Positions 1 through 64,000 of a DNA stretch of 64,000 nucleotides are shown in pieces. This DNA is from Roseivirga misakiensis (GTDB lineage Bacteria; Bacteroidota; Bacteroidia; Cytophagales; Cyclobacteriaceae), in contig NZ_MDGQ01000003.1 of NCBI RefSeq assembly GCF_001747105.1, positions 496,001 to 560,000 of the forward strand, given 5' to 3'. The notes below the pieces were generated by a model. It was not told the DNA's origin and searched no databases. It was given only the letters and a program-made list of their open reading frames with translations. Within the stretch, counting starts at the first letter, position 1. Each line of letters starts with the position of its first letter. A program made the position numbers and the translations under genes.

Positions 1-591
1 AGTCCTCAACAAATCTATGATTGGTGTAAATCCAACAATTACGATGTAGACATTCTGGTCAATAACGCTGGGCTCGGAAACTCAGGACCATTTTTAAGTA
101 GGGATAGTAGTTTCTACTTTGGCCAAATGCAGTTGAATATGGTGGCTTTGGTAATGCTGACTCATTTGTTTCTGCCAGAAATGAAAAGCCACTCGAAGGC
201 CTACGTTTTAAATGTCGGTAGTATGGCTAGCTTTTTCGACATACCCTACAAAGGGATTTACTCAGCTTCTAAACGCTTTGTGTATTCTTTCTCTAGGTCT
301 TTAAGAAAGGAATTGGAAGACACTAGCATTAGTGTAACCGTGCTATGCCCTGCCGCTGTGTTGACAAATCCTGATGTGATTCAACGAGACAAAGAGATGG
401 GCAGAGCTTCTAAAATGACCCAACAAACTCCTGAAGAGGTTGCGGAATACGCGCTCAACAGAACTTTCAGGGGTAGGCCAGTCGCTATTCCGGGCTTTAT
501 GCCTAAGGCTTATAAGGCACTAGGAAGAATTATTCCTTACAAGACGCAAATGCGCATGTTGGCCAATGCTTTCATTAAACAGTCGAGATAA
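1..591 (+). CDS. Short-chain dehydrogenase/reductase (SDR), 5' end missing
   Basis: The reading frame is open from base 1, so the gene begins outside the window; about 196 residues are visible. The NNAG motif that stabilises the Rossmann core is encoded at 61-72, and the catalytic YxxxK appears as YSASK at 259-273, with the expected Ser in NVGSMAS before it. The SDR fold is therefore clear, but the N-terminal TGxxxGxG nucleotide-binding motif is cut off. The C-terminal part, with a FRGRPVAIPG stretch, resembles the DltE/YqjQ-like group of SDRs found in Bacteroidota; the substrate cannot be told. A strong hairpin follows the stop codon immediately. Confidence 0.9.
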   Translation, partial: SPQQIYDWCKSNNYDVDILVNNAGLGNSGPFLSRDSSFYFGQMQLNMVALVMLTHLFLPEMKSHSKAYVLNVGSMASFFDIPYKGIYSASKRFVYSFSRSLRKELEDTSISVTVLCPAAVLTNPDVIQRDKEMGRASKMTQQTPEEVAEYALNRTFRGRPVAIPGFMPKAYKALGRIIPYKTQMRMLANAFIKQSR

Positions 592-635
592 AAAAGCTGC
601 TCCAAAATCTAGATTATTATTTGAAGCAGCTTTTT
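591..635. terminator. Bidirectional rho-independent terminator
   Basis: Inverted repeat AAAAAGCTGCTcC (591-603) with GAAGCAGCTTTTT (623-635), ending in a T run on both strands. It lies between the converging SDR gene and the pentapeptide gene and can serve both. Confidence 0.8.
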
Positions 636-651
636 GGTTGATCGATTTAAC

Positions 652-1377
652 TCAATTATCGATCAGATAACGTGTCATGCTTCGACCATTGATTTTGGCA
701 TATTTTGAGTCAATATCCCATCTAACATCTAAGCCATCAATGTTAAAATCTCCCTGAACCTTAGTGTATTTCATGTCAAGGGATCTATCAAATTTAGCAC
801 GGTTGAAATTAGCCCCGTCTCTAAATTTTGTGTATTTGAATATGGCATCTTCGTCGAAGAAAGTATTGGCAAATTGAGCTTCGCGATCGAATTCTGCATA
901 CTTGAAGGTAGATTCTTCTTCAAATGATGAGCCAGTAAAAATCGCTGATTTTTCAAATACAGAATATTTAAACATCGCGTTTCTCTGGAACTTGCAGTTT
1001 TCAAATTTCACATCATCAGCGAAGTCTGCGGTAAAGGTGTATTCCGATCTTTTGTCGTGAAAATAAGCTAACACATCATCTTCGAATGTGCAGTTCACAA
1101 ATGACACTTTAGATTCAATTAACTCTTCCACCTTGTTACTACCTCCGTTTCTCCACCATCTTCTTCTCGTTGGCAAATCCTCAAGTTTTTCATCCATAAA
1201 AGTGAAATCCAAGATACCTGTAATAGTGACATCACTATAGGAAACATCTTTCCCGTCCTTTAGTGCTTTCATTATCTCTGATGCATCAACTGTTTTTTGT
1301 GCAAATACTGATGAGGATATAATAGCGAGCATGAACAATGCAGAGAACACTGTTCTAAAAATATTATTTGTTTTCAT
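652..1377 (-). CDS. Secreted pentapeptide-repeat protein
   Basis: A 241-residue protein with an N-terminal signal peptide (hydrophobic residues about 8-24, ending SSVFAQ). From about residue 95 to 215 it shows a five-residue periodicity with Phe or Ala at the central and flanking positions (AIFTGSSF, AQFANTFF, AIFKYTKF, ANFNRAKF), the hallmark of a right-handed quadrilateral pentapeptide beta-helix. Such domains act as structural or protein-binding scaffolds; no enzymatic residues are evident. A basic RRRWWRNGG patch near residue 72 is unusual. The gene stands alone and converges on the SDR gene. Family assignment comes from the repeat pattern; the role is unknown. Confidence 0.8.
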   Translation of the reverse strand: MKTNNIFRTVFSALFMLAIISSSVFAQKTVDASEIMKALKDGKDVSYSDVTITGILDFTFMDEKLEDLPTRRRWWRNGGSNKVEELIESKVSFVNCTFEDDVLAYFHDKRSEYTFTADFADDVKFENCKFQRNAMFKYSVFEKSAIFTGSSFEEESTFKYAEFDREAQFANTFFDEDAIFKYTKFRDGANFNRAKFDRSLDMKYTKVQGDFNIDGLDVRWDIDSKYAKINGRSMTRYLIDN

Positions 1378-1537
1378 GACCTTTTGATTGAGTTTTTATA
1401 ATAGACTTAAAAACGTTGTTTTGGTTACATCGTTTTTTTAATAGATGTAATTTGAACTCAGAAGGTTGCATAAAAAAAGTCCGAACCGTCTGCCCGAACC
1501 TTTTTAATCAACCAAAATTTCTTGAATCACTTCGATA

Positions 1538-2728
1538 CTAGAACCGAATGCTAATTCCTGTTTCTATGCTATTATTTAAATAGCCTCGAAAAGCCAAACT
1601 GTTAATGTTGTTATTATTCGCCGTGCGATTAACCAAATTTCCTTTAATGTACCAGGCTTTATTTTTTGGAAGTGCCACGTTAAATCGGACACTACCTCTC
1701 AGATAATTGTAAGTCAGGAGCTGGTCGTTGTCTCCTACTGTTAGGGTTGAAAATTTTCGCATGCCGTACTTCAAAGATGCCGTCACCGACAGTTTCTTTT
1801 TACTGTAGCGCATGCTCAGTGCTGGTGATAATTCTCGGTAGCCGAAACGTTTTTCAGAATCGCCTCTCCCTACAAAGTATAGGCCAAGCGTATAGTCGAA
1901 ATTCGTTCGGTCATTTTTCACATTGTAGTCCAAACCCATGGTATAAAAGAACCACTGACGTTCTTCTGCAATAAAAGCAATAGGGTTATTGGGTCTTGCC
2001 ACAAAATCGTCCTCTTCATCCTCCTCCTCGATGTCCTCATCATCTTCATCTTCTAACTCTAAATCTGTGTAATACCTATACTCTATACCGCCTGAAAAGG
2101 TCAGCTTATTTATAGCTTCATTTTTATCCCATTTCTTACTGAAATTGAGGCCTGTTTTAGCGGAATGATATGAGACTTTCTCTCCCAAATCGTTTTGGTC
2201 ATATGCTTTGAAGGTGTAGGCTGTTTCAGTTTTAAACCAGGTCTTGTTACCCAAATAGTAGTCTAAATGAAGAGGTAAGTAGAATTTGGTGTAAGAAAAT
2301 GTTGTCCTTAATACCCCATCCGATTCATTGATTCCTTGCTGTGATCTACGGGAAAACTCGGGGGCTATTTCGAAGTATTTGCCTTTGGCATAGCGTTTAC
2401 GATAAGAAGATTTTAAGCTTAATGTAAATCGATCGGCATCGGGATTTGTATGAAAATTCGCTATCGAAGTGGCAAAACCAAACTTCCATCTGCCTTCTTT
2501 AAACTTGTTTTCAAAATCGCCTTTAAAGGATACGCCTTCGTAAAACCCACTGGTTAGGAGGTCTTGTCTTGTCAATTGATCCCCGTCTCTAAGTAATGTT
2601 CCTGGACTTAGGAAAATATTATGCTCATACCCAGCAAATCCTCCAGCGACAAATTTCTTTTGCCATTGCCCCACAAGTTCATTACCTGCAAGGAAGCATA
2701 AGGCTGCTATAATTGTGATCCGTTTCAT
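1538..2728 (-). CDS. Outer-membrane beta-barrel protein with polyacidic loop
   Basis: A 396-residue protein with a signal peptide (about residues 1-20, ending NELVGQ). The body alternates aromatic and polar residues in strand-sized blocks and ends in ETGISIRF, a terminal-Phe signature of outer-membrane barrels. Residues 222-241 form an extremely acidic run (17 of 20 are Asp or Glu), presumably a loop. It is the last gene of a minus-strand group that begins with the transglutaminase and ATP-grasp genes; its start overlaps the preceding small ORF by 47 bases. I do not recognise a named family. The barrel call rests on sequence texture and the C-terminus. Confidence 0.75.
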   Translation of the reverse strand: MKRITIIAALCFLAGNELVGQWQKKFVAGGFAGYEHNIFLSPGTLLRDGDQLTRQDLLTSGFYEGVSFKGDFENKFKEGRWKFGFATSIANFHTNPDADRFTLSLKSSYRKRYAKGKYFEIAPEFSRRSQQGINESDGVLRTTFSYTKFYLPLHLDYYLGNKTWFKTETAYTFKAYDQNDLGEKVSYHSAKTGLNFSKKWDKNEAINKLTFSGGIEYRYYTDLELEDEDDEDIEEEDEEDDFVARPNNPIAFIAEERQWFFYTMGLDYNVKNDRTNFDYTLGLYFVGRGDSEKRFGYRELSPALSMRYSKKKLSVTASLKYGMRKFSTLTVGDNDQLLTYNYLRGSVRFNVALPKNKAWYIKGNLVNRTANNNNINSLAFRGYLNNSIETGISIRF

Positions 2729-2912
2729 TTAATTGTTGTTTTTGGTTGATGTTTTCAGTTGCGTTAGAGGCAACTAGCACTTCTGTTTTTTGCACTGGGT
2801 GCAATGAATATGTCAATTGATCGCTCTTGCTATCCTGATAGTCTATAAATGCTATGAGTAAGAAGGTCATCAAGACCGATACATAAAGTGATTTTGATTT
2901 ATTAAGTCTCAT
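2682..2912 (-). CDS. Small membrane-anchored protein, function unknown
   Basis: A 76-residue ORF that starts one base after the stop codon of the ATP-grasp gene and overlaps the barrel gene by 47 bases. A basic start (MRLNKSKS) is followed by one hydrophobic helix (about residues 9-24) and a polar Asn/Gln-rich tail, giving a single-pass N-in topology with a short periplasmic part. Tight spacing and a plausible membrane anchor argue that it is real. The long overlap and lack of a recognised family keep confidence moderate. It may be a linker between the cytoplasmic ligase and the outer-membrane barrel of the same operon (inference). Confidence 0.5.
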   Translation of the reverse strand: MRLNKSKSLYVSVLMTFLLIAFIDYQDSKSDQLTYSLHPVQKTEVLVASNATENINQKQQLNETDHNYSSLMLPCR

Positions 2913-2913
2913 T

Positions 2914-3792
2914 CTATTTCGTCTTTATAGTTTCTAAAGTGCTTTTAAGACCACTTTTATTAGCTAGCTGAATACCTAAGCCCGGTCTCACATTTACCTC
3001 CATAATCATGGGTCCTTTTACTTGGTCTATCACCAAGTCAACCCCCAAATATCTTAGCGGAAACACCTCCGCAACATCTTTTGACATGCGTAGTAGCTGG
3101 TCCCAATAAGGAATAGGTCGTCCTTCTATCTGCTGCAGACTATCTGGGTGGTAACTCATATATTTTTTGCCATTGTAAGCGGTTTTCAACAGGCCATTTT
3201 CCATGTCGATACCGATGCCCAAACCTCCCTGATGTAGATTTGCTTTTCCATCAGACGCACTCGTTGGCATGCGCAACATCCCCATGAGCGGAGTTGCTTC
3301 TAACAGGATGATTCTGAAATCAGGTACACCATCAGCATAGATATCTCCAAAGAATGAGTGTGGGCTTATAAACTCTTCGATAATCGCTTTGTCATTATCT
3401 CCGAAGGAGTAAAGTCCAAATAATACATTGGCCACGTGGTGATAAATTTGTGCGACACTCACGGCTGCCGAACCACTAAACCATTGCTCTTTTTCTTTTC
3501 TAAGGATCATAATCCCTTTTCCTCCAGCACCTTTAGCGGGTTTTATGACCAGTTTCTGGTGGCACTGTACGGACTGCCAGACTAAATCTATCTCTGATAA
3601 ATGCGTGATGACGCCATAGGTAGTAGGGCAAGGAATATTATGGGCCGAAAAGATCTCTTTCGCCAGACATTTATCATCTGCCAGCTTATAATCCGATCGC
3701 TTATTGTATTGGTAAATGAAATCGATGTTTCGTTCATTAATACCCATTACTTCGGCTTCCATTCTTTTGATGTTTTTAAAAAATTCTCTCAT
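2914..3792 (-). CDS. ATP-grasp ligase, alpha-L-glutamate ligase-like (RimK-related)
   Basis: A 292-residue cytoplasmic protein. The ATP-grasp core is visible as the lysine and glycine-rich loop VIKPAKGAGGKGI (about residues 81-93), the metal-binding end EVNVRPGLGIQLANKSGL (about 265-282), and an Asp/Glu-containing strand YLGVDLVID before it. It matches the alpha-L-glutamate ligase homologues (TIGR02291 type), which are found beside membrane proteins with transglutaminase and 7TM domains, as here. These enzymes are predicted to attach amino acids or peptides to an acceptor, but neither donor nor acceptor is known. Three bases separate it from the upstream transglutaminase gene, so the two are almost certainly co-transcribed. 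Confidence 0.85.
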   Translation of the reverse strand: MREFFKNIKRMEAEVMGINERNIDFIYQYNKRSDYKLADDKCLAKEIFSAHNIPCPTTYGVITHLSEIDLVWQSVQCHQKLVIKPAKGAGGKGIMILRKEKEQWFSGSAAVSVAQIYHHVANVLFGLYSFGDNDKAIIEEFISPHSFFGDIYADGVPDFRIILLEATPLMGMLRMPTSASDGKANLHQGGLGIGIDMENGLLKTAYNGKKYMSYHPDSLQQIEGRPIPYWDQLLRMSKDVAEVFPLRYLGVDLVIDQVKGPMIMEVNVRPGLGIQLANKSGLKSTLETIKTK

Positions 3793-3795
3793 GGC

Positions 3796-5331
3796 TTAAG
3801 CTTTTACCGTGTTTATAAACCTTCCATACTCCAAGATTCTAAAGCCGATCCATTTACCGAGGAGCAAATTGATACCTGCAAAAGACAAGATGATTTCTGG
3901 GAAAGTGATTAGGAAGTTTTGAATGGTTGTAGAGTTAAGGACAAAGTAGATGATCACGGTGACAACCAATGTTTGTCCGAACATTTCCATAGTGGTTCTC
4001 AATCCATCTTCATCTATTGTTCTAGCTACTTTTTCGGATACCAGTGTCAGGATTATGAATGGAAAGAAAAGTGGTGTAGCCGCAGAGAAGCTCGTGCTTA
4101 ACGAAAATGCTTGTACCAGTCCAAGTACTACTATTACCACGGCCGACATCATTAGCGTAAGTTTGGCTGTGTGTTGTACACCCCATTTGGTAAGCGGATA
4201 GTTCAACCCAGCTACTAAAAACACAATCCCCGTAAAAAGCACTAAGCCGGTAACTAAACCTGTTTGTATCAGGGCTACGCTAATTAATACGGGTAGAAAA
4301 ACTCCAATGGTCTTGAAACCAATCACATTCTTGAGTATCCCAATCAGGAGTGCTCCTAGTGGCAGCAGCAACAATACTTTCAACATGTTTAGGGGTATAT
4401 TCTGTGCTTCACTTAGCGCCCACAGGTCTAATAAAGCCCACTTGGGAAATGTATTATTCCTTTGTTCTTGAATTTGGTATTGATAGTCGAATGTTATGCC
4501 GGGACTCCGTGTGATTAGGAAGTTATCGCCCGCATATAACTTCAAATAATGGGCAGGAAGTGCGGCAAAATATCCATTTAATGGATCGAACGGCACCCAT
4601 GCGTCATTCACTTTGATTTCCACCCAGGCATGAGAGGTCTTTTTCTCAATATCTTCCATGATTATACCACCAACCATTCTAGCCGGAATTCTTTGCGCAC
4701 GGCATAGGGCGACCAAAAGTCTACTTTTGCCATTACAGGAGGCTTCTTGATCTTCTAGCGCGGTAAGTGCATCCGTAAGTTCGTTGGTACCATTGGATGG
4801 CAGGCGATGCACATAATTATAGAAGCCTCTTAAGATATCTTTCACGCCCTTGAGCTCACCTTTCAGGCTATCCGACAATGTTTTAATGGCCTCAGTATCT
4901 GATTGGATATAATCAGTCGCCGAAAGCGTTTCCAAATCATCTATGACCATATAAGGCGCATAATTGATCTCATCTGAAATCTGATACTCCACAGATTTAC
5001 CCTGAAATAAAAACGAGAGATTTATTTGACTAAGTCCTTCAGATTGGCCTTCCCACCTTGCCACGGTATTCGAAGCTACCTGAGATACAACTGGTGGAAT
5101 TTCCTGATTCGCGATTTCGATGACTTGACGGTCATCACTCTGTGGAAGGAAGGTTTCTACCCAATAGGCTTTGTCTCCTCGAATGGTAAACTCATAATTC
5201 AGATTATATCGATGATCGAACTCATCTAGCGCTACGCGGCTGGTATTGGTGACTATTCTTAAACCAATCCAAACCAACGGAAGGATCAAAAGAAGGGCAC
5301 TTATGGCTTTGTATGATTTATTTGGTTGCAT
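3796..5331 (-). CDS. Transglutaminase-like domain fused to a 7-TM module
   Basis: A 511-residue membrane protein: N-terminal anchor (about residues 8-27), periplasmic region with a transglutaminase-like core (about 165-265), then about seven hydrophobic helices (about 310-500). Relatives are usually annotated as inactive transglutaminases fused to 7TM helices (UUP1 type). Here the core keeps Cys in EASCNGKSRLLVALCRA, His in SHAWVEI and Asp in WVPFDPLNG, in the order and spacing of an active Cys-His-Asp triad. It is the first gene of the operon with the ATP-grasp ligase, a small anchored protein and a barrel. A periplasmic amide-bond or peptidase activity is an inference. Confidence 0.85.
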   Translation of the reverse strand: MQPNKSYKAISALLLILPLVWIGLRIVTNTSRVALDEFDHRYNLNYEFTIRGDKAYWVETFLPQSDDRQVIEIANQEIPPVVSQVASNTVARWEGQSEGLSQINLSFLFQGKSVEYQISDEINYAPYMVIDDLETLSATDYIQSDTEAIKTLSDSLKGELKGVKDILRGFYNYVHRLPSNGTNELTDALTALEDQEASCNGKSRLLVALCRAQRIPARMVGGIIMEDIEKKTSHAWVEIKVNDAWVPFDPLNGYFAALPAHYLKLYAGDNFLITRSPGITFDYQYQIQEQRNNTFPKWALLDLWALSEAQNIPLNMLKVLLLLPLGALLIGILKNVIGFKTIGVFLPVLISVALIQTGLVTGLVLFTGIVFLVAGLNYPLTKWGVQHTAKLTLMMSAVVIVVLGLVQAFSLSTSFSAATPLFFPFIILTLVSEKVARTIDEDGLRTTMEMFGQTLVVTVIIYFVLNSTTIQNFLITFPEIILSFAGINLLLGKWIGFRILEYGRFINTVKA

Positions 5332-5380
5332 GCCTTTGAATACATCTGCATGCTATCTTCCCTACCCCCTCAAATAAAAA

Positions 5381-5407
5381 AAGCCATCACATACATTGTG
5401 ATGGCTT
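5381..5407 (-). terminator. Terminator after the DUF4920 gene
   Basis: Perfect 10-bp stem AAGCCATCAC / GTGATGGCTT with a 7-base loop. Read on the minus strand it is followed by TTTTTATTTG, so it ends the transcript of the DUF4920 gene just before the transglutaminase operon. Confidence 0.8.
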
Positions 5408-5429
5408 CAATATTTTAAGATTAATCGCT

Positions 5430-5921
5430 CTATTGAGGCGCCACTTCAGTCTTGTAAATAATGACACCGTTGGCCACAAAGGCAAGCTCTTCCTTATCTT
5501 CAGTAATTGCCGCGATAACTTCCTCTGATTTACCAGCATCTTTTGCATAGTGCTTTAAAGTTTCCACGTCTGTTACCGTTCTAGTCACCATTCCGTCTAT
5601 GAGTGCTTCATTGCCCTCCATACCCTCTTTAGGCACAAAAAACCCATAATCTTTAAAAGTCACTCTCATTTCTTCACCATCGGCGAGCACAAGGTTCATC
5701 CAGCATCCTTTCATAGCACAGGTGGCTGTTATTTCTCCTTTTACTTTCACAAAGACAGTATCAGCTTTCGCCAGCTGCTGTTCCATTTCAGCCACTGTAA
5801 TAACTCCTTTATTGTTAATTTCTTCTCCGTAAGTTCCTACCACTTCTGCTTGCTGCTCTTCTTTCTGGCCTGCACATGAAAACATGCAAATAGCGAGCGC
5901 TAGTAATAATAAGTTTCTCAT
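5430..5921 (-). CDS. DUF4920 lipoprotein
   Basis: A 163-residue lipoprotein: signal peptide with lipobox FSC at residues 14-16 (MRNLLLLALAICMFSCAG). The body carries the DUF4920 hallmark, an OB-like beta domain with ATCAMKGCWMNLVL around residues 66-79 (conserved Cys-x3-Gly-Cys-Trp), followed by VTFKDYGFFVPK. The family is common in Bacteroidota and its function is unknown; the two Cys could bind metal or form a disulfide. It is monocistronic, with its own terminator and a TAnnTTTG box upstream. Confidence 0.85.
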   Translation of the reverse strand: MRNLLLLALAICMFSCAGQKEEQQAEVVGTYGEEINNKGVITVAEMEQQLAKADTVFVKVKGEITATCAMKGCWMNLVLADGEEMRVTFKDYGFFVPKEGMEGNEALIDGMVTRTVTDVETLKHYAKDAGKSEEVIAAITEDKEELAFVANGVIIYKTEVAPQ

Positions 5922-5942
5922 AATCTTCTCCTTTAATCAGTG

Positions 5943-5950
5943 CAAAGATA
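5943..5950 (-). promoter_or_regulatory. Bacteroidota -7 box (TATCTTTG) for the DUF4920 gene
   Basis: The minus strand reads TATCTTTG, matching TAnnTTTG, about 22 bases before the ATG, with an AGGAG in the short leader. No TTG at the canonical -33 spacing was found, so this is a partial match. Confidence 0.45.
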
Positions 5951-6002
5951 TCAAGTAAATGTTTGTCAGACTAATGACTTTTGTCACTTTCTAGCCTGCC
6001 TT

Positions 6003-6326
6003 TCACTTAGTCTTTGCCTTTAAATCAATAATTGTCTTTTCTAGGTAGGATAGTGCTGCTTCTGGACTAGTAATTTGTAGACCATCTCCTGACACCAGCA
6101 TTTCTCCATTTCCCCGCATCAGCCATTCGGCTGAGACTTGTTTTCCATCCTTTTCCAAGCTTAGGATTTTCTCTAAGACTGGACCACTAGGATAGCTTAA
6201 CCGACCTTTTTTGTTTACGATGTTAAACATAACCGAACTAGATACTTGGATACGTTTAGCGAAGGCACTTTCTGAGTCGCCAAAAGCACTAATTAGCGCT
6301 GATACCCTTTCATTGATTGTCGTCAT
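6003..6326 (-). CDS. Small helix-turn-helix transcriptional regulator
   Basis: A 107-residue protein. Residues about 1-55 form a Cro/CI-like HTH typical of short Bacteroidota regulators (INERVSALISAFG, then SAFAKRIQVSSSVMFNIV as the probable helix-turn-helix), followed by GPVLEKILSL and the SAEWLMRGNGEML motif common in this group. The C-terminus is a short helix. It probably binds DNA as a dimer. The targets are unknown; an inverted repeat just upstream suggests autoregulation. It stands alone between the DUF4249/TonB operon and the DUF4920 gene. Confidence 0.8.
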   Translation of the reverse strand: MTTINERVSALISAFGDSESAFAKRIQVSSSVMFNIVNKKGRLSYPSGPVLEKILSLEKDGKQVSAEWLMRGNGEMLVSGDGLQITSPEAALSYLEKTIIDLKAKTK

Positions 6327-6345
6327 CTAAAATAATTAGGTCTGA

Positions 6346-6370
6346 ATGTCGGTTTTTAACTATACGACAT
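6346..6370. promoter_or_regulatory. Inverted repeat upstream of the HTH gene, possible operator
   Basis: ATGTCG (6346-6351) and CGACAT (6365-6370) are exact inverted copies separated by 13 bases, 20-44 bases upstream of the HTH start codon. Spacing of half-sites near two helical turns suits a dimeric HTH protein. The match is short and could be chance. Confidence 0.35.
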
Positions 6371-6387
6371 CAAGTTATGGCATGTTT

Positions 6388-7527
6388 CTAATAATAGTTT
6401 GGCCGGCTAGTAGAATTAGGTACGGCTGAACAGAATATGCAGCTTTCCTCTACTATTTTTTCGTCAATTAAGCATTGTACACAATTGGGTGGCACCGTTA
6501 ATAATGGTGGTACTCGATCGCCTAGGAACAAACATGGATCAACAAAAAAGACTGGAATATCATTGTTTGTCATCAAAAGTCGTGTAGTATCGATACCTAT
6601 TACTTCAAAGAATCCAAAGACTTCTTCACCTGGATCGTTACTTGAAATATTCCCCTGTAGCTTTCCAAGGACCGGGTCGAAAATAGTACCGTTACTTATC
6701 GTCAGGCTTCTCACATCATCCCAATAATCATGATTCTCTTGGCTTATTGATGATTGAATTAGGTTGAAATAGTGCTTGTTCTGAAAGCTATTATCAATAA
6801 CTCTTGTGATGATCGGGCGATTATTGAGATCATTTCTTCTGATGACTCGTCCATCTAGTAAGAAAATTTGATCCGCTCCCAGTTTATTCACCACATAGCA
6901 TTGTGTTCTCGGTGGGGCGCGAGGAAACCAAAAAACAGGTAAGAAAGCCGTAAAAGTGGAATATGCCTCCTCGATTTCCCAACGAATAAAGAAATCCTCT
7001 GGCAGATCGTCTGGCAACTTTGAGTCAGCAAATATCTTAACCACGTCGTTTTCAATATTTGCTCCTGTGGAAGTAATATCGCGTTCAACTCCAATCTCAT
7101 ATCTCAATTCATCTTGAGAGATCACCGGCATGAGTTCTTGAAACTCCGTGCTATATACCTTACCATCAATGACTGCTTCTAACCGATAAGAGCTTCCAAA
7201 TTCTCCCGGAGCATCTGACGGTCTCATCACATAAACGCCTGGTTCGTTCTCGAGAAATTCGCGTACCAAACCATTATTATCAATTACTTGTACACTTGCC
7301 CCGGATATAGGAAGGGCCGCTGATTCAGCGCCTTGTGTACGACTGATGAATATCTCGTTGGCATCGTAACTATTGCTGATACGGCCATAAATAACTACTT
7401 CGTTGGCAGAAGCTTCTATGTCTAGTTCTATGACTTCAGAACAACTCGCGATGATCAAAAAGACAAAAAACACCAACCCCGCTGCCTTGTAAAACTGCTT
7501 TGGAATATTTGGTGTGTTTGCCATCAA
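6388..7527 (-). CDS. DUF4249 lipoprotein, second copy
   Basis: A 379-residue lipoprotein (hydrophobic stretch then IIASCSEV lipobox, Cys about residue 29). It starts with the DUF4249 pattern VIELDIEASANEVVIYGRISN and contains a transthyretin-like beta region (GASVQVIDNNG) and a DPCLFLGD block. The C-terminus has two closely spaced Cys pairs (NCVQC and ESCIFC) and ends in RPNYY. DUF4249 proteins sit beside TonB-dependent receptors in Bacteroidota and are thought to be surface partners of them, the ligand being unknown. It lies 12 bases after its paralogue, as the third gene of the receptor operon. Confidence 0.9.
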   Translation of the reverse strand: MMANTPNIPKQFYKAAGLVFFVFLIIASCSEVIELDIEASANEVVIYGRISNSYDANEIFISRTQGAESAALPISGASVQVIDNNGLVREFLENEPGVYVMRPSDAPGEFGSSYRLEAVIDGKVYSTEFQELMPVISQDELRYEIGVERDITSTGANIENDVVKIFADSKLPDDLPEDFFIRWEIEEAYSTFTAFLPVFWFPRAPPRTQCYVVNKLGADQIFLLDGRVIRRNDLNNRPIITRVIDNSFQNKHYFNLIQSSISQENHDYWDDVRSLTISNGTIFDPVLGKLQGNISSNDPGEEVFGFFEVIGIDTTRLLMTNNDIPVFFVDPCLFLGDRVPPLLTVPPNCVQCLIDEKIVEESCIFCSAVPNSTSRPNYY

Positions 7528-7539
7528 AAAAGAATTTTT

Positions 7540-8640
7540 CTAAAAGTAACTTGGTCTACGCAGGCTACTATTCGGTAACAAAGAACAGAATAGGCATTCC
7601 GCTTCAACTATTTCCTCTTCGACAAGGCAGCTCAAACATTCGAATGGTACTCTTGTCATCAGAAAGAACTCTTCCCTTGTCACTTGACAAGGATCAACGA
7701 ATGCAAATGGGATATCGTTTCGTGTGGTAAAGACTCTTGTGGTATCGGCACTAGATGCTTCAAAGAATCCAAATACATCTTCCTCAGGGTCTGAACTGGT
7801 AAAATTACCTGGTACCGCAGCAGGAGCCACGTCAAAAATAGAACCCTGTCTGGTAGTAATTGATTGAAGTTTCTTCCAATATTCATGTGACTCCTCGTTC
7901 AAACCAAATTGAATAATGTTGAAATAGTGTTTTCTCTCGAAGCTAAAATCCATTTTCCTTACGGCAACCTCTCTGTTGGCTAACTCCACATTTCTAACCG
8001 CTGTACCATCGACTAAAAATATGTCCTGAGCACTCAGTTCATTGGTTACATAACATTGCTGTGGAGTGTACCTTGGGAAATTGCCTCGTGGCAATGATAT
8101 TCCAAAGGTGGTGTAGACCTCTTCCATTTTCCAGCGTAAGTAAAACTCCTCAGGTAAGGTTTGAAATGTACTGGTAGCGAAAACCCTAATTACGTTTTCT
8201 CTGGTTGAGGCACCCGTTGGCGAAATATCCTCATTAATATCTACCTCAAACCTCAACTCATCATCGGCAATGGCAGGCATCATTTCTTGAAGCGAGGAAG
8301 TGTAAAGTTTGCCATCAACCATGACCTCCAAATGGTAAGTCCCACCTACTTGGCCAACAACCAGACTTCTATTCAACTCATAAGTACCTGGCCCAATTTC
8401 TACATACTGTTCACGGTTGCCATTCTCGTCTACTACCACTACCGTAGCTCCACTGATATCTAGTGGTGCCTGACCGTCTTCTTGGGTGCGCGTAATATTT
8501 ACAATATTTCCGTCGCCACCATTGGTAATTCTCCCAAAAATCACCAACTGCCCGCCTATTCTGTCATTCTCTAATTCTATGACCTCAGCACAGCCGAGAC
8601 TAAAAAAGACAAATCCTAACAGCAATAAAATCCGCTTCAT
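7540..8640 (-). CDS. DUF4249 lipoprotein, first copy
   Basis: A 366-residue lipoprotein (LGFVFFSLGC lipobox). It is a clear paralogue of the next gene: VIELENDRIGGQLVIFGRITN at the start, ISGATVVVVDENG, LYTSSLQEMMPAIADDELRFEV, and the same Cys-rich end (ECLSC, ECLFC) finishing with RRPSYF. Six bases separate it from the stop of the TonB receptor gene, so it is translated from the same transcript. It probably forms the extracellular lid or ligand-binding subunit of the receptor (inference from family context). Confidence 0.9.
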   Translation of the reverse strand: MKRILLLLGFVFFSLGCAEVIELENDRIGGQLVIFGRITNGGDGNIVNITRTQEDGQAPLDISGATVVVVDENGNREQYVEIGPGTYELNRSLVVGQVGGTYHLEVMVDGKLYTSSLQEMMPAIADDELRFEVDINEDISPTGASTRENVIRVFATSTFQTLPEEFYLRWKMEEVYTTFGISLPRGNFPRYTPQQCYVTNELSAQDIFLVDGTAVRNVELANREVAVRKMDFSFERKHYFNIIQFGLNEESHEYWKKLQSITTRQGSIFDVAPAAVPGNFTSSDPEEDVFGFFEASSADTTRVFTTRNDIPFAFVDPCQVTREEFFLMTRVPFECLSCLVEEEIVEAECLFCSLLPNSSLRRPSYF

Positions 8641-8646
8641 ATCCTT

Positions 8647-11088
8647 CTAAAACTTAAAATTGTATGTGATGTTTGGAAACGCCGCACCTAGCACTGTCAA
8701 TCGGTGTGGGCGTGGTATTAGACTTAAATCGTCTGGTCTTCTAAAGAATACTGAAAAAGCATTCTTACGAGACAGGATGTTATAAATACCAATGGTTAAA
8801 GTACCACTGTAGTTTCTACCCTCTAATTTTTTTCTTGTTTCAGCCTTCAGAATATCTCGGCCAAAAGTAAAGCTCAAATCAATTCTGAAATAGTCTGGAA
8901 TTCTGAACTCATTTCTCTCTGAAAAGTGAGGAACCACTGTACTGCCGATTCTATAATTGGTCACAATTCCGTTAATCGGTCGGCCTGTACTATAAACCAC
9001 ATTCCAGTTAAAGGAACTCTGACCTCTCAATTGCACCTTAGAAACCCATGAGAAATTATGCGTTCTATCGAAATTGGCAGGGTACCACTCACCATTATTG
9101 ATAGTTTCGTCTAAGTTCTCTCCTTCTATCTGAATTTCCGTTCTCGATAGCGTATAAGACAACCAACCCGTCATGGCGCCTCTGTTTTTCTTAACGTATA
9201 ATTCCAAGCCATAGGCCCTTCCCTTTCCAGCTAACAAGTCCGTTTCTAGATGATTATTCAAGAGCAGGTCTACGAAATCTTTGTAGTCCAGTAAGTTGTC
9301 GATATCTCTGATGTAAGCTTCTACACTCGTCTCCCAGAGGTTATCTTTAAAGTTCTTGAAATAGCCAATCGAGGCATTATTAGAAACCAGCGGCTTTAGA
9401 TAGCTATTGCTTAGCTGAAGGATATCAGTTGGAGTAGCCGCTGTACTATTAGAAAGTGTATGAATGTATTGCCTCGTCCTGTTGACACTGGCTTTAATTG
9501 AACTCTCCTCATCAATTTTGAAACGTAAACCGATTCTCGGTTCAAAGCCATCATAACGCGCAATCACATCACCTTCTCCGTAGGAAATCGTGTCCGTGAT
9601 ATTTTCCACTAATCTTTGAGCACCATCGGCATACTGAAAAACGTCATAAGGTCCTCTGTTCTCAAACATTGAATACCTCAGACCGACTGAAAGAGCAAGA
9701 TCTTTGGTCAAAGTAATTTCATCATTCACAAAAAATCCGTATTCATTGCCCTGTTCTTTGAATACCGTTTCTGCGGGTATCCCTGAATCTGGGCCAATCG
9801 GTGTAGCCGTTTCGTTCAAACCGTCATACCTGACAAAATCGACTCCAAAATTGATATTGTGTTTGTCACTTGGGTTATAGAAAAATGTCTGGTTGGCTTG
9901 GTAGTAATCCATACCGTTGGCCACTTCGGCAGCGTCTATTCCTGAAGGATCAAAGAGCGTACTTTTGTAAACACCTTTCACAAATCGAGTAGAACTGATC
10001 AGTTTATCAGTGATACTGCTCTGCCAGTTAAAATTGAAAATATCAGAATCCCATTCGAACCCGAAGTCTTGGGTAAACCTGAAGAAGTCACCACTGCGGT
10101 AGTAGCTTGCGGTTAATTTGTTTTTAGTACCAAAACGATGGCTCAATTTCAAGTTCACATCGTGAAAACGAGCGGCACTATTTTGTACATCGAAGTTTCT
10201 GGCTTGACTTAATACCCAATCAGAATAGGACGATCGGCCCGCGACGAGGAACCGCGTACGGCCTCCATTTAATGGCCCATCTACTACCAATCGGCTAGCG
10301 ACCATTCCGAGCCCCCCTCTTACCTTCACTTTCTCACTATTCCCCTCTTTCATGGTTACATCCAAAACAGAGGAGATTCTACCTCCATATTGGGCTGGCA
10401 TATTTCCTTTGTATAGGGAGAAAGTTTCTGTGGCATCAGGATTAAATGTTGAGAAAAAACCGAGTACGTGAGACGCGTTAAAGAGAATAGCACCGTCTTG
10501 AAGGATCAAATTTTGGTCTGTTCGGCCACCCCTTACATTAAAACCACTAGCCCCTTCACCTACGGTAGAAACTCCTGGTAAAGATTGCAAGCTTTTTACA
10601 ACGTCTACCTCACCCATGAAAGCAGGTAGACTTTCAATCTCTTTTATATTTAGTCGGTTTACACCCGCACTAATTCGCTGCACATTCTGATCTTCCGCTT
10701 CCCCTTCAATGAGCACTTCATCTAGATCAACACTGGCATCTACTAACGTTACATCAAGCCGACCATTTCCGACCACTTGCACATTGTAGGTAATCGTCTC
10801 TTTACCCACAAACTGAAATATAAATTCGTAGCGTCCAGGCGCAATGCTGAACTCGTAATTTCCATTTTCATCTGAAACCCCTCCAATGTTTGTCCCCTTT
10901 ACAGCGACAGTGGCTCCAAAAAGTGCTTGTTTATCTTCTTTTGAGGTTATTTTACCTTGAACACGCGCTCTTCCGGTAGAAGTTTTTGATGGGTCACCTA
11001 TCATAACTTCCTTGGTATTTTGTGCATATGTGAGCATCGATACTGAGAAGAGCATCAACAGGATGAGGTATCTAATTCCCTTTTGCAT
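8647..11088 (-). CDS. TonB-dependent outer-membrane receptor with carboxypeptidase-like N-domain
   Basis: An 813-residue receptor: signal peptide (ends SMLTYAQ), a carboxypeptidase-D regulatory-like beta domain (about residues 40-125, VQGKITSKEDKQALFGATV), a plug domain (about 140-250, with LQSLPGVSTVGEGASGFNV and RGGRTDQNLILQDGA) and a 22-strand barrel ending in FPNITYNFKF. It imports a ligand using TonB-ExbBD energy. It is the first gene of an operon with two DUF4249 lipoproteins rather than a SusD protein, so a glycan ligand is less likely than a peptide, metal complex or other small molecule (inference). The upstream region 11089-11316 is shared with the divergent WG-repeat gene. Confidence 0.93.
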   Translation of the reverse strand: MQKGIRYLILLMLFSVSMLTYAQNTKEVMIGDPSKTSTGRARVQGKITSKEDKQALFGATVAVKGTNIGGVSDENGNYEFSIAPGRYEFIFQFVGKETITYNVQVVGNGRLDVTLVDASVDLDEVLIEGEAEDQNVQRISAGVNRLNIKEIESLPAFMGEVDVVKSLQSLPGVSTVGEGASGFNVRGGRTDQNLILQDGAILFNASHVLGFFSTFNPDATETFSLYKGNMPAQYGGRISSVLDVTMKEGNSEKVKVRGGLGMVASRLVVDGPLNGGRTRFLVAGRSSYSDWVLSQARNFDVQNSAARFHDVNLKLSHRFGTKNKLTASYYRSGDFFRFTQDFGFEWDSDIFNFNWQSSITDKLISSTRFVKGVYKSTLFDPSGIDAAEVANGMDYYQANQTFFYNPSDKHNINFGVDFVRYDGLNETATPIGPDSGIPAETVFKEQGNEYGFFVNDEITLTKDLALSVGLRYSMFENRGPYDVFQYADGAQRLVENITDTISYGEGDVIARYDGFEPRIGLRFKIDEESSIKASVNRTRQYIHTLSNSTAATPTDILQLSNSYLKPLVSNNASIGYFKNFKDNLWETSVEAYIRDIDNLLDYKDFVDLLLNNHLETDLLAGKGRAYGLELYVKKNRGAMTGWLSYTLSRTEIQIEGENLDETINNGEWYPANFDRTHNFSWVSKVQLRGQSSFNWNVVYSTGRPINGIVTNYRIGSTVVPHFSERNEFRIPDYFRIDLSFTFGRDILKAETRKKLEGRNYSGTLTIGIYNILSRKNAFSVFFRRPDDLSLIPRPHRLTVLGAAFPNITYNFKF

Positions 11089-11298
11089 AAGGTCTCAGTT
11101 ATTAGGTGGTTAAGATTTTAAGTGCAATCGATTCAATGTAGTCTTTTATGGATAGAAAATTAGACATTTACTCTATGCAAACGATTTCATAAACTCTAAA
11201 CGGTCGGCTTTTTGTATTGACTATGTAATTAAAACGTCATATGCCGAATAATGGAACATTGAAGGGTTGAATAATACCACTTTTGAACTGGCGTTTAT

Positions 11299-11306
11299 TA
11301 CTTTTG
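11299..11306 (+). promoter_or_regulatory. -7 box TACTTTTG for the WG-repeat gene
   Basis: TACTTTTG matches TAnnTTTG and lies 10 bases before the ATG at 11317, giving a very short leader. No TTG stands at the preferred 19-base spacing upstream. The rest of the 11089-11316 gap shows nothing I can name. Confidence 0.45.
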
Positions 11307-11316
11307 AAATTCAATA

Positions 11317-13974
11317 ATGACAGCCTTAAGCAAAAAGTTATTTCTGATCTACAGTATTGCGGCCATCACCGTTTTCTGGAATATTGAAATTCCGAAACGT
11401 GCTTTTAGGCTGTATGATAAGGGGGACATAGTGAAAGCCGTGGAAGCACTGGAGAAATCGGTGCAAAAGGACACCCTAAATCCTGGGGCATATATGCTCT
11501 ATGCCAAGGTTTATACAGATACTGCCTTTAGCAGTTATAATGTCGATACGGCTTATGCTTATGCCAAAAAAGCGATCGGCCAGCTGCCACTAGTAACAGA
11601 AGCGAAAGATATTTCTTCCCTTAGAGACCTACAGGTTGACTCTCTTTCTCTAGAAAACTTAAAAGATAGAATTGATAGCCTCAAGTTTATCGAAGTCAAA
11701 GCTATTCACACGATTGAAGCTTACAATGATTTTGTGATGGCCTATGACGATGCCGATGAAAGACCTGAAGCCATTAGCAGAAGAAACCGGATCGCTTTTG
11801 AAAATGCGGAAGCGGTAAATACCTGGCAAGGATATGAGCGTTTCATGACAGAATACCCGCTGGCAGAGGATTTTACGGTAGCTAGTAACCGATACATGAA
11901 ACTCTTGTATGAGGAAAGAACTGCGGATGGCAGTTATGACAATTTAGTCGATTACTTAACCGACTTCCCGAATTCACCTTATCGATCCGTAGTTGTGGAC
12001 AATATTTTTCCTTTCGCTACTGGCGTCAATACACTGGAGTCCTTTAGGTCTTTTTTAGTGAATTATCCGAATAAGAAGTACAGCAAAACACTTTCCGATC
12101 GGGCTTATCATATCTACAAACAGAAGTATCCGGATAGCTATTTTCTCAAAGACTTTGACTTTGGCCTAAATACAGATTCTTTAAAGCGGGCCATGAGCGT
12201 AGAAAGTGGTATTTGGTTGCCCAAACTGGAGGATGGGAATATTTCTTTCATGGATGATTCGGGGCAAACGAAGCTAAAGACCAGTTTTAAGTCTATTCCC
12301 GAAGATTGCCGTTGTACTCCACAATCGACGGATTTTGTTTATGGATCAGTGGGTGCGACAAGCCAATTATGGGGCAGAAATGGCCAGTTGATTTATGAGG
12401 GAAGTTTTGATAAAGCCACAGACCTTGGCTACGGATTTATAGGGGTGCAAAGTGCTGCCGGAGACCGTTTAATACACAAATCTGGTGAGGTGGTCATCGA
12501 TGAACCGAAAGAAAGTATTTCAGTGCTAGACAATCGCTTTATTCGCACGCAAACTCAAGGTCTTTTTGGCCTAGAAAACTATGCCGGTGCTGAATATTTG
12601 CCTAATGAATATGTGGCTATTGACACTTTTAGCACTTACATCTGGCTAGAAAATTCTACGGGAATCGCCTTAGTTTCCCCAGATGCATTGCTTGCAGTAC
12701 TAGAGGGTCAGGCATTTGAATTCCAACCGATGTTTGATGAGTTGGAGCTACTACCAAATGGTAAATTTTGGGTTTCAAAAGACAATCAGGAAGGCGTCAT
12801 CAATCAAGACTTAAGCCCGTTGATTGCATTGGGAAAACAAGAAGTTTACGATCGAGATTATGGTTGGCGAATTGCTTCAAGCGATGGTATCACGATCATC
12901 CATAAACGCTACAATGGCCTAGCGGAGCAAGCACCTTTTACTCAGGTTTTAGAGAATGACCGCTGGCTAGCGTTAGAAAAAGACAGTGCCTGGACGCTCT
13001 TGGATCAGCAAGGCAAAATTCAGCCAGAAAGCGGATATGATTCTTTAGCTTTTTGGGGCGAAAACATGGTCATGCTCTTTAGAAACGACTCCTCTTGGGC
13101 ACAATTCAAAACCGGTAAAAAACTGCTGATGCAGCGCAGTTGGACACCAAAACTCCTTATTCCGCAGGAGTACATTGCCACTGGGGAAAAAGCAACCACA
13201 GATTTTTTCATGGTGTCAAATGCCAAGAATTTTCGAAAGATATATAATGATACCGGCCGCGAAATACTCTCATCGACATACAGGGATGTGACAGCGCTTG
13301 GGCCAAATATGATCCGCTTACAAAAACGTAATGCGGCACTGGCCGATAGCACTGGTAAGTACTTGTTAAACTTTATTTATGACGGTATAGGATCGAGCAA
13401 TCAGGGCTATGTAAGTATACTAGATAAGGGCAAAGTGGGTGTGATTAACCCCGCTAAGGATATTAAAATAGCGCCGTTCTACGAAAAGCTCATAGAGCCC
13501 TATGCCGACACGATTTTGGTAGCCTCGGATGGCAAATACAAGGGATTTATCAATAAAGACAATAAAGAACTGACCACTTTTGAGTTTGATGAGGTCAAAT
13601 ACTTTTCGGATACGGTGGCACTAACCAGAATAGAAGACGAATGGCTGATTTACCACATCGGTATGGACGAAGCCTTACTTGAGGGTATTGAATCCTTTGA
13701 ATTGCTCGAAAATACAGGTGAGGATAAGCTACTAAAAGTAAAAACAGCCACGGGTGAGGGAATTTATAGTGCCACGGCGGGTGAAATAGTGGAACCCACC
13801 TACACGCAAATCAAAATCTTGGGCACTCCAGATAACCCAATTTATTTTGCTATGAAGCTCGTGGCAGAGGCAAATATTTATGTCGTAATTTACTTTGACA
13901 AAAAGGGTAACAAACTTTTCACACAGAGCTTTCGGCAAGACGAATATTTTAGAATAGTTTGCCCATCAAAATGA
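11317..13974 (+). CDS. TPR and WG-repeat envelope protein
   Basis: An 885-residue protein. An N-terminal hydrophobic anchor (about residues 7-22) is followed by TPR-like helices (about 25-80, YDKGDIVKAVEALEKSV). The C-terminal two thirds are WG-type beta-propeller repeats: recurrent units such as FMDDSGQTKLKTSF, LLDQQGKIQPE, VSILDKGKVGVI and GFINKDNKELTTFEFDEVKYF. WG repeats form propellers used for protein binding; no catalytic motif is seen. The stop is seven bases before the pafA-like gene and the two probably share a transcript. Precise function is unknown. Confidence 0.8.
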   Translation: MTALSKKLFLIYSIAAITVFWNIEIPKRAFRLYDKGDIVKAVEALEKSVQKDTLNPGAYMLYAKVYTDTAFSSYNVDTAYAYAKKAIGQLPLVTEAKDISSLRDLQVDSLSLENLKDRIDSLKFIEVKAIHTIEAYNDFVMAYDDADERPEAISRRNRIAFENAEAVNTWQGYERFMTEYPLAEDFTVASNRYMKLLYEERTADGSYDNLVDYLTDFPNSPYRSVVVDNIFPFATGVNTLESFRSFLVNYPNKKYSKTLSDRAYHIYKQKYPDSYFLKDFDFGLNTDSLKRAMSVESGIWLPKLEDGNISFMDDSGQTKLKTSFKSIPEDCRCTPQSTDFVYGSVGATSQLWGRNGQLIYEGSFDKATDLGYGFIGVQSAAGDRLIHKSGEVVIDEPKESISVLDNRFIRTQTQGLFGLENYAGAEYLPNEYVAIDTFSTYIWLENSTGIALVSPDALLAVLEGQAFEFQPMFDELELLPNGKFWVSKDNQEGVINQDLSPLIALGKQEVYDRDYGWRIASSDGITIIHKRYNGLAEQAPFTQVLENDRWLALEKDSAWTLLDQQGKIQPESGYDSLAFWGENMVMLFRNDSSWAQFKTGKKLLMQRSWTPKLLIPQEYIATGEKATTDFFMVSNAKNFRKIYNDTGREILSSTYRDVTALGPNMIRLQKRNAALADSTGKYLLNFIYDGIGSSNQGYVSILDKGKVGVINPAKDIKIAPFYEKLIEPYADTILVASDGKYKGFINKDNKELTTFEFDEVKYFSDTVALTRIEDEWLIYHIGMDEALLEGIESFELLENTGEDKLLKVKTATGEGIYSATAGEIVEPTYTQIKILGTPDNPIYFAMKLVAEANIYVVIYFDKKGNKLFTQSFRQDEYFRIVCPSK

Positions 13975-13981
13975 CAAGATC

Positions 13982-15604
13982 ATGAAGAAGTCCTTATTTA
14001 TACTGTGCCTTTTTACTATTGTTATTGCACTAAAAGGCCAAAATGACAGACCTAAACTCGTTGTTGGGATTATGGTTGATCAGATGAAACAAGAGTACAT
14101 TTGGCGTTTTCAAAGTGATTTTGGTGAAAACGGGTTCAAAAGATTATTGAAAGATGGCTTTTCAGCTCAAAACGGACATTATAATTATGCTTCCACTAGC
14201 ACAGGCCCTGGACATGCTTCGGTTTACACAGGTACCACGCCTTCTGTACACGGAATCGTAGGAAATACATGGTATAGTCGACTGCTAAATAGAACAGTTT
14301 ACTGTGCGGAAGATACTTCTGTAGTGGCAGTGGGCGGATCGGCCAGAAGCGGTAAAATCTCCCCGATGAACCTTTACAGTTCTACCATTACCGATGAATT
14401 AAAAATCTCTACCATGCAACAGGGCAAAGTGATCGCCATGTCGATAAAAGATAGAGGTTCTGCCCTTCCTGGGGGGCATTATTCCGATGGATCTTATTGG
14501 TACGACTCTAGAACGGGTACTTTCATGACTTCCTCTTATTATATGGACGAACTCCCAGATTGGGTAGTGAAATTCAATCAACAGAAACTCGCCAATGAGT
14601 ATTTAAACCAAACTTGGGATACCTACAAACCGATGGCCGAGTATACCGAAAGCGGCGTGGATAACTCGCCTTACGAAAGAGGATTTAGGGGCAAAGAAAC
14701 ACCTACCTTCCCTTATGACTTGTCGACACTTAGAGCTCAAAACGGAAATTTTGGATTACTATCGAGCACGCCATTCGGTAATAAATTGCTTAATGAATTC
14801 GCGATTTCTGCCATAGATGCAGAAAACTTAGGAGCCGATGCCATTACAGATTTTCTTGCTGTAAGTTTTTCGAGCACCGATTATATCGGCCATAATTTCG
14901 GACCACAATCAAAGGAAATTCAAGACACCTACATTCGCCTAGACAAGGAAATCGAAAAACTCCTGAACACATTAGATAGCAAAGTCGGCAAAGGAAACTA
15001 TGTAGTTTTTCTATCGGCAGATCACGCAGTGGCGGAGAACTCTAAGCGCATGAAAGACGATAAATTCAGAGTGGACAACCTGAATGGTCGTGGATATTCA
15101 GAATACCTTGAAAAAGCAGTAAACGAGAAGTACGGTGAAGCGGAATGGTTTGAAGGGCCAATGGGCTATGATTTATTTCTAGATCACGATGTAGTGGCCG
15201 AAAAAAATGTTGACCTCTACGAAATACAAATGTTCGTGGCACGAAAAGCGATGGCATTCGAAGGAATTCATTTGGCGTTGACCCATACCGACCTTGTCCG
15301 TAATAGCTATAATGACAAGACCCGTTCACTCATGCAAGAATCGTTTCATCCTAAAGAATCTGGTGATATTAAGACTATTCTGGACCCAGCATGGCAGCGT
15401 GGCGGAGATAAAGGAACTGGACATGGCAATGCTTGGACCTTAGACACCCACGTGCCGATCATTTTCTATGGATGGGGAGTGAAACAAGGTATTTCTGTCA
15501 GAGAAATGCACATCACTGATATTGCCCCAACACTGAGCATGCTCCTACGCATTAGAGTGCCAAACGGTGCTAAAGGGGAACCAATTTTCGAAGCGATCAA
15601 ATAA
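13982..15604 (+). CDS. pafA: PafA-type alkaline phosphatase
   Basis: A 540-residue secreted enzyme of the alkaline phosphatase superfamily (signal peptide ending LKGQ). Metal ligand Asp33 is in GIMVDQM, nucleophile Thr74 in STGPGHAS, Asn95 in HGIVGNTWY, and the phosphate-binding Lys156 and Arg158 in SIKDRGS. These match Thr79, Asn100, Lys162 and Arg164 of the Elizabethkingia PafA monoesterase in order and nearly exact spacing. Later metal ligands are visible in SSTDYIGHNFGP, LSADHAV and GTGHGNAW. It hydrolyses phosphate monoesters in the periplasm and is calcium-tolerant in known members. It follows the WG gene by seven bases and has its own terminator. Confidence 0.92.
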   Translation: MKKSLFILCLFTIVIALKGQNDRPKLVVGIMVDQMKQEYIWRFQSDFGENGFKRLLKDGFSAQNGHYNYASTSTGPGHASVYTGTTPSVHGIVGNTWYSRLLNRTVYCAEDTSVVAVGGSARSGKISPMNLYSSTITDELKISTMQQGKVIAMSIKDRGSALPGGHYSDGSYWYDSRTGTFMTSSYYMDELPDWVVKFNQQKLANEYLNQTWDTYKPMAEYTESGVDNSPYERGFRGKETPTFPYDLSTLRAQNGNFGLLSSTPFGNKLLNEFAISAIDAENLGADAITDFLAVSFSSTDYIGHNFGPQSKEIQDTYIRLDKEIEKLLNTLDSKVGKGNYVVFLSADHAVAENSKRMKDDKFRVDNLNGRGYSEYLEKAVNEKYGEAEWFEGPMGYDLFLDHDVVAEKNVDLYEIQMFVARKAMAFEGIHLALTHTDLVRNSYNDKTRSLMQESFHPKESGDIKTILDPAWQRGGDKGTGHGNAWTLDTHVPIIFYGWGVKQGISVREMHITDIAPTLSMLLRIRVPNGAKGEPIFEAIK

Positions 15605-15613
15605 AAGATATTT

Positions 15614-15641
15614 AAAAAGGCCAGTGTCAACTGGCCTTTTT
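15614..15641 (+). terminator. Terminator after pafA
   Basis: Perfect 11-bp inverted repeat AAAAAGGCCAG / CTGGCCTTTTT with a 6-base loop, ten bases after the stop codon. Confidence 0.85.
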
Positions 15642-15752
15642 CTTTGAGCAGTCTTTCAAACGGCGTTACGTTCGGTTGAGACCCGATTCCTCGCGTTTTA
15701 CAACGTAAAAGCATTCCGCGATCTAAAGCTTCAATTCTTCACATAAAAAGAA

Positions 15753-15904
15753 TAACTAAATCACTGAAAATGTAGTTGTTACACCAAACCCTCTACACTT
15801 CCTCTAGACTGAAGTGATAGAAAAGCACAATAAACCCACCTGCCATGAAAAATTTATTCGCACTTCTATTGATCGGTCTACTGACCCAAAAAGTTTCTGC
15901 GCAA
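15753..15904 (+). repeat. Duplicated leader and signal-peptide segment, copy A
   Basis: Leader blocks TAACTAAATCACTGAAAATG (15753-15772) and AGTGATAGAAAAGCACAATA (15813-15832), and the coding start of the first paralogue, recur exactly 955 bases downstream with few changes. The conserved spacing of all blocks shows a tandem duplication that took the promoter region with the gene. Confidence 0.8.
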
Positions 15905-16666
15905 AGCGATGCCTACTTTACCAAGACAACGGCTATAGATGGCTTATCTACAGAATGGTCTAAAGACTTACTCACTTTTGATAGAAAAACTCAATTTACC
16001 ACAGCGGTACGGAACGACACTGAGAATCTCTATATACTATTCCAAACCTCGGATCGATTTACCATGAACAAGCTCCTTCAAGCCGGCATGGAAGTAACGT
16101 TGAAATCTAAGACTAAACCGAAGCTTAACGCTAAACTATCATTCCCTTTGGCAATAGAGACCGCGTCAGATGTTGTGGATGGATACAAGGGCTCAGGCAG
16201 CCAAGATGACGACGCTAGTTTCGAGAAGCGCTTTCTAGAACGAATGACTCTTCAAATGATGGGTAAAAATGAAGCTAGGCTCAAGGGTTTTAGTTCAGGA
16301 AATGGTCGTTTTTCGTTGAATAAATTGCCAGGGGTAGAAGTGGCTTTAGCAAAAGATGAAACTAAAGAGATACTTACGCTTAGCTACGAGATGAAGATTC
16401 CATTGGCAACGTTATTCGGGACAAATCCCGAATGGGATAAGGTCTATAAAACTGCATTAAATATCAAGATCAATGTAAATGATATCCCTAGAGGCCAAAA
16501 TACTACTGAATATGCAATGCTAATCCGTGGAGCTGGACGCGCTGGCACTGCTGGCACGCCAAAGACTTTCCAAAGCCCAAATGCGAATCAAACGGTTTCA
16601 AATAGAGGAGGAAGTATATTTGACGACCAATATGTAAAGCTCAAATATAGGATCAGCAGGCAGTGA
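15845..16666 (+). CDS. Secreted CBM9/DOMON-like protein, paralogue 1
   Basis: A 273-residue protein with a signal peptide (MKNLFALLLIGLLTQKVSAQ). The mature N-terminus has YFTKTTAIDGLSTEWSKDLL and NDTENLYILFQT, the pattern of a family-9 carbohydrate-binding or DOMON-like beta sandwich in which the conserved ID-G-x-W and an exposed strand recur. A second conserved block, NPEWDKVYKTALNIKINV, follows. No catalytic residues are evident. It is the first of three tandem paralogues. Binding of a sugar or haem is family-level inference only. Confidence 0.7.
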   Translation: MKNLFALLLIGLLTQKVSAQSDAYFTKTTAIDGLSTEWSKDLLTFDRKTQFTTAVRNDTENLYILFQTSDRFTMNKLLQAGMEVTLKSKTKPKLNAKLSFPLAIETASDVVDGYKGSGSQDDDASFEKRFLERMTLQMMGKNEARLKGFSSGNGRFSLNKLPGVEVALAKDETKEILTLSYEMKIPLATLFGTNPEWDKVYKTALNIKINVNDIPRGQNTTEYAMLIRGAGRAGTAGTPKTFQSPNANQTVSNRGGSIFDDQYVKLKYRISRQ

Positions 16667-16707
16667 CTTTTTCCGATTTCTAACGATGGCCAACCATAAG
16701 AAACGTA

Positions 16708-16860
16708 TAACTAAATCACTGAAAATGTAGCTCTTACGATAATACTTCTATTCTACCGTTAGATTGTAGTGATAGAAAAACACAATAAACCCACCCACCA
16801 TGAAAAATATTTTAGTATTTCTATTGATCGGTCTACTGACCCAAAATGTTTCTGCGCAAA
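16708..16860 (+). repeat. Duplicated leader and signal-peptide segment, copy B
   Basis: Copy of 15753-15904 at a constant offset of 955 bases; see copy A. The third paralogue at 17690 does not carry this leader, so it was made by an older or different event, or lost it. Confidence 0.8.
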
Positions 16861-17615
16861 ACGATGCTTACTTTACCAAGACAGCCGCGATAGATGGATT
16901 GTCTACTGAATGGTCCAAAGACTTGTTAAATTTCGATCGGGAAACTGCATTTACCACCGCAGTACGAAACGACACTGAGAACCTATACATCCTATTCCAA
17001 ACAGATGACCAAATGGCTATTGATAAACTGTTGGCAGCTGGCATGGAAGTGTCTTTCAAGGCTAAAACAAAACCGAAATTGAATGCCAAATTGAAGTTTC
17101 CTTTAGTGACTGAAGAGGATAATGCAGGTGACTCTAGCGAGAAAAGAGTCCTTAGTGAAGGCGTTGATGCAGCGGTGCTGCTTAAAGCTAATCGTGAACT
17201 ACAGGTTAGATCAAAAAAAGAAGCACAACTGAATGGCTTTGATGCGGGAAATGGGCGTAAATCGTTAATAGACCTTGAAGGAATTGAAATGGCGCTCGCC
17301 ATAGACGAGACGGTTGAGAAGCCAGTTTTTAGCTATGAATTAAAAATTGCATTGAGCAAGCTTTATGGTCCAAATTCCAACTGGGATAAAGTTTATAAAA
17401 CTGCATTGATGATCAACATTACCGTAAAAGGCATTGAAATACCTTTTAAAACGGACGATTACGTGAAAACAGGGGGTGCCATAAATAATCGATCAAAAGA
17501 ACGAGGTGTTCCTGCTGGTGTTGAAAAACCAGAGGCTTATCAATACAAATTGAAGGATAGCAAGTACATGACGCGCGATCAAAACGTAAAACTCAAATAT
17601 GCGCTCAGCAGGTAA
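16800..17615 (+). CDS. Secreted CBM9/DOMON-like protein, paralogue 2
   Basis: A 271-residue protein, closest to paralogue 1: the same signal peptide (LLIGLLTQNVSAQ), DAYFTKTAAIDGLSTEWSKD, NDTENLYILFQTDDQ and NSNWDKVYKTALMINITV. The middle section (about residues 100-150) and the C-terminus (ERGVPAGVEKPEAYQ) have diverged, as if the core domain is constrained and the linkers are not. It has its own leader duplicated from paralogue 1. Its function is as uncertain as its neighbour's. Confidence 0.7.
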   Translation: MKNILVFLLIGLLTQNVSAQNDAYFTKTAAIDGLSTEWSKDLLNFDRETAFTTAVRNDTENLYILFQTDDQMAIDKLLAAGMEVSFKAKTKPKLNAKLKFPLVTEEDNAGDSSEKRVLSEGVDAAVLLKANRELQVRSKKEAQLNGFDAGNGRKSLIDLEGIEMALAIDETVEKPVFSYELKIALSKLYGPNSNWDKVYKTALMINITVKGIEIPFKTDDYVKTGGAINNRSKERGVPAGVEKPEAYQYKLKDSKYMTRDQNVKLKYALSR

Positions 17616-17689
17616 TGGCTTTTTTTAGTTTCGGGCGAATTAAACCTCAAGGGCACTGACTTGTCCAAGCAATATTTAATGTCCATTTC

Positions 17690-18556
17690 ATGAAAAGAAT
17701 CATTGTGCTGCTGGCGATTAGCTTCTTCGCCCATCAGGTCTCTGCCCAAAACACCACTTATTTTACTGGAAGTTCTGCCATTGATGGCCTTTCTGCCGAT
17801 TGGTCTGAAGAAATACTATCGGTAGACGAGAAAACTAAGTTCACGACTGCCATACGCAATGATTCTGAAAACCTTTATATCCTTTTCCAAACCGCAGACC
17901 GATTAGCCATAAACAAACTACTTCAGGCGGGTATGGAAATCACATTTAAGGCCAAGACAAAACCGAAATTAAATGCCAAGCTTGAATTCCCTCTGGAGAC
18001 AGTAAGAGCACAAGGTGGTAACCGAGGACAAGGCCAACGCGCAGCGCAAGGACAAAGAAATTCTGGAGAAGCGGTAGATCGAGAAAAACTTTTCAAAGAA
18101 CGCATAGAGCGACAGCTTCAATCCAAAAACCAAGCAAAACTAAAGGGTTTTAGCGCTAGCAACGGACATTTACTACTAACCGACTTAGATGGTGTAGAAA
18201 TGGCTTTAGGCATGGATGAAACCACTGAAGCACCGACTTTTGGTTATGAAATAAAGATTGCTTTAAAAACACTCTACGGCATGGCTCCCAACTGGGATAA
18301 AGTCTATAGCACGGAATTAGCTATTAATATTACGGTCAATGGAATCGAAAGACCACAAGGTGCTGGTGGTGGAGGCACATCGCTGAGAGGTGGCGGCGGT
18401 GGTAGAGGTGGCGCTGGCGGCGGTCGCGGTGGAGGAGGCCGTGGCGGAGCTGGTGGCAGAAGACCAAATGCCAATCAGGCGCAATCAAATAGTGGCGTTG
18501 ATATGTTTAGCGACCAAACGGTTAAGCTAAAATATACGCTGAGCAAAGAGAATTGA
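17690..18556 (+). CDS. Secreted CBM9/DOMON-like protein, paralogue 3, with Gly/Arg-rich tail
   Basis: A 288-residue protein with signal peptide (FFAHQVSAQ) and the same core: YFTGSSAIDGLSADWSEE, NDSENLYILFQTADR, TKPKLNAKLEFPL, PNWDKVYSTELAINITV. Between the core and the shared last strand (MFSDQTVKLKYTLS) it has an insertion of about 35 residues made almost only of Gly and Arg (about residues 223-260), absent from paralogues 1 and 2. The GC-rich GGN codons explain the local base shift. The insertion could be a flexible, cation-rich linker, for example for binding acidic polymers (inference). Confidence 0.7.
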   Translation: MKRIIVLLAISFFAHQVSAQNTTYFTGSSAIDGLSADWSEEILSVDEKTKFTTAIRNDSENLYILFQTADRLAINKLLQAGMEITFKAKTKPKLNAKLEFPLETVRAQGGNRGQGQRAAQGQRNSGEAVDREKLFKERIERQLQSKNQAKLKGFSASNGHLLLTDLDGVEMALGMDETTEAPTFGYEIKIALKTLYGMAPNWDKVYSTELAINITVNGIERPQGAGGGGTSLRGGGGGRGGAGGGRGGGGRGGAGGRRPNANQAQSNSGVDMFSDQTVKLKYTLSKEN

Positions 18557-18568
18557 TCTTCGATAATG

Positions 18569-18598
18569 AAAAAAGCCCCGCAAATGTGGGGCTTTTTT
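18569..18598. terminator. Bidirectional terminator, probable original terminator of tRNA-Ala
   Basis: Stem AAAAAAGCCCC / GGGGCTTTTTT around a short G/C-closed loop. It ends paralogue 3 on the plus strand. The left copy of the tRNA 3'-end repeat begins inside its T run, so before insertion of the island the tRNA-Ala transcript (minus strand) would have run straight into this hairpin. Confidence 0.85.
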
Positions 18599-18613
18599 GT
18601 GGAGAATACCGGA
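18593..18613. repeat. Left copy of the tRNA-Ala 3'-end repeat (att-like)
   Basis: Compared with 21544-21564, 19 of 21 bases are identical; the core GTGGAGAATAcCGGA (18599-18613) differs at one base from the copy inside the tRNA gene. It is what a displaced tRNA 3' end looks like after site-specific integration. Confidence 0.6.
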
Positions 18614-18738
18614 TTAGTTTGTTTTTTGTATCAAATACACCTTTCTCTCTCATTTACAGATAGTTATATTTTCAATTCAATAGTGTGACTTTTTAACTCA
18701 AATCGCTTCTTAATGCTTTGTCAAAACTTAAGTGTGCC

Positions 18739-18757
18739 AATAGTTGTGACAACTATT
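18739..18757. promoter_or_regulatory. Perfect 19-bp palindrome upstream of abiH
   Basis: AATAGTTGT-G-ACAACTATT: two perfect 9-base arms around one base, 71 bases before the abiH start codon. Size and symmetry fit an operator for a dimeric repressor. No regulator gene is present in the island, so the binding protein would be encoded elsewhere. Confidence 0.5.
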
Positions 18758-18827
18758 AGGCCAAAACAGTTAATTCAAAAGTTGTTCAAGAATTGAGTTC
18801 TAACTATTATTAAATAGATATCACACA

Positions 18828-20012
18828 ATGAATAGAGTTTTCCTTATCGGTAATGGCTTCGATTTAGCTCATGGTATGCCAACTTCTTTCGATGATTTTG
18901 TCAAAGACCTTATACGTTCTAGAATTGATCATGGTGTAGATTCAGAAAGTCAACTCGTTCAAATATCTCTTCCTGACCAGGTAGATGAAGGAGTCAAAAT
19001 AACATCCAAAGAGATAGACTTCACTAAACCAATCAATGATATCACCAATGAAATTCGCGTAAAATCTCTATTCAAAATAAGTAATCTTCACTTACCTGAA
19101 TTTCTAGAATTAAAATTAAGGAACAGTATAAAGTTCGAATACCCTAATAAGTTTTTCGCAACAGTCTTAAGTAATACGTCTGTTAACAACTGGGTTGAAT
19201 TCGAGCACAACTACTATAAACATTTCTTGAAAATCTTTAAGGGACACTATAAGAAAGAAGAATTTAGAATTAAGGCCATTCATTCACTCAACGAACAGTT
19301 CAATCAAGTAAAAGTTGAATTTTCCAATTACATAGCCAAGGTGAACCAATCAGCTCCTAAACAAAAGAGTGTTAGTCTTCAATCACTTTTTCTTAGTAAA
19401 AAAATAAAAGGAAAGGTGACTAGCATAGATGATATGACTTACGAGCACCATGAAGTATCAGAAGTTCTCATTCTGAATTTCAATTACACTGATACTGTGC
19501 GGCGTTATAGCTTACCTGAATTTGATACAGCCGGAAAAATGATCACACAAGCACAAGTTATAGACATACATGGCGAAGCTGGTAACCCTAATAACCCAAT
19601 AATTTTTGGGTACGGAGATGAAATGCAAGAACATTATTCTCAAATAGAGGCGCTAAATGATGATAAGGCTCTAGAACATTTTAAATCTATTCATTACTCA
19701 AGAACTGAGAATTACCACCAACTAGAGAGCTTTTTAAAAAAAGGCAGTTACTGGGTCGATATAATTGGACATTCATGTGGGCTGTCAGATCGAGTTTTAT
19801 TAAAAGAAATATTCGAACCTAACAATTGCAAAGGAATTACAATTCGACACCATGACGGAAAGGGTAATGGTTCTGGTGAGCTTCATCATAGAGAAATATT
19901 TACACATATTGCAAGATGTTTCTCTCCAGAGAATAAATCAAAAGTTCGGTCAAAAGTAATTCCATTCAGGGTAGAAAACAGATGTCCGCAACTGACAGGT
20001 TCAGTTTCTTAA
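18828..20012 (+). CDS. AbiH-family phage abortive infection protein
   Basis: A 394-residue protein with the family's defining start, FLIGNGFDLAHGMPTSFDDF (about residues 5-24). Later conserved blocks are also present: LILNFNYTDTVRRY (about 219-232), VIDIHGEAGNPNNPIIFGYG (about 245-264) and DIIGHSCGLSDRVLLKEIF (about 310-328). AbiH was first described as a lactococcal abortive-infection protein; its biochemical activity is not established. No signal peptide is seen, so it is cytoplasmic. It sits alone on its strand segment with a palindrome upstream, next to a NYN nuclease gene. Function is inferred from family membership. Confidence 0.88.
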   Translation: MNRVFLIGNGFDLAHGMPTSFDDFVKDLIRSRIDHGVDSESQLVQISLPDQVDEGVKITSKEIDFTKPINDITNEIRVKSLFKISNLHLPEFLELKLRNSIKFEYPNKFFATVLSNTSVNNWVEFEHNYYKHFLKIFKGHYKKEEFRIKAIHSLNEQFNQVKVEFSNYIAKVNQSAPKQKSVSLQSLFLSKKIKGKVTSIDDMTYEHHEVSEVLILNFNYTDTVRRYSLPEFDTAGKMITQAQVIDIHGEAGNPNNPIIFGYGDEMQEHYSQIEALNDDKALEHFKSIHYSRTENYHQLESFLKKGSYWVDIIGHSCGLSDRVLLKEIFEPNNCKGITIRHHDGKGNGSGELHHREIFTHIARCFSPENKSKVRSKVIPFRVENRCPQLTGSVS

Positions 20013-20151
20013 TTAACGCTATTTGGATACTCATGTAACGTACAACAACGAGTGCGTCACACAATTTAAGCTTTATGCATTTTAAAAAATTACTAATCGA
20101 CAACCGTTTGCATATGTGTCATACAATATAGTCCCATGAGTTCATTGCTCA

Positions 20152-20187
20152 GTTTTCCACATTTTTCGTAACGTTTTCCACATTTTT
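20152..20187. repeat. Two 15-base direct repeats, 21-base period, in the NYN gene leader
   Basis: GTTTTCCACATTTTT occurs at 20152-20166 and again at 20173-20187, each followed by a CGTAA-like end. A period of two helical turns would put a bound protein on one face of the DNA. They lie 115-150 bases upstream of the NYN gene. Confidence 0.6.
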
Positions 20188-20267
20188 ACGTAAAAATTTG
20201 TGTAAGCTGGACATATTAATTTAAATTTGTCCTTTCCCTTACCCCCCTATGATGAAATATTCTTAGG

Positions 20268-20295
20268 CCAAGCTCTCTCATAAGGAGAGCTTTTA
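20268..20295 (+). terminator. Hairpin with T-rich tail directly before the NYN start codon
   Basis: An 8-bp stem AAGCTCTC / GAGAGCTT with a 7-base loop, followed by TTATTTTA and then the ATG at 20302. It resembles a weak terminator or attenuator. The 3' arm contains AAGGAG, so folding would also hide the only Shine-Dalgarno-like sequence. Confidence 0.45.
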
Positions 20296-20301
20296 TTTTA
20301 T

Positions 20302-20941
20302 ATGCACACAGCAAAAAAGAGAGTCATTGTCTATGTCGATGGTTATAATTTCTATTATGGCCTGAAGGATGCTAATTGGAAAAAGTACTATTGGCTTGAT
20401 CTCGTAAAATTCTTTGATTCGTTCATGAATGAAGATCAAGAATTGGTATCCGTCAAATACTTCTCGGCACCAACAAAACACAACGGCAAATATCAACGGC
20501 AAATATCAACGGCAAAGTGCCTTTTTTTCGGCTAATAAACTCAACAAACGTTTCAAATTGATACTAGGCAGCTATGTACTTAAAGATGTAAGTTGTCAAA
20601 TATGTCACAGCGATTTTCAAGTTCCAGAGGAGAAAAAAACGGATGTCAATATTGCAACAAATATGATTGGCGATTGTATTTATGAAAAATGCGACCAGAG
20701 TATAATAGTCTCTGGAGATTCTGACTTAACCCCACCTATAGAATTTATCAAAAACCATAGTCCTGATCATCAAGTTTATGTTTACTTTCCTCCAAGAAGA
20801 GCAGGGTTGCACCTTAAATCTGTGTGTGATAATGCACTTTATTTAGAGCACTGGAAGAAAAGATTCAAAACAAGCCTCTTACCAGATTCTATAAAAACCA
20901 AGAGTGGCTTTGAGCTAAAAAGGCCAACATCTTGGGTGTAA
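20302..20941 (+). pseudogene. NYN-domain (LabA/PIN-like) ribonuclease gene, frameshifted by a 13-bp duplication
   Basis: The first frame (20302-20535) encodes RVIVYVDGYNFYYGLKD, the start of a NYN domain with its metal-binding Asp. It stops soon after a 13-base tandem duplication (20481-20516). The rest continues one frame over to 20941 and contains KTDVNIATNMIGD and QSIIVSGDSDLTPPIEFI, the other acidic motifs. Removing one 13-base copy joins the frames exactly and gives a 208-residue protein with the junction NGKYQRQSAFFSANK. NYN proteins are predicted or proven single-strand RNases. The gene is either recently broken or switched off in a reversible way. Confidence 0.85.
20481..20516 (+). 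repeat. 13-bp tandem repeat, 2.8 copies, inside the NYN gene
   Basis: CAACGGCAAATAT occurs at 20481-20493 and 20494-20506, followed by a partial copy CAACGGCAAA at 20507-20516. Thirteen is not a multiple of three, so each gain or loss shifts the reading frame. Confidence 0.95.
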
Positions 20942-21120
20942 GGAATAACAACAATTAGCTTTTGCCATTGCTCACAAAAGAATATATTCAAATTTAAGAA
21001 TTCATATTTCTTCTCATCCCCCTTTAACCTGCCCAAATTAATCCAAAAAGCTCTGCTTTAATAACATATTCAATTGAATCCCGATTTTCATAGTCGGTTA
21101 AACCCTAAAAGTTCAATTAT

Positions 21121-21471
21121 ATGTCGTATAACATAATAAAAACTCCCTATAACACTTATCACCCTCTTAAGTATTTACTCAATCCTTTGATCTCAATAAG
21201 TGCCTACAAAAGCGACCTTAGTGAGAGAAAATTCGTTGGGAGATCTACAATCTCTTGGTCGACCTATATGAGAGATAAAAAAATTAAGGTTTCAGACGAC
21301 ACTTCTATATCCGAAGAAAGATTACAAATCTATGCTGCCTTGTGCCAAACAGAAATAACAACATTGCTAAACTATAAAATAGAAGTCAAGAAAAGTAATA
21401 AGAGCGGAGGATACTCTGTTCAACAGCATTTCGCGGCTTGGAAAAAGTACCATAGATATTTCAAATATTGA
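21121..21471 (+). CDS. Orphan 116-residue protein in the island
   Basis: I do not recognise this protein. It is soluble and basic, without signal peptide or membrane helix. The N-terminal half is rich in Tyr, Ser and Ile, with Lys-rich stretches later (IEVKKSNKSGG) and an aromatic end (AAWKKYHRYFKY). Codon and base use are A+T-rich like the rest of the island. It starts at an ATG after a 180-base gap in which I see nothing else. It could be a small DNA- or RNA-binding protein judging only by charge. It might also be a chance ORF, though it is open for its whole length and well placed. Confidence 0.5.
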   Translation: MSYNIIKTPYNTYHPLKYLLNPLISISAYKSDLSERKFVGRSTISWSTYMRDKKIKVSDDTSISEERLQIYAALCQTEITTLLNYKIEVKKSNKSGGYSVQQHFAAWKKYHRYFKY

Positions 21472-21550
21472 ATTGGTCCAAATCTGACACCAAACTGTCA
21501 CAAAATAAAACTCGCAACTTATTGATTTACAATTATTTATGGGTTTTTAG

Positions 21551-21625
<75 letters not shown>

Positions 21626-21713
21626 TTATGACTTGATCACAAGCCTTTTGCTTAAAAGATGCGCTGGCCAATGCCAGTTGACCCTGCCTATCGGCAGACA
21701 AGCTAATCCCCCA
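21626..21713 (-). repeat. Extra tRNA-Ala 5' fragment and two hairpins between promoter and tRNA
   Basis: The 13 bases AGCTAATCCCCCA (plus strand) at the tRNA 5' end (21613-21625) recur at 21701-21713. Between them the minus strand holds hairpins CTGCC-GATA-GGCAG and CTGGC-ATTG-GCCAG. The fragment starts about 9 bases after the -7 box, where a tRNA would normally begin. No T arm is present, so it is not a second functional tRNA. Confidence 0.6.
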
Positions 21714-21721
21714 AGCGGTGG

Positions 21722-21751
21722 CAAATATAGGATTGCCCCTGATTATATCAA
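21722..21751 (-). promoter_or_regulatory. Canonical Bacteroidota promoter of the tRNA-Ala transcript
   Basis: The minus strand reads TTTG at -33, 19 bases, then TATATTTG (21729-21722). This matches TTTG-N19-TAnnTTTG exactly. The -33 element overlaps the last codon of the NlpC/P60 gene. Transcription should begin near 21715, about 90 bases before the intact tRNA. Confidence 0.7.
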
Positions 21752-22278
21752 AGAATTCGTCGGCCACTCAAAAACCGCTTGATATAATAAGGCGAATACA
21801 GATTACTTTCTATCACCCCCAATGACGAGGAAGCATGGATAAAACGTACTTGGTTTTTACCAGAAACGGAAGTTACAATTCCTGCGTGGGTAACTTTTCT
21901 CTTCTTGTTGCCAGTGGCAAAAAACACTAAATCTCCTACCGCTAGCTGTTTTAAACGCACCTTATCCCCTCTTTTGGATTGATCGGCTGTCACACGCGGC
22001 ATGTCTACGCCAATACTTCGGTAGGCATGATAGATCAACGCTGAGCAGTCCATCCCTATTCTGGTGGTTCCTCCAAATTTATAGGGTGTTCCTGTGTAAG
22101 ATCGGGCCGTTTGTACTACCCTTTTTATATTGTTGCTGCGCGAAGTGTTTCCAGCACAGCCTACAAATAGTAGCACACATATAACTAATAGGCCAATACT
22201 TCGCTTTTGGACGGTAGACAACGTATTTCTCTTTGGTTTATCAAAAATAAGACAATTGATGAAATCAGTATTAATCAA
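21748..22278 (-). CDS. NlpC/P60-family peptidoglycan endopeptidase (lipoprotein)
   Basis: A 176-residue protein with a hydrophobic segment and lipobox LLFVGC. The catalytic triad of NlpC/P60 cysteine peptidases is visible: Cys in GMDCSALIYHAYRS, His in VTHAGIV and a second His in RFIHASS. These enzymes cut the D-Glu-to-diamino-acid bond in peptidoglycan stems. The ATG gives about 20 polar residues before the signal peptide. A TTG at residue 20 (LSTVQKRSIGLLV) would give a more typical lipoprotein start, so the true start is uncertain. It is divergent from the CAP-domain gene, whose start lies 36 bases away. Confidence 0.9.
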   Translation of the reverse strand: MINTDFINCLIFDKPKRNTLSTVQKRSIGLLVICVLLFVGCAGNTSRSNNIKRVVQTARSYTGTPYKFGGTTRIGMDCSALIYHAYRSIGVDMPRVTADQSKRGDKVRLKQLAVGDLVFFATGNKKRKVTHAGIVTSVSGKNQVRFIHASSSLGVIESNLYSPYYIKRFLSGRRIL

Positions 22279-22314
22279 TAGAAGCTATCGACAAATCTTT
22301 AAATTGCTAGCCAA

Positions 22315-22977
22315 ATGAAAAAAGGTTTTTTCCTCTTCTTATTGATGATTGGCGTGAGTACCGCCACGCTGGCACAGTGTAAATGGAAAGACAGTTTTTA
22401 TACCACCCTCACCGATGAGACATTCAGAGATTTTAAGCTCTTTCAAAAGTCCATCAACCTCAATAAAATTGACTATAAACTACTGGATGCGGCTGTTTTC
22501 TTTGTGTCAAACGAAGCGCGCCTAGAGCAAGGACTTAAAGCGCTAGAATATCACCCAAATTTGGAAGCCATGGCTTGGAATCACTCGGTGAGCATGGCTA
22601 AAAAGGATTTCTTCGATCATTATAACAAGAAGGACAAAAAGAGGCGCGATCCGCAAAAACGAGCTTCCCTGGCAGGGGTCAAGAACCCGACGGTGGCAGA
22701 GAATATATCCGCCGTTGGTGGGCGAACCTTTGGAAGCTATTTAGAACTGGCCGATCACTTGGTACAAGGATGGATTGATTCTCCACCACATCGGAAAACG
22801 CTTTATTCAGACACCGCCGTTCAGCTCGGCTGTGGCACCTACTTTTACGATGGTATCTGGCAAAAAAACAGAGACGTTTACGAACAGGGCAATGGGTTCT
22901 GGTTCGCAACACAAAACTTTCAACTTTACAATCCGATTATAACTAAAAAAGCGAAGGATAAAGGTCCTTCTAACTAA
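22315..22977 (+). CDS. CAP-domain (SCP/PR1-like) secreted protein
   Basis: A 220-residue protein with a signal peptide (ends STATLAQ). The CAP fold is supported by VSNEARLEQGLKALEYHPNL, NHSVSMAKKDFFDHYN, PTVAENISAV and QGWIDSPPHRKTLYS, with the usual His/Glu positions (HYN, AEN, PPHR). Bacterial CAP proteins are extracytoplasmic and may act on cell wall or lipids; activity is not established. It is nine bases upstream of the next secreted gene and divergent from the NlpC/P60 gene. Confidence 0.88.
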   Translation: MKKGFFLFLLMIGVSTATLAQCKWKDSFYTTLTDETFRDFKLFQKSINLNKIDYKLLDAAVFFVSNEARLEQGLKALEYHPNLEAMAWNHSVSMAKKDFFDHYNKKDKKRRDPQKRASLAGVKNPTVAENISAVGGRTFGSYLELADHLVQGWIDSPPHRKTLYSDTAVQLGCGTYFYDGIWQKNRDVYEQGNGFWFATQNFQLYNPIITKKAKDKGPSN

Positions 22978-22985
22978 TATCAATT

Positions 22986-23591
22986 ATGCTTAAAAGATTA
23001 CTATTTACCTCGATCGCCATAGTCGCCATTTCGACTACAATTTCCGCTCAATCCCTGACGAAAACCGAAAAGTCGGCTATCACAAAAAGAGTAGAAGCCT
23101 TTATTAAAGGCACAATTGACAAGGACTATACTGGACTACTAGAATTTACCTACCCCAAATTATTTACCATGGCAAGCAAAGAAATGATGCTGGCTACTTT
23201 TGAAAGTATGGAAGATATGGGGTTAAATATGATGGTAGATGTCATGAAAATCCAACAAATCTCAGCATTACATGAATCGGGTAACGACCAGTATGCTTTA
23301 GTTAAATATAGTACAGAAATGAGGATTGGCGTATCTGGTCAAATGGCACAACCCGAAGCGATCGCTTCTTTAGAGGCCTCTTTTGTCAACGCCTATGGCA
23401 AAGAAAATGTCAGCTATAATGAAGAAAAGAAACAATTCGAAGCATCTGGAATAAAACACATGGTGCTGATAAAGGAAGAAGCCTACGGTCCAGAGTGGTA
23501 TATTATGGAATGGAATACCGATAATCCAGCTATCATTCAAGCGTTATTGAGTCCAGAAGTTATCCAGAAGGCTTCTGAAAGAATAAAATAG
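22986..23591 (+). CDS. Secreted protein of unknown function, paralogue A
   Basis: A 201-residue protein with a signal peptide (ends TTISAQ). It has a helix-rich start (TKTEKSAITKRVEAFIKGTIDKDY), then LEFTYPKLF and VKYSTEM, and a late block (AYGKENVSYNEEKKQFEASG). The next gene is a paralogue with the same organisation. The alpha+beta pattern with a buried YP-LF motif recalls NTF2-like domains, but I cannot confirm it. It follows the CAP gene by eight bases and may be co-transcribed. Confidence 0.7.
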   Translation: MLKRLLFTSIAIVAISTTISAQSLTKTEKSAITKRVEAFIKGTIDKDYTGLLEFTYPKLFTMASKEMMLATFESMEDMGLNMMVDVMKIQQISALHESGNDQYALVKYSTEMRIGVSGQMAQPEAIASLEASFVNAYGKENVSYNEEKKQFEASGIKHMVLIKEEAYGPEWYIMEWNTDNPAIIQALLSPEVIQKASERIK

Positions 23592-23651
23592 TCAGCAGTA
23601 AACAATATGTCGCTTGGTACGTCTTTTGTTTACAGATAGAAAAATTGAACC

Positions 23652-24245
23652 ATGAAAAGAATCCTATTAAGTCTAGTACTAGCGCTTACCACGATTGGTC
23701 TTAGCGGACAAACGTTGAGCAGCACAGACGATCAAGCCATAGAAAAACGAACAGAAAGCTTTTTGGAGTTAATTAAGGCCAGAAAGTACTCCAACGTGGC
23801 CGACTACATTTACCCGCCTCTTTTCGATCATACCGATAAAAAGGGAATGTTTCAGGTTTTCAATATGCTGGAGCAAGCAGGCATCAAATTGAATTTCAAT
23901 GAGCTGAATATTACCGATAAAAAGCTTTTGCCATCTGATAATGACGTCAAATACGTATTCATCAAGTATGCTATGGATATGACCTTACCGCTTGATACGG
24001 ATGATTTGAAAGGAATTGCAGCTCTACTAGTTCCTGCGATTGAAAGTAGTTTCGGAAAAGAAAATGTAGACTATAACAAGGCCGAAAGCTTTGTGAATGT
24101 GAAAGGGGAAAAATTCCTTTTAGCGATAGAAGACCCTAAATTCTCGGATTGGATGTTCATCATTTATGACGACAGCTTTAAAAGCGCGATCCAAAAAACC
24201 ATTCCTGCCAAAGTAAACCAAGCAGCGGCAAGTATGTCAAAATAA
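23652..24245 (+). CDS. Secreted protein of unknown function, paralogue B
   Basis: A 197-residue protein with a signal peptide (ends GLSGQ). It aligns with paralogue A throughout: DQAIEKRTESFLELIKARKY, ADYIYPPLFDH, VKYVFIKYAMDM, SSFGKENVDYNKAESFVNVKG. The relationship is old, with identity mainly at hydrophobic positions. The function is unknown; a strong terminator follows. Confidence 0.7.
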   Translation: MKRILLSLVLALTTIGLSGQTLSSTDDQAIEKRTESFLELIKARKYSNVADYIYPPLFDHTDKKGMFQVFNMLEQAGIKLNFNELNITDKKLLPSDNDVKYVFIKYAMDMTLPLDTDDLKGIAALLVPAIESSFGKENVDYNKAESFVNVKGEKFLLAIEDPKFSDWMFIIYDDSFKSAIQKTIPAKVNQAAASMSK

Positions 24246-24251
24246 ATGAGG

Positions 24252-24285
24252 AAGGCCTCGCCCGACGTTTCGGATGCGAGGCCTT
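24252..24285 (+). terminator. Terminator after the secreted paralogue pair
   Basis: Perfect 10-bp stem AAGGCCTCGC / GCGAGGCCTT with a 14-base loop, followed by TCCTTTTG. It could also act weakly on the converging thioesterase gene. Confidence 0.75.
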
Positions 24286-24324
24286 TCCTTTTGCCAAACT
24301 CAACTCATTGAAATAAGAAGAGTA

Positions 24325-24828
24325 TTATCTTACAGTAGCCGGTGCATTTAGATTCCGTGCTAGAAATCTCGCACGTGCCTCTACACTTTCTTGCACCACA
24401 TCTACTTTAATATTTTCAAATAGTGAGATCATTTTAGGGCTATGTTCGATCCCCTGCCCTTGCTTGAAATCAAAATGATAAAACTTGGTCCAGAGTACAG
24501 CTTTTACATGGCTGCCCTCCTTGTCTAGCATAGCCATTTCTGCTTTTACATATCGTTCCGTAAAATCAATCAGAGAAGTTTCAATGCTAACTTCCTCCAT
24601 CACATGGGCGGGTTTTAAGTAGGCAATTTCATTGTGCCCTACTAGCCACGACCTTTGTTCCTTTTTGGCCATGGCAAATACGTTTATATCATATTCGTGA
24701 AGCAAGTGATCTTCGCGCGCATTGATCATATAATCCAAGTACTTGGCATTATTCAGATGACCATAAGGATCACAGTCCTGAAATCGGATGGTCTTCACGC
24801 TAAATGGTCTTTTATTAATATCCTTCAT
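24325..24828 (-). CDS. Acyl-CoA thioesterase, 4HBT hot-dog fold
   Basis: A 167-residue cytoplasmic protein. RFQDCDPYGHLNNAKYLDYM (about residues 16-35) is the 4-hydroxybenzoyl-CoA thioesterase signature with the catalytic Asp, and HNEIAYLKPAHV forms the next hot-dog strand. It hydrolyses an acyl- or aryl-CoA, which one is unknown. The gene follows tetR in the same direction. A TetR-type operator lies 14-32 bases upstream of its start, so it is probably controlled by that regulator. Confidence 0.85.
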   Translation of the reverse strand: MKDINKRPFSVKTIRFQDCDPYGHLNNAKYLDYMINAREDHLLHEYDINVFAMAKKEQRSWLVGHNEIAYLKPAHVMEEVSIETSLIDFTERYVKAEMAMLDKEGSHVKAVLWTKFYHFDFKQGQGIEHSPKMISLFENIKVDVVQESVEARARFLARNLNAPATVR

Positions 24829-24841
24829 AGTGTGTTACTTT

Positions 24842-24860
24842 ACAGACCAGTCGGTCTAAT
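24842..24860. promoter_or_regulatory. TetR-type operator before the thioesterase gene
   Basis: AGACC-AGTC-GGTCT (24844-24857). Read on the minus strand, the 19-base site ATTAGACCGACTGGTCTGT matches the plus-strand site upstream of tetR at 16 of 19 positions. Confidence 0.7.
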
Positions 24861-24875
24861 TATATTTAAATTTTT

Positions 24876-25424
24876 TTAAGCCTCTAGTATTACTTTGATA
24901 AACTTCTTCTGCAGTTCCAGGTAGCTCAAGTCTTTGTGCGCCTTGCTCAAAACATAACCACCTTCAAACATGGCATAAAGCTCATTAGCCTTTTCTTCAG
25001 CTTTCTCTACCCCCCTTCTCTCGAGGTAACCTGCCAGACTACTTTGCCAGCCTTTGAATACCCGATCGCAAGCTTTCCGGATGTTCTCATCTATGACTCC
25101 AGAAGCTAGGGCCACTGCCGCAATGGGGCAAGCATCCTCAAAATCCGAGTCTTTAAGCTCCTTTACCATCACATCCACCATTGCACTTAACCCTTCGGCG
25201 GCATCTTTACCACGAATTGCATCGCCGTATTTTTGCATCATGGCCTCACCACCATATATAATTGCAGCTTGAATCAATTCATCCTTACCCTCTGGAAAAT
25301 GATGGTAGAGACTACCTTTCGGTACTTCGACAGATTTTAGTATTTCATTGATACCCGTACCAAAGTAGCCCTTCTTTCGAATGAGTTTGGAAGTAGTTGA
25401 AACAAGTTTTTCTCTGGTATTCAC
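24876..25424 (-). CDS. TetR/AcrR-family repressor, LmrA/YxaF-like
   Basis: A 182-residue protein. The N-terminal DNA-binding domain is typical: TREKLVSTTSKLIRKKGYFGTGINEILKSVEVPKGSLYHHFPEGKDEL spans about residues 3-49, with the recognition helix around VPKGSLYHHF. The C-terminal ligand domain has the ACPIAAVALASG block of the LmrA/YxaF branch. It is probably autoregulated: a -7 box lies 5 bases from its start and an operator directly behind that box. Likely ligands are small aromatic or lipophilic compounds, judging from relatives (inference). The thioesterase gene is the evident target. Confidence 0.9.
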   Translation of the reverse strand: MNTREKLVSTTSKLIRKKGYFGTGINEILKSVEVPKGSLYHHFPEGKDELIQAAIIYGGEAMMQKYGDAIRGKDAAEGLSAMVDVMVKELKDSDFEDACPIAAVALASGVIDENIRKACDRVFKGWQSSLAGYLERRGVEKAEEKANELYAMFEGGYVLSKAHKDLSYLELQKKFIKVILEA

Positions 25425-25428
25425 ATTT

Positions 25429-25436
25429 CAAATATA
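25429..25436 (-). promoter_or_regulatory. -7 box TATATTTG of tetR
   Basis: TATATTTG on the minus strand, ending 5 bases before the tetR ATG, so the mRNA would be leaderless or nearly so. The operator at 25441-25459 occupies the spacer just upstream; binding there would block RNA polymerase. Confidence 0.55.
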
Positions 25437-25440
25437 TAAA

Positions 25441-25459
25441 ATTAGACTGAATGGTCTAT
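25441..25459. promoter_or_regulatory. TetR-type operator before tetR
   Basis: ATTAGACTGAATGGTCTAT, an imperfect palindrome with TAGAC and GTCTA arms. Together with 24842-24860 it forms a matched pair, the expected picture for an autoregulated local repressor. It resembles the box described for LmrA/YxaF regulators of Bacillus. Confidence 0.7.
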
Positions 25460-25473
25460 CGATAACACAAAAA

Positions 25474-25497
25474 AAGCCTCAACAAATGTTGAGGCTT
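25474..25497 (-). terminator. Terminator after dnaK
   Basis: Perfect 10-bp stem AAGCCTCAAC / GTTGAGGCTT with a 4-base loop, followed on the minus strand by a run of seven T. It isolates dnaK from the tetR promoter. Confidence 0.88.
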
Positions 25498-25519
25498 CAT
25501 ATCTATATTAAAGAGAGGC

Positions 25520-27454
25520 TTATTTTACCTCCTCGTATTCTACGTCAGATACGTCATCTGCGCCACCTTCTGGAGCTGAAGCACCTTGATCAGCACCAGC
25601 TGCACCTGCATCAGGGCCTGGCTGACCAGCACCACCTTCAGCAGCTTGCTGAGCAGCGTACATCTCTTGTGATGCAGCTTCCCAAGCTTTATTCAAGGCT
25701 TCCATTGCCGTATCGATAGAATCAACATCTTGGCTACCATGTGCTGTCTTCAAGTTTGCTAAAGCTTCTTCGATTGGCTTTTTGTTCTCGTCAGACAATT
25801 TATCACCGTAGTCCTTCAACTGCTTTTCAGTTTGGAAGATTAATGAATCCGCACCGTTTAGCTTGTCGATTTTCTCCTTCTCTTTCTTATCCGCTTCAGC
25901 GTTTGCTTCAGCTTCTTGCTTCATTTTCTCGATTTCTGCATCTGTCAAGCCAGAAGAAGCTTCGATTCTAATGTTCTGCTCTTTTCCTGTGCCTTTGTCT
26001 TTCGCAGACACCTTCATGATACCATTGGCATCAATATCGAAAGTCACTTCGATCTGAGGAACACCTCTTTGTGCTGGTGGAATATCGCTTAAGTGGAAAC
26101 GACCAATTGTTCTGTTATCCTTAGCCATCGGACGCTCACCTTGTAATACGTGAATTTCCACTGAAGGCTGGTTATCGGCAGCTGTCGAGAATACTTCAGA
26201 TTTCTTAGCCGGAATCGTAGTATTAGACTCGATTAACTTAGTGAAAACACCACCCATTGTCTCAATTCCTAGAGAAAGTGGCGTTACGTCTAATAGTAAT
26301 ACGTCTTTTACCTCACCTGTTAGTACACCACCTTGGATAGCTGCACCGATCGCTACTACCTCATCTGGGTTTACCCCTTTAGAAGGCTTTTTACCGAAGA
26401 ATTTCTCAACTTCTTCCTGAATCACAGGGATTCTAGTAGAACCACCCACCAAGATTACTTCATCAATGTCAGAAGTGCTGTATCCAGCATCGCTCATAGC
26501 CTTCTTCACAGGCTCCATTGATCTTTTCACCAAGTTATCGGCCAAAGACTCAAACTTAGCTCTTGAAAGTGTTCTTACTAAGTGTTTCGGCACACCATCA
26601 ACCGGCATAATGTATGGCAAGTTAATTTCGGTAGAAGCAGAAGATGATAATTCAATTTTTGCTTTCTCAGCAGCCTCTTTCAAACGCTGCAATGCCATTG
26701 GGTCTTTCGTTAAGTCAATGCCTTCATCAGCTTTGAATTCTCCCGCTAACCAATCGATAATTACTTGATCGAAATCGTCACCACCTAAGTGTACATCACC
26801 ATTGGTAGATTTTACTTCGAAAACGCCGTCACCTAACTCAAGAATAGAGATATCGAATGTACCTCCACCTAAATCGTAAACAGCGATCTTCTGATCTGTA
26901 TCTTTTTTATCTAAACCGTAAGCCAATGCCGCTGCAGTAGGCTCGTTGATAATTCTTTTTACTTCAAGGCCAGCAATTTGTCCTGCCTCTTTAGTTGCTT
27001 GTCTCTCAGCATCGTTGAAGTATGCAGGTACAGTCACTACAGCTTCAGTAACTTCTGTTCCCAAATAATCTTCAGCCGTTGACTTCATTTTCTGAAGTAC
27101 CATAGCTGATAATTCTTGTGGTGTATAATTTCTGTCACCGATCTTTACTCTTACGGTGTCATTATTACCCTTTTCTACTTCGTAGGCAATACCTCTTAAC
27201 TCTTCAGAAACGTTACTGTGTTTTTTACCCATGAAACGCTTCACCGAGCTGATAGTGTTTTTCGGGTTAGTAATCGCCTGTCTTTTCGCAGGGTCACCAA
27301 CTTTTCTTTCACCATTACCGTTGTCCAAAAACGCCACAATCGAAGGTGTCGTTCTTTTTCCTTCACTGTTAGGAATTACAACTGGCTCGTTACCTTCCAT
27401 TACCGCTACACACGAGTTGGTAGTACCTAAGTCAATTCCAATAATTTTTCCCAT
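25520..27454 (-). CDS. dnaK: Chaperone DnaK (Hsp70)
   Basis: A 644-residue protein of standard length. The ATPase domain has [16 protein letters not shown] at the start, [14 protein letters not shown] and [11 protein letters not shown]. The linker [15 protein letters not shown] leads to the substrate domain, and the flexible Gly/Ala-rich tail ends in DVEYEEVK. It refolds proteins with DnaJ and GrpE, which are encoded at 49.8-51.6 kb, not next to it. No CIRCE-like inverted repeat is seen upstream. Confidence 0.99.
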
Positions 27455-27592
27455 GATCTATAAATAAATGTCTTTCTAAATTCTATTCAACACGCTCCTT
27501 TTATCAATGGTTGTGCCAATTGGTTTTGGCTGACATTTGGTGACACATTGGCAGAAATGGGCCTAACCGAGTAAATCATACCTGACACATGT

Positions 27593-27600
27593 TATATTTG
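27593..27600 (+). promoter_or_regulatory. -7 box TATATTTG for the acyltransferase gene
   Basis: TATATTTG, 22 bases before the TTG start codon at 27623. No TTG at the expected -33 spacing. Confidence 0.45.
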
Positions 27601-27622
27601 CAGCACTTAACAGAATTTACTT

Positions 27623-28489
27623 TTGCGACTTTTCTACTATTTGGTCATTAAGCCTATTTCACTGCTTCCTTGGTCTGTGGTATATGGCATTTCTAACTTA
27701 CTGTACTTGGTGGGATACAAGATTATCCGCTATAGAGTAAGTGTAGTGCATAAAAACCTAACGAATTCGTTTCCCGATAAATCACCGAGCGAGATCAAGC
27801 AACTTCAAAACGATTTTTATCGCCACTTCTGCGATATTATGCTGGAGAGCTTTAAAATATTTAGCATTAGTGAAAAGGAAGCCAAAGAAAGGTTTGTAGC
27901 ACTGAACCCAGAAATTCTAAAACCGTACTTCGACAGAGGACAAAGCGTCATTCTTGTCGGCGGACATTATAATAATTGGGAAATGCTGGCAGTAGGTCTA
28001 GATTGTTATATAGATCACCAAAGTGTGGCCATTTACCATCGCATGAAGAATGAGTTCATGAACGAAAAAGCGCTACAATCGCGCAGTAAGTATGGCCTAA
28101 AAATGATTTCTCGACAGGAAGTGAAGGATTTCTTCGCTCAGTCAAAGGACTTAACGGTCACTATTTTTGGAGCAGACCAGTCACCTAGTATCGCGAAAAA
28201 GGTTTATTGGACAAATTTTCTAAACCAGGAAACTGCCGTCATGTTCGGCGTGGAAAAGTTTGCGCTGGAGAAAAATCTTCCAGTAGTATACGGGGCTATC
28301 AGTAAAGTAAAAAGAGGCCATTATGAGTTCACTATGGAAGTGCTCATTGAAGATCCTAGCCAGTGTGCTCATGGCGAAATTACAGAAGCCCATACCAGGC
28401 GATTAGAAAAACAAATCTTGGAAGACCCGCAATATTGGCTGTGGTCACACAAACGCTGGAAAAGAAAAAGAAAGTCTGAAGACACCTAG
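27623..28489 (+). CDS. LpxL/HtrB-family lipid A acyltransferase
   Basis: A 288-residue inner-membrane protein. An N-terminal hydrophobic segment (residues about 4-32) precedes the HX4E active-site motif in GGHYNNWEM (about residues 113-121) and the substrate motif GADQSP. It transfers a secondary acyl chain to lipid A or an aminolipid. The only plausible start is a TTG at 27623: an in-frame stop lies 15 bases upstream and no ATG occurs until after the membrane segment. The C-terminus is strongly basic (KRWKRKRKSE), as in other Bacteroidota members. Confidence 0.9.
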   Translation: MRLFYYLVIKPISLLPWSVVYGISNLLYLVGYKIIRYRVSVVHKNLTNSFPDKSPSEIKQLQNDFYRHFCDIMLESFKIFSISEKEAKERFVALNPEILKPYFDRGQSVILVGGHYNNWEMLAVGLDCYIDHQSVAIYHRMKNEFMNEKALQSRSKYGLKMISRQEVKDFFAQSKDLTVTIFGADQSPSIAKKVYWTNFLNQETAVMFGVEKFALEKNLPVVYGAISKVKRGHYEFTMEVLIEDPSQCAHGEITEAHTRRLEKQILEDPQYWLWSHKRWKRKRKSEDT

Positions 28490-28611
28490 TGTTTCTATCC
28501 AAAACACCTGTGTGTTCCATTTAGAAACACTGCTGGCAGTATAATAAATCATATCTATATGATTTACAGTGCCTTGCATGATTGGCACATCGCTTGGCTA
28601 TTGAAAGCCAA
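28488..28611. other. Row of four hairpins in the gap before the GIN-domain gene
   Basis: Four consecutive inverted repeats: AGTGTTTCTA/TAGAAACACT (28488-28531, with an inner AACAC/GTGTT), TAAATCATA/TATGATTTA (28545-28566), GTGCC/GGCAC (28569-28588) and TTGGCT/AGCCAA (28594-28611). None has a T tract, so they are not simple terminators. They could form a structured leader for the GIN gene or a small RNA. Confidence 0.5.
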
Positions 28612-28622
28612 AGTAAAAAATC

Positions 28623-29528
28623 ATGAAAATCATTAAAATATACATCACAGCATTATTCATCGCTTGCATCGGTCAATTAGCGCAAGCACAAGTAAAAGGC
28701 AACGGTCAAACTGAAATGAGAGCCTTTGATATGAAAAATATCGAGAAGATCGTTTTCAACGTGACAGTTGATGCCGAGATTGATCTATCCAGTTCAAGCG
28801 AACTTTTTGTGGGTGTAGACAATAACCTTTTCGATCACATGATCATTAAGCAAAAAGGCAATACGCTGCATATTGATCAAAAAGATTGGATTGAACCAAC
28901 AGAAAATATCAAAGTAATATTCGGAGCCCAGGGACTTAAAAAACTCAAAAACACAGCATGGGGTCACATAAGGCTAATTAATGTAAATCAAGAATCATTT
29001 GATGCGCAAATGAATGTGGGCACTTTGCAAATGATAGGTAAACTGAAAGAAGTAACCGTGACTACAAATTCTGGAAAGGTAGACCTAAACAAATTACAAG
29101 CGGAAAAGGCCAAAACAACAATTAATGGCAATGGAAGGATCATTGTGAACGCTGATGAAATCAATTACAAGGGAGAGAGTTTTGGACAGCTTATTTACTT
29201 AGGATCGCCAGAATTGAATGCTAAATCAACAAACGCTGATTTTACTGTAACTGAGTACGAGCAATTCCTAAATCAAGAAAAGACTCCTGTTGAGTTTGTA
29301 GAGGTGAAATTGAAGAACAACACGTTGAGAAGACGCCATATTAAATTCCAAGGTCCTGTGGAAAAACCATTCGGTTATGGAGCACCGATCGGCCCGAAAG
29401 CTGTGAAAAAGGAGACCTTACCTGTCGGTACGCGAATTTATCAGGAGACTACACTCGGAAAAGATAAGCTCCTGATTACCATCAGCAAAGAAAACGAGGG
29501 GCAAGTACTCAAACTTTTCAAAGAATAA
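28623..29528 (+). CDS. Secreted head-GIN (DUF2807) domain protein
   Basis: A 301-residue protein with a signal peptide (ends QLAQAQ). The body has the repetitive beta-strand texture of the GIN domain (DUF2807): KNIEKIVFNVTVDAEIDL, VGVDNNLFDHMIIKQKGNTL, GLKKLKNTAWGHIRL, VTVTTNSGKVDLNKL. These parallel beta-helix domains are widespread in Bacteroidota envelopes; the role is unknown. Compared with typical family members, the C-terminal 80 residues (from about 220) are an extra, more charged extension. A terminator follows. Confidence 0.85.
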   Translation: MKIIKIYITALFIACIGQLAQAQVKGNGQTEMRAFDMKNIEKIVFNVTVDAEIDLSSSSELFVGVDNNLFDHMIIKQKGNTLHIDQKDWIEPTENIKVIFGAQGLKKLKNTAWGHIRLINVNQESFDAQMNVGTLQMIGKLKEVTVTTNSGKVDLNKLQAEKAKTTINGNGRIIVNADEINYKGESFGQLIYLGSPELNAKSTNADFTVTEYEQFLNQEKTPVEFVEVKLKNNTLRRRHIKFQGPVEKPFGYGAPIGPKAVKKETLPVGTRIYQETTLGKDKLLITISKENEGQVLKLFKE

Positions 29529-29550
29529 AATTCAACAAGCTACCCTTTTC

Positions 29551-29586
29551 AAAAACCATTTGTTCCTCGTGTTCAAATGGTTTTTT
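29551..29586 (+). terminator. Terminator after the GIN-domain gene
   Basis: Inverted repeat AAAAACCATTTG / CAAATGGTTTTT with an 11-base loop and a T-rich tail. Confidence 0.85.
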
Positions 29587-29687
29587 ATTTGTCCTTTCAC
29601 TGACGCCAATCATCAATAGAATTGGCCTAAAAAAGGCGAACTGTTTCTAAAGCTGAGATTGAATAATTAAATTAAGATTTCAGTAAT

Positions 29688-32042
29688 ATGTTAAAGAGAG
29701 CAAATCTTAAAATAGGCTTTAAACACGTGGCTGTAGCATCGGTTCTGTTTATGAGCCTTGTTGTTTTAAAGTCTTGTCAGCAAAAAAGCGAAGAGAACGT
29801 TCAAAGTGAGCTAACCCATGAATTTTCGGGTCAGGCGAACTACGTACCTGAGGTTGTAGACTTCAACCTTCATGTGCGGCCGCTACTCTCTGACAGATGT
29901 TTTGCGTGCCACGGACCGGATGCCAATAAAAGAGATTCTGGATTCAGGTTAGATACAGAGGAAGGCGCTTACGCTGCCTTGAAAGATAAACCAGACGTTT
30001 TCGGGATTGTGCCGGGAGATGCCGCCAATTCTGAAGTAATCAAAAGAATTACCGCCACCGAGCCAGATGTAGTGATGCCACCGCCAGCCTCAAATTTGGT
30101 TTTATCGGCCACTGAAAAAGAAATTTTAAAGAAATGGGTTGATCAAGGCGCTCAATGGAAAAGGCACTGGTCTTTTATTCCTGTTGCTGCGCAAGAACTA
30201 CCTGATGGAAATGATTGGACGCAAAACGAAGTTGATCATTGGATAGCTCAGAAATTTGAAGAAAAAGGGTTTTCTCCATCGGAAAAAGCCTCCAAAGCAA
30301 GACTACTACGCCGAGCCAGCTTCGACCTGACTGGGTTACCCCCAAGCGATGCATTGCGAGCGTCATTTATGGCCGACAATTCACCCGATGCCTTTGAAAA
30401 AGCAGTAGACAAGTTAATGGACTCTCCTGCCTATGGCGAACATATGGCCACCGCTTGGTTGGATTTAGCACGTTACTCTGACACACATGGCTATCAGGAT
30501 GACTTGGAGCGTATAATGTGGCCATGGAGAGACTGGGTGATCAAGGCATTTAATGAAAATATGTCTTATAAGACTTTTGTGACTTGGCAACTGGCTGGCG
30601 ATTTATTGCCAGACCCGTCCAAAGAACAAATCTTGGCCACGGCCTTCAATAGAAATCATAAAATCACGCAAGAGGGTGGTGTAATTCAAGAAGAATATCG
30701 TGTGGAATACGTTACTGATCGGGTAAACACTTTCGGCAAAGCGTTTATGGGGCTTACCCTTGAATGCGCCAAATGTCACGACCACAAATACGATCCTATA
30801 TCCCAAAAAGAGTTTTTTAGCGTCTACTCTTTTTTCAACTCGATTCCAGAAAAAGGTAGAATTGAGTACGGAGAAATTCCAGCACCAAAAATCAAAATCA
30901 CAGATAAAGACTTGAAAGGCATTCTCAAATTCGTCAATGCTAAAAACTTCAAAGGTGATGACCTCAGTGTGATGGTCATGAAAGACTCCGTAAAATCTAG
31001 GCCAACTTTCGTTTTAAACAGAGGCCAATATGACGCTCCAGGTGAGCAGGTTTACCCAACGACTCCAAAAGCAGTAAAGGCTTTTGGCAATCACCTTTCC
31101 AAAGACAGAATGGGGTTGGCAAAATGGCTTTTTGACAAGAAGAATCCATTAACGGCACGCGTGACCGTCAATCGAATTTGGCAGTCATTTTTTGGTACTG
31201 GTTTAGTGGATACGCCGGGCGATTTCGGAAATCAGGGCAGCCTTCCTTCCCACCCAGAGTTACTGGATTACCTCGCTTATGAATTCATGGAATCTGACTG
31301 GGATTTGCAGGCGCTTCAAAAGAAAATTCTACTATCTGCCACTTATCAGCAAAGCTCTAAGGTGACGGAAGACTTACTTGAAAGAGACCCAGAAAACAAA
31401 TGGCTGACCCGTGGCCCTCGCTACAGAATGTCTTTTGAAATGATTAGGGATAATGTGCTAGCGGTTAGTGGCCTACTGAATAAAGAAGTTGGTGGACCGA
31501 GTGTAAAACCGTATCAACCTGAAGGGCTTTGGGCCGAAACAACTTCTGGAGTTGGCTTGACTAAGTACATTCCAGACGATGGTGATGCACTGTATAGAAG
31601 AAGCCTTTATACTTTCTGGAAAAGAACTGTGCCGCCACCCGCTATGATCACTTTCGATGCGGCTTCTAGGGATTTATGCGAGGTAGATCGCCAAAAAACT
31701 AATACACCACTTCAGGCTTTGGTAATGATGAATGACCCGCAAGTGCTAGAGGCATCAAGGGTGCTGGCTTACCAAGCGATCGACCAGAAAAAGAGTAATA
31801 AAGAAGGGATAAGCTATGTCTTTGAAAAGATTCTAGGCCGAGTTCCTTCAGAAGAAGAGGAAAGAATTTTGACTGCGTTTTTAGAGAAGGAACTTGATCG
31901 ATTTAAATCCTCACCAGAAAATACTGAAGCCTATTTAAGTGTGGGTAATTATCCGCAAAAAATACAAACTGCAGAAGCGGCCGCCTACATGTCCGTGATT
32001 AATACCATTTTTAATTTAGACGAGGCTATATCTAAAACATAA
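29688..32042 (+). CDS. Planctomycete-type cytochrome protein: PSCyt1, DUF1549, DUF1553
   Basis: A 784-residue probable lipoprotein (lipobox LKSC at residues 27-30). A PSCyt1 cytochrome domain with CFACH (residues 71-75) and [11 protein letters not shown] / VMPPPAS follows. Then come DUF1549 (about 155-370, [30 protein letters not shown] with a second CxxCH) and DUF1553 (about 475-760, [38 protein letters not shown]). The set is abundant in Planctomycetes and also found in marine Bacteroidota, often near carbohydrate or sulfatase loci; the reaction is unknown. It heads a five-gene, tightly packed operon. Confidence 0.92.
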
Positions 32043-32043
32043 G

Positions 32044-33498
32044 ATGCACAAGGAAGAGAAGAATTTTCATTATAACATGAACAGGCGACACTTTCTATCG
32101 AAAGCAAGCCTTGGTTTGGGTGGCCTTGGATTGGCGTCACTTTTATCCCCGAAAAGCCTGTTCGGTGGATCAAGCACACCTGGTCCAGAAGATTTTAGGC
32201 ATGTGGCACCGAAGGCTAAAAGGGTGATCTACCTTTTTCAAAGTGGTGGTCCGTCACAATTGGAACTCTTTGACTATAAGCCAACGCTTAGGCAAATGAA
32301 TGGCGAGGAACTGCCCGAATCTGTCAGAAATGGTCAGCGCCTTACGGGCATGACATCGGGGCAAAAGAATTTTCCACTCGCTGGATCTATCTTCGATTTT
32401 AAACAATATGGTGAAAGCCGAGCATGGGTGAGCGACATTATGCCGTACACCTCGAAAGTGGTGGACGACTTATGCTTTATCAAAAGTCTCCATACCGAAG
32501 CCATTAACCATGATCCAGCCATTACGTTTTTCCAAACCGGATCGCAGCAGCCTGGTAGACCGAGCATGGGCTCATGGCTCAGCTACGGCTTAGGCAGCGA
32601 CAATGACAACCTTCCTGCTTTCTCCGTTTTACTCTCTCGTGGAAGCGGCCGGCCGCAAGGTCAGCCACTTTATTCAAGGTTATGGGGTAATGGATTTTTA
32701 AATTCTGTTCATCAAGGCGTTCAGTTCCGTTCTGGAAAGGACCCTGTGCTTTATTTGAAAGACCCAAAAGGCATGTCTAAAATGGATCGGCGTAGCATGC
32801 TTGACCATCTTTCGCAATTAAATTCCATCCACTCCGCTGAATTTGGTGACCCAGAAATCAACGCTAGAATTGCTCAGTATGAATTGGCTTATCGCATGCA
32901 GACTTCTGTGCCCGAAACCATGGATATTTCCAAGGAACCAGACCATATTTACCGCATGTATGGGGCGGATGTGGCACAACCTGGCACTTTTGCCGCAAAC
33001 TGCCTTTTAGCAAGACGATTGGCCGAAAGAGACGTAAGATTTATTCAGCTTTATCATATGGGTTGGGATCAACATGATAACCTGCCGGGCGCCATACAAA
33101 AACAGGCCAAAGATGTGGATCAAGCATCGGCAGCACTGATTCTAGACTTAAAACAGCGCGGTATGTTAGATGATACCTTAGTGATTTGGGGTGGAGAATT
33201 CGGGCGAACGAACTACTCTCAAGGGACGCTGACTGAAACAAACTACGGAAGAGATCATCACCCAAGGTGCTTCACCATTTGGATGGCTGGAGGAGGCGTA
33301 AAACCAGGCATGTCTTACGGAGAAACCGACGATTTTGGCTACAACATTGCTAAAGACCCAGTACATGTTCATGACTTTCAGGCGACTATGCTCCACCTTT
33401 TAGGAATTGATCATGAAAAACTAACCTATAAATACCAAGGCAGAAGATTCCGACTGACAGATGTCAGTGGTCGAATCATTCATGATATTCTTGCTTAA
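32044..33498 (+). CDS. DUF1501 protein with Tat signal
   Basis: A 484-residue protein. The twin-arginine signal [20 protein letters not shown] begins at residue 13, so translation may start at the ATG at 32077 rather than 32044. The mature part matches DUF1501 (sulfatase-like alpha/beta fold): [53 protein letters not shown] and [24 protein letters not shown]1501 genes regularly follow PSCyt/DUF1553 genes. Tat export suggests a folded, cofactor- or metal-bearing enzyme outside the cytoplasm. One base separates it from the preceding stop. Confidence 0.92.
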
Positions 33499-33499
33499 G

Positions 33500-34537
33500 A
33501 TGATGGATAGAAGGGCTTTTGTACAAAAATCTTTGACCGCGGCGGCGGGGCTAGCGGCTATGCCATCGTTAATCGTTCCTAACCGAACTGACAACCTCAT
33601 TTTAGGCCATAATTCGCATCGCTATACCATCGATACGCAATGGGGCAAACTAAATCCTGAGCAGTATCCAGTCAAAGATTGCCATGAAATGGTGCAAGAC
33701 TCCCAAGGCAGAATTCTTTTACTGACCAACGAGACAAAAAACAATGTGCTTGTCTATGACAAATCTGGCAAGCTATTAAAATCGTGGGGTACCACTTACC
33801 CTGGTGCTCATGGACTTACGCTTTCAAAGGAAAACGGTGAGGATTTTCTATTCATTTCGGATAACAACAGGCATCAGGTGATTAAAACCACTATTGATGG
33901 AAAAGTGGTGATGACATTGGATTATCCAGAAGAATCGGGACACTATCAAAAGCCAGAACAGTACATTCCTACGGAAGTAGCAATAGGCCCCAATGGCGAT
34001 ATTTACGTGGCCGATGGCTACGGCCAACAGTGGATCACGCAATATGATCATCAGGGAAAATTCATTCGCTCATTTGGTGGTCGTGGTACTGGGAAAGAAA
34101 ACTTACAAAACGCTCACGGTATTTGTTTGGATACGAGAAATGCAGCAAATCCGAGCTTGATTGTATCGGCGAGAGAAGAAAATGCCTTCAAAAAATACTC
34201 ATTGGACGGAGAATACCTTGAAACCATCCCCCTTCCTGGCGCCTATGTATGCCGACCGGTTATTAAAGGTGATTACCTCTATGCAGCAGTTCTAAAATCT
34301 AGAGCCTATGGTGGTGACCCATCAGGTTTTGTCACGATTTTGGATAAAGAAAATAGAGTGATTTCTAATTTGGCAGGATCGACACCAAATTATTCTGGTA
34401 ACACGCTTCAAGAAATCTATCAAACCATAAAAGTATTTCTATACCCGCATGACGTTTGCGTAGATGACGACGAAAACCTATATGTTGCCCAATGGAATTC
34501 AGGGCACATTTACCCCTATAAACTAACTAGGGTATGA
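33500..34537 (+). CDS. NHL-repeat protein with Tat signal
   Basis: A 345-residue protein with a twin-arginine signal (MMDRRAFVQKSLTAAAGLAA). Starting at 33500 places it one base after the DUF1501 stop; an upstream in-frame ATG at 33461 would overlap that gene and spoil the signal peptide. The mature part is an NHL-type six-bladed propeller: NNVLVYDKSGKLLKSWG, PNGDIYVADGYGQQWITQYD, FIRSFGGRGTGKENLQNAHG, PHDVCVDDDENLYVAQW. It probably binds a partner or a polymer; no catalytic site can be named. It overlaps the next gene by four bases (ATGA). Confidence 0.88.
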   Translation: MMDRRAFVQKSLTAAAGLAAMPSLIVPNRTDNLILGHNSHRYTIDTQWGKLNPEQYPVKDCHEMVQDSQGRILLLTNETKNNVLVYDKSGKLLKSWGTTYPGAHGLTLSKENGEDFLFISDNNRHQVIKTTIDGKVVMTLDYPEESGHYQKPEQYIPTEVAIGPNGDIYVADGYGQQWITQYDHQGKFIRSFGGRGTGKENLQNAHGICLDTRNAANPSLIVSAREENAFKKYSLDGEYLETIPLPGAYVCRPVIKGDYLYAAVLKSRAYGGDPSGFVTILDKENRVISNLAGSTPNYSGNTLQEIYQTIKVFLYPHDVCVDDDENLYVAQWNSGHIYPYKLTRV

Positions 34538-35316
34538 AAAGAATATTGACACTAATTCTGTTGTGTTCAGTATTTATCCTGAACGGCCAAACGTATCAGT
34601 TGGCAAAGCCATTAGTGAAAGTTGAGGGAGAAAGCTTCTTTGAAAATAGTGCTATCATTCGCTGTGAATTCGATTTAAAGGGAGCTGTGATTCGCTACAC
34701 ATTAGATGATAGTGAGCCTAATCAAAGGTCAAAACGCTACAAAAAGCCACTAACAATCAAAAAATCTACAACGATCAAAGTAAAAGCATTCAAAAATGGT
34801 TTTCAGGCTTCGAAAACTGTTCGTCTGGACCTTTTCAAAATGACGGCTCCACTAACCTCCATCAAACTTAGCCCCGAACCTAGCGGTACCTATATGGCCG
34901 AAGGAGCCAAAACATTGAATGACCAAAAGGCAGGTTCCTTCAACTTTCGGGATGGTCGTTGGGTAGGTTACAACAAAGGACCTGTTACTATTGATATCGA
35001 CTTGGGTAAGGTTGTTCAAAAAGAAAAGTTAGTCTTGAGCACCCTTGTAAGTCCAGATTCATGGATTATGAGGCCAGAATACTTGAGCTACACGCATTCA
35101 ATTGACGGAAAAGACTTTGAACAGGAGACCAGAATTGGGATGATTGGGATGATCTCAACCGAAACGGCCTACAAACGATTCTGGCATCTCGCCATGGAAG
35201 GACCCTATAGGTATGTAAGAATAACAATTAAGCCACTTTCTGCTATACCAAATTGGCATCCAGGCAAAGGGCAACCAGGCTGGCTGTTTATTGATGAAAT
35301 ATTTATTCAGCAATGA
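34534..35316 (+). CDS. Secreted CHB_HEX and discoidin-like domain protein
   Basis: A 260-residue protein with a signal peptide (ends FILNGQ). Residues about 25-105 form a CHB_HEX_C_1-type beta domain (IRYTLDDSEPNQRSKRYKKP, STTIKVKAF). Residues about 110-260 look like an F5/8 type C fold (FRDGRWVGYNKGPVTIDIDLG, YVRITIKPL, NWHPGKGQPGWLFIDEIF). Both are commonly sugar-binding or structural modules. The same two-module unit forms the end of the next gene. It overlaps its neighbours by four bases on each side, indicating translational coupling. Confidence 0.82.
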   Translation: MKRILTLILLCSVFILNGQTYQLAKPLVKVEGESFFENSAIIRCEFDLKGAVIRYTLDDSEPNQRSKRYKKPLTIKKSTTIKVKAFKNGFQASKTVRLDLFKMTAPLTSIKLSPEPSGTYMAEGAKTLNDQKAGSFNFRDGRWVGYNKGPVTIDIDLGKVVQKEKLVLSTLVSPDSWIMRPEYLSYTHSIDGKDFEQETRIGMIGMISTETAYKRFWHLAMEGPYRYVRITIKPLSAIPNWHPGKGQPGWLFIDEIFIQQ

Positions 35317-37424
35317 GCTTAAAAAAAGGACTAAATATCTCTCTTTTGGCTGGCAATGCCCTACTAAGTTTACTCTACTTAGTACCCTTTGCTGAACCAC
35401 CTGTCTTTTTCCAATTCGTAGGACGTTTACACCCATTACTACTTCACTTTCCTCTAGTATTGCTGCTGGTGGCCTTCATCTTCGAGATTTATGGCAAAAG
35501 AAAACCGAATTGGAAAGAGCCTGCTGAATTTCTATTGATTGCTGGCGCTGCTACTGCCTATGTCAGTGCATTGGCTGGCTTCCTACTATCCTCAGGTGCC
35601 AACTACTCGGGGCAAACTTTCGAACTACATAAATGGCTGGGACTGACCATGTCTTGGTTAGCGACTATCCTTTACACGGGTAAAAGTTATTTGGCCTCCA
35701 AAAATTACTATCTACCATTGTTCGGTGTCGCCTGTTTAGTAATCATCGTAACAGGACATTATGGCGCTTCGCTCACTCATGGTGAAAACTTTTTAACCGA
35801 AGTTTTTGAAGAAGAGCCAGCCCTAAATTTGGTACTCGACGAACCTGTATTTGTCCAGATCGTTCAGCCACTACTTCGATCGAAATGTGAAAGCTGTCAT
35901 AACCCAAACAAGCTCAAAGGATCACTTTCTTTAGCGTCTCAGGAGGGACTACTGAAAGGCGGAGAAACGGGAGCAGTCTTAATTCCAGGTGATGCTAATA
36001 AAAGCATTCTTGTCAGCCATTTACTGCTACCCTCAGAAGACGAAAAGCACATGCCGCCGAAAGGCAAACCTCAAATGACCAATGAAGAAATTAAAATGCT
36101 GACTTGGTGGGTAGACAACGGGGCATCATTCGATAAACTACTGAACGAGGTGCCATCTGATGACCCAATCCAGACGACACTGGCCAATTACTTCGCCCCA
36201 GAAGAAGAAATTGATATTGATTTTGTTTCTGATAAGGAATTAGCCCAACTGAACACTACCAAAATAAGTGTTAAGCAAATTGAAGAGGATAAGCCTTATT
36301 TGGAAGTGTATATCGGCCAGCACGATTCCCTAACCTTGGCCGAAATGAAAACTCTCAGACGAATTCGAGAGCAGATTTTCTCCCTCGACTTAGGTAGTAG
36401 CAAAGTCGATAAATCAATTCTTAAAGAGGTAGCGAAATACGAAAACCTTAATCGACTTTATCTAGACAATACAGATGTAGATGATAATATGATTGGGGTC
36501 ATCAAAAAGTTAGACCAACTTGATTATTTGAATCTTTATGGCACCAAAGTTTCTAAAAAAGGAGCAGCTCAAGCCTTAAAGCTCGAAAGCCTATCAAAAT
36601 TATTCCTTTGGCAATCCCAAGTAACCGAAACTGAGGTCGATATGCTGCAAAAAGACTTCCCTGAAATCGATATTAACGGAGGACTTTCGGCTAATTCTGA
36701 TTTTACGAAAGCCGAACTCAATGCACCTCAAATGATCTACGAATCCACTTTCTTCAGCGATGAAATGATTGTGGAAATACCATATAGTCTCGCAGATACT
36801 GAGCTCTATTACGAATTGGGCGCAGACGAACCAAAACTGCTCGATAAGAAGGAAATTAAGCTAACGAAAAGCGCAAAATTGACAGTCTTTGCCAAAAAAG
36901 AAGGATGGGATGACAGTCCGAAAACTACGCAAGCCTTTATAAAAGTAAAACCAAATTCACTCGCTGCTAAATCACTTCAATTTGGACCAAAAGGCGCCTA
37001 CAAAGCCAAGGGTATTGAAACACTTTTCGACCTCACCAAAGGAAGCGAAAACTTCCGCGATGGCCAATGGCTTGGTTTTAATGGCGATGACATGGTCGCC
37101 AAAATCACCCTCAGCGAAAGCCGAACACTAACATCTGTTTTTATTAGTACCCTCGATGATACTGGCTCTTGGATTTTCCCACCCACAGGACTTGAGGTTT
37201 GGGGTGGAACAGATGCCAATAACATGACGAAACTGCAAACGCTGGATATTACACCGCCAGAAGGCCCAGAGCCTAAACATATGCTTATTCATGAATTGGC
37301 ATTTCCGGCCAAAGAGGTTAAGTACCTCCGTGTCATTGCCAAAAATTATGGCAATCTTCCTGAATGGCACCCAGGAAAGGACACTCCTGCTTGGCTTTTT
37401 ATAGACGAAATCGCTTTCCAATAA
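35313..37424 (+). CDS. DUF2231 membrane, cytochrome c, LRR and CHB_HEX fusion protein
   Basis: A 703-residue modular protein. Four membrane helices of DUF2231 type (about residues 10-155, with His in GRLHPLLLHFP, HKWLG and GHYGASLTHG) come first. A cytochrome c-like domain follows (CESCH at 192-196, then HMPPKGKP). A leucine-rich stretch (about 310-450, LNRLYLDNTDVDDNM, LDYLNLYGTKVSKKG) is next, then a CHB_HEX module and a discoidin-like end (FRDGQWLGFN, EWHPGKDTPAWLFIDEI). The His residues may bind b-type haem (inference). The protein could pass electrons from the membrane to its extracellular partners. Last gene of the operon. Confidence 0.88.
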   Translation: MSLKKGLNISLLAGNALLSLLYLVPFAEPPVFFQFVGRLHPLLLHFPLVLLLVAFIFEIYGKRKPNWKEPAEFLLIAGAATAYVSALAGFLLSSGANYSGQTFELHKWLGLTMSWLATILYTGKSYLASKNYYLPLFGVACLVIIVTGHYGASLTHGENFLTEVFEEEPALNLVLDEPVFVQIVQPLLRSKCESCHNPNKLKGSLSLASQEGLLKGGETGAVLIPGDANKSILVSHLLLPSEDEKHMPPKGKPQMTNEEIKMLTWWVDNGASFDKLLNEVPSDDPIQTTLANYFAPEEEIDIDFVSDKELAQLNTTKISVKQIEEDKPYLEVYIGQHDSLTLAEMKTLRRIREQIFSLDLGSSKVDKSILKEVAKYENLNRLYLDNTDVDDNMIGVIKKLDQLDYLNLYGTKVSKKGAAQALKLESLSKLFLWQSQVTETEVDMLQKDFPEIDINGGLSANSDFTKAELNAPQMIYESTFFSDEMIVEIPYSLADTELYYELGADEPKLLDKKEIKLTKSAKLTVFAKKEGWDDSPKTTQAFIKVKPNSLAAKSLQFGPKGAYKAKGIETLFDLTKGSENFRDGQWLGFNGDDMVAKITLSESRTLTSVFISTLDDTGSWIFPPTGLEVWGGTDANNMTKLQTLDITPPEGPEPKHMLIHELAFPAKEVKYLRVIAKNYGNLPEWHPGKDTPAWLFIDEIAFQ

Positions 37425-37493
37425 GCTGTTTGAAGTCCAAGATGCATTTGTCATTGGACGACTCATTAGCACTATTCAATCGCATTTTTTAGC

Positions 37494-37501
37494 TACTTTT
37501 G
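37494..37501 (+). promoter_or_regulatory. -7 box TACTTTTG for prfC
   Basis: TACTTTTG matches TAnnTTTG, 18 bases before the chosen prfC start codon. No TTG at canonical -33 spacing. Confidence 0.45.
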
Positions 37502-37519
37502 CAGCTCAAATTGGTTGCA

Positions 37520-39100
37520 ATGAGTTTAGCGCAGGAGATAGACAAAAGAAGAACTTTTGGCATTATTAGTCACCCCGATGCAGGGAAGACCACATTAACA
37601 GAAAAACTTCTGCTTTTCGGTGGCGCCATACAGAAAGCTGGCGCGGTAAAGTCGAATAAAATTGACATGCATGCCCGATCGGACTGGATGGATATTGAAA
37701 AGCAAAGGGGTATTTCTGTCGCTACATCCGTTATGGCTTTCGAATACGAAGGCAAAAGGATCAACCTTTTGGATACACCTGGTCACCAAGATTTTGCTGA
37801 AGATACTTATCGCACCTTAACGGCCGTGGATTCCGTGATCATGGTGATCGACTGCGTTAAAGGAGTTGAGATTCAAACCGAAAAGCTGATGGAGGTTTGC
37901 CGAATGCGTAAAACCCCAGTTATCTCCTTTATCAATAAGCTGGATCGTGAAGGGCAAGATCCTTATGATTTACTCGATGAAATTGAAGGTAAATTGGGCA
38001 TTAATGTACATCCGCTGAGTTGGCCGATCGGTATGGGCAAAAGCTTTCAGGGTGTTTACAGCCTTTACGATAAGAGCTTGAGACTTTTTAAAGCCAAGCA
38101 GCAGCAATTGCACGAAGAAGCGACTAAACTCGAAGATTTAGACGACCCTAGATTAGAAGAATTTATCGGCGAAGCCCATGCAGCACAACTTAGAGAAGAT
38201 GCGGAAATGTTGTTGGATTTATATGGTCCACTGGATGTAGATGCTTACCTGAATGGCGATGTTGCTCCTGTCTTTTTCGGTTCCGCAGTGAATAATTTCG
38301 GAGTTAAGGAATTATTGGACGCTTTCCTTCAAATCTCTCCACGGCCGATCGCTAGAATGATGGACGAGCGAGAAGTCCTGCCAGATCATAAAGCCTTTAC
38401 CGGATTTGTATTCAAGATTCATGCGAATATGGACCCAAAACACCGAAACAGAATCGCCTTTTTAAGGATCTGTTCTGGAAAATTTGAACGTGGGTCTAAC
38501 TACTACCACACAAGGCAAGACAAGAAATTTAGAATATCCCAAGCGACCGCCTTTATGGCACAGGATAAAGAAACCATAGATGAGGCGTACCCTGGAGATA
38601 TCATTGGCCTTTATGACACTGGAAATTTCAAAATAGGTGACACCCTCACTGATGGTGAAAATGGAGTCTATAGAGGTATTCCTAGCTTCTCCCCAGAGAT
38701 TTTCAGAGAAGTGATCAACAAGGATGCGATGAAAACCAAGCAGTTGGAAAAAGGATTAACCCAATTGATGGACGAGGGTGTTGCCCAGCTTTTCAACTTC
38801 GAATTAGGAAGTCGAAAAGCGGTTGGTGTCGTAGGTCAACTTCAATTCGAAGTTATCCAACACAGACTTAAGCATGAGTATGGTGCTACGGTTGAGTTTG
38901 TGGGTATGCAGTTGTATAAGGCGTGTTGGATTTCATCTCAGGATGAGAAAAAGCTTGATGAATTCATTCGTTCCAAGCAACGCCACATTGCTAAAGACAA
39001 GGACGGAAAGCTTGTTTTCATGGCGGAATCCAAGGCTTGGCTCCAAATGGTGCAAGACAACTTCCCAGAAATCGAATTCCACTTTACAAGCGAATTTTAA
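37520..39100 (+). CDS. prfC: Peptide chain release factor 3 (RF3)
   Basis: A 526-residue GTPase of normal length. It has G1 [15 protein letters not shown], the [16 protein letters not shown] switch II, and [18 protein letters not shown] at G4, followed by RF3-specific [16 protein letters not shown]. It removes RF1/RF2 from the ribosome after termination. The ATG at 37520 ([15 protein letters not shown]) was chosen because it matches the family start and follows the -7 box; the TTG at 37499 lies inside that box. The stop overlaps the start of the pseudouridine synthase gene by one base. Confidence 0.97.
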
Positions 39101-39825
39101 TGGAAAAGATTGTTCAACCCCTTTACGAAGACAATCACCTGTTGATTGTTAACAAACCGGCTGGAATCCTCATACAAGGAGACTCTACTGGCGATACGCC
39201 TTTGGTAGAGCACTGTAAGGAATATATTAAGAAGAAGTACAATAAGCCTGGGGCTGTATTTCTTCATCCTGTCCATAGATTAGATCGCCCAGTGAGTGGT
39301 GTCATAGTTTTTGCGCGAACGTCTAAGGCGTTAGAGCGTATGAATAAGATTTTTGCGAGTCGCAAGGTCCAAAAGACTTATTGGGCCATTGTGAAAAAAC
39401 ACCCTCCTCAGAAAAAGGGAAAATTAGTCAGTTGGCTGGTAAAAGACACCAAACGCAACGTTACAAGTGCCTATTCGGAACCTGTTGAAGGCGGTCAGAA
39501 AGCCGAAACCAACTTTAAATGGCTAGGAAAACTCAATAACCACCATTTGATTGAGGTTGAACCACTTACAGGTCGACCACACCAGATTAGAGTTCATTTG
39601 GCAGAAATGGGCTCCCCTATTCGCGGTGACTTGCGGTACGGTTTTCCAAAACCGAACCCTGATAAAAGCATCAACCTCCATGCTAGGCGATTGTATTTTG
39701 AGCACCCTGTTAAAAAAGAGCCACTTATTATAACAGCTGGACTACCAAACGATCAATTCTGGGAACAATTCCTGACCTTAGACGATATTAAAGTAAAGGA
39801 CAAGTACGTCGACAAGATGTATTAA
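39100..39825 (+). CDS. RluA-family pseudouridine synthase
   Basis: A 241-residue protein. The catalytic motif HRLDRPVSGVIVFARTSKAL holds the nucleophilic Asp (about residue 66), preceded by LLIVNKPAGILIQ and followed by LTGRPHQIRVHLAEMGSPI. It converts uridine to pseudouridine in rRNA or tRNA; the target cannot be told, as it has no S4 domain. The start is the ATG of the TAATG that overlaps the prfC stop; an earlier in-frame ATG lies inside prfC and would give an unrelated N-terminus. Translational coupling to prfC fits a shared ribosome-related transcript. Confidence 0.93.
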   Translation: MEKIVQPLYEDNHLLIVNKPAGILIQGDSTGDTPLVEHCKEYIKKKYNKPGAVFLHPVHRLDRPVSGVIVFARTSKALERMNKIFASRKVQKTYWAIVKKHPPQKKGKLVSWLVKDTKRNVTSAYSEPVEGGQKAETNFKWLGKLNNHHLIEVEPLTGRPHQIRVHLAEMGSPIRGDLRYGFPKPNPDKSINLHARRLYFEHPVKKEPLIITAGLPNDQFWEQFLTLDDIKVKDKYVDKMY

Positions 39826-39861
39826 TTACTGGATCAGATAAGTCAAAAGAACCTTCCTTAT

Positions 39862-40551
39862 ATGAAAAAGACACTTCGAATTGTCAGTATTGCTTTCTTA
39901 AGTTTGATCGTTCTGTTGTTTATCGGCTACATCATTTTGAATGAGAAACTCCCCGAAGGTGAGGTTTCACCAGAAGCTGATGTATTAGCTGAAAAAATGA
40001 CTACAGCCTTGAATATGGAGGCTTGGGAGCTTACTGAAAACATCAGTTGGACTTTTAGAGGCACTCACTTCTACGAGTGGGATAAAGCCGCCGATGTCGT
40101 TAAGGTGCGCTGGGACGAATACGAAGTGGTGCTAAATACTAAAACAGAATCCGGACTAGTAGTGAGCAGTAAGAATGAATACTCCGTAGATCAATTCGAT
40201 GCTTTGATCAAAACTGCCTACGACTTCTTTAACAATGATAGCTTTTGGCTTTATGCCCCGTTCAAAGTATTTGATCCTGGAGTCGAAAGAAGTATTGTTG
40301 TTTTAAAAGATGGTCAAAAAGCCCTAAAAGTCACTTATACCACTGGAGGCAGTACACCTGGCGATTCCTATGTCTGGATTCTCGGAGAGGATTTTAAGCC
40401 CGTGGCCGTAAAAATGTGGGCCTCCATCTTACCTATTGGTGGAATGGAATTCACTTGGGAAAACTATCTGACACTTCCTTCTGGCGCCTTAATCGCTCAA
40501 GACCATTTCCTTTATGGCTCAATGAACATCCCTTTGACGGATATTAGATAG
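39862..40551 (+). CDS. Membrane-anchored protein of unknown function
   Basis: A 229-residue protein with one N-terminal hydrophobic helix (about residues 8-28) and a beta-rich extracytoplasmic domain: TENISWTFRGTHFYEWDK, VRWDEYEVVLNT, KALKVTYTTGGSTPGDSYVWIL, FTWENYLTLPSGALIAQDH. The last parts recall lipoprotein-carrier or LolA-like sheets, but I do not recognise a family. Conserved-looking Trp residues lie along it. It starts 36 bases after the pseudouridine synthase gene. Confidence 0.75.
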   Translation: MKKTLRIVSIAFLSLIVLLFIGYIILNEKLPEGEVSPEADVLAEKMTTALNMEAWELTENISWTFRGTHFYEWDKAADVVKVRWDEYEVVLNTKTESGLVVSSKNEYSVDQFDALIKTAYDFFNNDSFWLYAPFKVFDPGVERSIVVLKDGQKALKVTYTTGGSTPGDSYVWILGEDFKPVAVKMWASILPIGGMEFTWENYLTLPSGALIAQDHFLYGSMNIPLTDIR

Positions 40552-40726
40552 TCTTTGAATTTATGACCAGAGTCTAATCTCGTAATCTAATTACAACACC
40601 AGTATTTTTGTTAATTTTATTAATTATAAATATTTACATATTTGATATTATTTATATAATTATTTTTTAATTTGATTAAAATTCAAAATATCATAACTAT
40701 ACAATAACACACAGAAAATCTCAATT

Positions 40727-41995
40727 ATGAACAGAAAATCATTTCAGATCTGCGTACTTTTACTACTTTTTTTATCCGCCTGCCAAGTAAATCAAGAGGT
40801 CGATCCCTCTTACAATACAGTAAATGACACTGAAATACAGAATAGTCCGCTATTAATTTTTGAGAAACGAATTAATGATGCCCTTGCGCTGAATAGACAA
40901 GGGGAAAGTGTTTCAGCCGCCATTCATGAAAGATTAGGTTCTCCCTTTATGGAAGCCTTTGCGAAGTTCAAGACTAACACTGGCTTTCTAGTTGGTTTTA
41001 TACCTGTATTTAGAAAGGATAGTAAACATACAGAAGCAATTATAATATCAACAATTAAAGAAGATACTCCTCATTATACTTTGCTTGAAAGGGGATATTT
41101 ATTTCCGTATGACCAATGGAACTTGAGCAACAACGAACTCCCTACACTAAATGCATTAGCCAATATCTTCATTTCTTTCGATAAGGTCATTTTTAATAAT
41201 AATTCATCTCTTGTTTCCGAAATCATAGGATCTGAGTCAAGTGGCCAGAAGAATCAAGCCTTTACACTAGTTCAACCATCTAATGATCATATTGAAAAGG
41301 AATGGGTGGGAACCAAGAATTGTCTTTTCACCTTTACTGGAACAAGAGAGGACCCTTATCAAGAATTAACAAACATTGATTGTCAGACAACTTGGACGTG
41401 GGAGCGTGTTCCAAGTCAACCAGAAATCCTTGATGCTGGAGGCGGAGGCGGTGGAGGAACACGAATAATTAATATGACAAGACTAAAAAACCTGAAAGGG
41501 AAAAAGCCTTTGAAAGAGTATAATACCAAGTGTAGTGGATTTCAGGATATGTGGAATTCATATCCTAATCAAGAAGTTTTCGGTTATATCACGACGGATG
41601 GAAAAGTCATAATGACGGATATACTTAGCGAAAATGGAGGCTCTGCGGGTGGCCTTTACGAGTATGAGGGGACTAGTTATTATTCATATCCAGCTTCGCA
41701 AGGGAAACCCTCTCAAAGCTACGCTGGCATGGTCAAAGCAGGGCCATCAAGTAACCCATATTACCTCATACCAGTAAGTGCAAGCGTGCATACGCATTCT
41801 CCATGCAGATCAGACGAGTCAAATGGTATTTCACATAACGTAGGAAATGAAGACAAGGTATTCGCTTCAACTCATACCCTCATAAAACATTATGTAATTG
41901 GTTGTGATGCCATTGGTGAATATAACGGAACCAAGAACTCTTTTTTTAATAAGAAATTAGGTAACATTGATGAAACTTGTAAGAAGATAAACTAA
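40727..41995 (+). CDS. Lipoprotein with Gly linker and possible JAMM-like C-terminal domain
   Basis: A 422-residue lipoprotein (lipobox LSAC at residues 16-19). Three parts are visible: an N-terminal domain (about 20-230), a run of seven Gly (238-244), and a C-terminal domain (about 265-422). The C-terminal part contains VFGYITTDGKVIMTDIL with Glu283 just before it, VHTHSP (355-359), then Ser369 and Asp376. This is the order, though not the exact spacing, of JAMM/MPN metalloprotease ligands. Lipoproteins with Gly linkers and variable enzyme-like tails occur in Bacteroidota polymorphic toxins. The region is A+T-rich and the next gene overlaps its stop. Function is not established. Confidence 0.6.
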   Translation: MNRKSFQICVLLLLFLSACQVNQEVDPSYNTVNDTEIQNSPLLIFEKRINDALALNRQGESVSAAIHERLGSPFMEAFAKFKTNTGFLVGFIPVFRKDSKHTEAIIISTIKEDTPHYTLLERGYLFPYDQWNLSNNELPTLNALANIFISFDKVIFNNNSSLVSEIIGSESSGQKNQAFTLVQPSNDHIEKEWVGTKNCLFTFTGTREDPYQELTNIDCQTTWTWERVPSQPEILDAGGGGGGGTRIINMTRLKNLKGKKPLKEYNTKCSGFQDMWNSYPNQEVFGYITTDGKVIMTDILSENGGSAGGLYEYEGTSYYSYPASQGKPSQSYAGMVKAGPSSNPYYLIPVSASVHTHSPCRSDESNGISHNVGNEDKVFASTHTLIKHYVIGCDAIGEYNGTKNSFFNKKLGNIDETCKKIN

Positions 41996-42570
41996 TGAAT
42001 TACTTGAAAGTAGTTTTGATAAGCACACTTATTTACTCTACACAACTAACTAATGCTCAAACATTTAAAGCAGATATTCAATATGTCACGATAGAGGATA
42101 CTCTACTAATTCAATCAATCAAGTCAATTTTAACCTTGGAAAGTAAAAATGACACTCTATTTGCTAAAGGCTTTGGTTACCTAAATGTTGGAATTGATTG
42201 GATGATCCGTGAAGGCTCTGGTATAGGCAGTACTAGAATCGACACTGTCAGAACTTATAATATCTCAGTGTCATTTGCTCATCCAAATAAGGCTCATAAT
42301 AATTTAATGCCTTTTTACCCTAAATATTACAGTATAATTGATGAGAGAGTCGTTGCTTTTGAACTTCCTGAACGACACATTACATTCAGTGCCAATAGCG
42401 TCAAAGTTTATGAACAAATAATAGAGAAGTATCTAGAGCCTTTAGGTTCGCCTTCTACAAGGTTACTTTGGAAACTAGACTATAATTATAGCGTCCACAT
42501 ACTTCAAAATCAGTTTACTAGTGATTATGAATATCCAATAATTTCCAAAATCACCTTATCTCAAAAATGA
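41995..42570 (+). CDS. Secreted partner protein of unknown function
   Basis: A 191-residue protein with a signal peptide (ends QLTNAQ) and a beta-rich body (TFKADIQYVTIEDTLL, SILTLESKNDTLFAKGFG, YNISVSFAHPNKAHNN). Its ATG overlaps the stop of the lipoprotein gene by one base (TAATG), so the two are translationally coupled. No known family is recognised. In toxin-like arrangements this is where an immunity or chaperone protein would lie; that reading is speculative. Confidence 0.65.
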   Translation: MNYLKVVLISTLIYSTQLTNAQTFKADIQYVTIEDTLLIQSIKSILTLESKNDTLFAKGFGYLNVGIDWMIREGSGIGSTRIDTVRTYNISVSFAHPNKAHNNLMPFYPKYYSIIDERVVAFELPERHITFSANSVKVYEQIIEKYLEPLGSPSTRLLWKLDYNYSVHILQNQFTSDYEYPIISKITLSQK

Positions 42571-42664
42571 TAACTCGATTTTTCACTTTTACGCAATAAT
42601 GAATTTTGCTCCTTATGATGATTATTCTTCAGCTTACAATACATTCTAAGTAACAACTCAAGAC

Positions 42665-43162
42665 ATGAACTCAAAGGGTTACTTTGGAGATGAATTAAGG
42701 GAAGGCTCGATCATTTTAACATTAGATGAATTAAGTACCAAGGAAATCCCTGATAGCCTCTGGAATAACGAAGAACTCGAGGAACTCACTATTCAAAAAA
42801 CAAGAGCTAATATGCAGTGGAGCACACGCTCTCCTTTGTCATGGTATGAAACTGTAGAATTTACGCCACCTTATCGGGAATTAAGTGACAAAGTGGGAAA
42901 GCTGAAACGTCTAAAGTCTTTAATTTTAGTTGACCTAGACATTAAAACACTTCCAGAGTCAATAACACAACTAAAGCATTTAGAAATACTAAACTTATCG
43001 TTTAACAAATTAGAACTCCCAGAAGAGCTTAGTAAGCTAAAAGTACTCAAGAGCCTGAAGCATTTAATTCTAATAGGGAATCATTATGACCCCCACGAGA
43101 TGGAAGAATACCAAAAAGAATTCCCAAATCTTCGGATTGAATACAAGGCAGAGGAGAATTAA
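42665..43162 (+). CDS. Leucine-rich repeat protein
   Basis: A 165-residue protein without signal peptide, so cytoplasmic as written. From about residue 75 it has LRR units: LKRLKSLILVDLDIKTLP, LKHLEILNLSFNKLELP, LKSLKHLILIGNHYDPHE, with the LxxLxLxxNxL consensus. The first half includes a LDELSTKEIPDSLWNNEEL segment that looks like an incomplete repeat cap. LRRs bind proteins; the partner is unknown. The A+T-rich composition resembles the two preceding genes. Confidence 0.75.
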   Translation: MNSKGYFGDELREGSIILTLDELSTKEIPDSLWNNEELEELTIQKTRANMQWSTRSPLSWYETVEFTPPYRELSDKVGKLKRLKSLILVDLDIKTLPESITQLKHLEILNLSFNKLELPEELSKLKVLKSLKHLILIGNHYDPHEMEEYQKEFPNLRIEYKAEEN

Positions 43163-43176
43163 AGAAGTGTAATAAA

Positions 43177-43202
43177 AAAGCCCCGACTTTCGTCAGGGCT
43201 TT
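43177..43202. terminator. Bidirectional terminator between the LRR gene and atpC
   Basis: AAAGCCCcGA / TCAGGGCTTT stem with a 6-base loop and T runs on both sides; it can end both converging transcripts. Confidence 0.78.
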
Positions 43203-43225
43203 CATTTTATATATTGAATGAATTC

Positions 43226-43474
43226 TTAGTCTTCGATTACAGACTCTGCTAAAACAATTACGTTGTTGTTTAACACTTCTACAACACCGCCATCGATCAC
43301 AACTACATCTTGCTTACCTGAAGCAGAAATAGTCATTTTGCCTTTACCTAAGGCGCTGATCATCGGTGCGTGATTATCGAGTACTTGAAACTCTCCATCA
43401 CTTCCAGGAAATATTACTGAAGACGCTTCGCCTTCGAATACTTTCTTGTCGGGTGTTACAACTTCTAATAGCAT
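43226..43474 (-). CDS. atpC: ATP synthase F1 subunit epsilon
   Basis: An 82-residue protein: LLEVVTPDKKVFEGEASSVI, PGSDGEFQVLDNHAPMISAL and VIDGGVVEVLNNNVIVLAE form the beta-sandwich domain of epsilon. The C-terminal two-helix domain that inhibits ATP hydrolysis in E. coli is missing, as is usual in Bacteroidota. It is part of the F1 central stalk. Its start is eight bases after the atpD stop. The other atp genes are not in the window. Confidence 0.95.
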   Translation of the reverse strand: MLLEVVTPDKKVFEGEASSVIFPGSDGEFQVLDNHAPMISALGKGKMTISASGKQDVVVIDGGVVEVLNNNVIVLAESVIED

Positions 43475-43482
43475 GGTCGATC

Positions 43483-45024
<1,542 letters not shown>

Positions 45025-45040
45025 TTAATTTTTCTGGGGG

Positions 45041-45070
45041 CAAAGGTAAATCTATAATGTATTAAAGCAA
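45041..45070 (-). promoter_or_regulatory. Canonical Bacteroidota promoter of atpDC
   Basis: The minus strand reads TTTG at -33, a 19-base spacer and TACCTTTG at -7 (45048-45041), about 46 bases before the atpD ATG. One of the two best promoter matches in the window. Confidence 0.75.
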
Positions 45071-45110
45071 AGGGATATGAAGAAAATAGCCCATGTATTT
45101 TGAAGCAAAA

Positions 45111-46313
45111 TCAGCCCTTTAAAACGATACGAAAAACAGTACCTACATCGGCTTGTGAGGATTTCACAAAAATGCGCCCTTCATGGTAATTTTCGATGAT
45201 TCTTTTCACCAATGTTAGCCCCAATCCCCAGCCACGTTTTTTGGTTGTGAATCCTGGTTTAAAAACATCTTTTGTTCCTCCTTTCACGATACCCTTTCCA
45301 TCATCGGCGATATCAATAAAAATTTCGCTTTCCGATAGTTCACCGATCGTGACATTCAGGTTACCAATTCCGCTCATGGCGTCTACTCCATTTTTAACGA
45401 TATTCTCTAAAACCCATTCAAAAAGTGGCTTGTTCAGTTTTGCCGTCAACTCCTGATCTTCGGTATTAATCTTAAAATTCACTTTCGACGAAACTCGAGG
45501 TTTTAAGTAGTTCAAAGAACTATCAATGACGCTAAAAACGTTTTGGCTTTTTAAGACGGGTACGGAACCAATATTTGAAAATCGTTCCGTAATCATTTCC
45601 AAACGCTTGATATCCTTTTCCAACTCGACTATAATATCATCGCGACCTTCTAATTCGGCCATACCTTTCATGTATTCTACCCAGGCGATCAGGGAAGAAA
45701 GGGGAGTTCCTAATTGATGTGCCGTTTCTTTAGCCATTCCCACCCAAACACGGTTCTGTTCTGACTTTCTAGAATAACTAAATGCCAAATAGGCAATGAA
45801 AGCAAATATGGCGATCACGGATAGCTGCACATAGGGATAAGTGCCTAACTGTCTGAGTAGATAGGAATTTCGATAATAGACAAATTGAACATCCGAGATA
45901 GTACCACCTTCTCCATTTCTGATGAGTATTTTGAAAGGCTTATTTTCCTTTTTCATCTTTTCCAAGACGCGTTGTTGGACCGTTAGATTTTCGCTCACAT
46001 TCATCACTTGGTTGATGGCTTGCGTGGCTGAGTCAATCACAATGACGGGTAGTGTATTATCGGGTGTAATGAGATTAAGTGAAATAAAGGTAAGTGCGGA
46101 TGGATCGGCATCTGGCGAGCTTGAAAACTCTACGGCTTTTGCCCAAAGTCTGATTTTATCCTCTTCTCCCTTTTTCAGTTTGGCCACGAGGCTATTGGTG
46201 TAAATGATAGAACCAACTCCGATAATGACGGCCACAACCAACACAATCCATTTAATGGTGGACTGGTTTGTGTAAAAATCAATATTGAAAGAACCTTTGA
46301 AAGGATTTTTCAT
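45111..46313 (-). CDS. Membrane sensor histidine kinase
   Basis: A 400-residue kinase when started at the ATG at 46313 (MKNPFKGSFNIDFY), a better start than one 29 codons upstream. Two membrane helices (about residues 22-40 and 165-185) flank a periplasmic sensor domain. The dimerisation box has His in ETAHQLGTPLSSLIAW. The catalytic domain has the N box ENIVKNGVDAM, DDGKGI and FTTKKRGWGLGLTLVKRI. It autophosphorylates and passes phosphate to a response regulator, but none is encoded nearby, so it is an orphan here. The signal is unknown. Confidence 0.92.
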   Translation of the reverse strand: MKNPFKGSFNIDFYTNQSTIKWIVLVVAVIIGVGSIIYTNSLVAKLKKGEEDKIRLWAKAVEFSSSPDADPSALTFISLNLITPDNTLPVIVIDSATQAINQVMNVSENLTVQQRVLEKMKKENKPFKILIRNGEGGTISDVQFVYYRNSYLLRQLGTYPYVQLSVIAIFAFIAYLAFSYSRKSEQNRVWVGMAKETAHQLGTPLSSLIAWVEYMKGMAELEGRDDIIVELEKDIKRLEMITERFSNIGSVPVLKSQNVFSVIDSSLNYLKPRVSSKVNFKINTEDQELTAKLNKPLFEWVLENIVKNGVDAMSGIGNLNVTIGELSESEIFIDIADDGKGIVKGGTKDVFKPGFTTKKRGWGLGLTLVKRIIENYHEGRIFVKSSQADVGTVFRIVLKG

Positions 46314-46367
46314 GTAATAAACTAACGAAAAAATTTTGACCTCTATTTCAGGGTTGGGCAAAATAAA

Positions 46368-46395
46368 AGCCGCCTCGATTTCTTCAAGACGGCTT
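46368..46395 (-). terminator. Terminator after the ABC permease gene
   Basis: Stem AAGCCGcCT / AGaCGGCTT (8 of 9 pairs) followed on the minus strand by TTTTATTTTG. Confidence 0.7.
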
Positions 46396-46415
46396 CTCAC
46401 TATTTTATTCGAGGC

Positions 46416-47747
46416 CTACACTTTCATTGTGAACCACTTGGCCAATGTTTTATAATTGACTTTCACGCCATACATCAAGATTCCGATTCGATAAATTCGA
46501 CCTGCGAACCAGATAGTTCCCATAAACCCTGCGATGAGCAATACCATCGATAAGGCGAGTTGCCAATCTGGCACCCCAAATGGTAATCGGGCCATCATAA
46601 TAATCGGTGATGTTAATGGTATTAATGACAGCGTTACTGCCAATCCTCCATTTGGATCTTCCAATACGAAAAACATTGACATGATAGCCGCTAGAATCGG
46701 TAGTATAATCGGAAACATAAATTGAGAGGCATCCTGAATACTATCAACCGCTGAACCAATAGCGGCATAAAGAGCCCCATATAGAAAATAAGCCCCTAAG
46801 AAGTAGAACAAAAAGCACAGTAAGATTTTCACCACAGGGACAGAGCCAATAAGGCTTCTTATCTCCATAACCATCTCTTGTTGCTCCGTCAGTTGTTCTA
46901 TGGCCTCTCCTGGGACTTGTTGTGAGGCGGCTTCCATAATGGCATCGCTATTTCCCGCCATGATACTCAGACCCACTGTTGAGAGTCCGCCAATCAGTAC
47001 AAACCATATTAAAAGTTGAGTAAAGCCTACTGCTCCTACACCAAGTACTTTACCCATCATTAATTGGAACGGGCGCACTGAGGAGACTATAACTTCTACG
47101 ATTCTACTCGTCTTTTCATCCAGTACTGATTGCATAATCTGCGATCCGTATATGAATATGAACATGTAGATCAAAAAGCCAGTACCATAGCCGATCGCGA
47201 AACTCAGTTTTGAATTACTCTTCTTCGTTTCTCCCGATTCGGATACATTAAAGGAACTTAGGTTAACACTCACTTGAAGGTTGTCTATAACGACTGGGTC
47301 TAAACCAGATTTCTCGAGCTTTATCTCCTCTAGTTTGTTTCTAATATTTCGCTCCATTCTATCGATGGAGGAGACACTAGCGTTCGTTTTAGAGTAAAGT
47401 TCAAAACCATCAAAATTCTTTACAGATACATCACTTAAGTCGACTTCAGGAATATAAAGCAGGCCAAAAGCGCCTTCGTCAATAAAGTTATTTTTAGCAG
47501 TTTCAAGCTCTCCTTCAATATATTTAAAGTTGTAACTGTTGACATCAAATACATCTTGAAAAAGGCCACTCTTATCGAGTACTAAAATTTCGTCACTTCT
47601 AGCGTCCTTTTCTCTTGTCGAAAAGTAAACGATCGTTACGATAATAGCCGGAAATATTAGCGGGGTAAGAATTGTAGCCAGTAAGAACGACTTCTTCTGA
47701 ACTCTTGTCAGGTATTCTCTTTTTAATACTAAAAATATCTGCTTCAT
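46416..47747 (-). CDS. ABC-2 type permease (NatB-like)
   Basis: A 443-residue membrane protein: one N-terminal helix (about 20-42), a large extracytoplasmic domain (about 45-180), then five or six helices (about 185-430), the topology of NatB/ABC-2 exporters. Motif VLDEKTSRIVEVIVSSVRPFQLMMGKVLGVG is the conserved coupling region. It pairs with the ATPase encoded just upstream, whose stop it overlaps by four bases. In B. subtilis NatAB exports Na+; the substrate here may differ. Confidence 0.9.
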   Translation of the reverse strand: MKQIFLVLKREYLTRVQKKSFLLATILTPLIFPAIIVTIVYFSTREKDARSDEILVLDKSGLFQDVFDVNSYNFKYIEGELETAKNNFIDEGAFGLLYIPEVDLSDVSVKNFDGFELYSKTNASVSSIDRMERNIRNKLEEIKLEKSGLDPVVIDNLQVSVNLSSFNVSESGETKKSNSKLSFAIGYGTGFLIYMFIFIYGSQIMQSVLDEKTSRIVEVIVSSVRPFQLMMGKVLGVGAVGFTQLLIWFVLIGGLSTVGLSIMAGNSDAIMEAASQQVPGEAIEQLTEQQEMVMEIRSLIGSVPVVKILLCFLFYFLGAYFLYGALYAAIGSAVDSIQDASQFMFPIILPILAAIMSMFFVLEDPNGGLAVTLSLIPLTSPIIMMARLPFGVPDWQLALSMVLLIAGFMGTIWFAGRIYRIGILMYGVKVNYKTLAKWFTMKV

Positions 47748-48655
47748 GATTGCCCTCCTTCTACTATGTTGATGAAAATGTCATTGATTGATGGTATCAC
47801 TTCAACGAATGAGTGCACCTCTACAAGACTTATAAGTTCCTTTAGAATATCATTTGGTGAATGTCCCTCTCCTGCTTGAATTGTAGATTCCGAAAGGTTA
47901 TCTTCTAAGGTCTGAGTGTTCATTACGTCAAAATTGGCACTCAGCCCGTTCAATGAACCTTTATAGCTCACGACGTACTTACCTGATTTATAAGAGTTCT
48001 TGATCTCCTTTTTGGTACCATCAAGGATCTTTTGAGATTTATTGATCAAGGCAATATCATCACAGAGTTGTTCTACAGATTCCATTCTATGTGTGGAAAA
48101 TATGACTGTAGCGCCTCTTTCTCTTAATTCAAAAATCTCATCCTTTATGAGGTTGGCATTTACTGGATCGAACCCTGAAAAAGGCTCATCCAAGATTAGA
48201 ATCTCCGGCTCATGCATTACTGTAGCGATGAACTGAATTTTCTGTGCCATCCCTTTCGAAAGGTCTTCGACTTTTTTACCAGCCCACTCGGTAAGGCCCA
48301 TTTTATCAAGCCAGTGCTTGATCCTTCTTTTGGCCTCTGATGTAGATAGCCCTTTTAGCTGCGCCAGATACATTAATTGCTGGCCAACTTTCATTTTTTT
48401 ATAAAGGCCACGCTCCTCTGGCAAGTAACCTATAGTAGTTACATGTTTGGGGTTGAGTTTTTCACCGTTAATGGTGATCTCACCTTCATCAGACATAATG
48501 ATCTGATTAATAATACGGATGAGTGTGGTTTTTCCAGCGCCATTTGGTCCTAGTAGACCAAATATGGATTGCTTGGGTATAGCAATGCTCACGTTATCTA
48601 GGGCTTTATGGGCCGCGTAGTTCTTCGTGACATTGTTTGCTTCAAGAATATTCAA
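47744..48655 (-). CDS. ABC transporter ATP-binding protein (NatA-like)
   Basis: A 303-residue ATPase from a TTG start at 48655 (LNILEANNVTKNY); a longer reading from 48754 adds 33 residues with no family match, so the TTG is preferred. Motifs: Walker A GLLGPNGAGKTTLI, Q loop, signature LSKGMAQKIQF, Walker B ILILDEPFSGFDP, and H loop FSTHRM. The C-terminal 90 residues match the NatA-type extension. It powers the permease encoded downstream. Confidence 0.92.
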   Translation of the reverse strand: MNILEANNVTKNYAAHKALDNVSIAIPKQSIFGLLGPNGAGKTTLIRIINQIIMSDEGEITINGEKLNPKHVTTIGYLPEERGLYKKMKVGQQLMYLAQLKGLSTSEAKRRIKHWLDKMGLTEWAGKKVEDLSKGMAQKIQFIATVMHEPEILILDEPFSGFDPVNANLIKDEIFELRERGATVIFSTHRMESVEQLCDDIALINKSQKILDGTKKEIKNSYKSGKYVVSYKGSLNGLSANFDVMNTQTLEDNLSESTIQAGEGHSPNDILKELISLVEVHSFVEVIPSINDIFINIVEGGQS

Positions 48656-48812
48656 TGCCGTGTCAATTTTAGTGGTGATTAAAATTAATGCCTTTAAAGG
48701 ATCAAACCTAAAAAGCACCCTAAATTGAAAAATGCTTTGAATACTAAGAATCAAATAACGGTAAGCGGAAGATTATCAGCGCCTTCGGATTTTTTGACCG
48801 TTGAGAGTTGGC

Positions 48813-49697
48813 TTACTTAGCAAACAGTACGCTTCCCATGGAAACATCAATATTAAACTCAAGTAAATTCTCTGCGTCTGCCTCATAGCTTTCACTGACA
48901 AAAACTCGTTTGCGAATTTCTGAATAACCTGGTGGGACTTTGAACTTACGATAAGATGTACCCTTTAACCTGATGATAATTGGCAAATCATCGGCTGGTA
49001 GATTGATTTCTAATGAGCCTGCCCCTACTCTTGCCCAAATGGCGCTAGATGTTAGCGGAGATTCTTCAAAATCAAGAACTAAAGAACCAATTCCGACCTC
49101 GGCAAGGATATTTTTTGCTCGGGCTAGATTCAATCGCTCGATTTCTATGTCACCCAAATCAACACTTACCATAAAAGTGTCCATCTCCATCTTATTTTTC
49201 ATCTTGGAGAGGTATCCCACCTTTACATGAGCATTACCTGAAGTAACTTTCAAATTTTCTACGGCAATATCTGATAGGTCTATATATGCTTTACCAACGC
49301 CATAGGCTAAGTCTAACCTATAGGGTTTATAATCTGTAAAATAGATGTTCCAATAGTTGTCGTCATCCATCTTCTTTCTTCCCAAGATTTTAGAAACCTT
49401 GGTACCGAAACCTTCTTTGCCATTGTCCTTAAGGTTTAACCAAGCATTTAAGGTTTCTCCACGATGAAGCTGACCAAATTCGCTAGTGATATATTCTTCT
49501 TTGTGATTGCCAAGGATATTAATGGGCGTGTTTCCCTTTCGAGTCCTGATTTCGCAGGTGCCAGAGGCGGCTTTGAGATAAAAATTTACAAAAGAACAGG
49601 AATCTCTATCCTGTACTGTAAAATGCTTTTTTGTTTGCCCCAACACATTCACCCCTGCAATTCCTACTACGGCTAACAGTAAAAGTACTTTTTGCAT
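48813..49697 (-). CDS. Secreted toastrack-type (LiaF-like) beta protein
   Basis: A 294-residue protein with a signal peptide (ends GVNVLGQ). The C-terminal part has a ladder of short beta strands: YRLDLAYGVGKAYIDLSDI, NLKVTSGNAHVKVGYLS, FMVSVDLGDIEIERLNL, EVGIGSLVLDFEE, ARVGAGSLEINLP. This is the pattern of LiaF-C/DUF2154 'toastrack' domains, which sense or scaffold envelope stress proteins. No membrane domain is present, so it would be periplasmic. It precedes the ABC transporter genes on the same strand, with 157 bases between. Confidence 0.7.
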   Translation of the reverse strand: MQKVLLLLAVVGIAGVNVLGQTKKHFTVQDRDSCSFVNFYLKAASGTCEIRTRKGNTPINILGNHKEEYITSEFGQLHRGETLNAWLNLKDNGKEGFGTKVSKILGRKKMDDDNYWNIYFTDYKPYRLDLAYGVGKAYIDLSDIAVENLKVTSGNAHVKVGYLSKMKNKMEMDTFMVSVDLGDIEIERLNLARAKNILAEVGIGSLVLDFEESPLTSSAIWARVGAGSLEINLPADDLPIIIRLKGTSYRKFKVPPGYSEIRKRVFVSESYEADAENLLEFNIDVSMGSVLFAK

Positions 49698-49792
49698 TCA
49701 GTTGGTTACGTTTGGTTTAACGCTTGGGTTACAAAAATATGTTAGTGATTACCCAAACAACTCATAAATCAATATGATTTTCTCGAATAAAA

Positions 49793-49813
49793 AAAGCCGC
49801 TCAAGGCGGCTTT
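49793..49813 (-). terminator. Terminator after dnaJ
   Basis: Perfect 8-bp stem AAAGCCGC / GCGGCTTT with a 5-base loop, followed on the minus strand by a T run. Confidence 0.82.
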
Positions 49814-49835
49814 AAGTTTTTGAATCAAATTTTTC

Positions 49836-50954
49836 TTAGAAGAACTCTCGAATTCTATCAAAGAACCCCTTTTCTCCTTTGCCTGGTTTAGGGGCAAAGT
49901 TTTCTGAAACGCGCAGTTTTTCGAGCATCTCTGACTCTTCGCGCGATAGCTTTTTAGGCGTCCAGACGTTTACATGTATCAACTGGTCACCTTTGCCGTA
50001 GCCATTAATATCCTTGATACCTTTCCCTCTTAACCTGAGTATTTTTCCACTCTGCGTACCTGGTTCCAATTTAATGCGCACTTTACCATCTATTGTTGGT
50101 ACTTCCATGCTTTGACCCAAGGCTGCATCTGCGAAATTCACGAACAAGTCATAAACCACGTTAGTACCATCTCTTTGAAGTGACTCATGTGGTAACTCTT
50201 CAATTACAATTAACAAATCTCCTGGAACTCCTCCACCCGGGGCCATATTTCCTTTGCCAGACATGGATAATTGCATTCCATCGCCAACACCAGCTGGTAT
50301 TTTAATAGGAATTACTTCCTCTTGCATTTCTAACCCAGTGCTATCTACTCCCGGAGGTCGTTTATCAATCACCTGACCACTACCACTACAAGTGCTACAA
50401 GTTGTAGCAGAAACCATTTGACCGAGCATAGTATTTACTACCTTCTTCATTTGGCCTGATCCACCACAAGTACCACAGGTTTTAAAGGTCACGCCAGAGG
50501 CATTTACCAGTCGGTTTACCTTAATTTTCTTTTCAACGCCGTTGGCTATTTCTTCTAGATTAAGCTTTAACTTGATCCTTAAGGCCGATCCTTTTCTTTG
50601 TCTACGGCCGCCTCCGCCGCCGCCAAAGAAACTATCGAAAGGGCTGCCTCCGCCACCACCGAAGATGTCGCCGAATTGTGAGAATATGTCTTCCATATTC
50701 ATTCCACCGCCGCCGCCTCCAAAGCCGCCTCTCATGCCATCGTGGCCAAAGCGATCGTACTGAGCTCTTTTTTCTGCGTTACTCAACACTTCATACGCCT
50801 CTGCTGCTTCTTTGAACTTCTCTTCTGCCGTAGGATCGTCTGGATTTTTATCGGGGTGGAACTTAATTGCCAACTTCCGATAAGCTTTTTTCATCTCATC
50901 TTCCGTAGCACCTTTGCTAACCCCTAGAATTTCGTAGTAATCTCTTTTAGCCAT
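49836..50954 (-). CDS. dnaJ: Chaperone DnaJ with reduced zinc centre
   Basis: A 372-residue co-chaperone: J domain with HPD ([11 protein letters not shown], about residues 31-41), a long Gly/Phe-rich region (about 75-120), and a zinc domain. It has only two CxxCxGxG motifs (CGTCGGSG and CSTCSGSG) where classical DnaJ has four, so one zinc site instead of two. This is a known variant in Bacteroidota. C-terminal substrate domains follow ([21 protein letters not shown]). It stimulates the DnaK ATPase. Downstream of grpE by three bases. Confidence 0.96.
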
Positions 50955-50957
50955 ATT

Positions 50958-51551
50958 TTAGGAACCTATAACCACCTTTGCAAAACGAATTACCTTATCT
51001 CCCAGATAGTATCCTTTTTCGACGGTATCAATGATTTTACCTTTCAACTTTTTCTCTTCTACTGGAAACTGAGTCACTGCTTCGTGCAAATCAGCATCGA
51101 AATCAGTTCCTTTCTTAGTTTCCATCACTTTCAGGCCTTTACCTTCGAGCGTCTTATATATTTTATTGTGAATGAGGCTAAATCCTTCTTTTAGAGAGTC
51201 AACATCATCTTGTTTTTCGTTGGCTTGATTGGCTCTTTCGAAATCATCAATTGTTGGCAGTAAATCTGTCATTAGGTCAGCCGAAGCTGTTTTGACTAAT
51301 TCGATTCTTTCTTTCGCATTTCTTCTTCTGAAGTTTTCGAATTCAGAATACAGACGAAGATATTTATCTTTTGCTTCTGCCAATTCTACTTGAAGCTTTT
51401 CCTCAGCTGTCAATTCTTCTACTTCCTCTTCCAATTCAGCATCATTATCAACTTCTGAATCGCTGTTTTCCGCAGTATCGACTACTTGCTCTTCAGTTGC
51501 TGCGTTAGTTGTCTCTTCAACCGTTTCTTTCGTCTCCTTATCTTTTGCCAT
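50958..51551 (-). CDS. grpE: Nucleotide exchange factor GrpE
   Basis: A 197-residue protein. An acidic, disordered N-terminus (about residues 1-50) leads into the long coiled coil (ELAEAKDKYLRLYSEFENFRR) and the C-terminal beta-wing (VEKGYYLGDKVIRFAKVVIG). It releases ADP from DnaK. The operon order grpE-dnaJ, apart from dnaK, is common in the phylum. No CIRCE element is visible upstream. Confidence 0.97.
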   Translation of the reverse strand: MAKDKETKETVEETTNAATEEQVVDTAENSDSEVDNDAELEEEVEELTAEEKLQVELAEAKDKYLRLYSEFENFRRRNAKERIELVKTASADLMTDLLPTIDDFERANQANEKQDDVDSLKEGFSLIHNKIYKTLEGKGLKVMETKKGTDFDADLHEAVTQFPVEEKKLKGKIIDTVEKGYYLGDKVIRFAKVVIGS

Positions 51552-51783
51552 TTTTGCTTATTCTAAACTTTCTGGCCTTGAGCAATTTTACTGCCAATGC
51601 CAAATAAGTGTCAATATGACATGATCAGCCACGAAATCGGCGCATACTCAAATCACCCTTTAATCATTGGGGACAACCAAAAGCCCGAAATACTCGTCTA
51701 AGGGACATTAGAACGCCCGCCCCTCCGATCCAAAGGATTTTTTAGTGGGGCTTTATATATTTTTCACAAACCAAAAATCAACT

Positions 51784-52905
51784 ATGAAACACAAGTACAT
51801 TTATTCCTTACTATGTATGGTTGCGCTTGCATTTGCAGGTACAAGCGCAATGGCACAGGGAAGCGTAACAGTACCCCGCGCTGCTAGTCCAGCAGCTGAG
51901 GTGAGCCAAACAATCGGTATTTCAAAAGTCTCTGTCAATTATTCTAGACCTTCTGTCAATGGCAGAACGGGTAAGATTTGGGGTCAATTAGTACCTTATG
52001 GTTATACAAATCTTGGATTTGGTAATGGAGGTGATAACCCGTGGAGGGCTGGTGCCAATGAAAACACTGTGATTACTTTTTCTCACGATGTAAAAGTAGA
52101 GGGCAAAGATTTAGCCGCAGGAGCTTATGGCTTACACATTGCAGTTTTCGAAAACGGTGATGCCGAGATTATCTTTTCTGAAAATACGACGTCCTGGGGT
52201 AGTTATTTTTATCTACAGTCCGAAGATGCTTTAAGGGTGAAGGTCAAATCTGCTGATCATGCATTCACTGAATCTTTGACTTATAGCTTTGCTGATTTGA
52301 CTCCAAATTCAGCTAACCTCGTTTTGGATTGGGAAAACAAGAGATTCCCGATCAATATAGCGTTTGACGTTCATGACATCGTTGTTGAAAATGCCAAAAA
52401 CGAATTAAGAAGCACAGCTGGCTTTGGATTTCAAGGTCCATTAAGTGCAGCACAGTATTTGGCGAGCAATAACATTCAGTTAGATCAAGCACTGACTTGG
52501 GCAAATCAAGCGATCGCGTTGCAGAAAAACGCTAATACCCTTGGTTTAAAAGGGCAAATCCTTTTCGCTTCAAACAAAAATGAAGAGGCTTATGCCGCCA
52601 TGGATGAAATGGTCGATCACCCGACGGCCCAACCAAATAACTTTTACAACTATGGCGTCCAGTTGCTGACAAAGGACGAAGATGATCGTGCATTATCGTT
52701 ATTCGAAAAGATGAATAAACGTTTTGAAAACAATGTGTTTGCACAACACGGATTGGCCCGAGCCTATTCTGCTAAAGGCAACTTTAAAAAGGCACTGAAA
52801 TTTGAGCGTATGGCTTTAAATAATCCTGGCCTTCCTCCAGGTAATGGCCCTGCGATTCAAAACTTCATCAATAAGCTAGAAAAAGGGGAAGACATTAACC
52901 CTTAA
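51784..52905 (+). CDS. DUF2911 protein with C-terminal TPRs
   Basis: A 373-residue secreted protein with a signal peptide (ends SAMAQ); the ATG at 51784 is preferred to a GTG 13 codons upstream. DUF2911 covers about residues 20-180: PRAASPAAEVSQTIGISKVSVNYSRPSVNGR spans the start, and NPWRAGANENTVITFSHDV and YGLHIAVFENG follow. TPR-like helices (about 240-370, LDQALTWANQAIALQ, DRALSLFEKMNKRFENN, GNFKKALKFERMALN) form the end. The function of DUF2911 is unknown. Flanked by its own terminator. Confidence 0.9.
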   Translation: MKHKYIYSLLCMVALAFAGTSAMAQGSVTVPRAASPAAEVSQTIGISKVSVNYSRPSVNGRTGKIWGQLVPYGYTNLGFGNGGDNPWRAGANENTVITFSHDVKVEGKDLAAGAYGLHIAVFENGDAEIIFSENTTSWGSYFYLQSEDALRVKVKSADHAFTESLTYSFADLTPNSANLVLDWENKRFPINIAFDVHDIVVENAKNELRSTAGFGFQGPLSAAQYLASNNIQLDQALTWANQAIALQKNANTLGLKGQILFASNKNEEAYAAMDEMVDHPTAQPNNFYNYGVQLLTKDEDDRALSLFEKMNKRFENNVFAQHGLARAYSAKGNFKKALKFERMALNNPGLPPGNGPAIQNFINKLEKGEDINP

Positions 52906-52921
52906 CCAGAATTAAGTCATT

Positions 52922-52970
52922 AAAAAAGCCGCTTAGCGACCTTATTTTGGTTGTGCTAAGCGGCTTTTTT
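52922..52970. terminator. Bidirectional terminator between DUF2911 and obgE
   Basis: Perfect 16-bp inverted repeat AAAAAAGCCGCTTAGC / GCTAAGCGGCTTTTTT around a 17-base loop; the strongest terminator in the window, serving both converging genes. Confidence 0.92.
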
Positions 52971-52982
52971 GAATAGTGTCAA

Positions 52983-53975
52983 TTAAGCGTTAATCAAACT
53001 CCAAATTTTATCCTTCAACTCTTGTAGTCCACTTTGAACTACCGAAGAGATAAACAATGTATCGACACCCTCTGGTAAATCTTGCTTGATTTCTTCTATT
53101 AACTCCTCATCGAGCATATCGCTTTTTGAAACGGCTAGAATTCTGTTCTTATCGAGTAGTTCAGGGTTGAACTTCCTCAATTCTGCCAATAGTATTTCGT
53201 ACTCTTTTTTGATGTCATCAGCATCGGCAGGCACTAAGAATAGTAAGATAGAATTTCTCTCTATATGCCTCAAAAACCGAAGACCGAGCCCTTTTCCTTC
53301 TGCTGCTCCTTCAATAATTCCGGGAATATCTGCCATCACGAAAGACTTATGATCGCGATAGGCCACTACGCCCAAATTCGGAACTAGTGTTGTAAATGGA
53401 TAATCGGCGATCTCAGGTTTGGCTGCAGAAACCACTGAAAGTAAGGTTGACTTACCGGCATTTGGGAAGCCTACTAACCCTACATCTGCCAAAAGTTTTA
53501 ATTCAAGGACACATAGCTTTTCCTGACCTTCTTCTCCAGGCTGAGCGTAACGCGGTGTCTGTTTGGTAGCTGTTTTGAAATTCTCATTTCCCAAGCCACC
53601 TCTTCCACCAGGTAATAAAATAACCTCTTGCCCTTCTTCCGTAACTTCCACAAGCACTTCGCCTGTTTCTTCTGATCTTGCTACTGTCCCCAAGGGCACA
53701 TCTAGGTAAATATCTTTACCATCAGCTCCCGAGCTTCTTTGGCCACTTCCTCCTTCGCCATTTTCGGCTGTTACATGCTTGCGATATCTTAAGTGAAGCA
53801 ATGTCCAAAGTTGCGTATTACCTCTAAGGATTATATTACCACCACGACCACCATTTCCACCATCTGGACCTCCTTTTGGCACGTGCTTTTCTCTTCGAAA
53901 ACTCACAGCACCTGGACCGCCATTTCCTGAACGACAGTATATTCTTACGTGATCTATGAAGTTTGAACTCGCCAT
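52983..53975 (-). CDS. obgE: GTPase Obg
   Basis: A 330-residue GTPase, started at the ATG at 53975 ([20 protein letters not shown]) which fits the family. The N-terminal Gly-rich Obg fold ([32 protein letters not shown]) is followed by G1 [27 protein letters not shown], and AVSKSDM at the G4 position. It links ribosome assembly and stress signalling. It follows adk, with a terminator between, so it has its own or read-through transcription. Confidence 0.97.
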
Positions 53976-53993
53976 TGTTAGAATCAATAAAAA

Positions 53994-54015
53994 AAGATGA
54001 CCCTAGGGTCATCTT
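53994..54015 (-). terminator. Terminator between adk and obgE
   Basis: Perfect palindrome of 22 bases (AAGATGACCCT and its inverse) with a T run on the minus strand; it lies just before obgE, so obgE expression needs read-through or a promoter in this gap. Confidence 0.75.
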
Positions 54016-54037
54016 CAAGTTAAGTTTTTATTCGGCA

Positions 54038-54616
54038 TTACGCCATATGCGAACTGATCGCTTCTGAGATATCGGCAAAGATTCCTTCAATAGTACCCAC
54101 ACCATTTATCTTACATGTTTTACCCTGACCTTCGTAGAAAGTGGCCACTGGTAAGGTCTTATTGGTGTATTCTTGAATTCTAACGTTGATTTTTTCTTCG
54201 TTCTGATCGTCAGCACGTCCTGAAGTTTTACCTCGTTCTAACAGTCGCTTTTTCAGTTCGTCTTGCGGTACATCCAGCATAACCATACAGCCGATAGCCG
54301 TTTGATGCTTTTCTAGTAGTACATCCAAGGCTTCTGCTTGCGCCACCGTTCTTGGAAATCCATCGAAGATAAAACCCTTGGCTCCTGTATTGTCATTCAG
54401 AAAGTCCTCTACCATGCCGATAACCACTTCATCTGGCACTAGTTTGCCATTATCCATGTAGGATCTTGCCTCTTTACCAAGCTGAGTTCCCTCACCTAAA
54501 TGCTTTCTAAATAAATCTCCTGTTGATATATGTTTTAACCCGAATTGGTTAATTATTTTCTCGCTTTGCGTTCCCTTTCCTGCACCTGGAGGACCGAATA
54601 ATACAATGTTGATCAT
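54038..54616 (-). CDS. adk: Adenylate kinase
   Basis: A 192-residue enzyme started at 54616 (MINIVLFGPPGAGKGTQSE), which matches the family start. P-loop GPPGAGKGT, NMP-binding GLKHISTGDLFR and GFPRTVAQAE, and LLERGKTSGRADDQNE at the LID, here the short form without zinc Cys. It converts AMP and ATP to two ADP. An own -7 box lies between it and hpt. Confidence 0.97.
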   Translation of the reverse strand: MINIVLFGPPGAGKGTQSEKIINQFGLKHISTGDLFRKHLGEGTQLGKEARSYMDNGKLVPDEVVIGMVEDFLNDNTGAKGFIFDGFPRTVAQAEALDVLLEKHQTAIGCMVMLDVPQDELKKRLLERGKTSGRADDQNEEKINVRIQEYTNKTLPVATFYEGQGKTCKINGVGTIEGIFADISEAISSHMA

Positions 54617-54640
54617 TAATTGATTGGATTTAACAAGCTG

Positions 54641-54648
54641 CAAATATA
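54641..54648 (-). promoter_or_regulatory. -7 box TATATTTG for adk
   Basis: TATATTTG on the minus strand, 25 bases before the adk ATG, in the short gap after hpt. No TTG at the preferred -33 spacing. Confidence 0.45.
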
Positions 54649-54652
54649 AGGA

Positions 54653-55198
54653 TTATACTTGGTCCTGCTTTAGTTGATAAATATCTTTAAAATTCCTTCC
54701 ATACCCGTCGTAATCGAGCCCATAACCGACTACAAACTTCTCAGGTATATCGAAACCGCGATACCTTATATCTAGCTCGCATTGCAAGGCATCGGGCTTG
54801 ACCAATAGCGTGGCAATTTCGATTGAATTAGGATTTAGTGTATGAAAATACTTGAGGGCTTTCTCCATCGTGAGACCTGTATCTACAATATCTTCCACCA
54901 AGATAATGTCTCGCCCAGATACGTCTTCCTGCAAATTCATAACGGTACGAACTTCTCCTGTACTCTTGGTTCCTTCGTATGAAGATAGCCTTACAAAGGT
55001 GACTTCACAGGGTATAGATACTTCTTTAAAAAGGTCGCTACAAAACATAAACGCTCCGTTTAAAACGCCAATAATAAGCGGCGATTTCCCATGATAATCA
55101 GAAGAAATTCGCTTGCCCATATCTTGGACGGCCTGCTGTATCTCGTCTTCTCTAAGAAATGGCTCAAATGTTTTGTTATGTACTGTAATATGATTCAC
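54653..55198 (-). CDS. hpt: Hypoxanthine phosphoribosyltransferase
   Basis: A 181-residue purine-salvage enzyme. The PRPP-binding motif is IILVEDIVDTGLTMEKAL (about residues 95-112), and GVLNGAFMFCSDL and FVVGYGLDYDGYGRN (about 155-169) match the family. It makes IMP or GMP from hypoxanthine or guanine. It lies upstream of adk and obgE on the same strand, an order often kept in Bacteroidota, linking nucleotide supply with growth. Confidence 0.96.
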   Translation of the reverse strand: MNHITVHNKTFEPFLREDEIQQAVQDMGKRISSDYHGKSPLIIGVLNGAFMFCSDLFKEVSIPCEVTFVRLSSYEGTKSTGEVRTVMNLQEDVSGRDIILVEDIVDTGLTMEKALKYFHTLNPNSIEIATLLVKPDALQCELDIRYRGFDIPEKFVVGYGLDYDGYGRNFKDIYQLKQDQV

Positions 55199-55231
55199 CC
55201 AGCTTGAAAATTATTGGTCGACAGAAGGTAG

Positions 55232-56146
55232 TTATAATTTTTGCATCAACACTCGATAGAGGTCAATCATGCAGGCAATATCATGTTTGTGAACGATTTC
55301 ATCTGGACTATGTACGTTGTCCTCTGGGGCGCCCACGAAGCACCAATCGAAAGGGTATGGCGATACTTGGAGTTCGCGCCCATCACTGGAACCTGCCCCT
55401 TCGACTTCCAACTGAAAATCAACACCACTTTCTCTAGCTATCGCTATTATTTTATCAATGAAACTTCTTCGAGGGACATTTCTGTCGCGCATGGAAATAG
55501 CCACGCCTTCTCCATGTACAACCCCTTCTGTAATCCAAGTAATGTCAGAAATTAAGGCTTGCCTCACTCCCCATTCTTCATAAATATATTTAGCAAGGTA
55601 TGGAACAGAACCTCCACCATGTTCTTCCCAGCACGAGAAGACAATCACGCCATTCTCTAAGGTTTCGGCAACCTTGAGCGCGTTAAATACACCCAAACGA
55701 TTGTCTAGATAACAGGACTGAACAAATTCATCGGTTTCGCGAAAATCCTTTTTAAAGACTAGCTCTGTCCCTCTGTCTATTCCTCGAGGAAATTTATAAT
55801 GCAAGTCCCCGTCGTTTTCTAGTAATTCGCATTCGATAAATCCCAGACTATCTTGCCCAACTAATCGATAACCGCTTTCAGCTTTTGGCCCACCGATCGG
55901 CACCAACTGATCTTGATAACGGACGGTAAACCCTATACTATCCATATGGGCAAAAATCGCTGTTTTCGGGTTTCCAAACTTCAAGACTATAGCATCTTGA
56001 AATAAGTCTCCTTCGTGGATTTCTGGCACCACCTTCCACTCTGCCTGATGCTGGTTAATATATTCCAAAAGGAAAGTTTTCATACCCACTTCATTTCCCG
56101 AAGGAGCATGAATTCCACATAGTTGATCTAAGAGTGAAAAGTCCAT
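55232..56146 (-). CDS. M42-family aminopeptidase
   Basis: A 304-residue metallopeptidase started at the ATG at 56146 (MDFSLLDQLCGIHAPSGNE), which removes an overlap with upp that a longer reading would create. Two-metal ligands are visible: His in FAHMDSIGF, Asp in SCYLDNRLG, Glu-Glu in CWEEHGGG, Asp in SDITWITEG and His in NVHSPDE. M42 enzymes are large cytoplasmic oligomers that trim peptides; this one is shorter than the usual 340-360. Divergent from upp. Confidence 0.9.
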   Translation of the reverse strand: MDFSLLDQLCGIHAPSGNEVGMKTFLLEYINQHQAEWKVVPEIHEGDLFQDAIVLKFGNPKTAIFAHMDSIGFTVRYQDQLVPIGGPKAESGYRLVGQDSLGFIECELLENDGDLHYKFPRGIDRGTELVFKKDFRETDEFVQSCYLDNRLGVFNALKVAETLENGVIVFSCWEEHGGGSVPYLAKYIYEEWGVRQALISDITWITEGVVHGEGVAISMRDRNVPRRSFIDKIIAIARESGVDFQLEVEGAGSSDGRELQVSPYPFDWCFVGAPEDNVHSPDEIVHKHDIACMIDLYRVLMQKL

Positions 56147-56237
56147 GTAAATAATTTCAAGTAAAATTAAGATAGACGCAACACTTTGTTGTTGTTGAAG
56201 TATAGAAAAATATAAATTGCCTTTCGAAACCTGACCT

Positions 56238-56879
56238 ATGTTTGTACTCAACGAAAAGCGATCGGTAGCGAATAACTTCTTGGCTCAACTAAGGGCAGAA
56301 GGCATTCAGAATGATCGACTTAGATTTAGAGAAAACTTAAAGCGACTCGGTACTTTATTGGCCTATGAAGTCTCAAAAAAGCTATCCTATTCCCCCGAAA
56401 AAATTAAGACCAGCTTGGCCGAAACCTCAATCGATACTTTATCGGACGACTTAGTAATTATTTCCATTCTTCGAGCCGCTGTTCCTTTTACTGAAGGTTT
56501 TGTTTCTGTATTTGATAATGCCGAAGTGGGCTTTATTGGTGCAGCGCGGAAGGAAGCCGGAGAGACCATAGACGTGGACCTTGACTACTTGGCCGCTCCT
56601 GATTTGACGGGTAAAACTGTGATCATTGTAGACCCAATGCTAGCCACCGGAAAATCGCTTGTTAAAAGTGTGGAAAGTCTCAGTGCCAATGGAGCACCAA
56701 AAAGTGTACACTTAGCATCTGTAATTGCCGCTCCTGAAGGAATCGAATTTATAAATGAAAACTTAGCATTAGATTTCAGCATCTGGACGTGTGCCCTAGA
56801 TGAAAAACTCAATGAAAAATCATACATAATTCCTGGGTTAGGTGATGCAGGGGACTTGGCTTTTGGGCCAAAATTATAG
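56238..56879 (+). CDS. upp: Uracil phosphoribosyltransferase
   Basis: A 213-residue enzyme of pyrimidine salvage. The PRPP loop IIVDPMLATGKSLVKSVE (about residues 129-146) and the uracil-binding end YIIPGLGDAGDLAFGPKL are clear. It makes UMP from uracil. Nine bases separate it from the antiporter gene. Confidence 0.96.
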   Translation: MFVLNEKRSVANNFLAQLRAEGIQNDRLRFRENLKRLGTLLAYEVSKKLSYSPEKIKTSLAETSIDTLSDDLVIISILRAAVPFTEGFVSVFDNAEVGFIGAARKEAGETIDVDLDYLAAPDLTGKTVIIVDPMLATGKSLVKSVESLSANGAPKSVHLASVIAAPEGIEFINENLALDFSIWTCALDEKLNEKSYIIPGLGDAGDLAFGPKL

Positions 56880-56887
56880 TACCATAG

Positions 56888-57829
56888 ATGTTGTTGGATA
56901 TTCTAATTTTAATTGTTGGGCTAGTGACGCTCATTTTGGGCGGTGACGTGCTGGTAAAGGGTGCTTCAAGAGTTGCTTTGCGGTTTGATGTGAGCCCGAT
57001 GATCGTAGGCCTTACGATTGTAGCCTTTAGTACTTCTGCTCCTGAAATGCTGGTCAGTTTAAATGCGGCTTTTAAAGAAGTACCTGACTTTGCGATGGGC
57101 AATGTGGTTGGTTCGAATATTGCCAATCTCTCATTAGTGCTCGGTACCGCTTGCCTATTCGGTTATATACCTATTCAAAAAGGCACCGCCAGACGAGACT
57201 GGTTGGTCACTATGCTTGCCTCGATTCTGCTATACTTTTTTACTAAAGATGGCGATTTAGTTCTATGGGAAGGAGCCATTCTATTTTCTTGCCTAATCGC
57301 TTACTTGGGCTACTTGCTGGTTATCACAAAGAAGGATCAAATCAAACTTGATGTCACTTACGACAGGTCTAAGGATTCGAATGCTGATAAGGCAAAAGAC
57401 TTACTTTACATAGGCCTAGGAGGTGTTTGCCTTTATTTTGGTTCAGACTGGTTTATCAGCGGAGCAGAATCTCTAGCGACTGATTTAGGGGTTTCCCAAC
57501 GTGTAATCGGCTTAACCGTGCTTGCTTTGGGCACTAGCTTACCAGAACTCGCTACTTCTATAATTGCAGCTAGAAAAGGAGAAACGGATCTTGCATTGGG
57601 CAATCTTTTTGGCTCCAACATCTTTAATATTCTTTCTATTCTCGGCATTACGAGCATGGTTCACGGACTCGGTGTGAATTCAATGATCATTGACAATGAT
57701 TTGATTTGGATGCTGGGTTTAACCTTAGGAATTCTTCCATTGATGCTTTTCCGACGAAGATTGAGCACCTTATCAGGGATCATCTTGCTGACTTTTTATG
57801 GTCTTTACATCTTCATGATCCTGAAATAG
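56888..57829 (+). CDS. Calcium/sodium antiporter (CaCA family, YrbG-like)
   Basis: A 313-residue protein with ten hydrophobic helices and the two inverted alpha-repeats of the CaCA family: FSTSAPEMLVSLNAAF...GNVVGSNIANL in the first half, and LGTSLPELATSIIAA...GNLFGSNIFNI in the second. It exchanges Ca2+ or Na+ across the inner membrane. A loop of charged residues (about 155-170) separates the halves, as usual. The following gene begins two bases after its stop. Confidence 0.95.
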   Translation: MLLDILILIVGLVTLILGGDVLVKGASRVALRFDVSPMIVGLTIVAFSTSAPEMLVSLNAAFKEVPDFAMGNVVGSNIANLSLVLGTACLFGYIPIQKGTARRDWLVTMLASILLYFFTKDGDLVLWEGAILFSCLIAYLGYLLVITKKDQIKLDVTYDRSKDSNADKAKDLLYIGLGGVCLYFGSDWFISGAESLATDLGVSQRVIGLTVLALGTSLPELATSIIAARKGETDLALGNLFGSNIFNILSILGITSMVHGLGVNSMIIDNDLIWMLGLTLGILPLMLFRRRLSTLSGIILLTFYGLYIFMILK

Positions 57830-57831
57830 CT

Positions 57832-58281
57832 ATGGAGGAGGTACTGGCTTATATTGGCATATTTTTATTGGCCTGTCTTAAATCAATTTTCCCACCTGTA
57901 TTAGGTCCTCAAGTAGGAATGACGAATCTGGAAATTATTTTGATTACGCTTGCTGGATTAATGACTAGTGTGACGCTATTCACTTTTTTAGGCGAAAAGA
58001 TCAAAAAACATGTCATTCCTGTTTTCATAAAAAACCCCAAGAAGTTTTCTCCAAAAAGTAGGAGAATGGTTCGTATTTGGAAGAAATACGGCATCGTTGG
58101 TGTCTGTTTTCTAACACCTCTGATTCTATCTCCGCCGGGTGGGGCATTATTAGTTTCTTCTGTTGGCGCTCCACGTAAGCAGGTCTTTTTCTACATGCTA
58201 CTTTTCGGAATTATGTGGTCTACTATATGGACTTATTCTGTAGACTGGTTAATGGATGTGGGACTAGTAAGTTCGCATTAA
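57832..58281 (+). CDS. Small integral membrane protein, Sm_multidrug_ex-like
   Basis: A 149-residue protein from the ATG at 57832, two bases after the antiporter stop; an upstream in-frame start at 57706 lies inside that gene. Four hydrophobic helices: YIGIFLLACLKSIFPPVLGP, LEIILITLAGLMTSVTLFTF, GVCFLTPLILSPPGGALL, FFYMLLFGIMWSTIWTYSV. The arrangement, with a basic cytoplasmic loop after helix 2, matches small membrane proteins annotated as multidrug-export-like (PF06695 type); no transport substrate is known. Confidence 0.7.
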   Translation: MEEVLAYIGIFLLACLKSIFPPVLGPQVGMTNLEIILITLAGLMTSVTLFTFLGEKIKKHVIPVFIKNPKKFSPKSRRMVRIWKKYGIVGVCFLTPLILSPPGGALLVSSVGAPRKQVFFYMLLFGIMWSTIWTYSVDWLMDVGLVSSH

Positions 58282-58285
58282 GTTG

Positions 58286-59185
58286 CTACTCCTCGTCGGG
58301 CAGCATTTCTATATCCTGAATCAATACTTTTTTAGAAATAGCCTGACCCGTCTTTGTAGCCGCTAAACCACCCAAAGCAGTTTCTTTATATCTAGTTTCC
58401 ATACTTTGCCCAACTTCACCCATAGCTTCTACGCATTCGTCTACCGGAATTACAGCACTCACGTCAGCCAAGGCAATTTGTGCCGAGCTATTGGCAATAG
58501 CTGCCGCGCTAGCATTTCTGACCACGCACGGTACCTCAACCAAACCTGCCACAGGGTCGCAAACCAAACCTAACATGCATTGTATGGTAATGGCCACGGC
58601 ATTAAAAACTTGATCAATACTTCCCCCGAGGCAATAAACCATAGCGCCAGCACCCATCGCTGCAGCACTTCCAGTTTCCGCTTGGCATCCACCAACCGCT
58701 CCTGCTATAGACGCTCTTTTTTCCATGATCAAGGCAATTCCGGCACCAACCAAAAGGCCTTCCATAATGGAGCGATCGGGCAAATCATGCAGTTCTTGAA
58801 GAGTAACCATTACACCAGGTAAAATACCTGAAGCACCCGCGGTGGGTGCAGCTACTACCCTGCCCATGCAGGAATTCACCTCTTTTGCGGCCAATGCTCT
58901 TGAAATAAGCACTTGAAATTCCTTTGATAATACAGGCGTTGGGTAGTTGAAAACCTTCTTAGCGCCATTATTGATCATTCCAGAACGTGAAGTCATTTCT
59001 TCTGTCAACCCTGTTTGAACGGCCTCCTTCATCACTTTGTAGGCATTCTCCAAACCAACCCACATCAACTCTTCCGTGGCTTGCTTTTGGTCAACCTCAT
59101 ATTCAATGACTGATTGCGGTAATGAAATATCATTATCCATGCAGTAAGCCTTCCACCCCTTAAAGTCTTCGAACAAGTAACTCAT
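58286..59185 (-). CDS. sdaAA: L-serine dehydratase, iron-sulfur type, alpha subunit
   Basis: A 299-residue enzyme of alpha-subunit length. Conserved motifs: VVAAPTAGASGILPGVMVTL, GGCQAETGSAAAMGAGAMVY and GLVCDPVAGLVEVPCVVRNA, with three Cys that bind the 4Fe-4S cluster. It deaminates serine to pyruvate. The beta subunit is not encoded next to it, so either it is elsewhere or this form works without it. Confidence 0.92.
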   Translation of the reverse strand: MSYLFEDFKGWKAYCMDNDISLPQSVIEYEVDQKQATEELMWVGLENAYKVMKEAVQTGLTEEMTSRSGMINNGAKKVFNYPTPVLSKEFQVLISRALAAKEVNSCMGRVVAAPTAGASGILPGVMVTLQELHDLPDRSIMEGLLVGAGIALIMEKRASIAGAVGGCQAETGSAAAMGAGAMVYCLGGSIDQVFNAVAITIQCMLGLVCDPVAGLVEVPCVVRNASAAAIANSSAQIALADVSAVIPVDECVEAMGEVGQSMETRYKETALGGLAATKTGQAISKKVLIQDIEMLPDEE

Positions 59186-59400
59186 CTCAAATTCTTTTGT
59201 CCAAAGCTAAGTCATTTTGTGCAAACGATTGATTTGAATCGGTGAATTGTATCTTATCCATGTCTTCTTGTCGACTGATCTAAAGATGAATCCGATTGCT
59301 GGATTAATGTGTTTAATATCCAACGTGTGTTCCAACATTGAGCGTGCGAAAAGACTATTCACAATTCTGAAAGAGCCGATATATTAGATCAAACTATCAT

Positions 59401-59408
59401 TATCTTTG
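59401..59408 (+). promoter_or_regulatory. -7 box TATCTTTG just before hemE
   Basis: TATCTTTG ends four bases before the hemE ATG, so the mRNA is predicted to be leaderless or nearly so. No TTG at the canonical -33 spacing. The 59186-59400 gap holds no other feature I can name. Confidence 0.5.
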
Positions 59409-59412
59409 CCGC

Positions 59413-60462
59413 ATGGAATTGCAAAACGACTTACTAATAAGAGCGGCGAAAGGTGAAAAAACAGAAAGAACTCCAGTTTGGCTTATGCGTCAGGCTGGTC
59501 GAATTTTACCAGAATACCGAGCGGTTAGAAATTCACTTAGCGGTTTCATAGAATTAGTGACGACTCCCGAGCTAGCTGCGGAAGTCACTATCCAACCTGT
59601 GGATATTTTGGGTGTGGACGCCGCTATTATATTCTCAGATATTTTGGTGATCCCAGAAGCCATGGGGCTTAAATACGAAATGGTTGAAAAAAAGGGCCCG
59701 TGGTTTCCAGAAACCGTCAATGGATATGACGATTTTAACAAGCTAAGGAAAGCTGATGTTGAGTCTGATTTGGGCTATGTTCTTGAAGCTATTAAAATCA
59801 CTAAGAAAGAATTAAATGGTCGCGTGCCATTGATCGGTTTTGCAGGAGCGCCTTGGACGATTTTCTGCTATATGATTGAAGGTCAAGGAAGCAAAACTTT
59901 TTCGAAAGCTAGAAGAATGCTCTACAATGAGCCTCTCCTTGCCGATCAGCTATTACAACTCATCACTGACAGCACTATTGATTATTTGAAAGCTCAAATT
60001 GCTGCAGGAGCAGACATTGTACAAGTATTTGATTCTTGGGCGGGCATTTTACCTCCCGATCATTACCAAAAATATTCAATGAAGTACATCGCTCAAATTT
60101 GCGACGCCATTGAGGAAGTTCCAGTAACTGTATTTGCCAAGGGAGCCTATTTTGCCAGACAAGAGATGCGTCACTTAAATTGTCAAACAGTTGGGCTTGA
60201 TTGGAATATGGATATTCAAGAATCCAGACGCCTAATCGGGGAAAATAAGACTTTGCAGGGTAACTTAGATCCTTGTACGCTATACGGTTCTACCACAGAA
60301 ATAGAAACTGCGACTAGAAAGATGCTCGACGGCTTTGGGCCAAGCAGACACATTGCCAACCTCGGTCATGGGGTTTATCCGGATACCGACCCAGAAAAGG
60401 TAAAGGTGTTTATTAACACGGTTAAGGAGTATAGCGCTGTCATGCACAGTACCTCCAACTAG
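59413..60462 (+). CDS. hemE: Uroporphyrinogen decarboxylase
   Basis: A 349-residue enzyme of haem synthesis. The start [20 protein letters not shown] (about residues 20-39) holds the active-site Arg pair, followed by [18 protein letters not shown] with the catalytic Asp, [16 protein letters not shown], and [14 protein letters not shown] near the end. It decarboxylates the four acetate side chains of uroporphyrinogen III. It stands alone here; other hem genes are outside the window. Confidence 0.97.
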
Positions 60463-60528
60463 TCTCTGGCGAGTTTTTCTTTTTACTTCTTAATCGATTC
60501 CGCTATTTTGTGTGTTTAAGCAGACAAG

Positions 60529-61845
60529 ATGAAGCGAATCCTATCTATTGCAGTAGCCATTTTACTCACAACGGCGCTGTCTTCCACGAATTTCAAAAAC
60601 GATCCTAAACCCAGTCTGAAGGAGAAAGTGCTCGAACTGGCAAAGAAAGTTGAACCAAAAGTTGTCAACTGGCGGCATTGGGTACATGAGAATGCAGAAT
60701 TATCGAATCGAGAGTTTAAAACGGCGGCTTATGTATCGGCACACTTAAAGAGTCTTGGTTTCGACGTTCAAGAAAACGTGGCAAAAACTGGTGTAGTAGG
60801 TATTCTGAAAGGAGGAAAACCGGGTCCGGTGATTGGCCTAAGGGCTGATATGGATGGGCTTCCCGTAAAAGAGCGCGCAGATATTCCTTGGGCTTCTAAG
60901 CAAATTGGGGAATATAATGGTGAAGAAGTTCCTGTAATGCATGCCTGTGGTCATGATACTCATGTGGCTATTTTGATGGGTGTGGCTGAAGTATTGAGCG
61001 AAATAAAGTCTGACTTAAAAGGAACCATCAAATTTATATTTCAGCCTGCGGAGGAGGGAGCTCCTCCAGGAGAAGAAGGCGGTGCTGAGCTTATGGTGAA
61101 AGAGGGCGTGACCAAAGGTATGGACGCCATTTTCGGTTTACACATTAATTCTAAAACGGAAGCAGGAAAGGTTCGCTATCGATCAGCTGGTATTATGGCG
61201 GCTGTCAACAGTTTCAGCATTAAAATCAAAGGTGTTCAAACTCATGGCTCTACTCCTTGGACTGGTGTAGACCCAATCGTTACGGCAGCTCAAATCATTA
61301 ACAATGCCCAAACAGTTGTGAGTAGAAGTTTACCCCTTACAAAAGCAGCGGCTGTTTTGACTTTCGGTAAAGTAGAAGGAGGCGTTAGAAGTAATATTAT
61401 TCCGGAAGAAGTTGAACTTGTAGGCACCATCAGAACCCTTGATGCTGGCATGAGACAAACGCTTTTCGATAGGTTTGAAAGAATTGTAAAGAATACTGGA
61501 GAAAGTAACGGTGCCGAAGCTGTACTAACGATTAATAAGGGATACCCAGTCACCTATAATGACCCTGATTTGACCGCTATGATGGCCGATACTTTTATTG
61601 AAGTAGCCGGTGCCGATAACGTTGAATCAAATATGGACGCCATCACAGGTGCTGAAGATTTTTCGTTCTTTCAAGAGCAAATTCCTGGGCTTTACTTTTT
61701 CATTGGTGGTATGAAAAAGGGTCAAGACCCTTCTACGGCTGCACCACATCATACGCCTGACTTTTATGTAGATGACTCTGGCTTGCTAAACGGCATTAAA
61801 CTTTTGAGTAGAATGGCGGTTGATTATGGGGAGAAAAGGAATTAA
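60529..61845 (+). CDS. Secreted M20-family amidohydrolase
   Basis: A 438-residue protein with a signal peptide (ends TTALSST). Metal ligands of the M20D group are visible: MHACGHDTHVAIL (about residues 137-149, with the ligand Cys and His), QPAEEGAPPGEEGG with the general-base Glu, GLHINSKTEAG, and GAEDFSFFQEQIPG. It hydrolyses N-acylated amino acids or peptides, here outside the cytoplasm. Relatives act on hippurate and indole-acetyl amino acids; the substrate is unknown. Confidence 0.92.
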   Translation: MKRILSIAVAILLTTALSSTNFKNDPKPSLKEKVLELAKKVEPKVVNWRHWVHENAELSNREFKTAAYVSAHLKSLGFDVQENVAKTGVVGILKGGKPGPVIGLRADMDGLPVKERADIPWASKQIGEYNGEEVPVMHACGHDTHVAILMGVAEVLSEIKSDLKGTIKFIFQPAEEGAPPGEEGGAELMVKEGVTKGMDAIFGLHINSKTEAGKVRYRSAGIMAAVNSFSIKIKGVQTHGSTPWTGVDPIVTAAQIINNAQTVVSRSLPLTKAAAVLTFGKVEGGVRSNIIPEEVELVGTIRTLDAGMRQTLFDRFERIVKNTGESNGAEAVLTINKGYPVTYNDPDLTAMMADTFIEVAGADNVESNMDAITGAEDFSFFQEQIPGLYFFIGGMKKGQDPSTAAPHHTPDFYVDDSGLLNGIKLLSRMAVDYGEKRN

Positions 61846-61877
61846 AACAACGCCTTTAAAAATTAAGCAAAGGAATT

Positions 61878-62120
61878 ATGGATAAAGATAAGATTGTACT
61901 AACCCTGACATCAAAAAAGTTTCAAACCATTGGTATATTGATCTCTATCGGATTCGTTGTTTTAAATATCTTCCAGTTGAGCATTCTAGACGAAGTAATC
62001 GATAAGAATTATGATTTGAAGAGAGGCATCCTAGTCTCTACCATGATATTCTTTGGACTTCTGGCTTGTATTGGAATAGCCACGATGATCTACAACAAAA
62101 AAAATAACAATATTAGGTAG
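61878..62120 (+). CDS. Small two-helix membrane protein
   Basis: An 80-residue protein with two hydrophobic helices (about residues 16-33 and 49-69) joined by a short charged loop, and a basic Asn-rich tail (YNKKNNNIR). Starts 32 bases after the M20 gene on the same strand. No family is recognised; real because of helix pattern and position. Confidence 0.6.
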   Translation: MDKDKIVLTLTSKKFQTIGILISIGFVVLNIFQLSILDEVIDKNYDLKRGILVSTMIFFGLLACIGIATMIYNKKNNNIR

Positions 62121-62160
62121 TGAGTGTAAGTAATTTGTCTTACTAAATTCTCAATACTTT

Positions 62161-62484
62161 CTAGAGATAATCTTCTCGCACAGGGCTGAAAGCATCTAAA
62201 AGTTGGCAATCGGTGATGGCCTTTCCGCTATGTACCATGTTTGAAGGAATAACTGCTACATCACCTGACTTCATAACTTTAGATTGACCATCTAAAATCA
62301 ATTCAAACTCGCCTGATATAACCTGTGCTGCAATTTGTTCGTGTGGGTGACTATGCTCAGGAAGTACGCTACCCGCTTTAATATCCCAATAGGCCAACGT
62401 CATCTTCTCTGAATGAATCATTTTAACAGAAAAGCCAGGGAGTAATTCTCTTGATGCTATATCTTCTAAATTAATAAATGGCAT
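62161..62484 (-). CDS. Cupin-domain protein
   Basis: A 107-residue single cupin: LPEHSHPHEQIAAQVISGEFEL holds the metal-binding His-x-His and Glu, and GDVAVIPSNMVHSGKAI the second His. Such small cupins bind a metal and often a sugar or phenol; no activity can be assigned. Its start overlaps the stop of the heptose kinase by one base, so the two are co-transcribed. Confidence 0.88.
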   Translation of the reverse strand: MPFINLEDIASRELLPGFSVKMIHSEKMTLAYWDIKAGSVLPEHSHPHEQIAAQVISGEFELILDGQSKVMKSGDVAVIPSNMVHSGKAITDCQLLDAFSPVREDYL

Positions 62485-63479
62485 CAGTCAAAGAGGTTTT
62501 GTTCGTCAGCTTCGGCGGCTAAGTCATTTCTGTTTACGGGAACCACACCTACGTGTTCACAGACGAGCCCCCCTCCTAAATTAGCCAATGCGGCAGTTCT
62601 TTTAGCATCTAAGCCTGCAGCTAATCCACATGCCACAATGCTGATAACGGTGTCTCCTGCTCCAGAAACATCAGAAATCTGTCTTATGTGGGCAGGTATA
62701 AGATGAGTATCACCGTTATCCTTCATGAATACGCCGTGTTCCGAAAGCGTAACCATCACCATTTTAGCATCCAGCCTATCCTGAAGTTCCTTTGCTCCTG
62801 ATTTCACAGATGCTAGATTGGTTGGATCGCATTCTATTTCCAAACCCTCTCTCAGCTCTTTTAAATTTGGTTTGAAAAGCGTGACACCTTTATAGTCTAA
62901 AAAGTTCTTCTTTTTCGGATCAACAACTGTTGGAATATTGAGCTTATTCGCCTCAGCGATTGTTTCTGATATGATTTTCTTATTAATCACCCCTTTATCG
63001 TAATCTTCGAAGATCACGGCATCGCATTCTGGAAGTAGGTTCTTGATATGAGCCAAGAGGCTCTTTTGCTCTATTTTACTTAACTCCTTATCGGTTTCAG
63101 TATCTACTCGAAGTAATTGATGTGCTCCTGAAAGTACTCGTTCTTTCACGGTCGTGCTTCTCTCTGCACTGATAATCATTCCTTTTCCCGGAATTCCTCG
63201 CTCCTCTAAACGATCTAGAAAAAACTTACCATCTAGATCATCTCCAACCACTGCACAAGGTATGGGTGTAGCACCCAAAGCCTGAACATTTAGAGCCACA
63301 TTGGCAGCACCTCCCAATCTCTTCTCTTTTTTCTCTGCTAATACCACAGGTACTGGTGCCTCAGGGGATATTCTACTTACACTTCCCCATATATATGAAT
63401 CTACCATTACATCGCCTATCACAAGTATTTTCAGCTTGTCGAAGACATTAAAAAGTGATTTGGCGTTGGAGAAACTCAT
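62484..63479 (-). CDS. rfaE1: D-glycero-beta-D-manno-heptose-7-phosphate kinase
   Basis: A 331-residue PfkB-family sugar kinase matching the HldE kinase domain alone: MVDSYIWGSVSRISPEAPVP, LGGAANVALNVQALGATP, DYDKGVI, and DVSGAGDTVISI with the catalytic Asp. It makes heptose-1,7-bisphosphate for ADP-heptose and lipopolysaccharide core. The adenylyltransferase domain of bifunctional HldE is absent, as in organisms with separate RfaE1 and RfaE2. It lies directly after the aminotransferase gene. Confidence 0.92.
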   Translation of the reverse strand: MSFSNAKSLFNVFDKLKILVIGDVMVDSYIWGSVSRISPEAPVPVVLAEKKEKRLGGAANVALNVQALGATPIPCAVVGDDLDGKFFLDRLEERGIPGKGMIISAERSTTVKERVLSGAHQLLRVDTETDKELSKIEQKSLLAHIKNLLPECDAVIFEDYDKGVINKKIISETIAEANKLNIPTVVDPKKKNFLDYKGVTLFKPNLKELREGLEIECDPTNLASVKSGAKELQDRLDAKMVMVTLSEHGVFMKDNGDTHLIPAHIRQISDVSGAGDTVISIVACGLAAGLDAKRTAALANLGGGLVCEHVGVVPVNRNDLAAEADEQNLFD

Positions 63480-64000
63480 TTACGACAGTTTAGATAGTGC
63501 CTTTTTTATTCTAGCGATCGCTTCGCGCAAATCTTCTTCAGAGGCCGCGTAAGAAAGCCTAATGCAATTAGGGTCTCCAAAAGCTTCGCCTGTAACTAGT
63601 GAAACATGGGCATGATCAAGCAAAAACATACTTAAATCACTCGCATTGTTGATGGTGGTTTCACCATCAGTTTTACCAAAGTAAGCACTGATATCGGGGA
63701 AAAAGTAAAAAGCTCCTTGAGGAACATTGGTCTTAAAGCCCGGAATCTCATCAAGTAGTTCTTTGACCAAATCTCTTCTTCTGAAATACTCTTTGGCCAT
63801 TTCTTTTGTAGGGCCTAAATCGGAAGTTAACCCTGTTAAAGCTGCTCTTTGGGCAATACCACAATTAGCAGAAGTGAATTGACCTTGTACTTTGTTACAA
63901 GCCTTGGCTAGCCAAAGAGGTGCTCCTATATAGCCGACCCTCCAGCCAGTCATAGCAAAACCTTTTGCCATACCATTCACAGTCACTGTTCTTTCCAGCA
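63480..64000 (-). CDS. Pyridoxal-phosphate aminotransferase, N-terminal part missing
   Basis: The frame is open to the window edge, so about 173 C-terminal residues are visible. NGMAKGFAMTGWRVGYIGAP holds the lysine that binds PLP and the conserved Arg, and YAASEEDLREAIARI is a typical class-I end. The best reading is an aspartate-type aminotransferase (AspC/AatA) of family I, but the substrate cannot be fixed from this part. Its stop is one base from the kinase start. Confidence 0.93.
   Translation of the reverse strand, partial: LERTVTVNGMAKGFAMTGWRVGYIGAPLWLAKACNKVQGQFTSANCGIAQRAALTGLTSDLGPTKEMAKEYFRRRDLVKELLDEIPGFKTNVPQGAFYFFPDISAYFGKTDGETTINNASDLSMFLLDHAHVSLVTGEAFGDPNCIRLSYAASEEDLREAIARIKKALSKLS

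Follow-up and report, generated by a model that had tools for sequence, protein, structure and literature searches.

The islet at tRNA-Ala(GGC)

The window, the whole 64,000-nucleotide stretch of the Roseivirga misakiensis genome that was analysed, carries a tRNA-Ala(GGC) gene on the minus strand (21550–21624, ARAGORN), which is the target of an insertion. As the preliminary description had claimed, a 21-base sequence at the 3' end of this gene (21544–21564) recurs 2,951 bases away (18593–18613) with 19 of its 21 bases identical. Contained in the repeat are the 15-base block that ends the tRNA (attL-like core, 21550–21564, minus strand) and a displaced copy of this block with one mismatch (attR-like core, 18599–18613, minus strand), both located by sequence match. 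Past the displaced copy lies a hairpin with T-runs (18569–18598, no strand assigned; identified from sequence and folding), presumed to be the former terminator of the tRNA, and its strength was confirmed by folding (-15.8 kcal/mol, z -5.25). On the tRNA side, the left-end hairpin and T-run of the islet (21501–21549, minus strand) fold weakly (-3.9 kcal/mol, z -0.8), so that the lack of a terminator reported for this side applies to the window copy, but not to its five sister islets described below, which have a strong hairpin there. The segment is also A+T-rich as described, with a G+C content of 34.1% in the islet against 41.7% and 41.9% in its flanks.

All genes of the islet are on the plus strand. 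The abiH gene (18828–20012, 394 aa) was recognised with PF14253 (E 9e-27; 95.2 bits against a curated cut-off of 30.9) and with the PADLOC AbiH model (E 5e-6), in agreement with its earlier naming, and is followed by two copies of a 21-bp unit (20152–20193) that lie between it and the NYN gene. For the NYN nuclease gene, the earlier assignment stands as a HEC-09-type match, whereas the division of the gene over two overlapping frames had been missed: a front piece (20302–20535; PADLOC HEC-09, E 8e-21) and a rear piece in another frame (20429–20941; PADLOC HEC-09, E 1.5e-39; PF01936) meet at a 13-bp tandem repeat of 2.8 copies (20481–20516, plus strand). With its NYN gene frameshifted at this repeat, the window copy looks partly decayed and may be immobile today. 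The last gene before the tRNA is orf116 (21121–21471).

Related islets at three tRNA genes

The insertion at tRNA-Ala proved to be part of something larger than first described, namely a family of six islets of 2.4–3.4 kb built on one shared plan, found in four genomes of the genus Roseivirga at three tRNA genes (Ala-GGC, Ser-GCT and Leu-GAG), with an Ala and a Ser islet both present in the R. misakiensis genome. Beside that of the window, the tRNA-Ala islets of G004, G010 and G016 and the Ser(GCT) islet came from a tRNA search of 59 relatives together with an orf116 search, while the sixth, at tRNA-Leu(GAG) in G004, was revealed by the box pattern described below. The parts of the plan are a displaced tRNA end, a hairpin and T-run after the tRNA, TGTCACA boxes at the distal end and cargo that differs between islets; lengths including the displaced copy are 2,951 bases in the window and 3,325, 2,447, 3,183, 2,628 and 3,448 bases in the others. 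The displaced 15-base tRNA end is present in all six islets with no or one mismatch. The shared block runs from TCC (tRNA base 60) to base 74 in all six and has one inner mismatch in the window; in G010 and G016 it extends 5' by a few more bases. The T-stem of the window tRNA-Ala is self-matched and equals that of G017, whereas the displaced copy has another version; on this comparison of sequences, the exchange in the window probably lay 3' of the inner mismatch.

Chance recurrence of such ends was assessed in the R. misakiensis genome with the 15-base 3' ends of 38 distinct tRNAs, allowing up to two mismatches and up to 12 kb downstream (803, 9,340 and 9,541 bases for three of the tRNAs). 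Sense matches were obtained for 5 of the 38 tRNAs and antisense matches for none. Apart from the Ala and Ser islets, the matches come from a GIY-YIG unit (tRNA-Val), a 124-bp array (tRNA-Glu) and a duplication enclosing host-type genes (tRNA-Met).

Islet-free relatives support the proposal that an element without its own integrase was inserted at the tRNA. A terminator-like hairpin directly after tRNA-Ala, the arrangement that the preliminary description had suggested looking for, was seen by eye in 13 of 14 islet-free loci of the genus (seven of these hairpins were also folded), the exception being G008. The synteny comparison covered the four Ala islets, and past each of them lie genes homologous to those that follow tRNA-Ala in islet-free relatives, not always as the very next gene. 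Beyond the window islet, the adjoining gene has homologues in G001, G013 and G017, which are not strictly empty since a small GIY-YIG unit follows their tRNA, and a gene about 3 kb further on has homologues in G009 and G011. Downstream homology of the G010 islet is with G009, G011 and G017. For the Ala islet of G004, the homology is with G011 and lies ~3.3 kb past the islet, compared with a distance of 0.2 kb from the tRNA in G011 itself, so that other DNA lies between, and for the G016 islet it is found with G006, G008 and G018, ~2 kb past the islet; the terminator past the G016 islet is identical to that of the empty G018 site in 30 of 31 bases. At tRNA-Ser, a different gene follows in G003 and G005.

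The cargo is different in each islet, and four of the six contain clear matches to PADLOC defence models, many of which represent candidates rather than proven systems: HEC-09 in the window (AbiH being weaker), PDC-M11A/B in the Ala islet of G004, PDC-M19A/B in G010, and PD-Lambda-2_C and cll in G016. Weak matches were obtained for the Ser islet (PDC-S05, E 6e-4) and the Leu islet (4TM effector, E 2e-4), the other proteins of these two islets having no PADLOC match. Among nine window genes flanking the islet, eight were without a PADLOC match and one matched at E 0.0099. Judged by these profile matches, the islet cargo appears exchangeable and mostly defence-like.

Contrary to its earlier reading as an orphan ORF, orf116 is a shared component, with homologues in five of the six islets (29–66% pairwise identity), always directly behind the tRNA and in antisense orientation; the Leu islet lacks it. 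The orf116 search found it in 4 of 59 genomes. Two of the five members matched HTH_26 at 20.5 bits, below the cut-off of 22, and the other three, including that of the window, gave no match. The structural model is poor (pLDDT 57.6) with a helical middle, and its best Foldseek matches are mostly Cro/C1-type helix-turn-helix repressors, with E above 0.05; the model suggests a probable Cro/C1-like helix-turn-helix protein. In 390 genomes of the family and 390 of the order, samples that overlap each other and the relatives, only four further, distant matches were found (G312, G304, G273 and G693), and these were rejected as islets, no tRNA being present in their ~3.2-kb loci. A scan of viral contigs with the orf116 alignment confirmed no relative, and tblastn with one member found nothing in phage and plasmid collections.

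Hairpins and boxes at the islet ends

The left hairpins of five islets have folding energies of -16.4 to -20.5 kcal/mol (z -5.3 to -7.7), the window copy being the exception. In the alignment of the six, 7 of 15 pairs show changes in both partners and 91% of cells pair, and four of five measures exceeded all 500 shuffles, the number of further pair types not doing so (197 of 500); the structure was derived from the same alignment, which favours this covariation result. A covariance model run over 59 genomes placed the six islets, from which it had been built, first (E up to 7e-9), followed by hits at 3e-5 and weaker. The left hairpin and T-run would constitute a replacement terminator for the tRNA, decayed in the window copy. 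As a link to viruses, the hairpin palindrome was tried and rejected: among 30 viral-contig stretches containing it, none had a tRNA within 300 bases and none matched a home-made integrase profile.

Two loci resemble the islets in part. At tRNA-Leu(CAA) of G011 (contig C11, L186), a possible partial islet has a displaced tRNA end, a hairpin and a second tRNA end ~2 kb on, and contains one 509-aa ORF without a Pfam or PADLOC match and no TGTCACA boxes. At tRNA-Pro(GGG) of G008 (contig C1, L187), a 523-aa tyrosine integrase comes after a similar hairpin directly 3' of the tRNA, and no displaced copy was detected in the sequence up to the end of the contig.

At the opposite end, 13 ten-mers (one mismatch) and 19 twelve-mers (two mismatches) are common to the right 302 bases in the first five islets, against at most 0 and 1 in 200 shuffled and 200 random genomic sets, and these shared words are versions of TTGTCACA. 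The window has one exact box (18745–18752) and one with a single mismatch (18733–18740), both on the minus strand. The word TGTCACA, which was chosen after the data had been seen, occurs 19 times in the six islets within the 200 bases that precede the core, all on one strand, against an expectation of 0.06 derived from 17 occurrences in 345,865 bases of own-genome loci; the counts are 1 in the window and 4, 3, 3, 4 and 4 in the other islets, those of the Leu islet not being independent because that islet was found through its boxes. None of 200,000 random windows contained three or more. Distances of the boxes are commonly near 135 and 123, then 86 and 76 bases, with G016 and the Leu islet differing, and their position is constant whether the cargo points toward or away from the distal end. 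A left box, inverted relative to the right ones, is found within one mismatch in four of the six islets (21496–21503, minus strand, in the window).

The paired-box pattern was present in 14 of 19 genomes of the genus and in none of 40 others, a reversed control pattern giving two matches. By eye, its 23 places comprise seven islet ends, two sites by a G011 integrase, three sites after tRNA genes without an islet (in G003, G005 and G018) and 11 promoter-like sites. In the latter, TGTCACA-N3-TGTCACA stands in a conserved promoter-like context (L124, L125 and L128, for example), and this pair is probably the site of a genus-specific regulator. TGTCACA is thus also a host motif, and the case for arm-type sites depends on the place of the boxes.

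Proposed mode of movement and comparable elements

No recombinase of the tyrosine (PF00589) or serine (PF00239) type was found inside any of the six islets, and no transfer gene was named among their main ORFs in the Pfam and PADLOC scan. PF00589 frames in the host genomes are of 329, 306 and 397 aa in R. misakiensis, the last after tRNA-Arg(CCT), of 300, 297 and 517 aa in G004, of 307, 238, 306, 369 and 429 aa in G010, and of 329 and 297 aa with two fragments in G016; judged by size, only Xer-sized tyrosine recombinases recur in all four hosts. Serine recombinases occur in 6 of 19 genomes of the genus and, among the four hosts, only in G016. A DUF6538 tyrosine integrase of G011, found by the box pattern, has four TGTCACACA boxes upstream and is a candidate helper only, to be treated as a lead. 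Its four homologues (G006, G020, G034 and G001) have neither such paired boxes nor a tRNA in their 1.5-kb flanks; none of the tRNA cores of R. misakiensis was found in the region upstream of the G011 gene (two matches occur elsewhere in the locus), and a viral-contig scan with this integrase confirmed no relative. The searches made found no helper integrase for the islets.

Tyrosine-type insertion at tRNA 3' ends is the best fit to these data, and on balance the islets are probably small non-autonomous defence cassettes that bring their own attachment site and are moved by an integrase provided in trans. Entry at the tRNA 3' end would proceed by site-specific recombination inside the 15-base block, which spans the T-loop end to base 74. 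The tRNA would thereby stay intact while its original end and terminator are moved away from it, and the cassette, which codes for no recombinase, would bring a replacement terminator hairpin. The repeated distal TTGTCACA boxes and the weaker inverted box near the tRNA would serve as arm-type sites for a tyrosine integrase, coming from a phage or other element and acting in trans, and the orf116 protein would most likely control excision or silence the cassette. Since the DNA that an integrase requires appears to be kept and the enzyme is absent, the islets would work like helper-dependent elements. Counterpoints are the lack of a helper in the searches made, the single exact box of the window copy, the TGTCACA pairs before host genes, the absence of orf116 from the Leu islet, the weak defence matches of the Ser and Leu cargo, and the need for one integrase to accept three different cores. 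Recent movement of islets was not seen, as the comparison contained one genome per species.

The islets might instead be remnants of integrase-bearing elements that lost the integrase and kept their ends (CIMEs in the usual sense). The split NYN gene, weak hairpin and single exact box of the window copy would suit such decay, as would the G008 tRNA-Pro hairpin with its adjacent integrase and the box-less partial islet of G011; we nevertheless regard it as unlikely, given that an integrase is missing from all six islets, which are of similar size, and yet five of them have orf116 in the same place and five have three or four boxes, and that the searches turned up no integrase-bearing counterpart with these boxes next to a tRNA. 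Host XerC/XerD, aided by accessory proteins on the boxes, could perform the recombination, an explanation to which only Xer-sized enzymes being apparently common to all four hosts (identity by size) lends something; that the islet cores are tRNA ends, presumably unlike dif, makes it very improbable.

It is also improbable, though less so, that a regulator of the host or of the islet uses the TTGTCACA boxes as operators and that the islets moved otherwise, for example by homologous exchange of flanks. The paired word does stand before host genes at 14 places other than the islets and the G011 integrase, and the boxes lie upstream of a nearby gene start in the window, G010 and G016. In the Ala islet of G004 and the Ser islet, however, they are located past the cargo's 3' end and still keep their spacing from the core. 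All six islets, at three tRNAs, are marked at this one end, and homologous exchange explains neither the first insertion nor the repeat. Returning to movement by an integrase in trans, it is quite possible, and we propose it more tentatively, that such minimal cassettes relate to tRNA integrases as MITEs do to transposases. Each would be a unit of ~3 kb that combines a complete attachment site (core, repeated arm boxes and terminator hairpin) with a dedicated small DNA-binding protein and defence cargo that can be swapped, and a borrowed, core-tolerant integrase would have spread these units over several tRNA genes.

Among known systems, CIMEs are, in the excerpt of PMC5704250 available, flanked by attL and attR and devoid of integration or transfer genes, and the islets resemble them in having the 15-base block at both ends (six of six) and neither integrase nor transfer genes. 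The same excerpt defines CIMEs as decayed and usually in tandem with a helper, whereas the islets occur singly and at several tRNAs, and have a dedicated small protein and a replacement terminator in common. The islets are possibly CIMEs; a descent by decay from an ICE or IME would be conjectural, the G008 integrase element being similar in its hairpin only. Dehalococcoides ssrA islands without an integration module, suggested as CIMEs in the part of PMC3146451 drawn on here, are alike in their tRNA-like target, 3'-end direct repeat and integrase-free cargo, but occupy a single site, in tandem with islands that do have an integrase, and belong to a serine recombinase system. Defence islands at tmRNA and tRNA genes, such as Pseudomonas I55, also combine a 3'-end target, direct repeats and defence cargo with an absence of transfer genes, but encode a tyrosine integrase and AlpA (PMC12595487, in extract). 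CALIN cassette arrays and MITEs follow a like logic, keeping recombination sites and borrowing the enzyme, with other recombinases and other sites (PMC11389934, in extract). The TIGER/Islander software, as the pertinent section of PMC12424338 states, insists on at least one integrase gene per tRNA-targeted island, which the islets lack, so that integrase-less cassettes would be missed in that large catalogue. In the portions of the literature that our search returned, no such integrase-free tRNA-end cassette family was seen. Integrase-less cassettes are nevertheless recurrent in the Roseivirga genus group, with defence-like genes as cargo; if mobile, they would spread defence genes in units of two or three without an enzyme of their own, and their shared ends provide a search key for further cassettes and for their helper.

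Other small elements were observed at tRNA ends. GIY-YIG ORFs of about 84 aa with their own terminator lie directly 3' of tRNA-Ala in 5 of 17 other loci of the genus (L032, L038, L044, L045 and L047) and in three tandem copies at tRNA-Val(TAC) of R. misakiensis (L094), some with repeated tRNA ends, and are perhaps a second type of minimal tRNA-end element. The 124-bp tandem array at tRNA-Glu(TTC) (L102, contig C4 of G000) contains four incomplete copies of the tRNA-Glu end, with terminators. In G048, which belongs to another family of the order, 14.4 kb separate a tRNA-Ala gene from an exact copy of its 3' end (L066).
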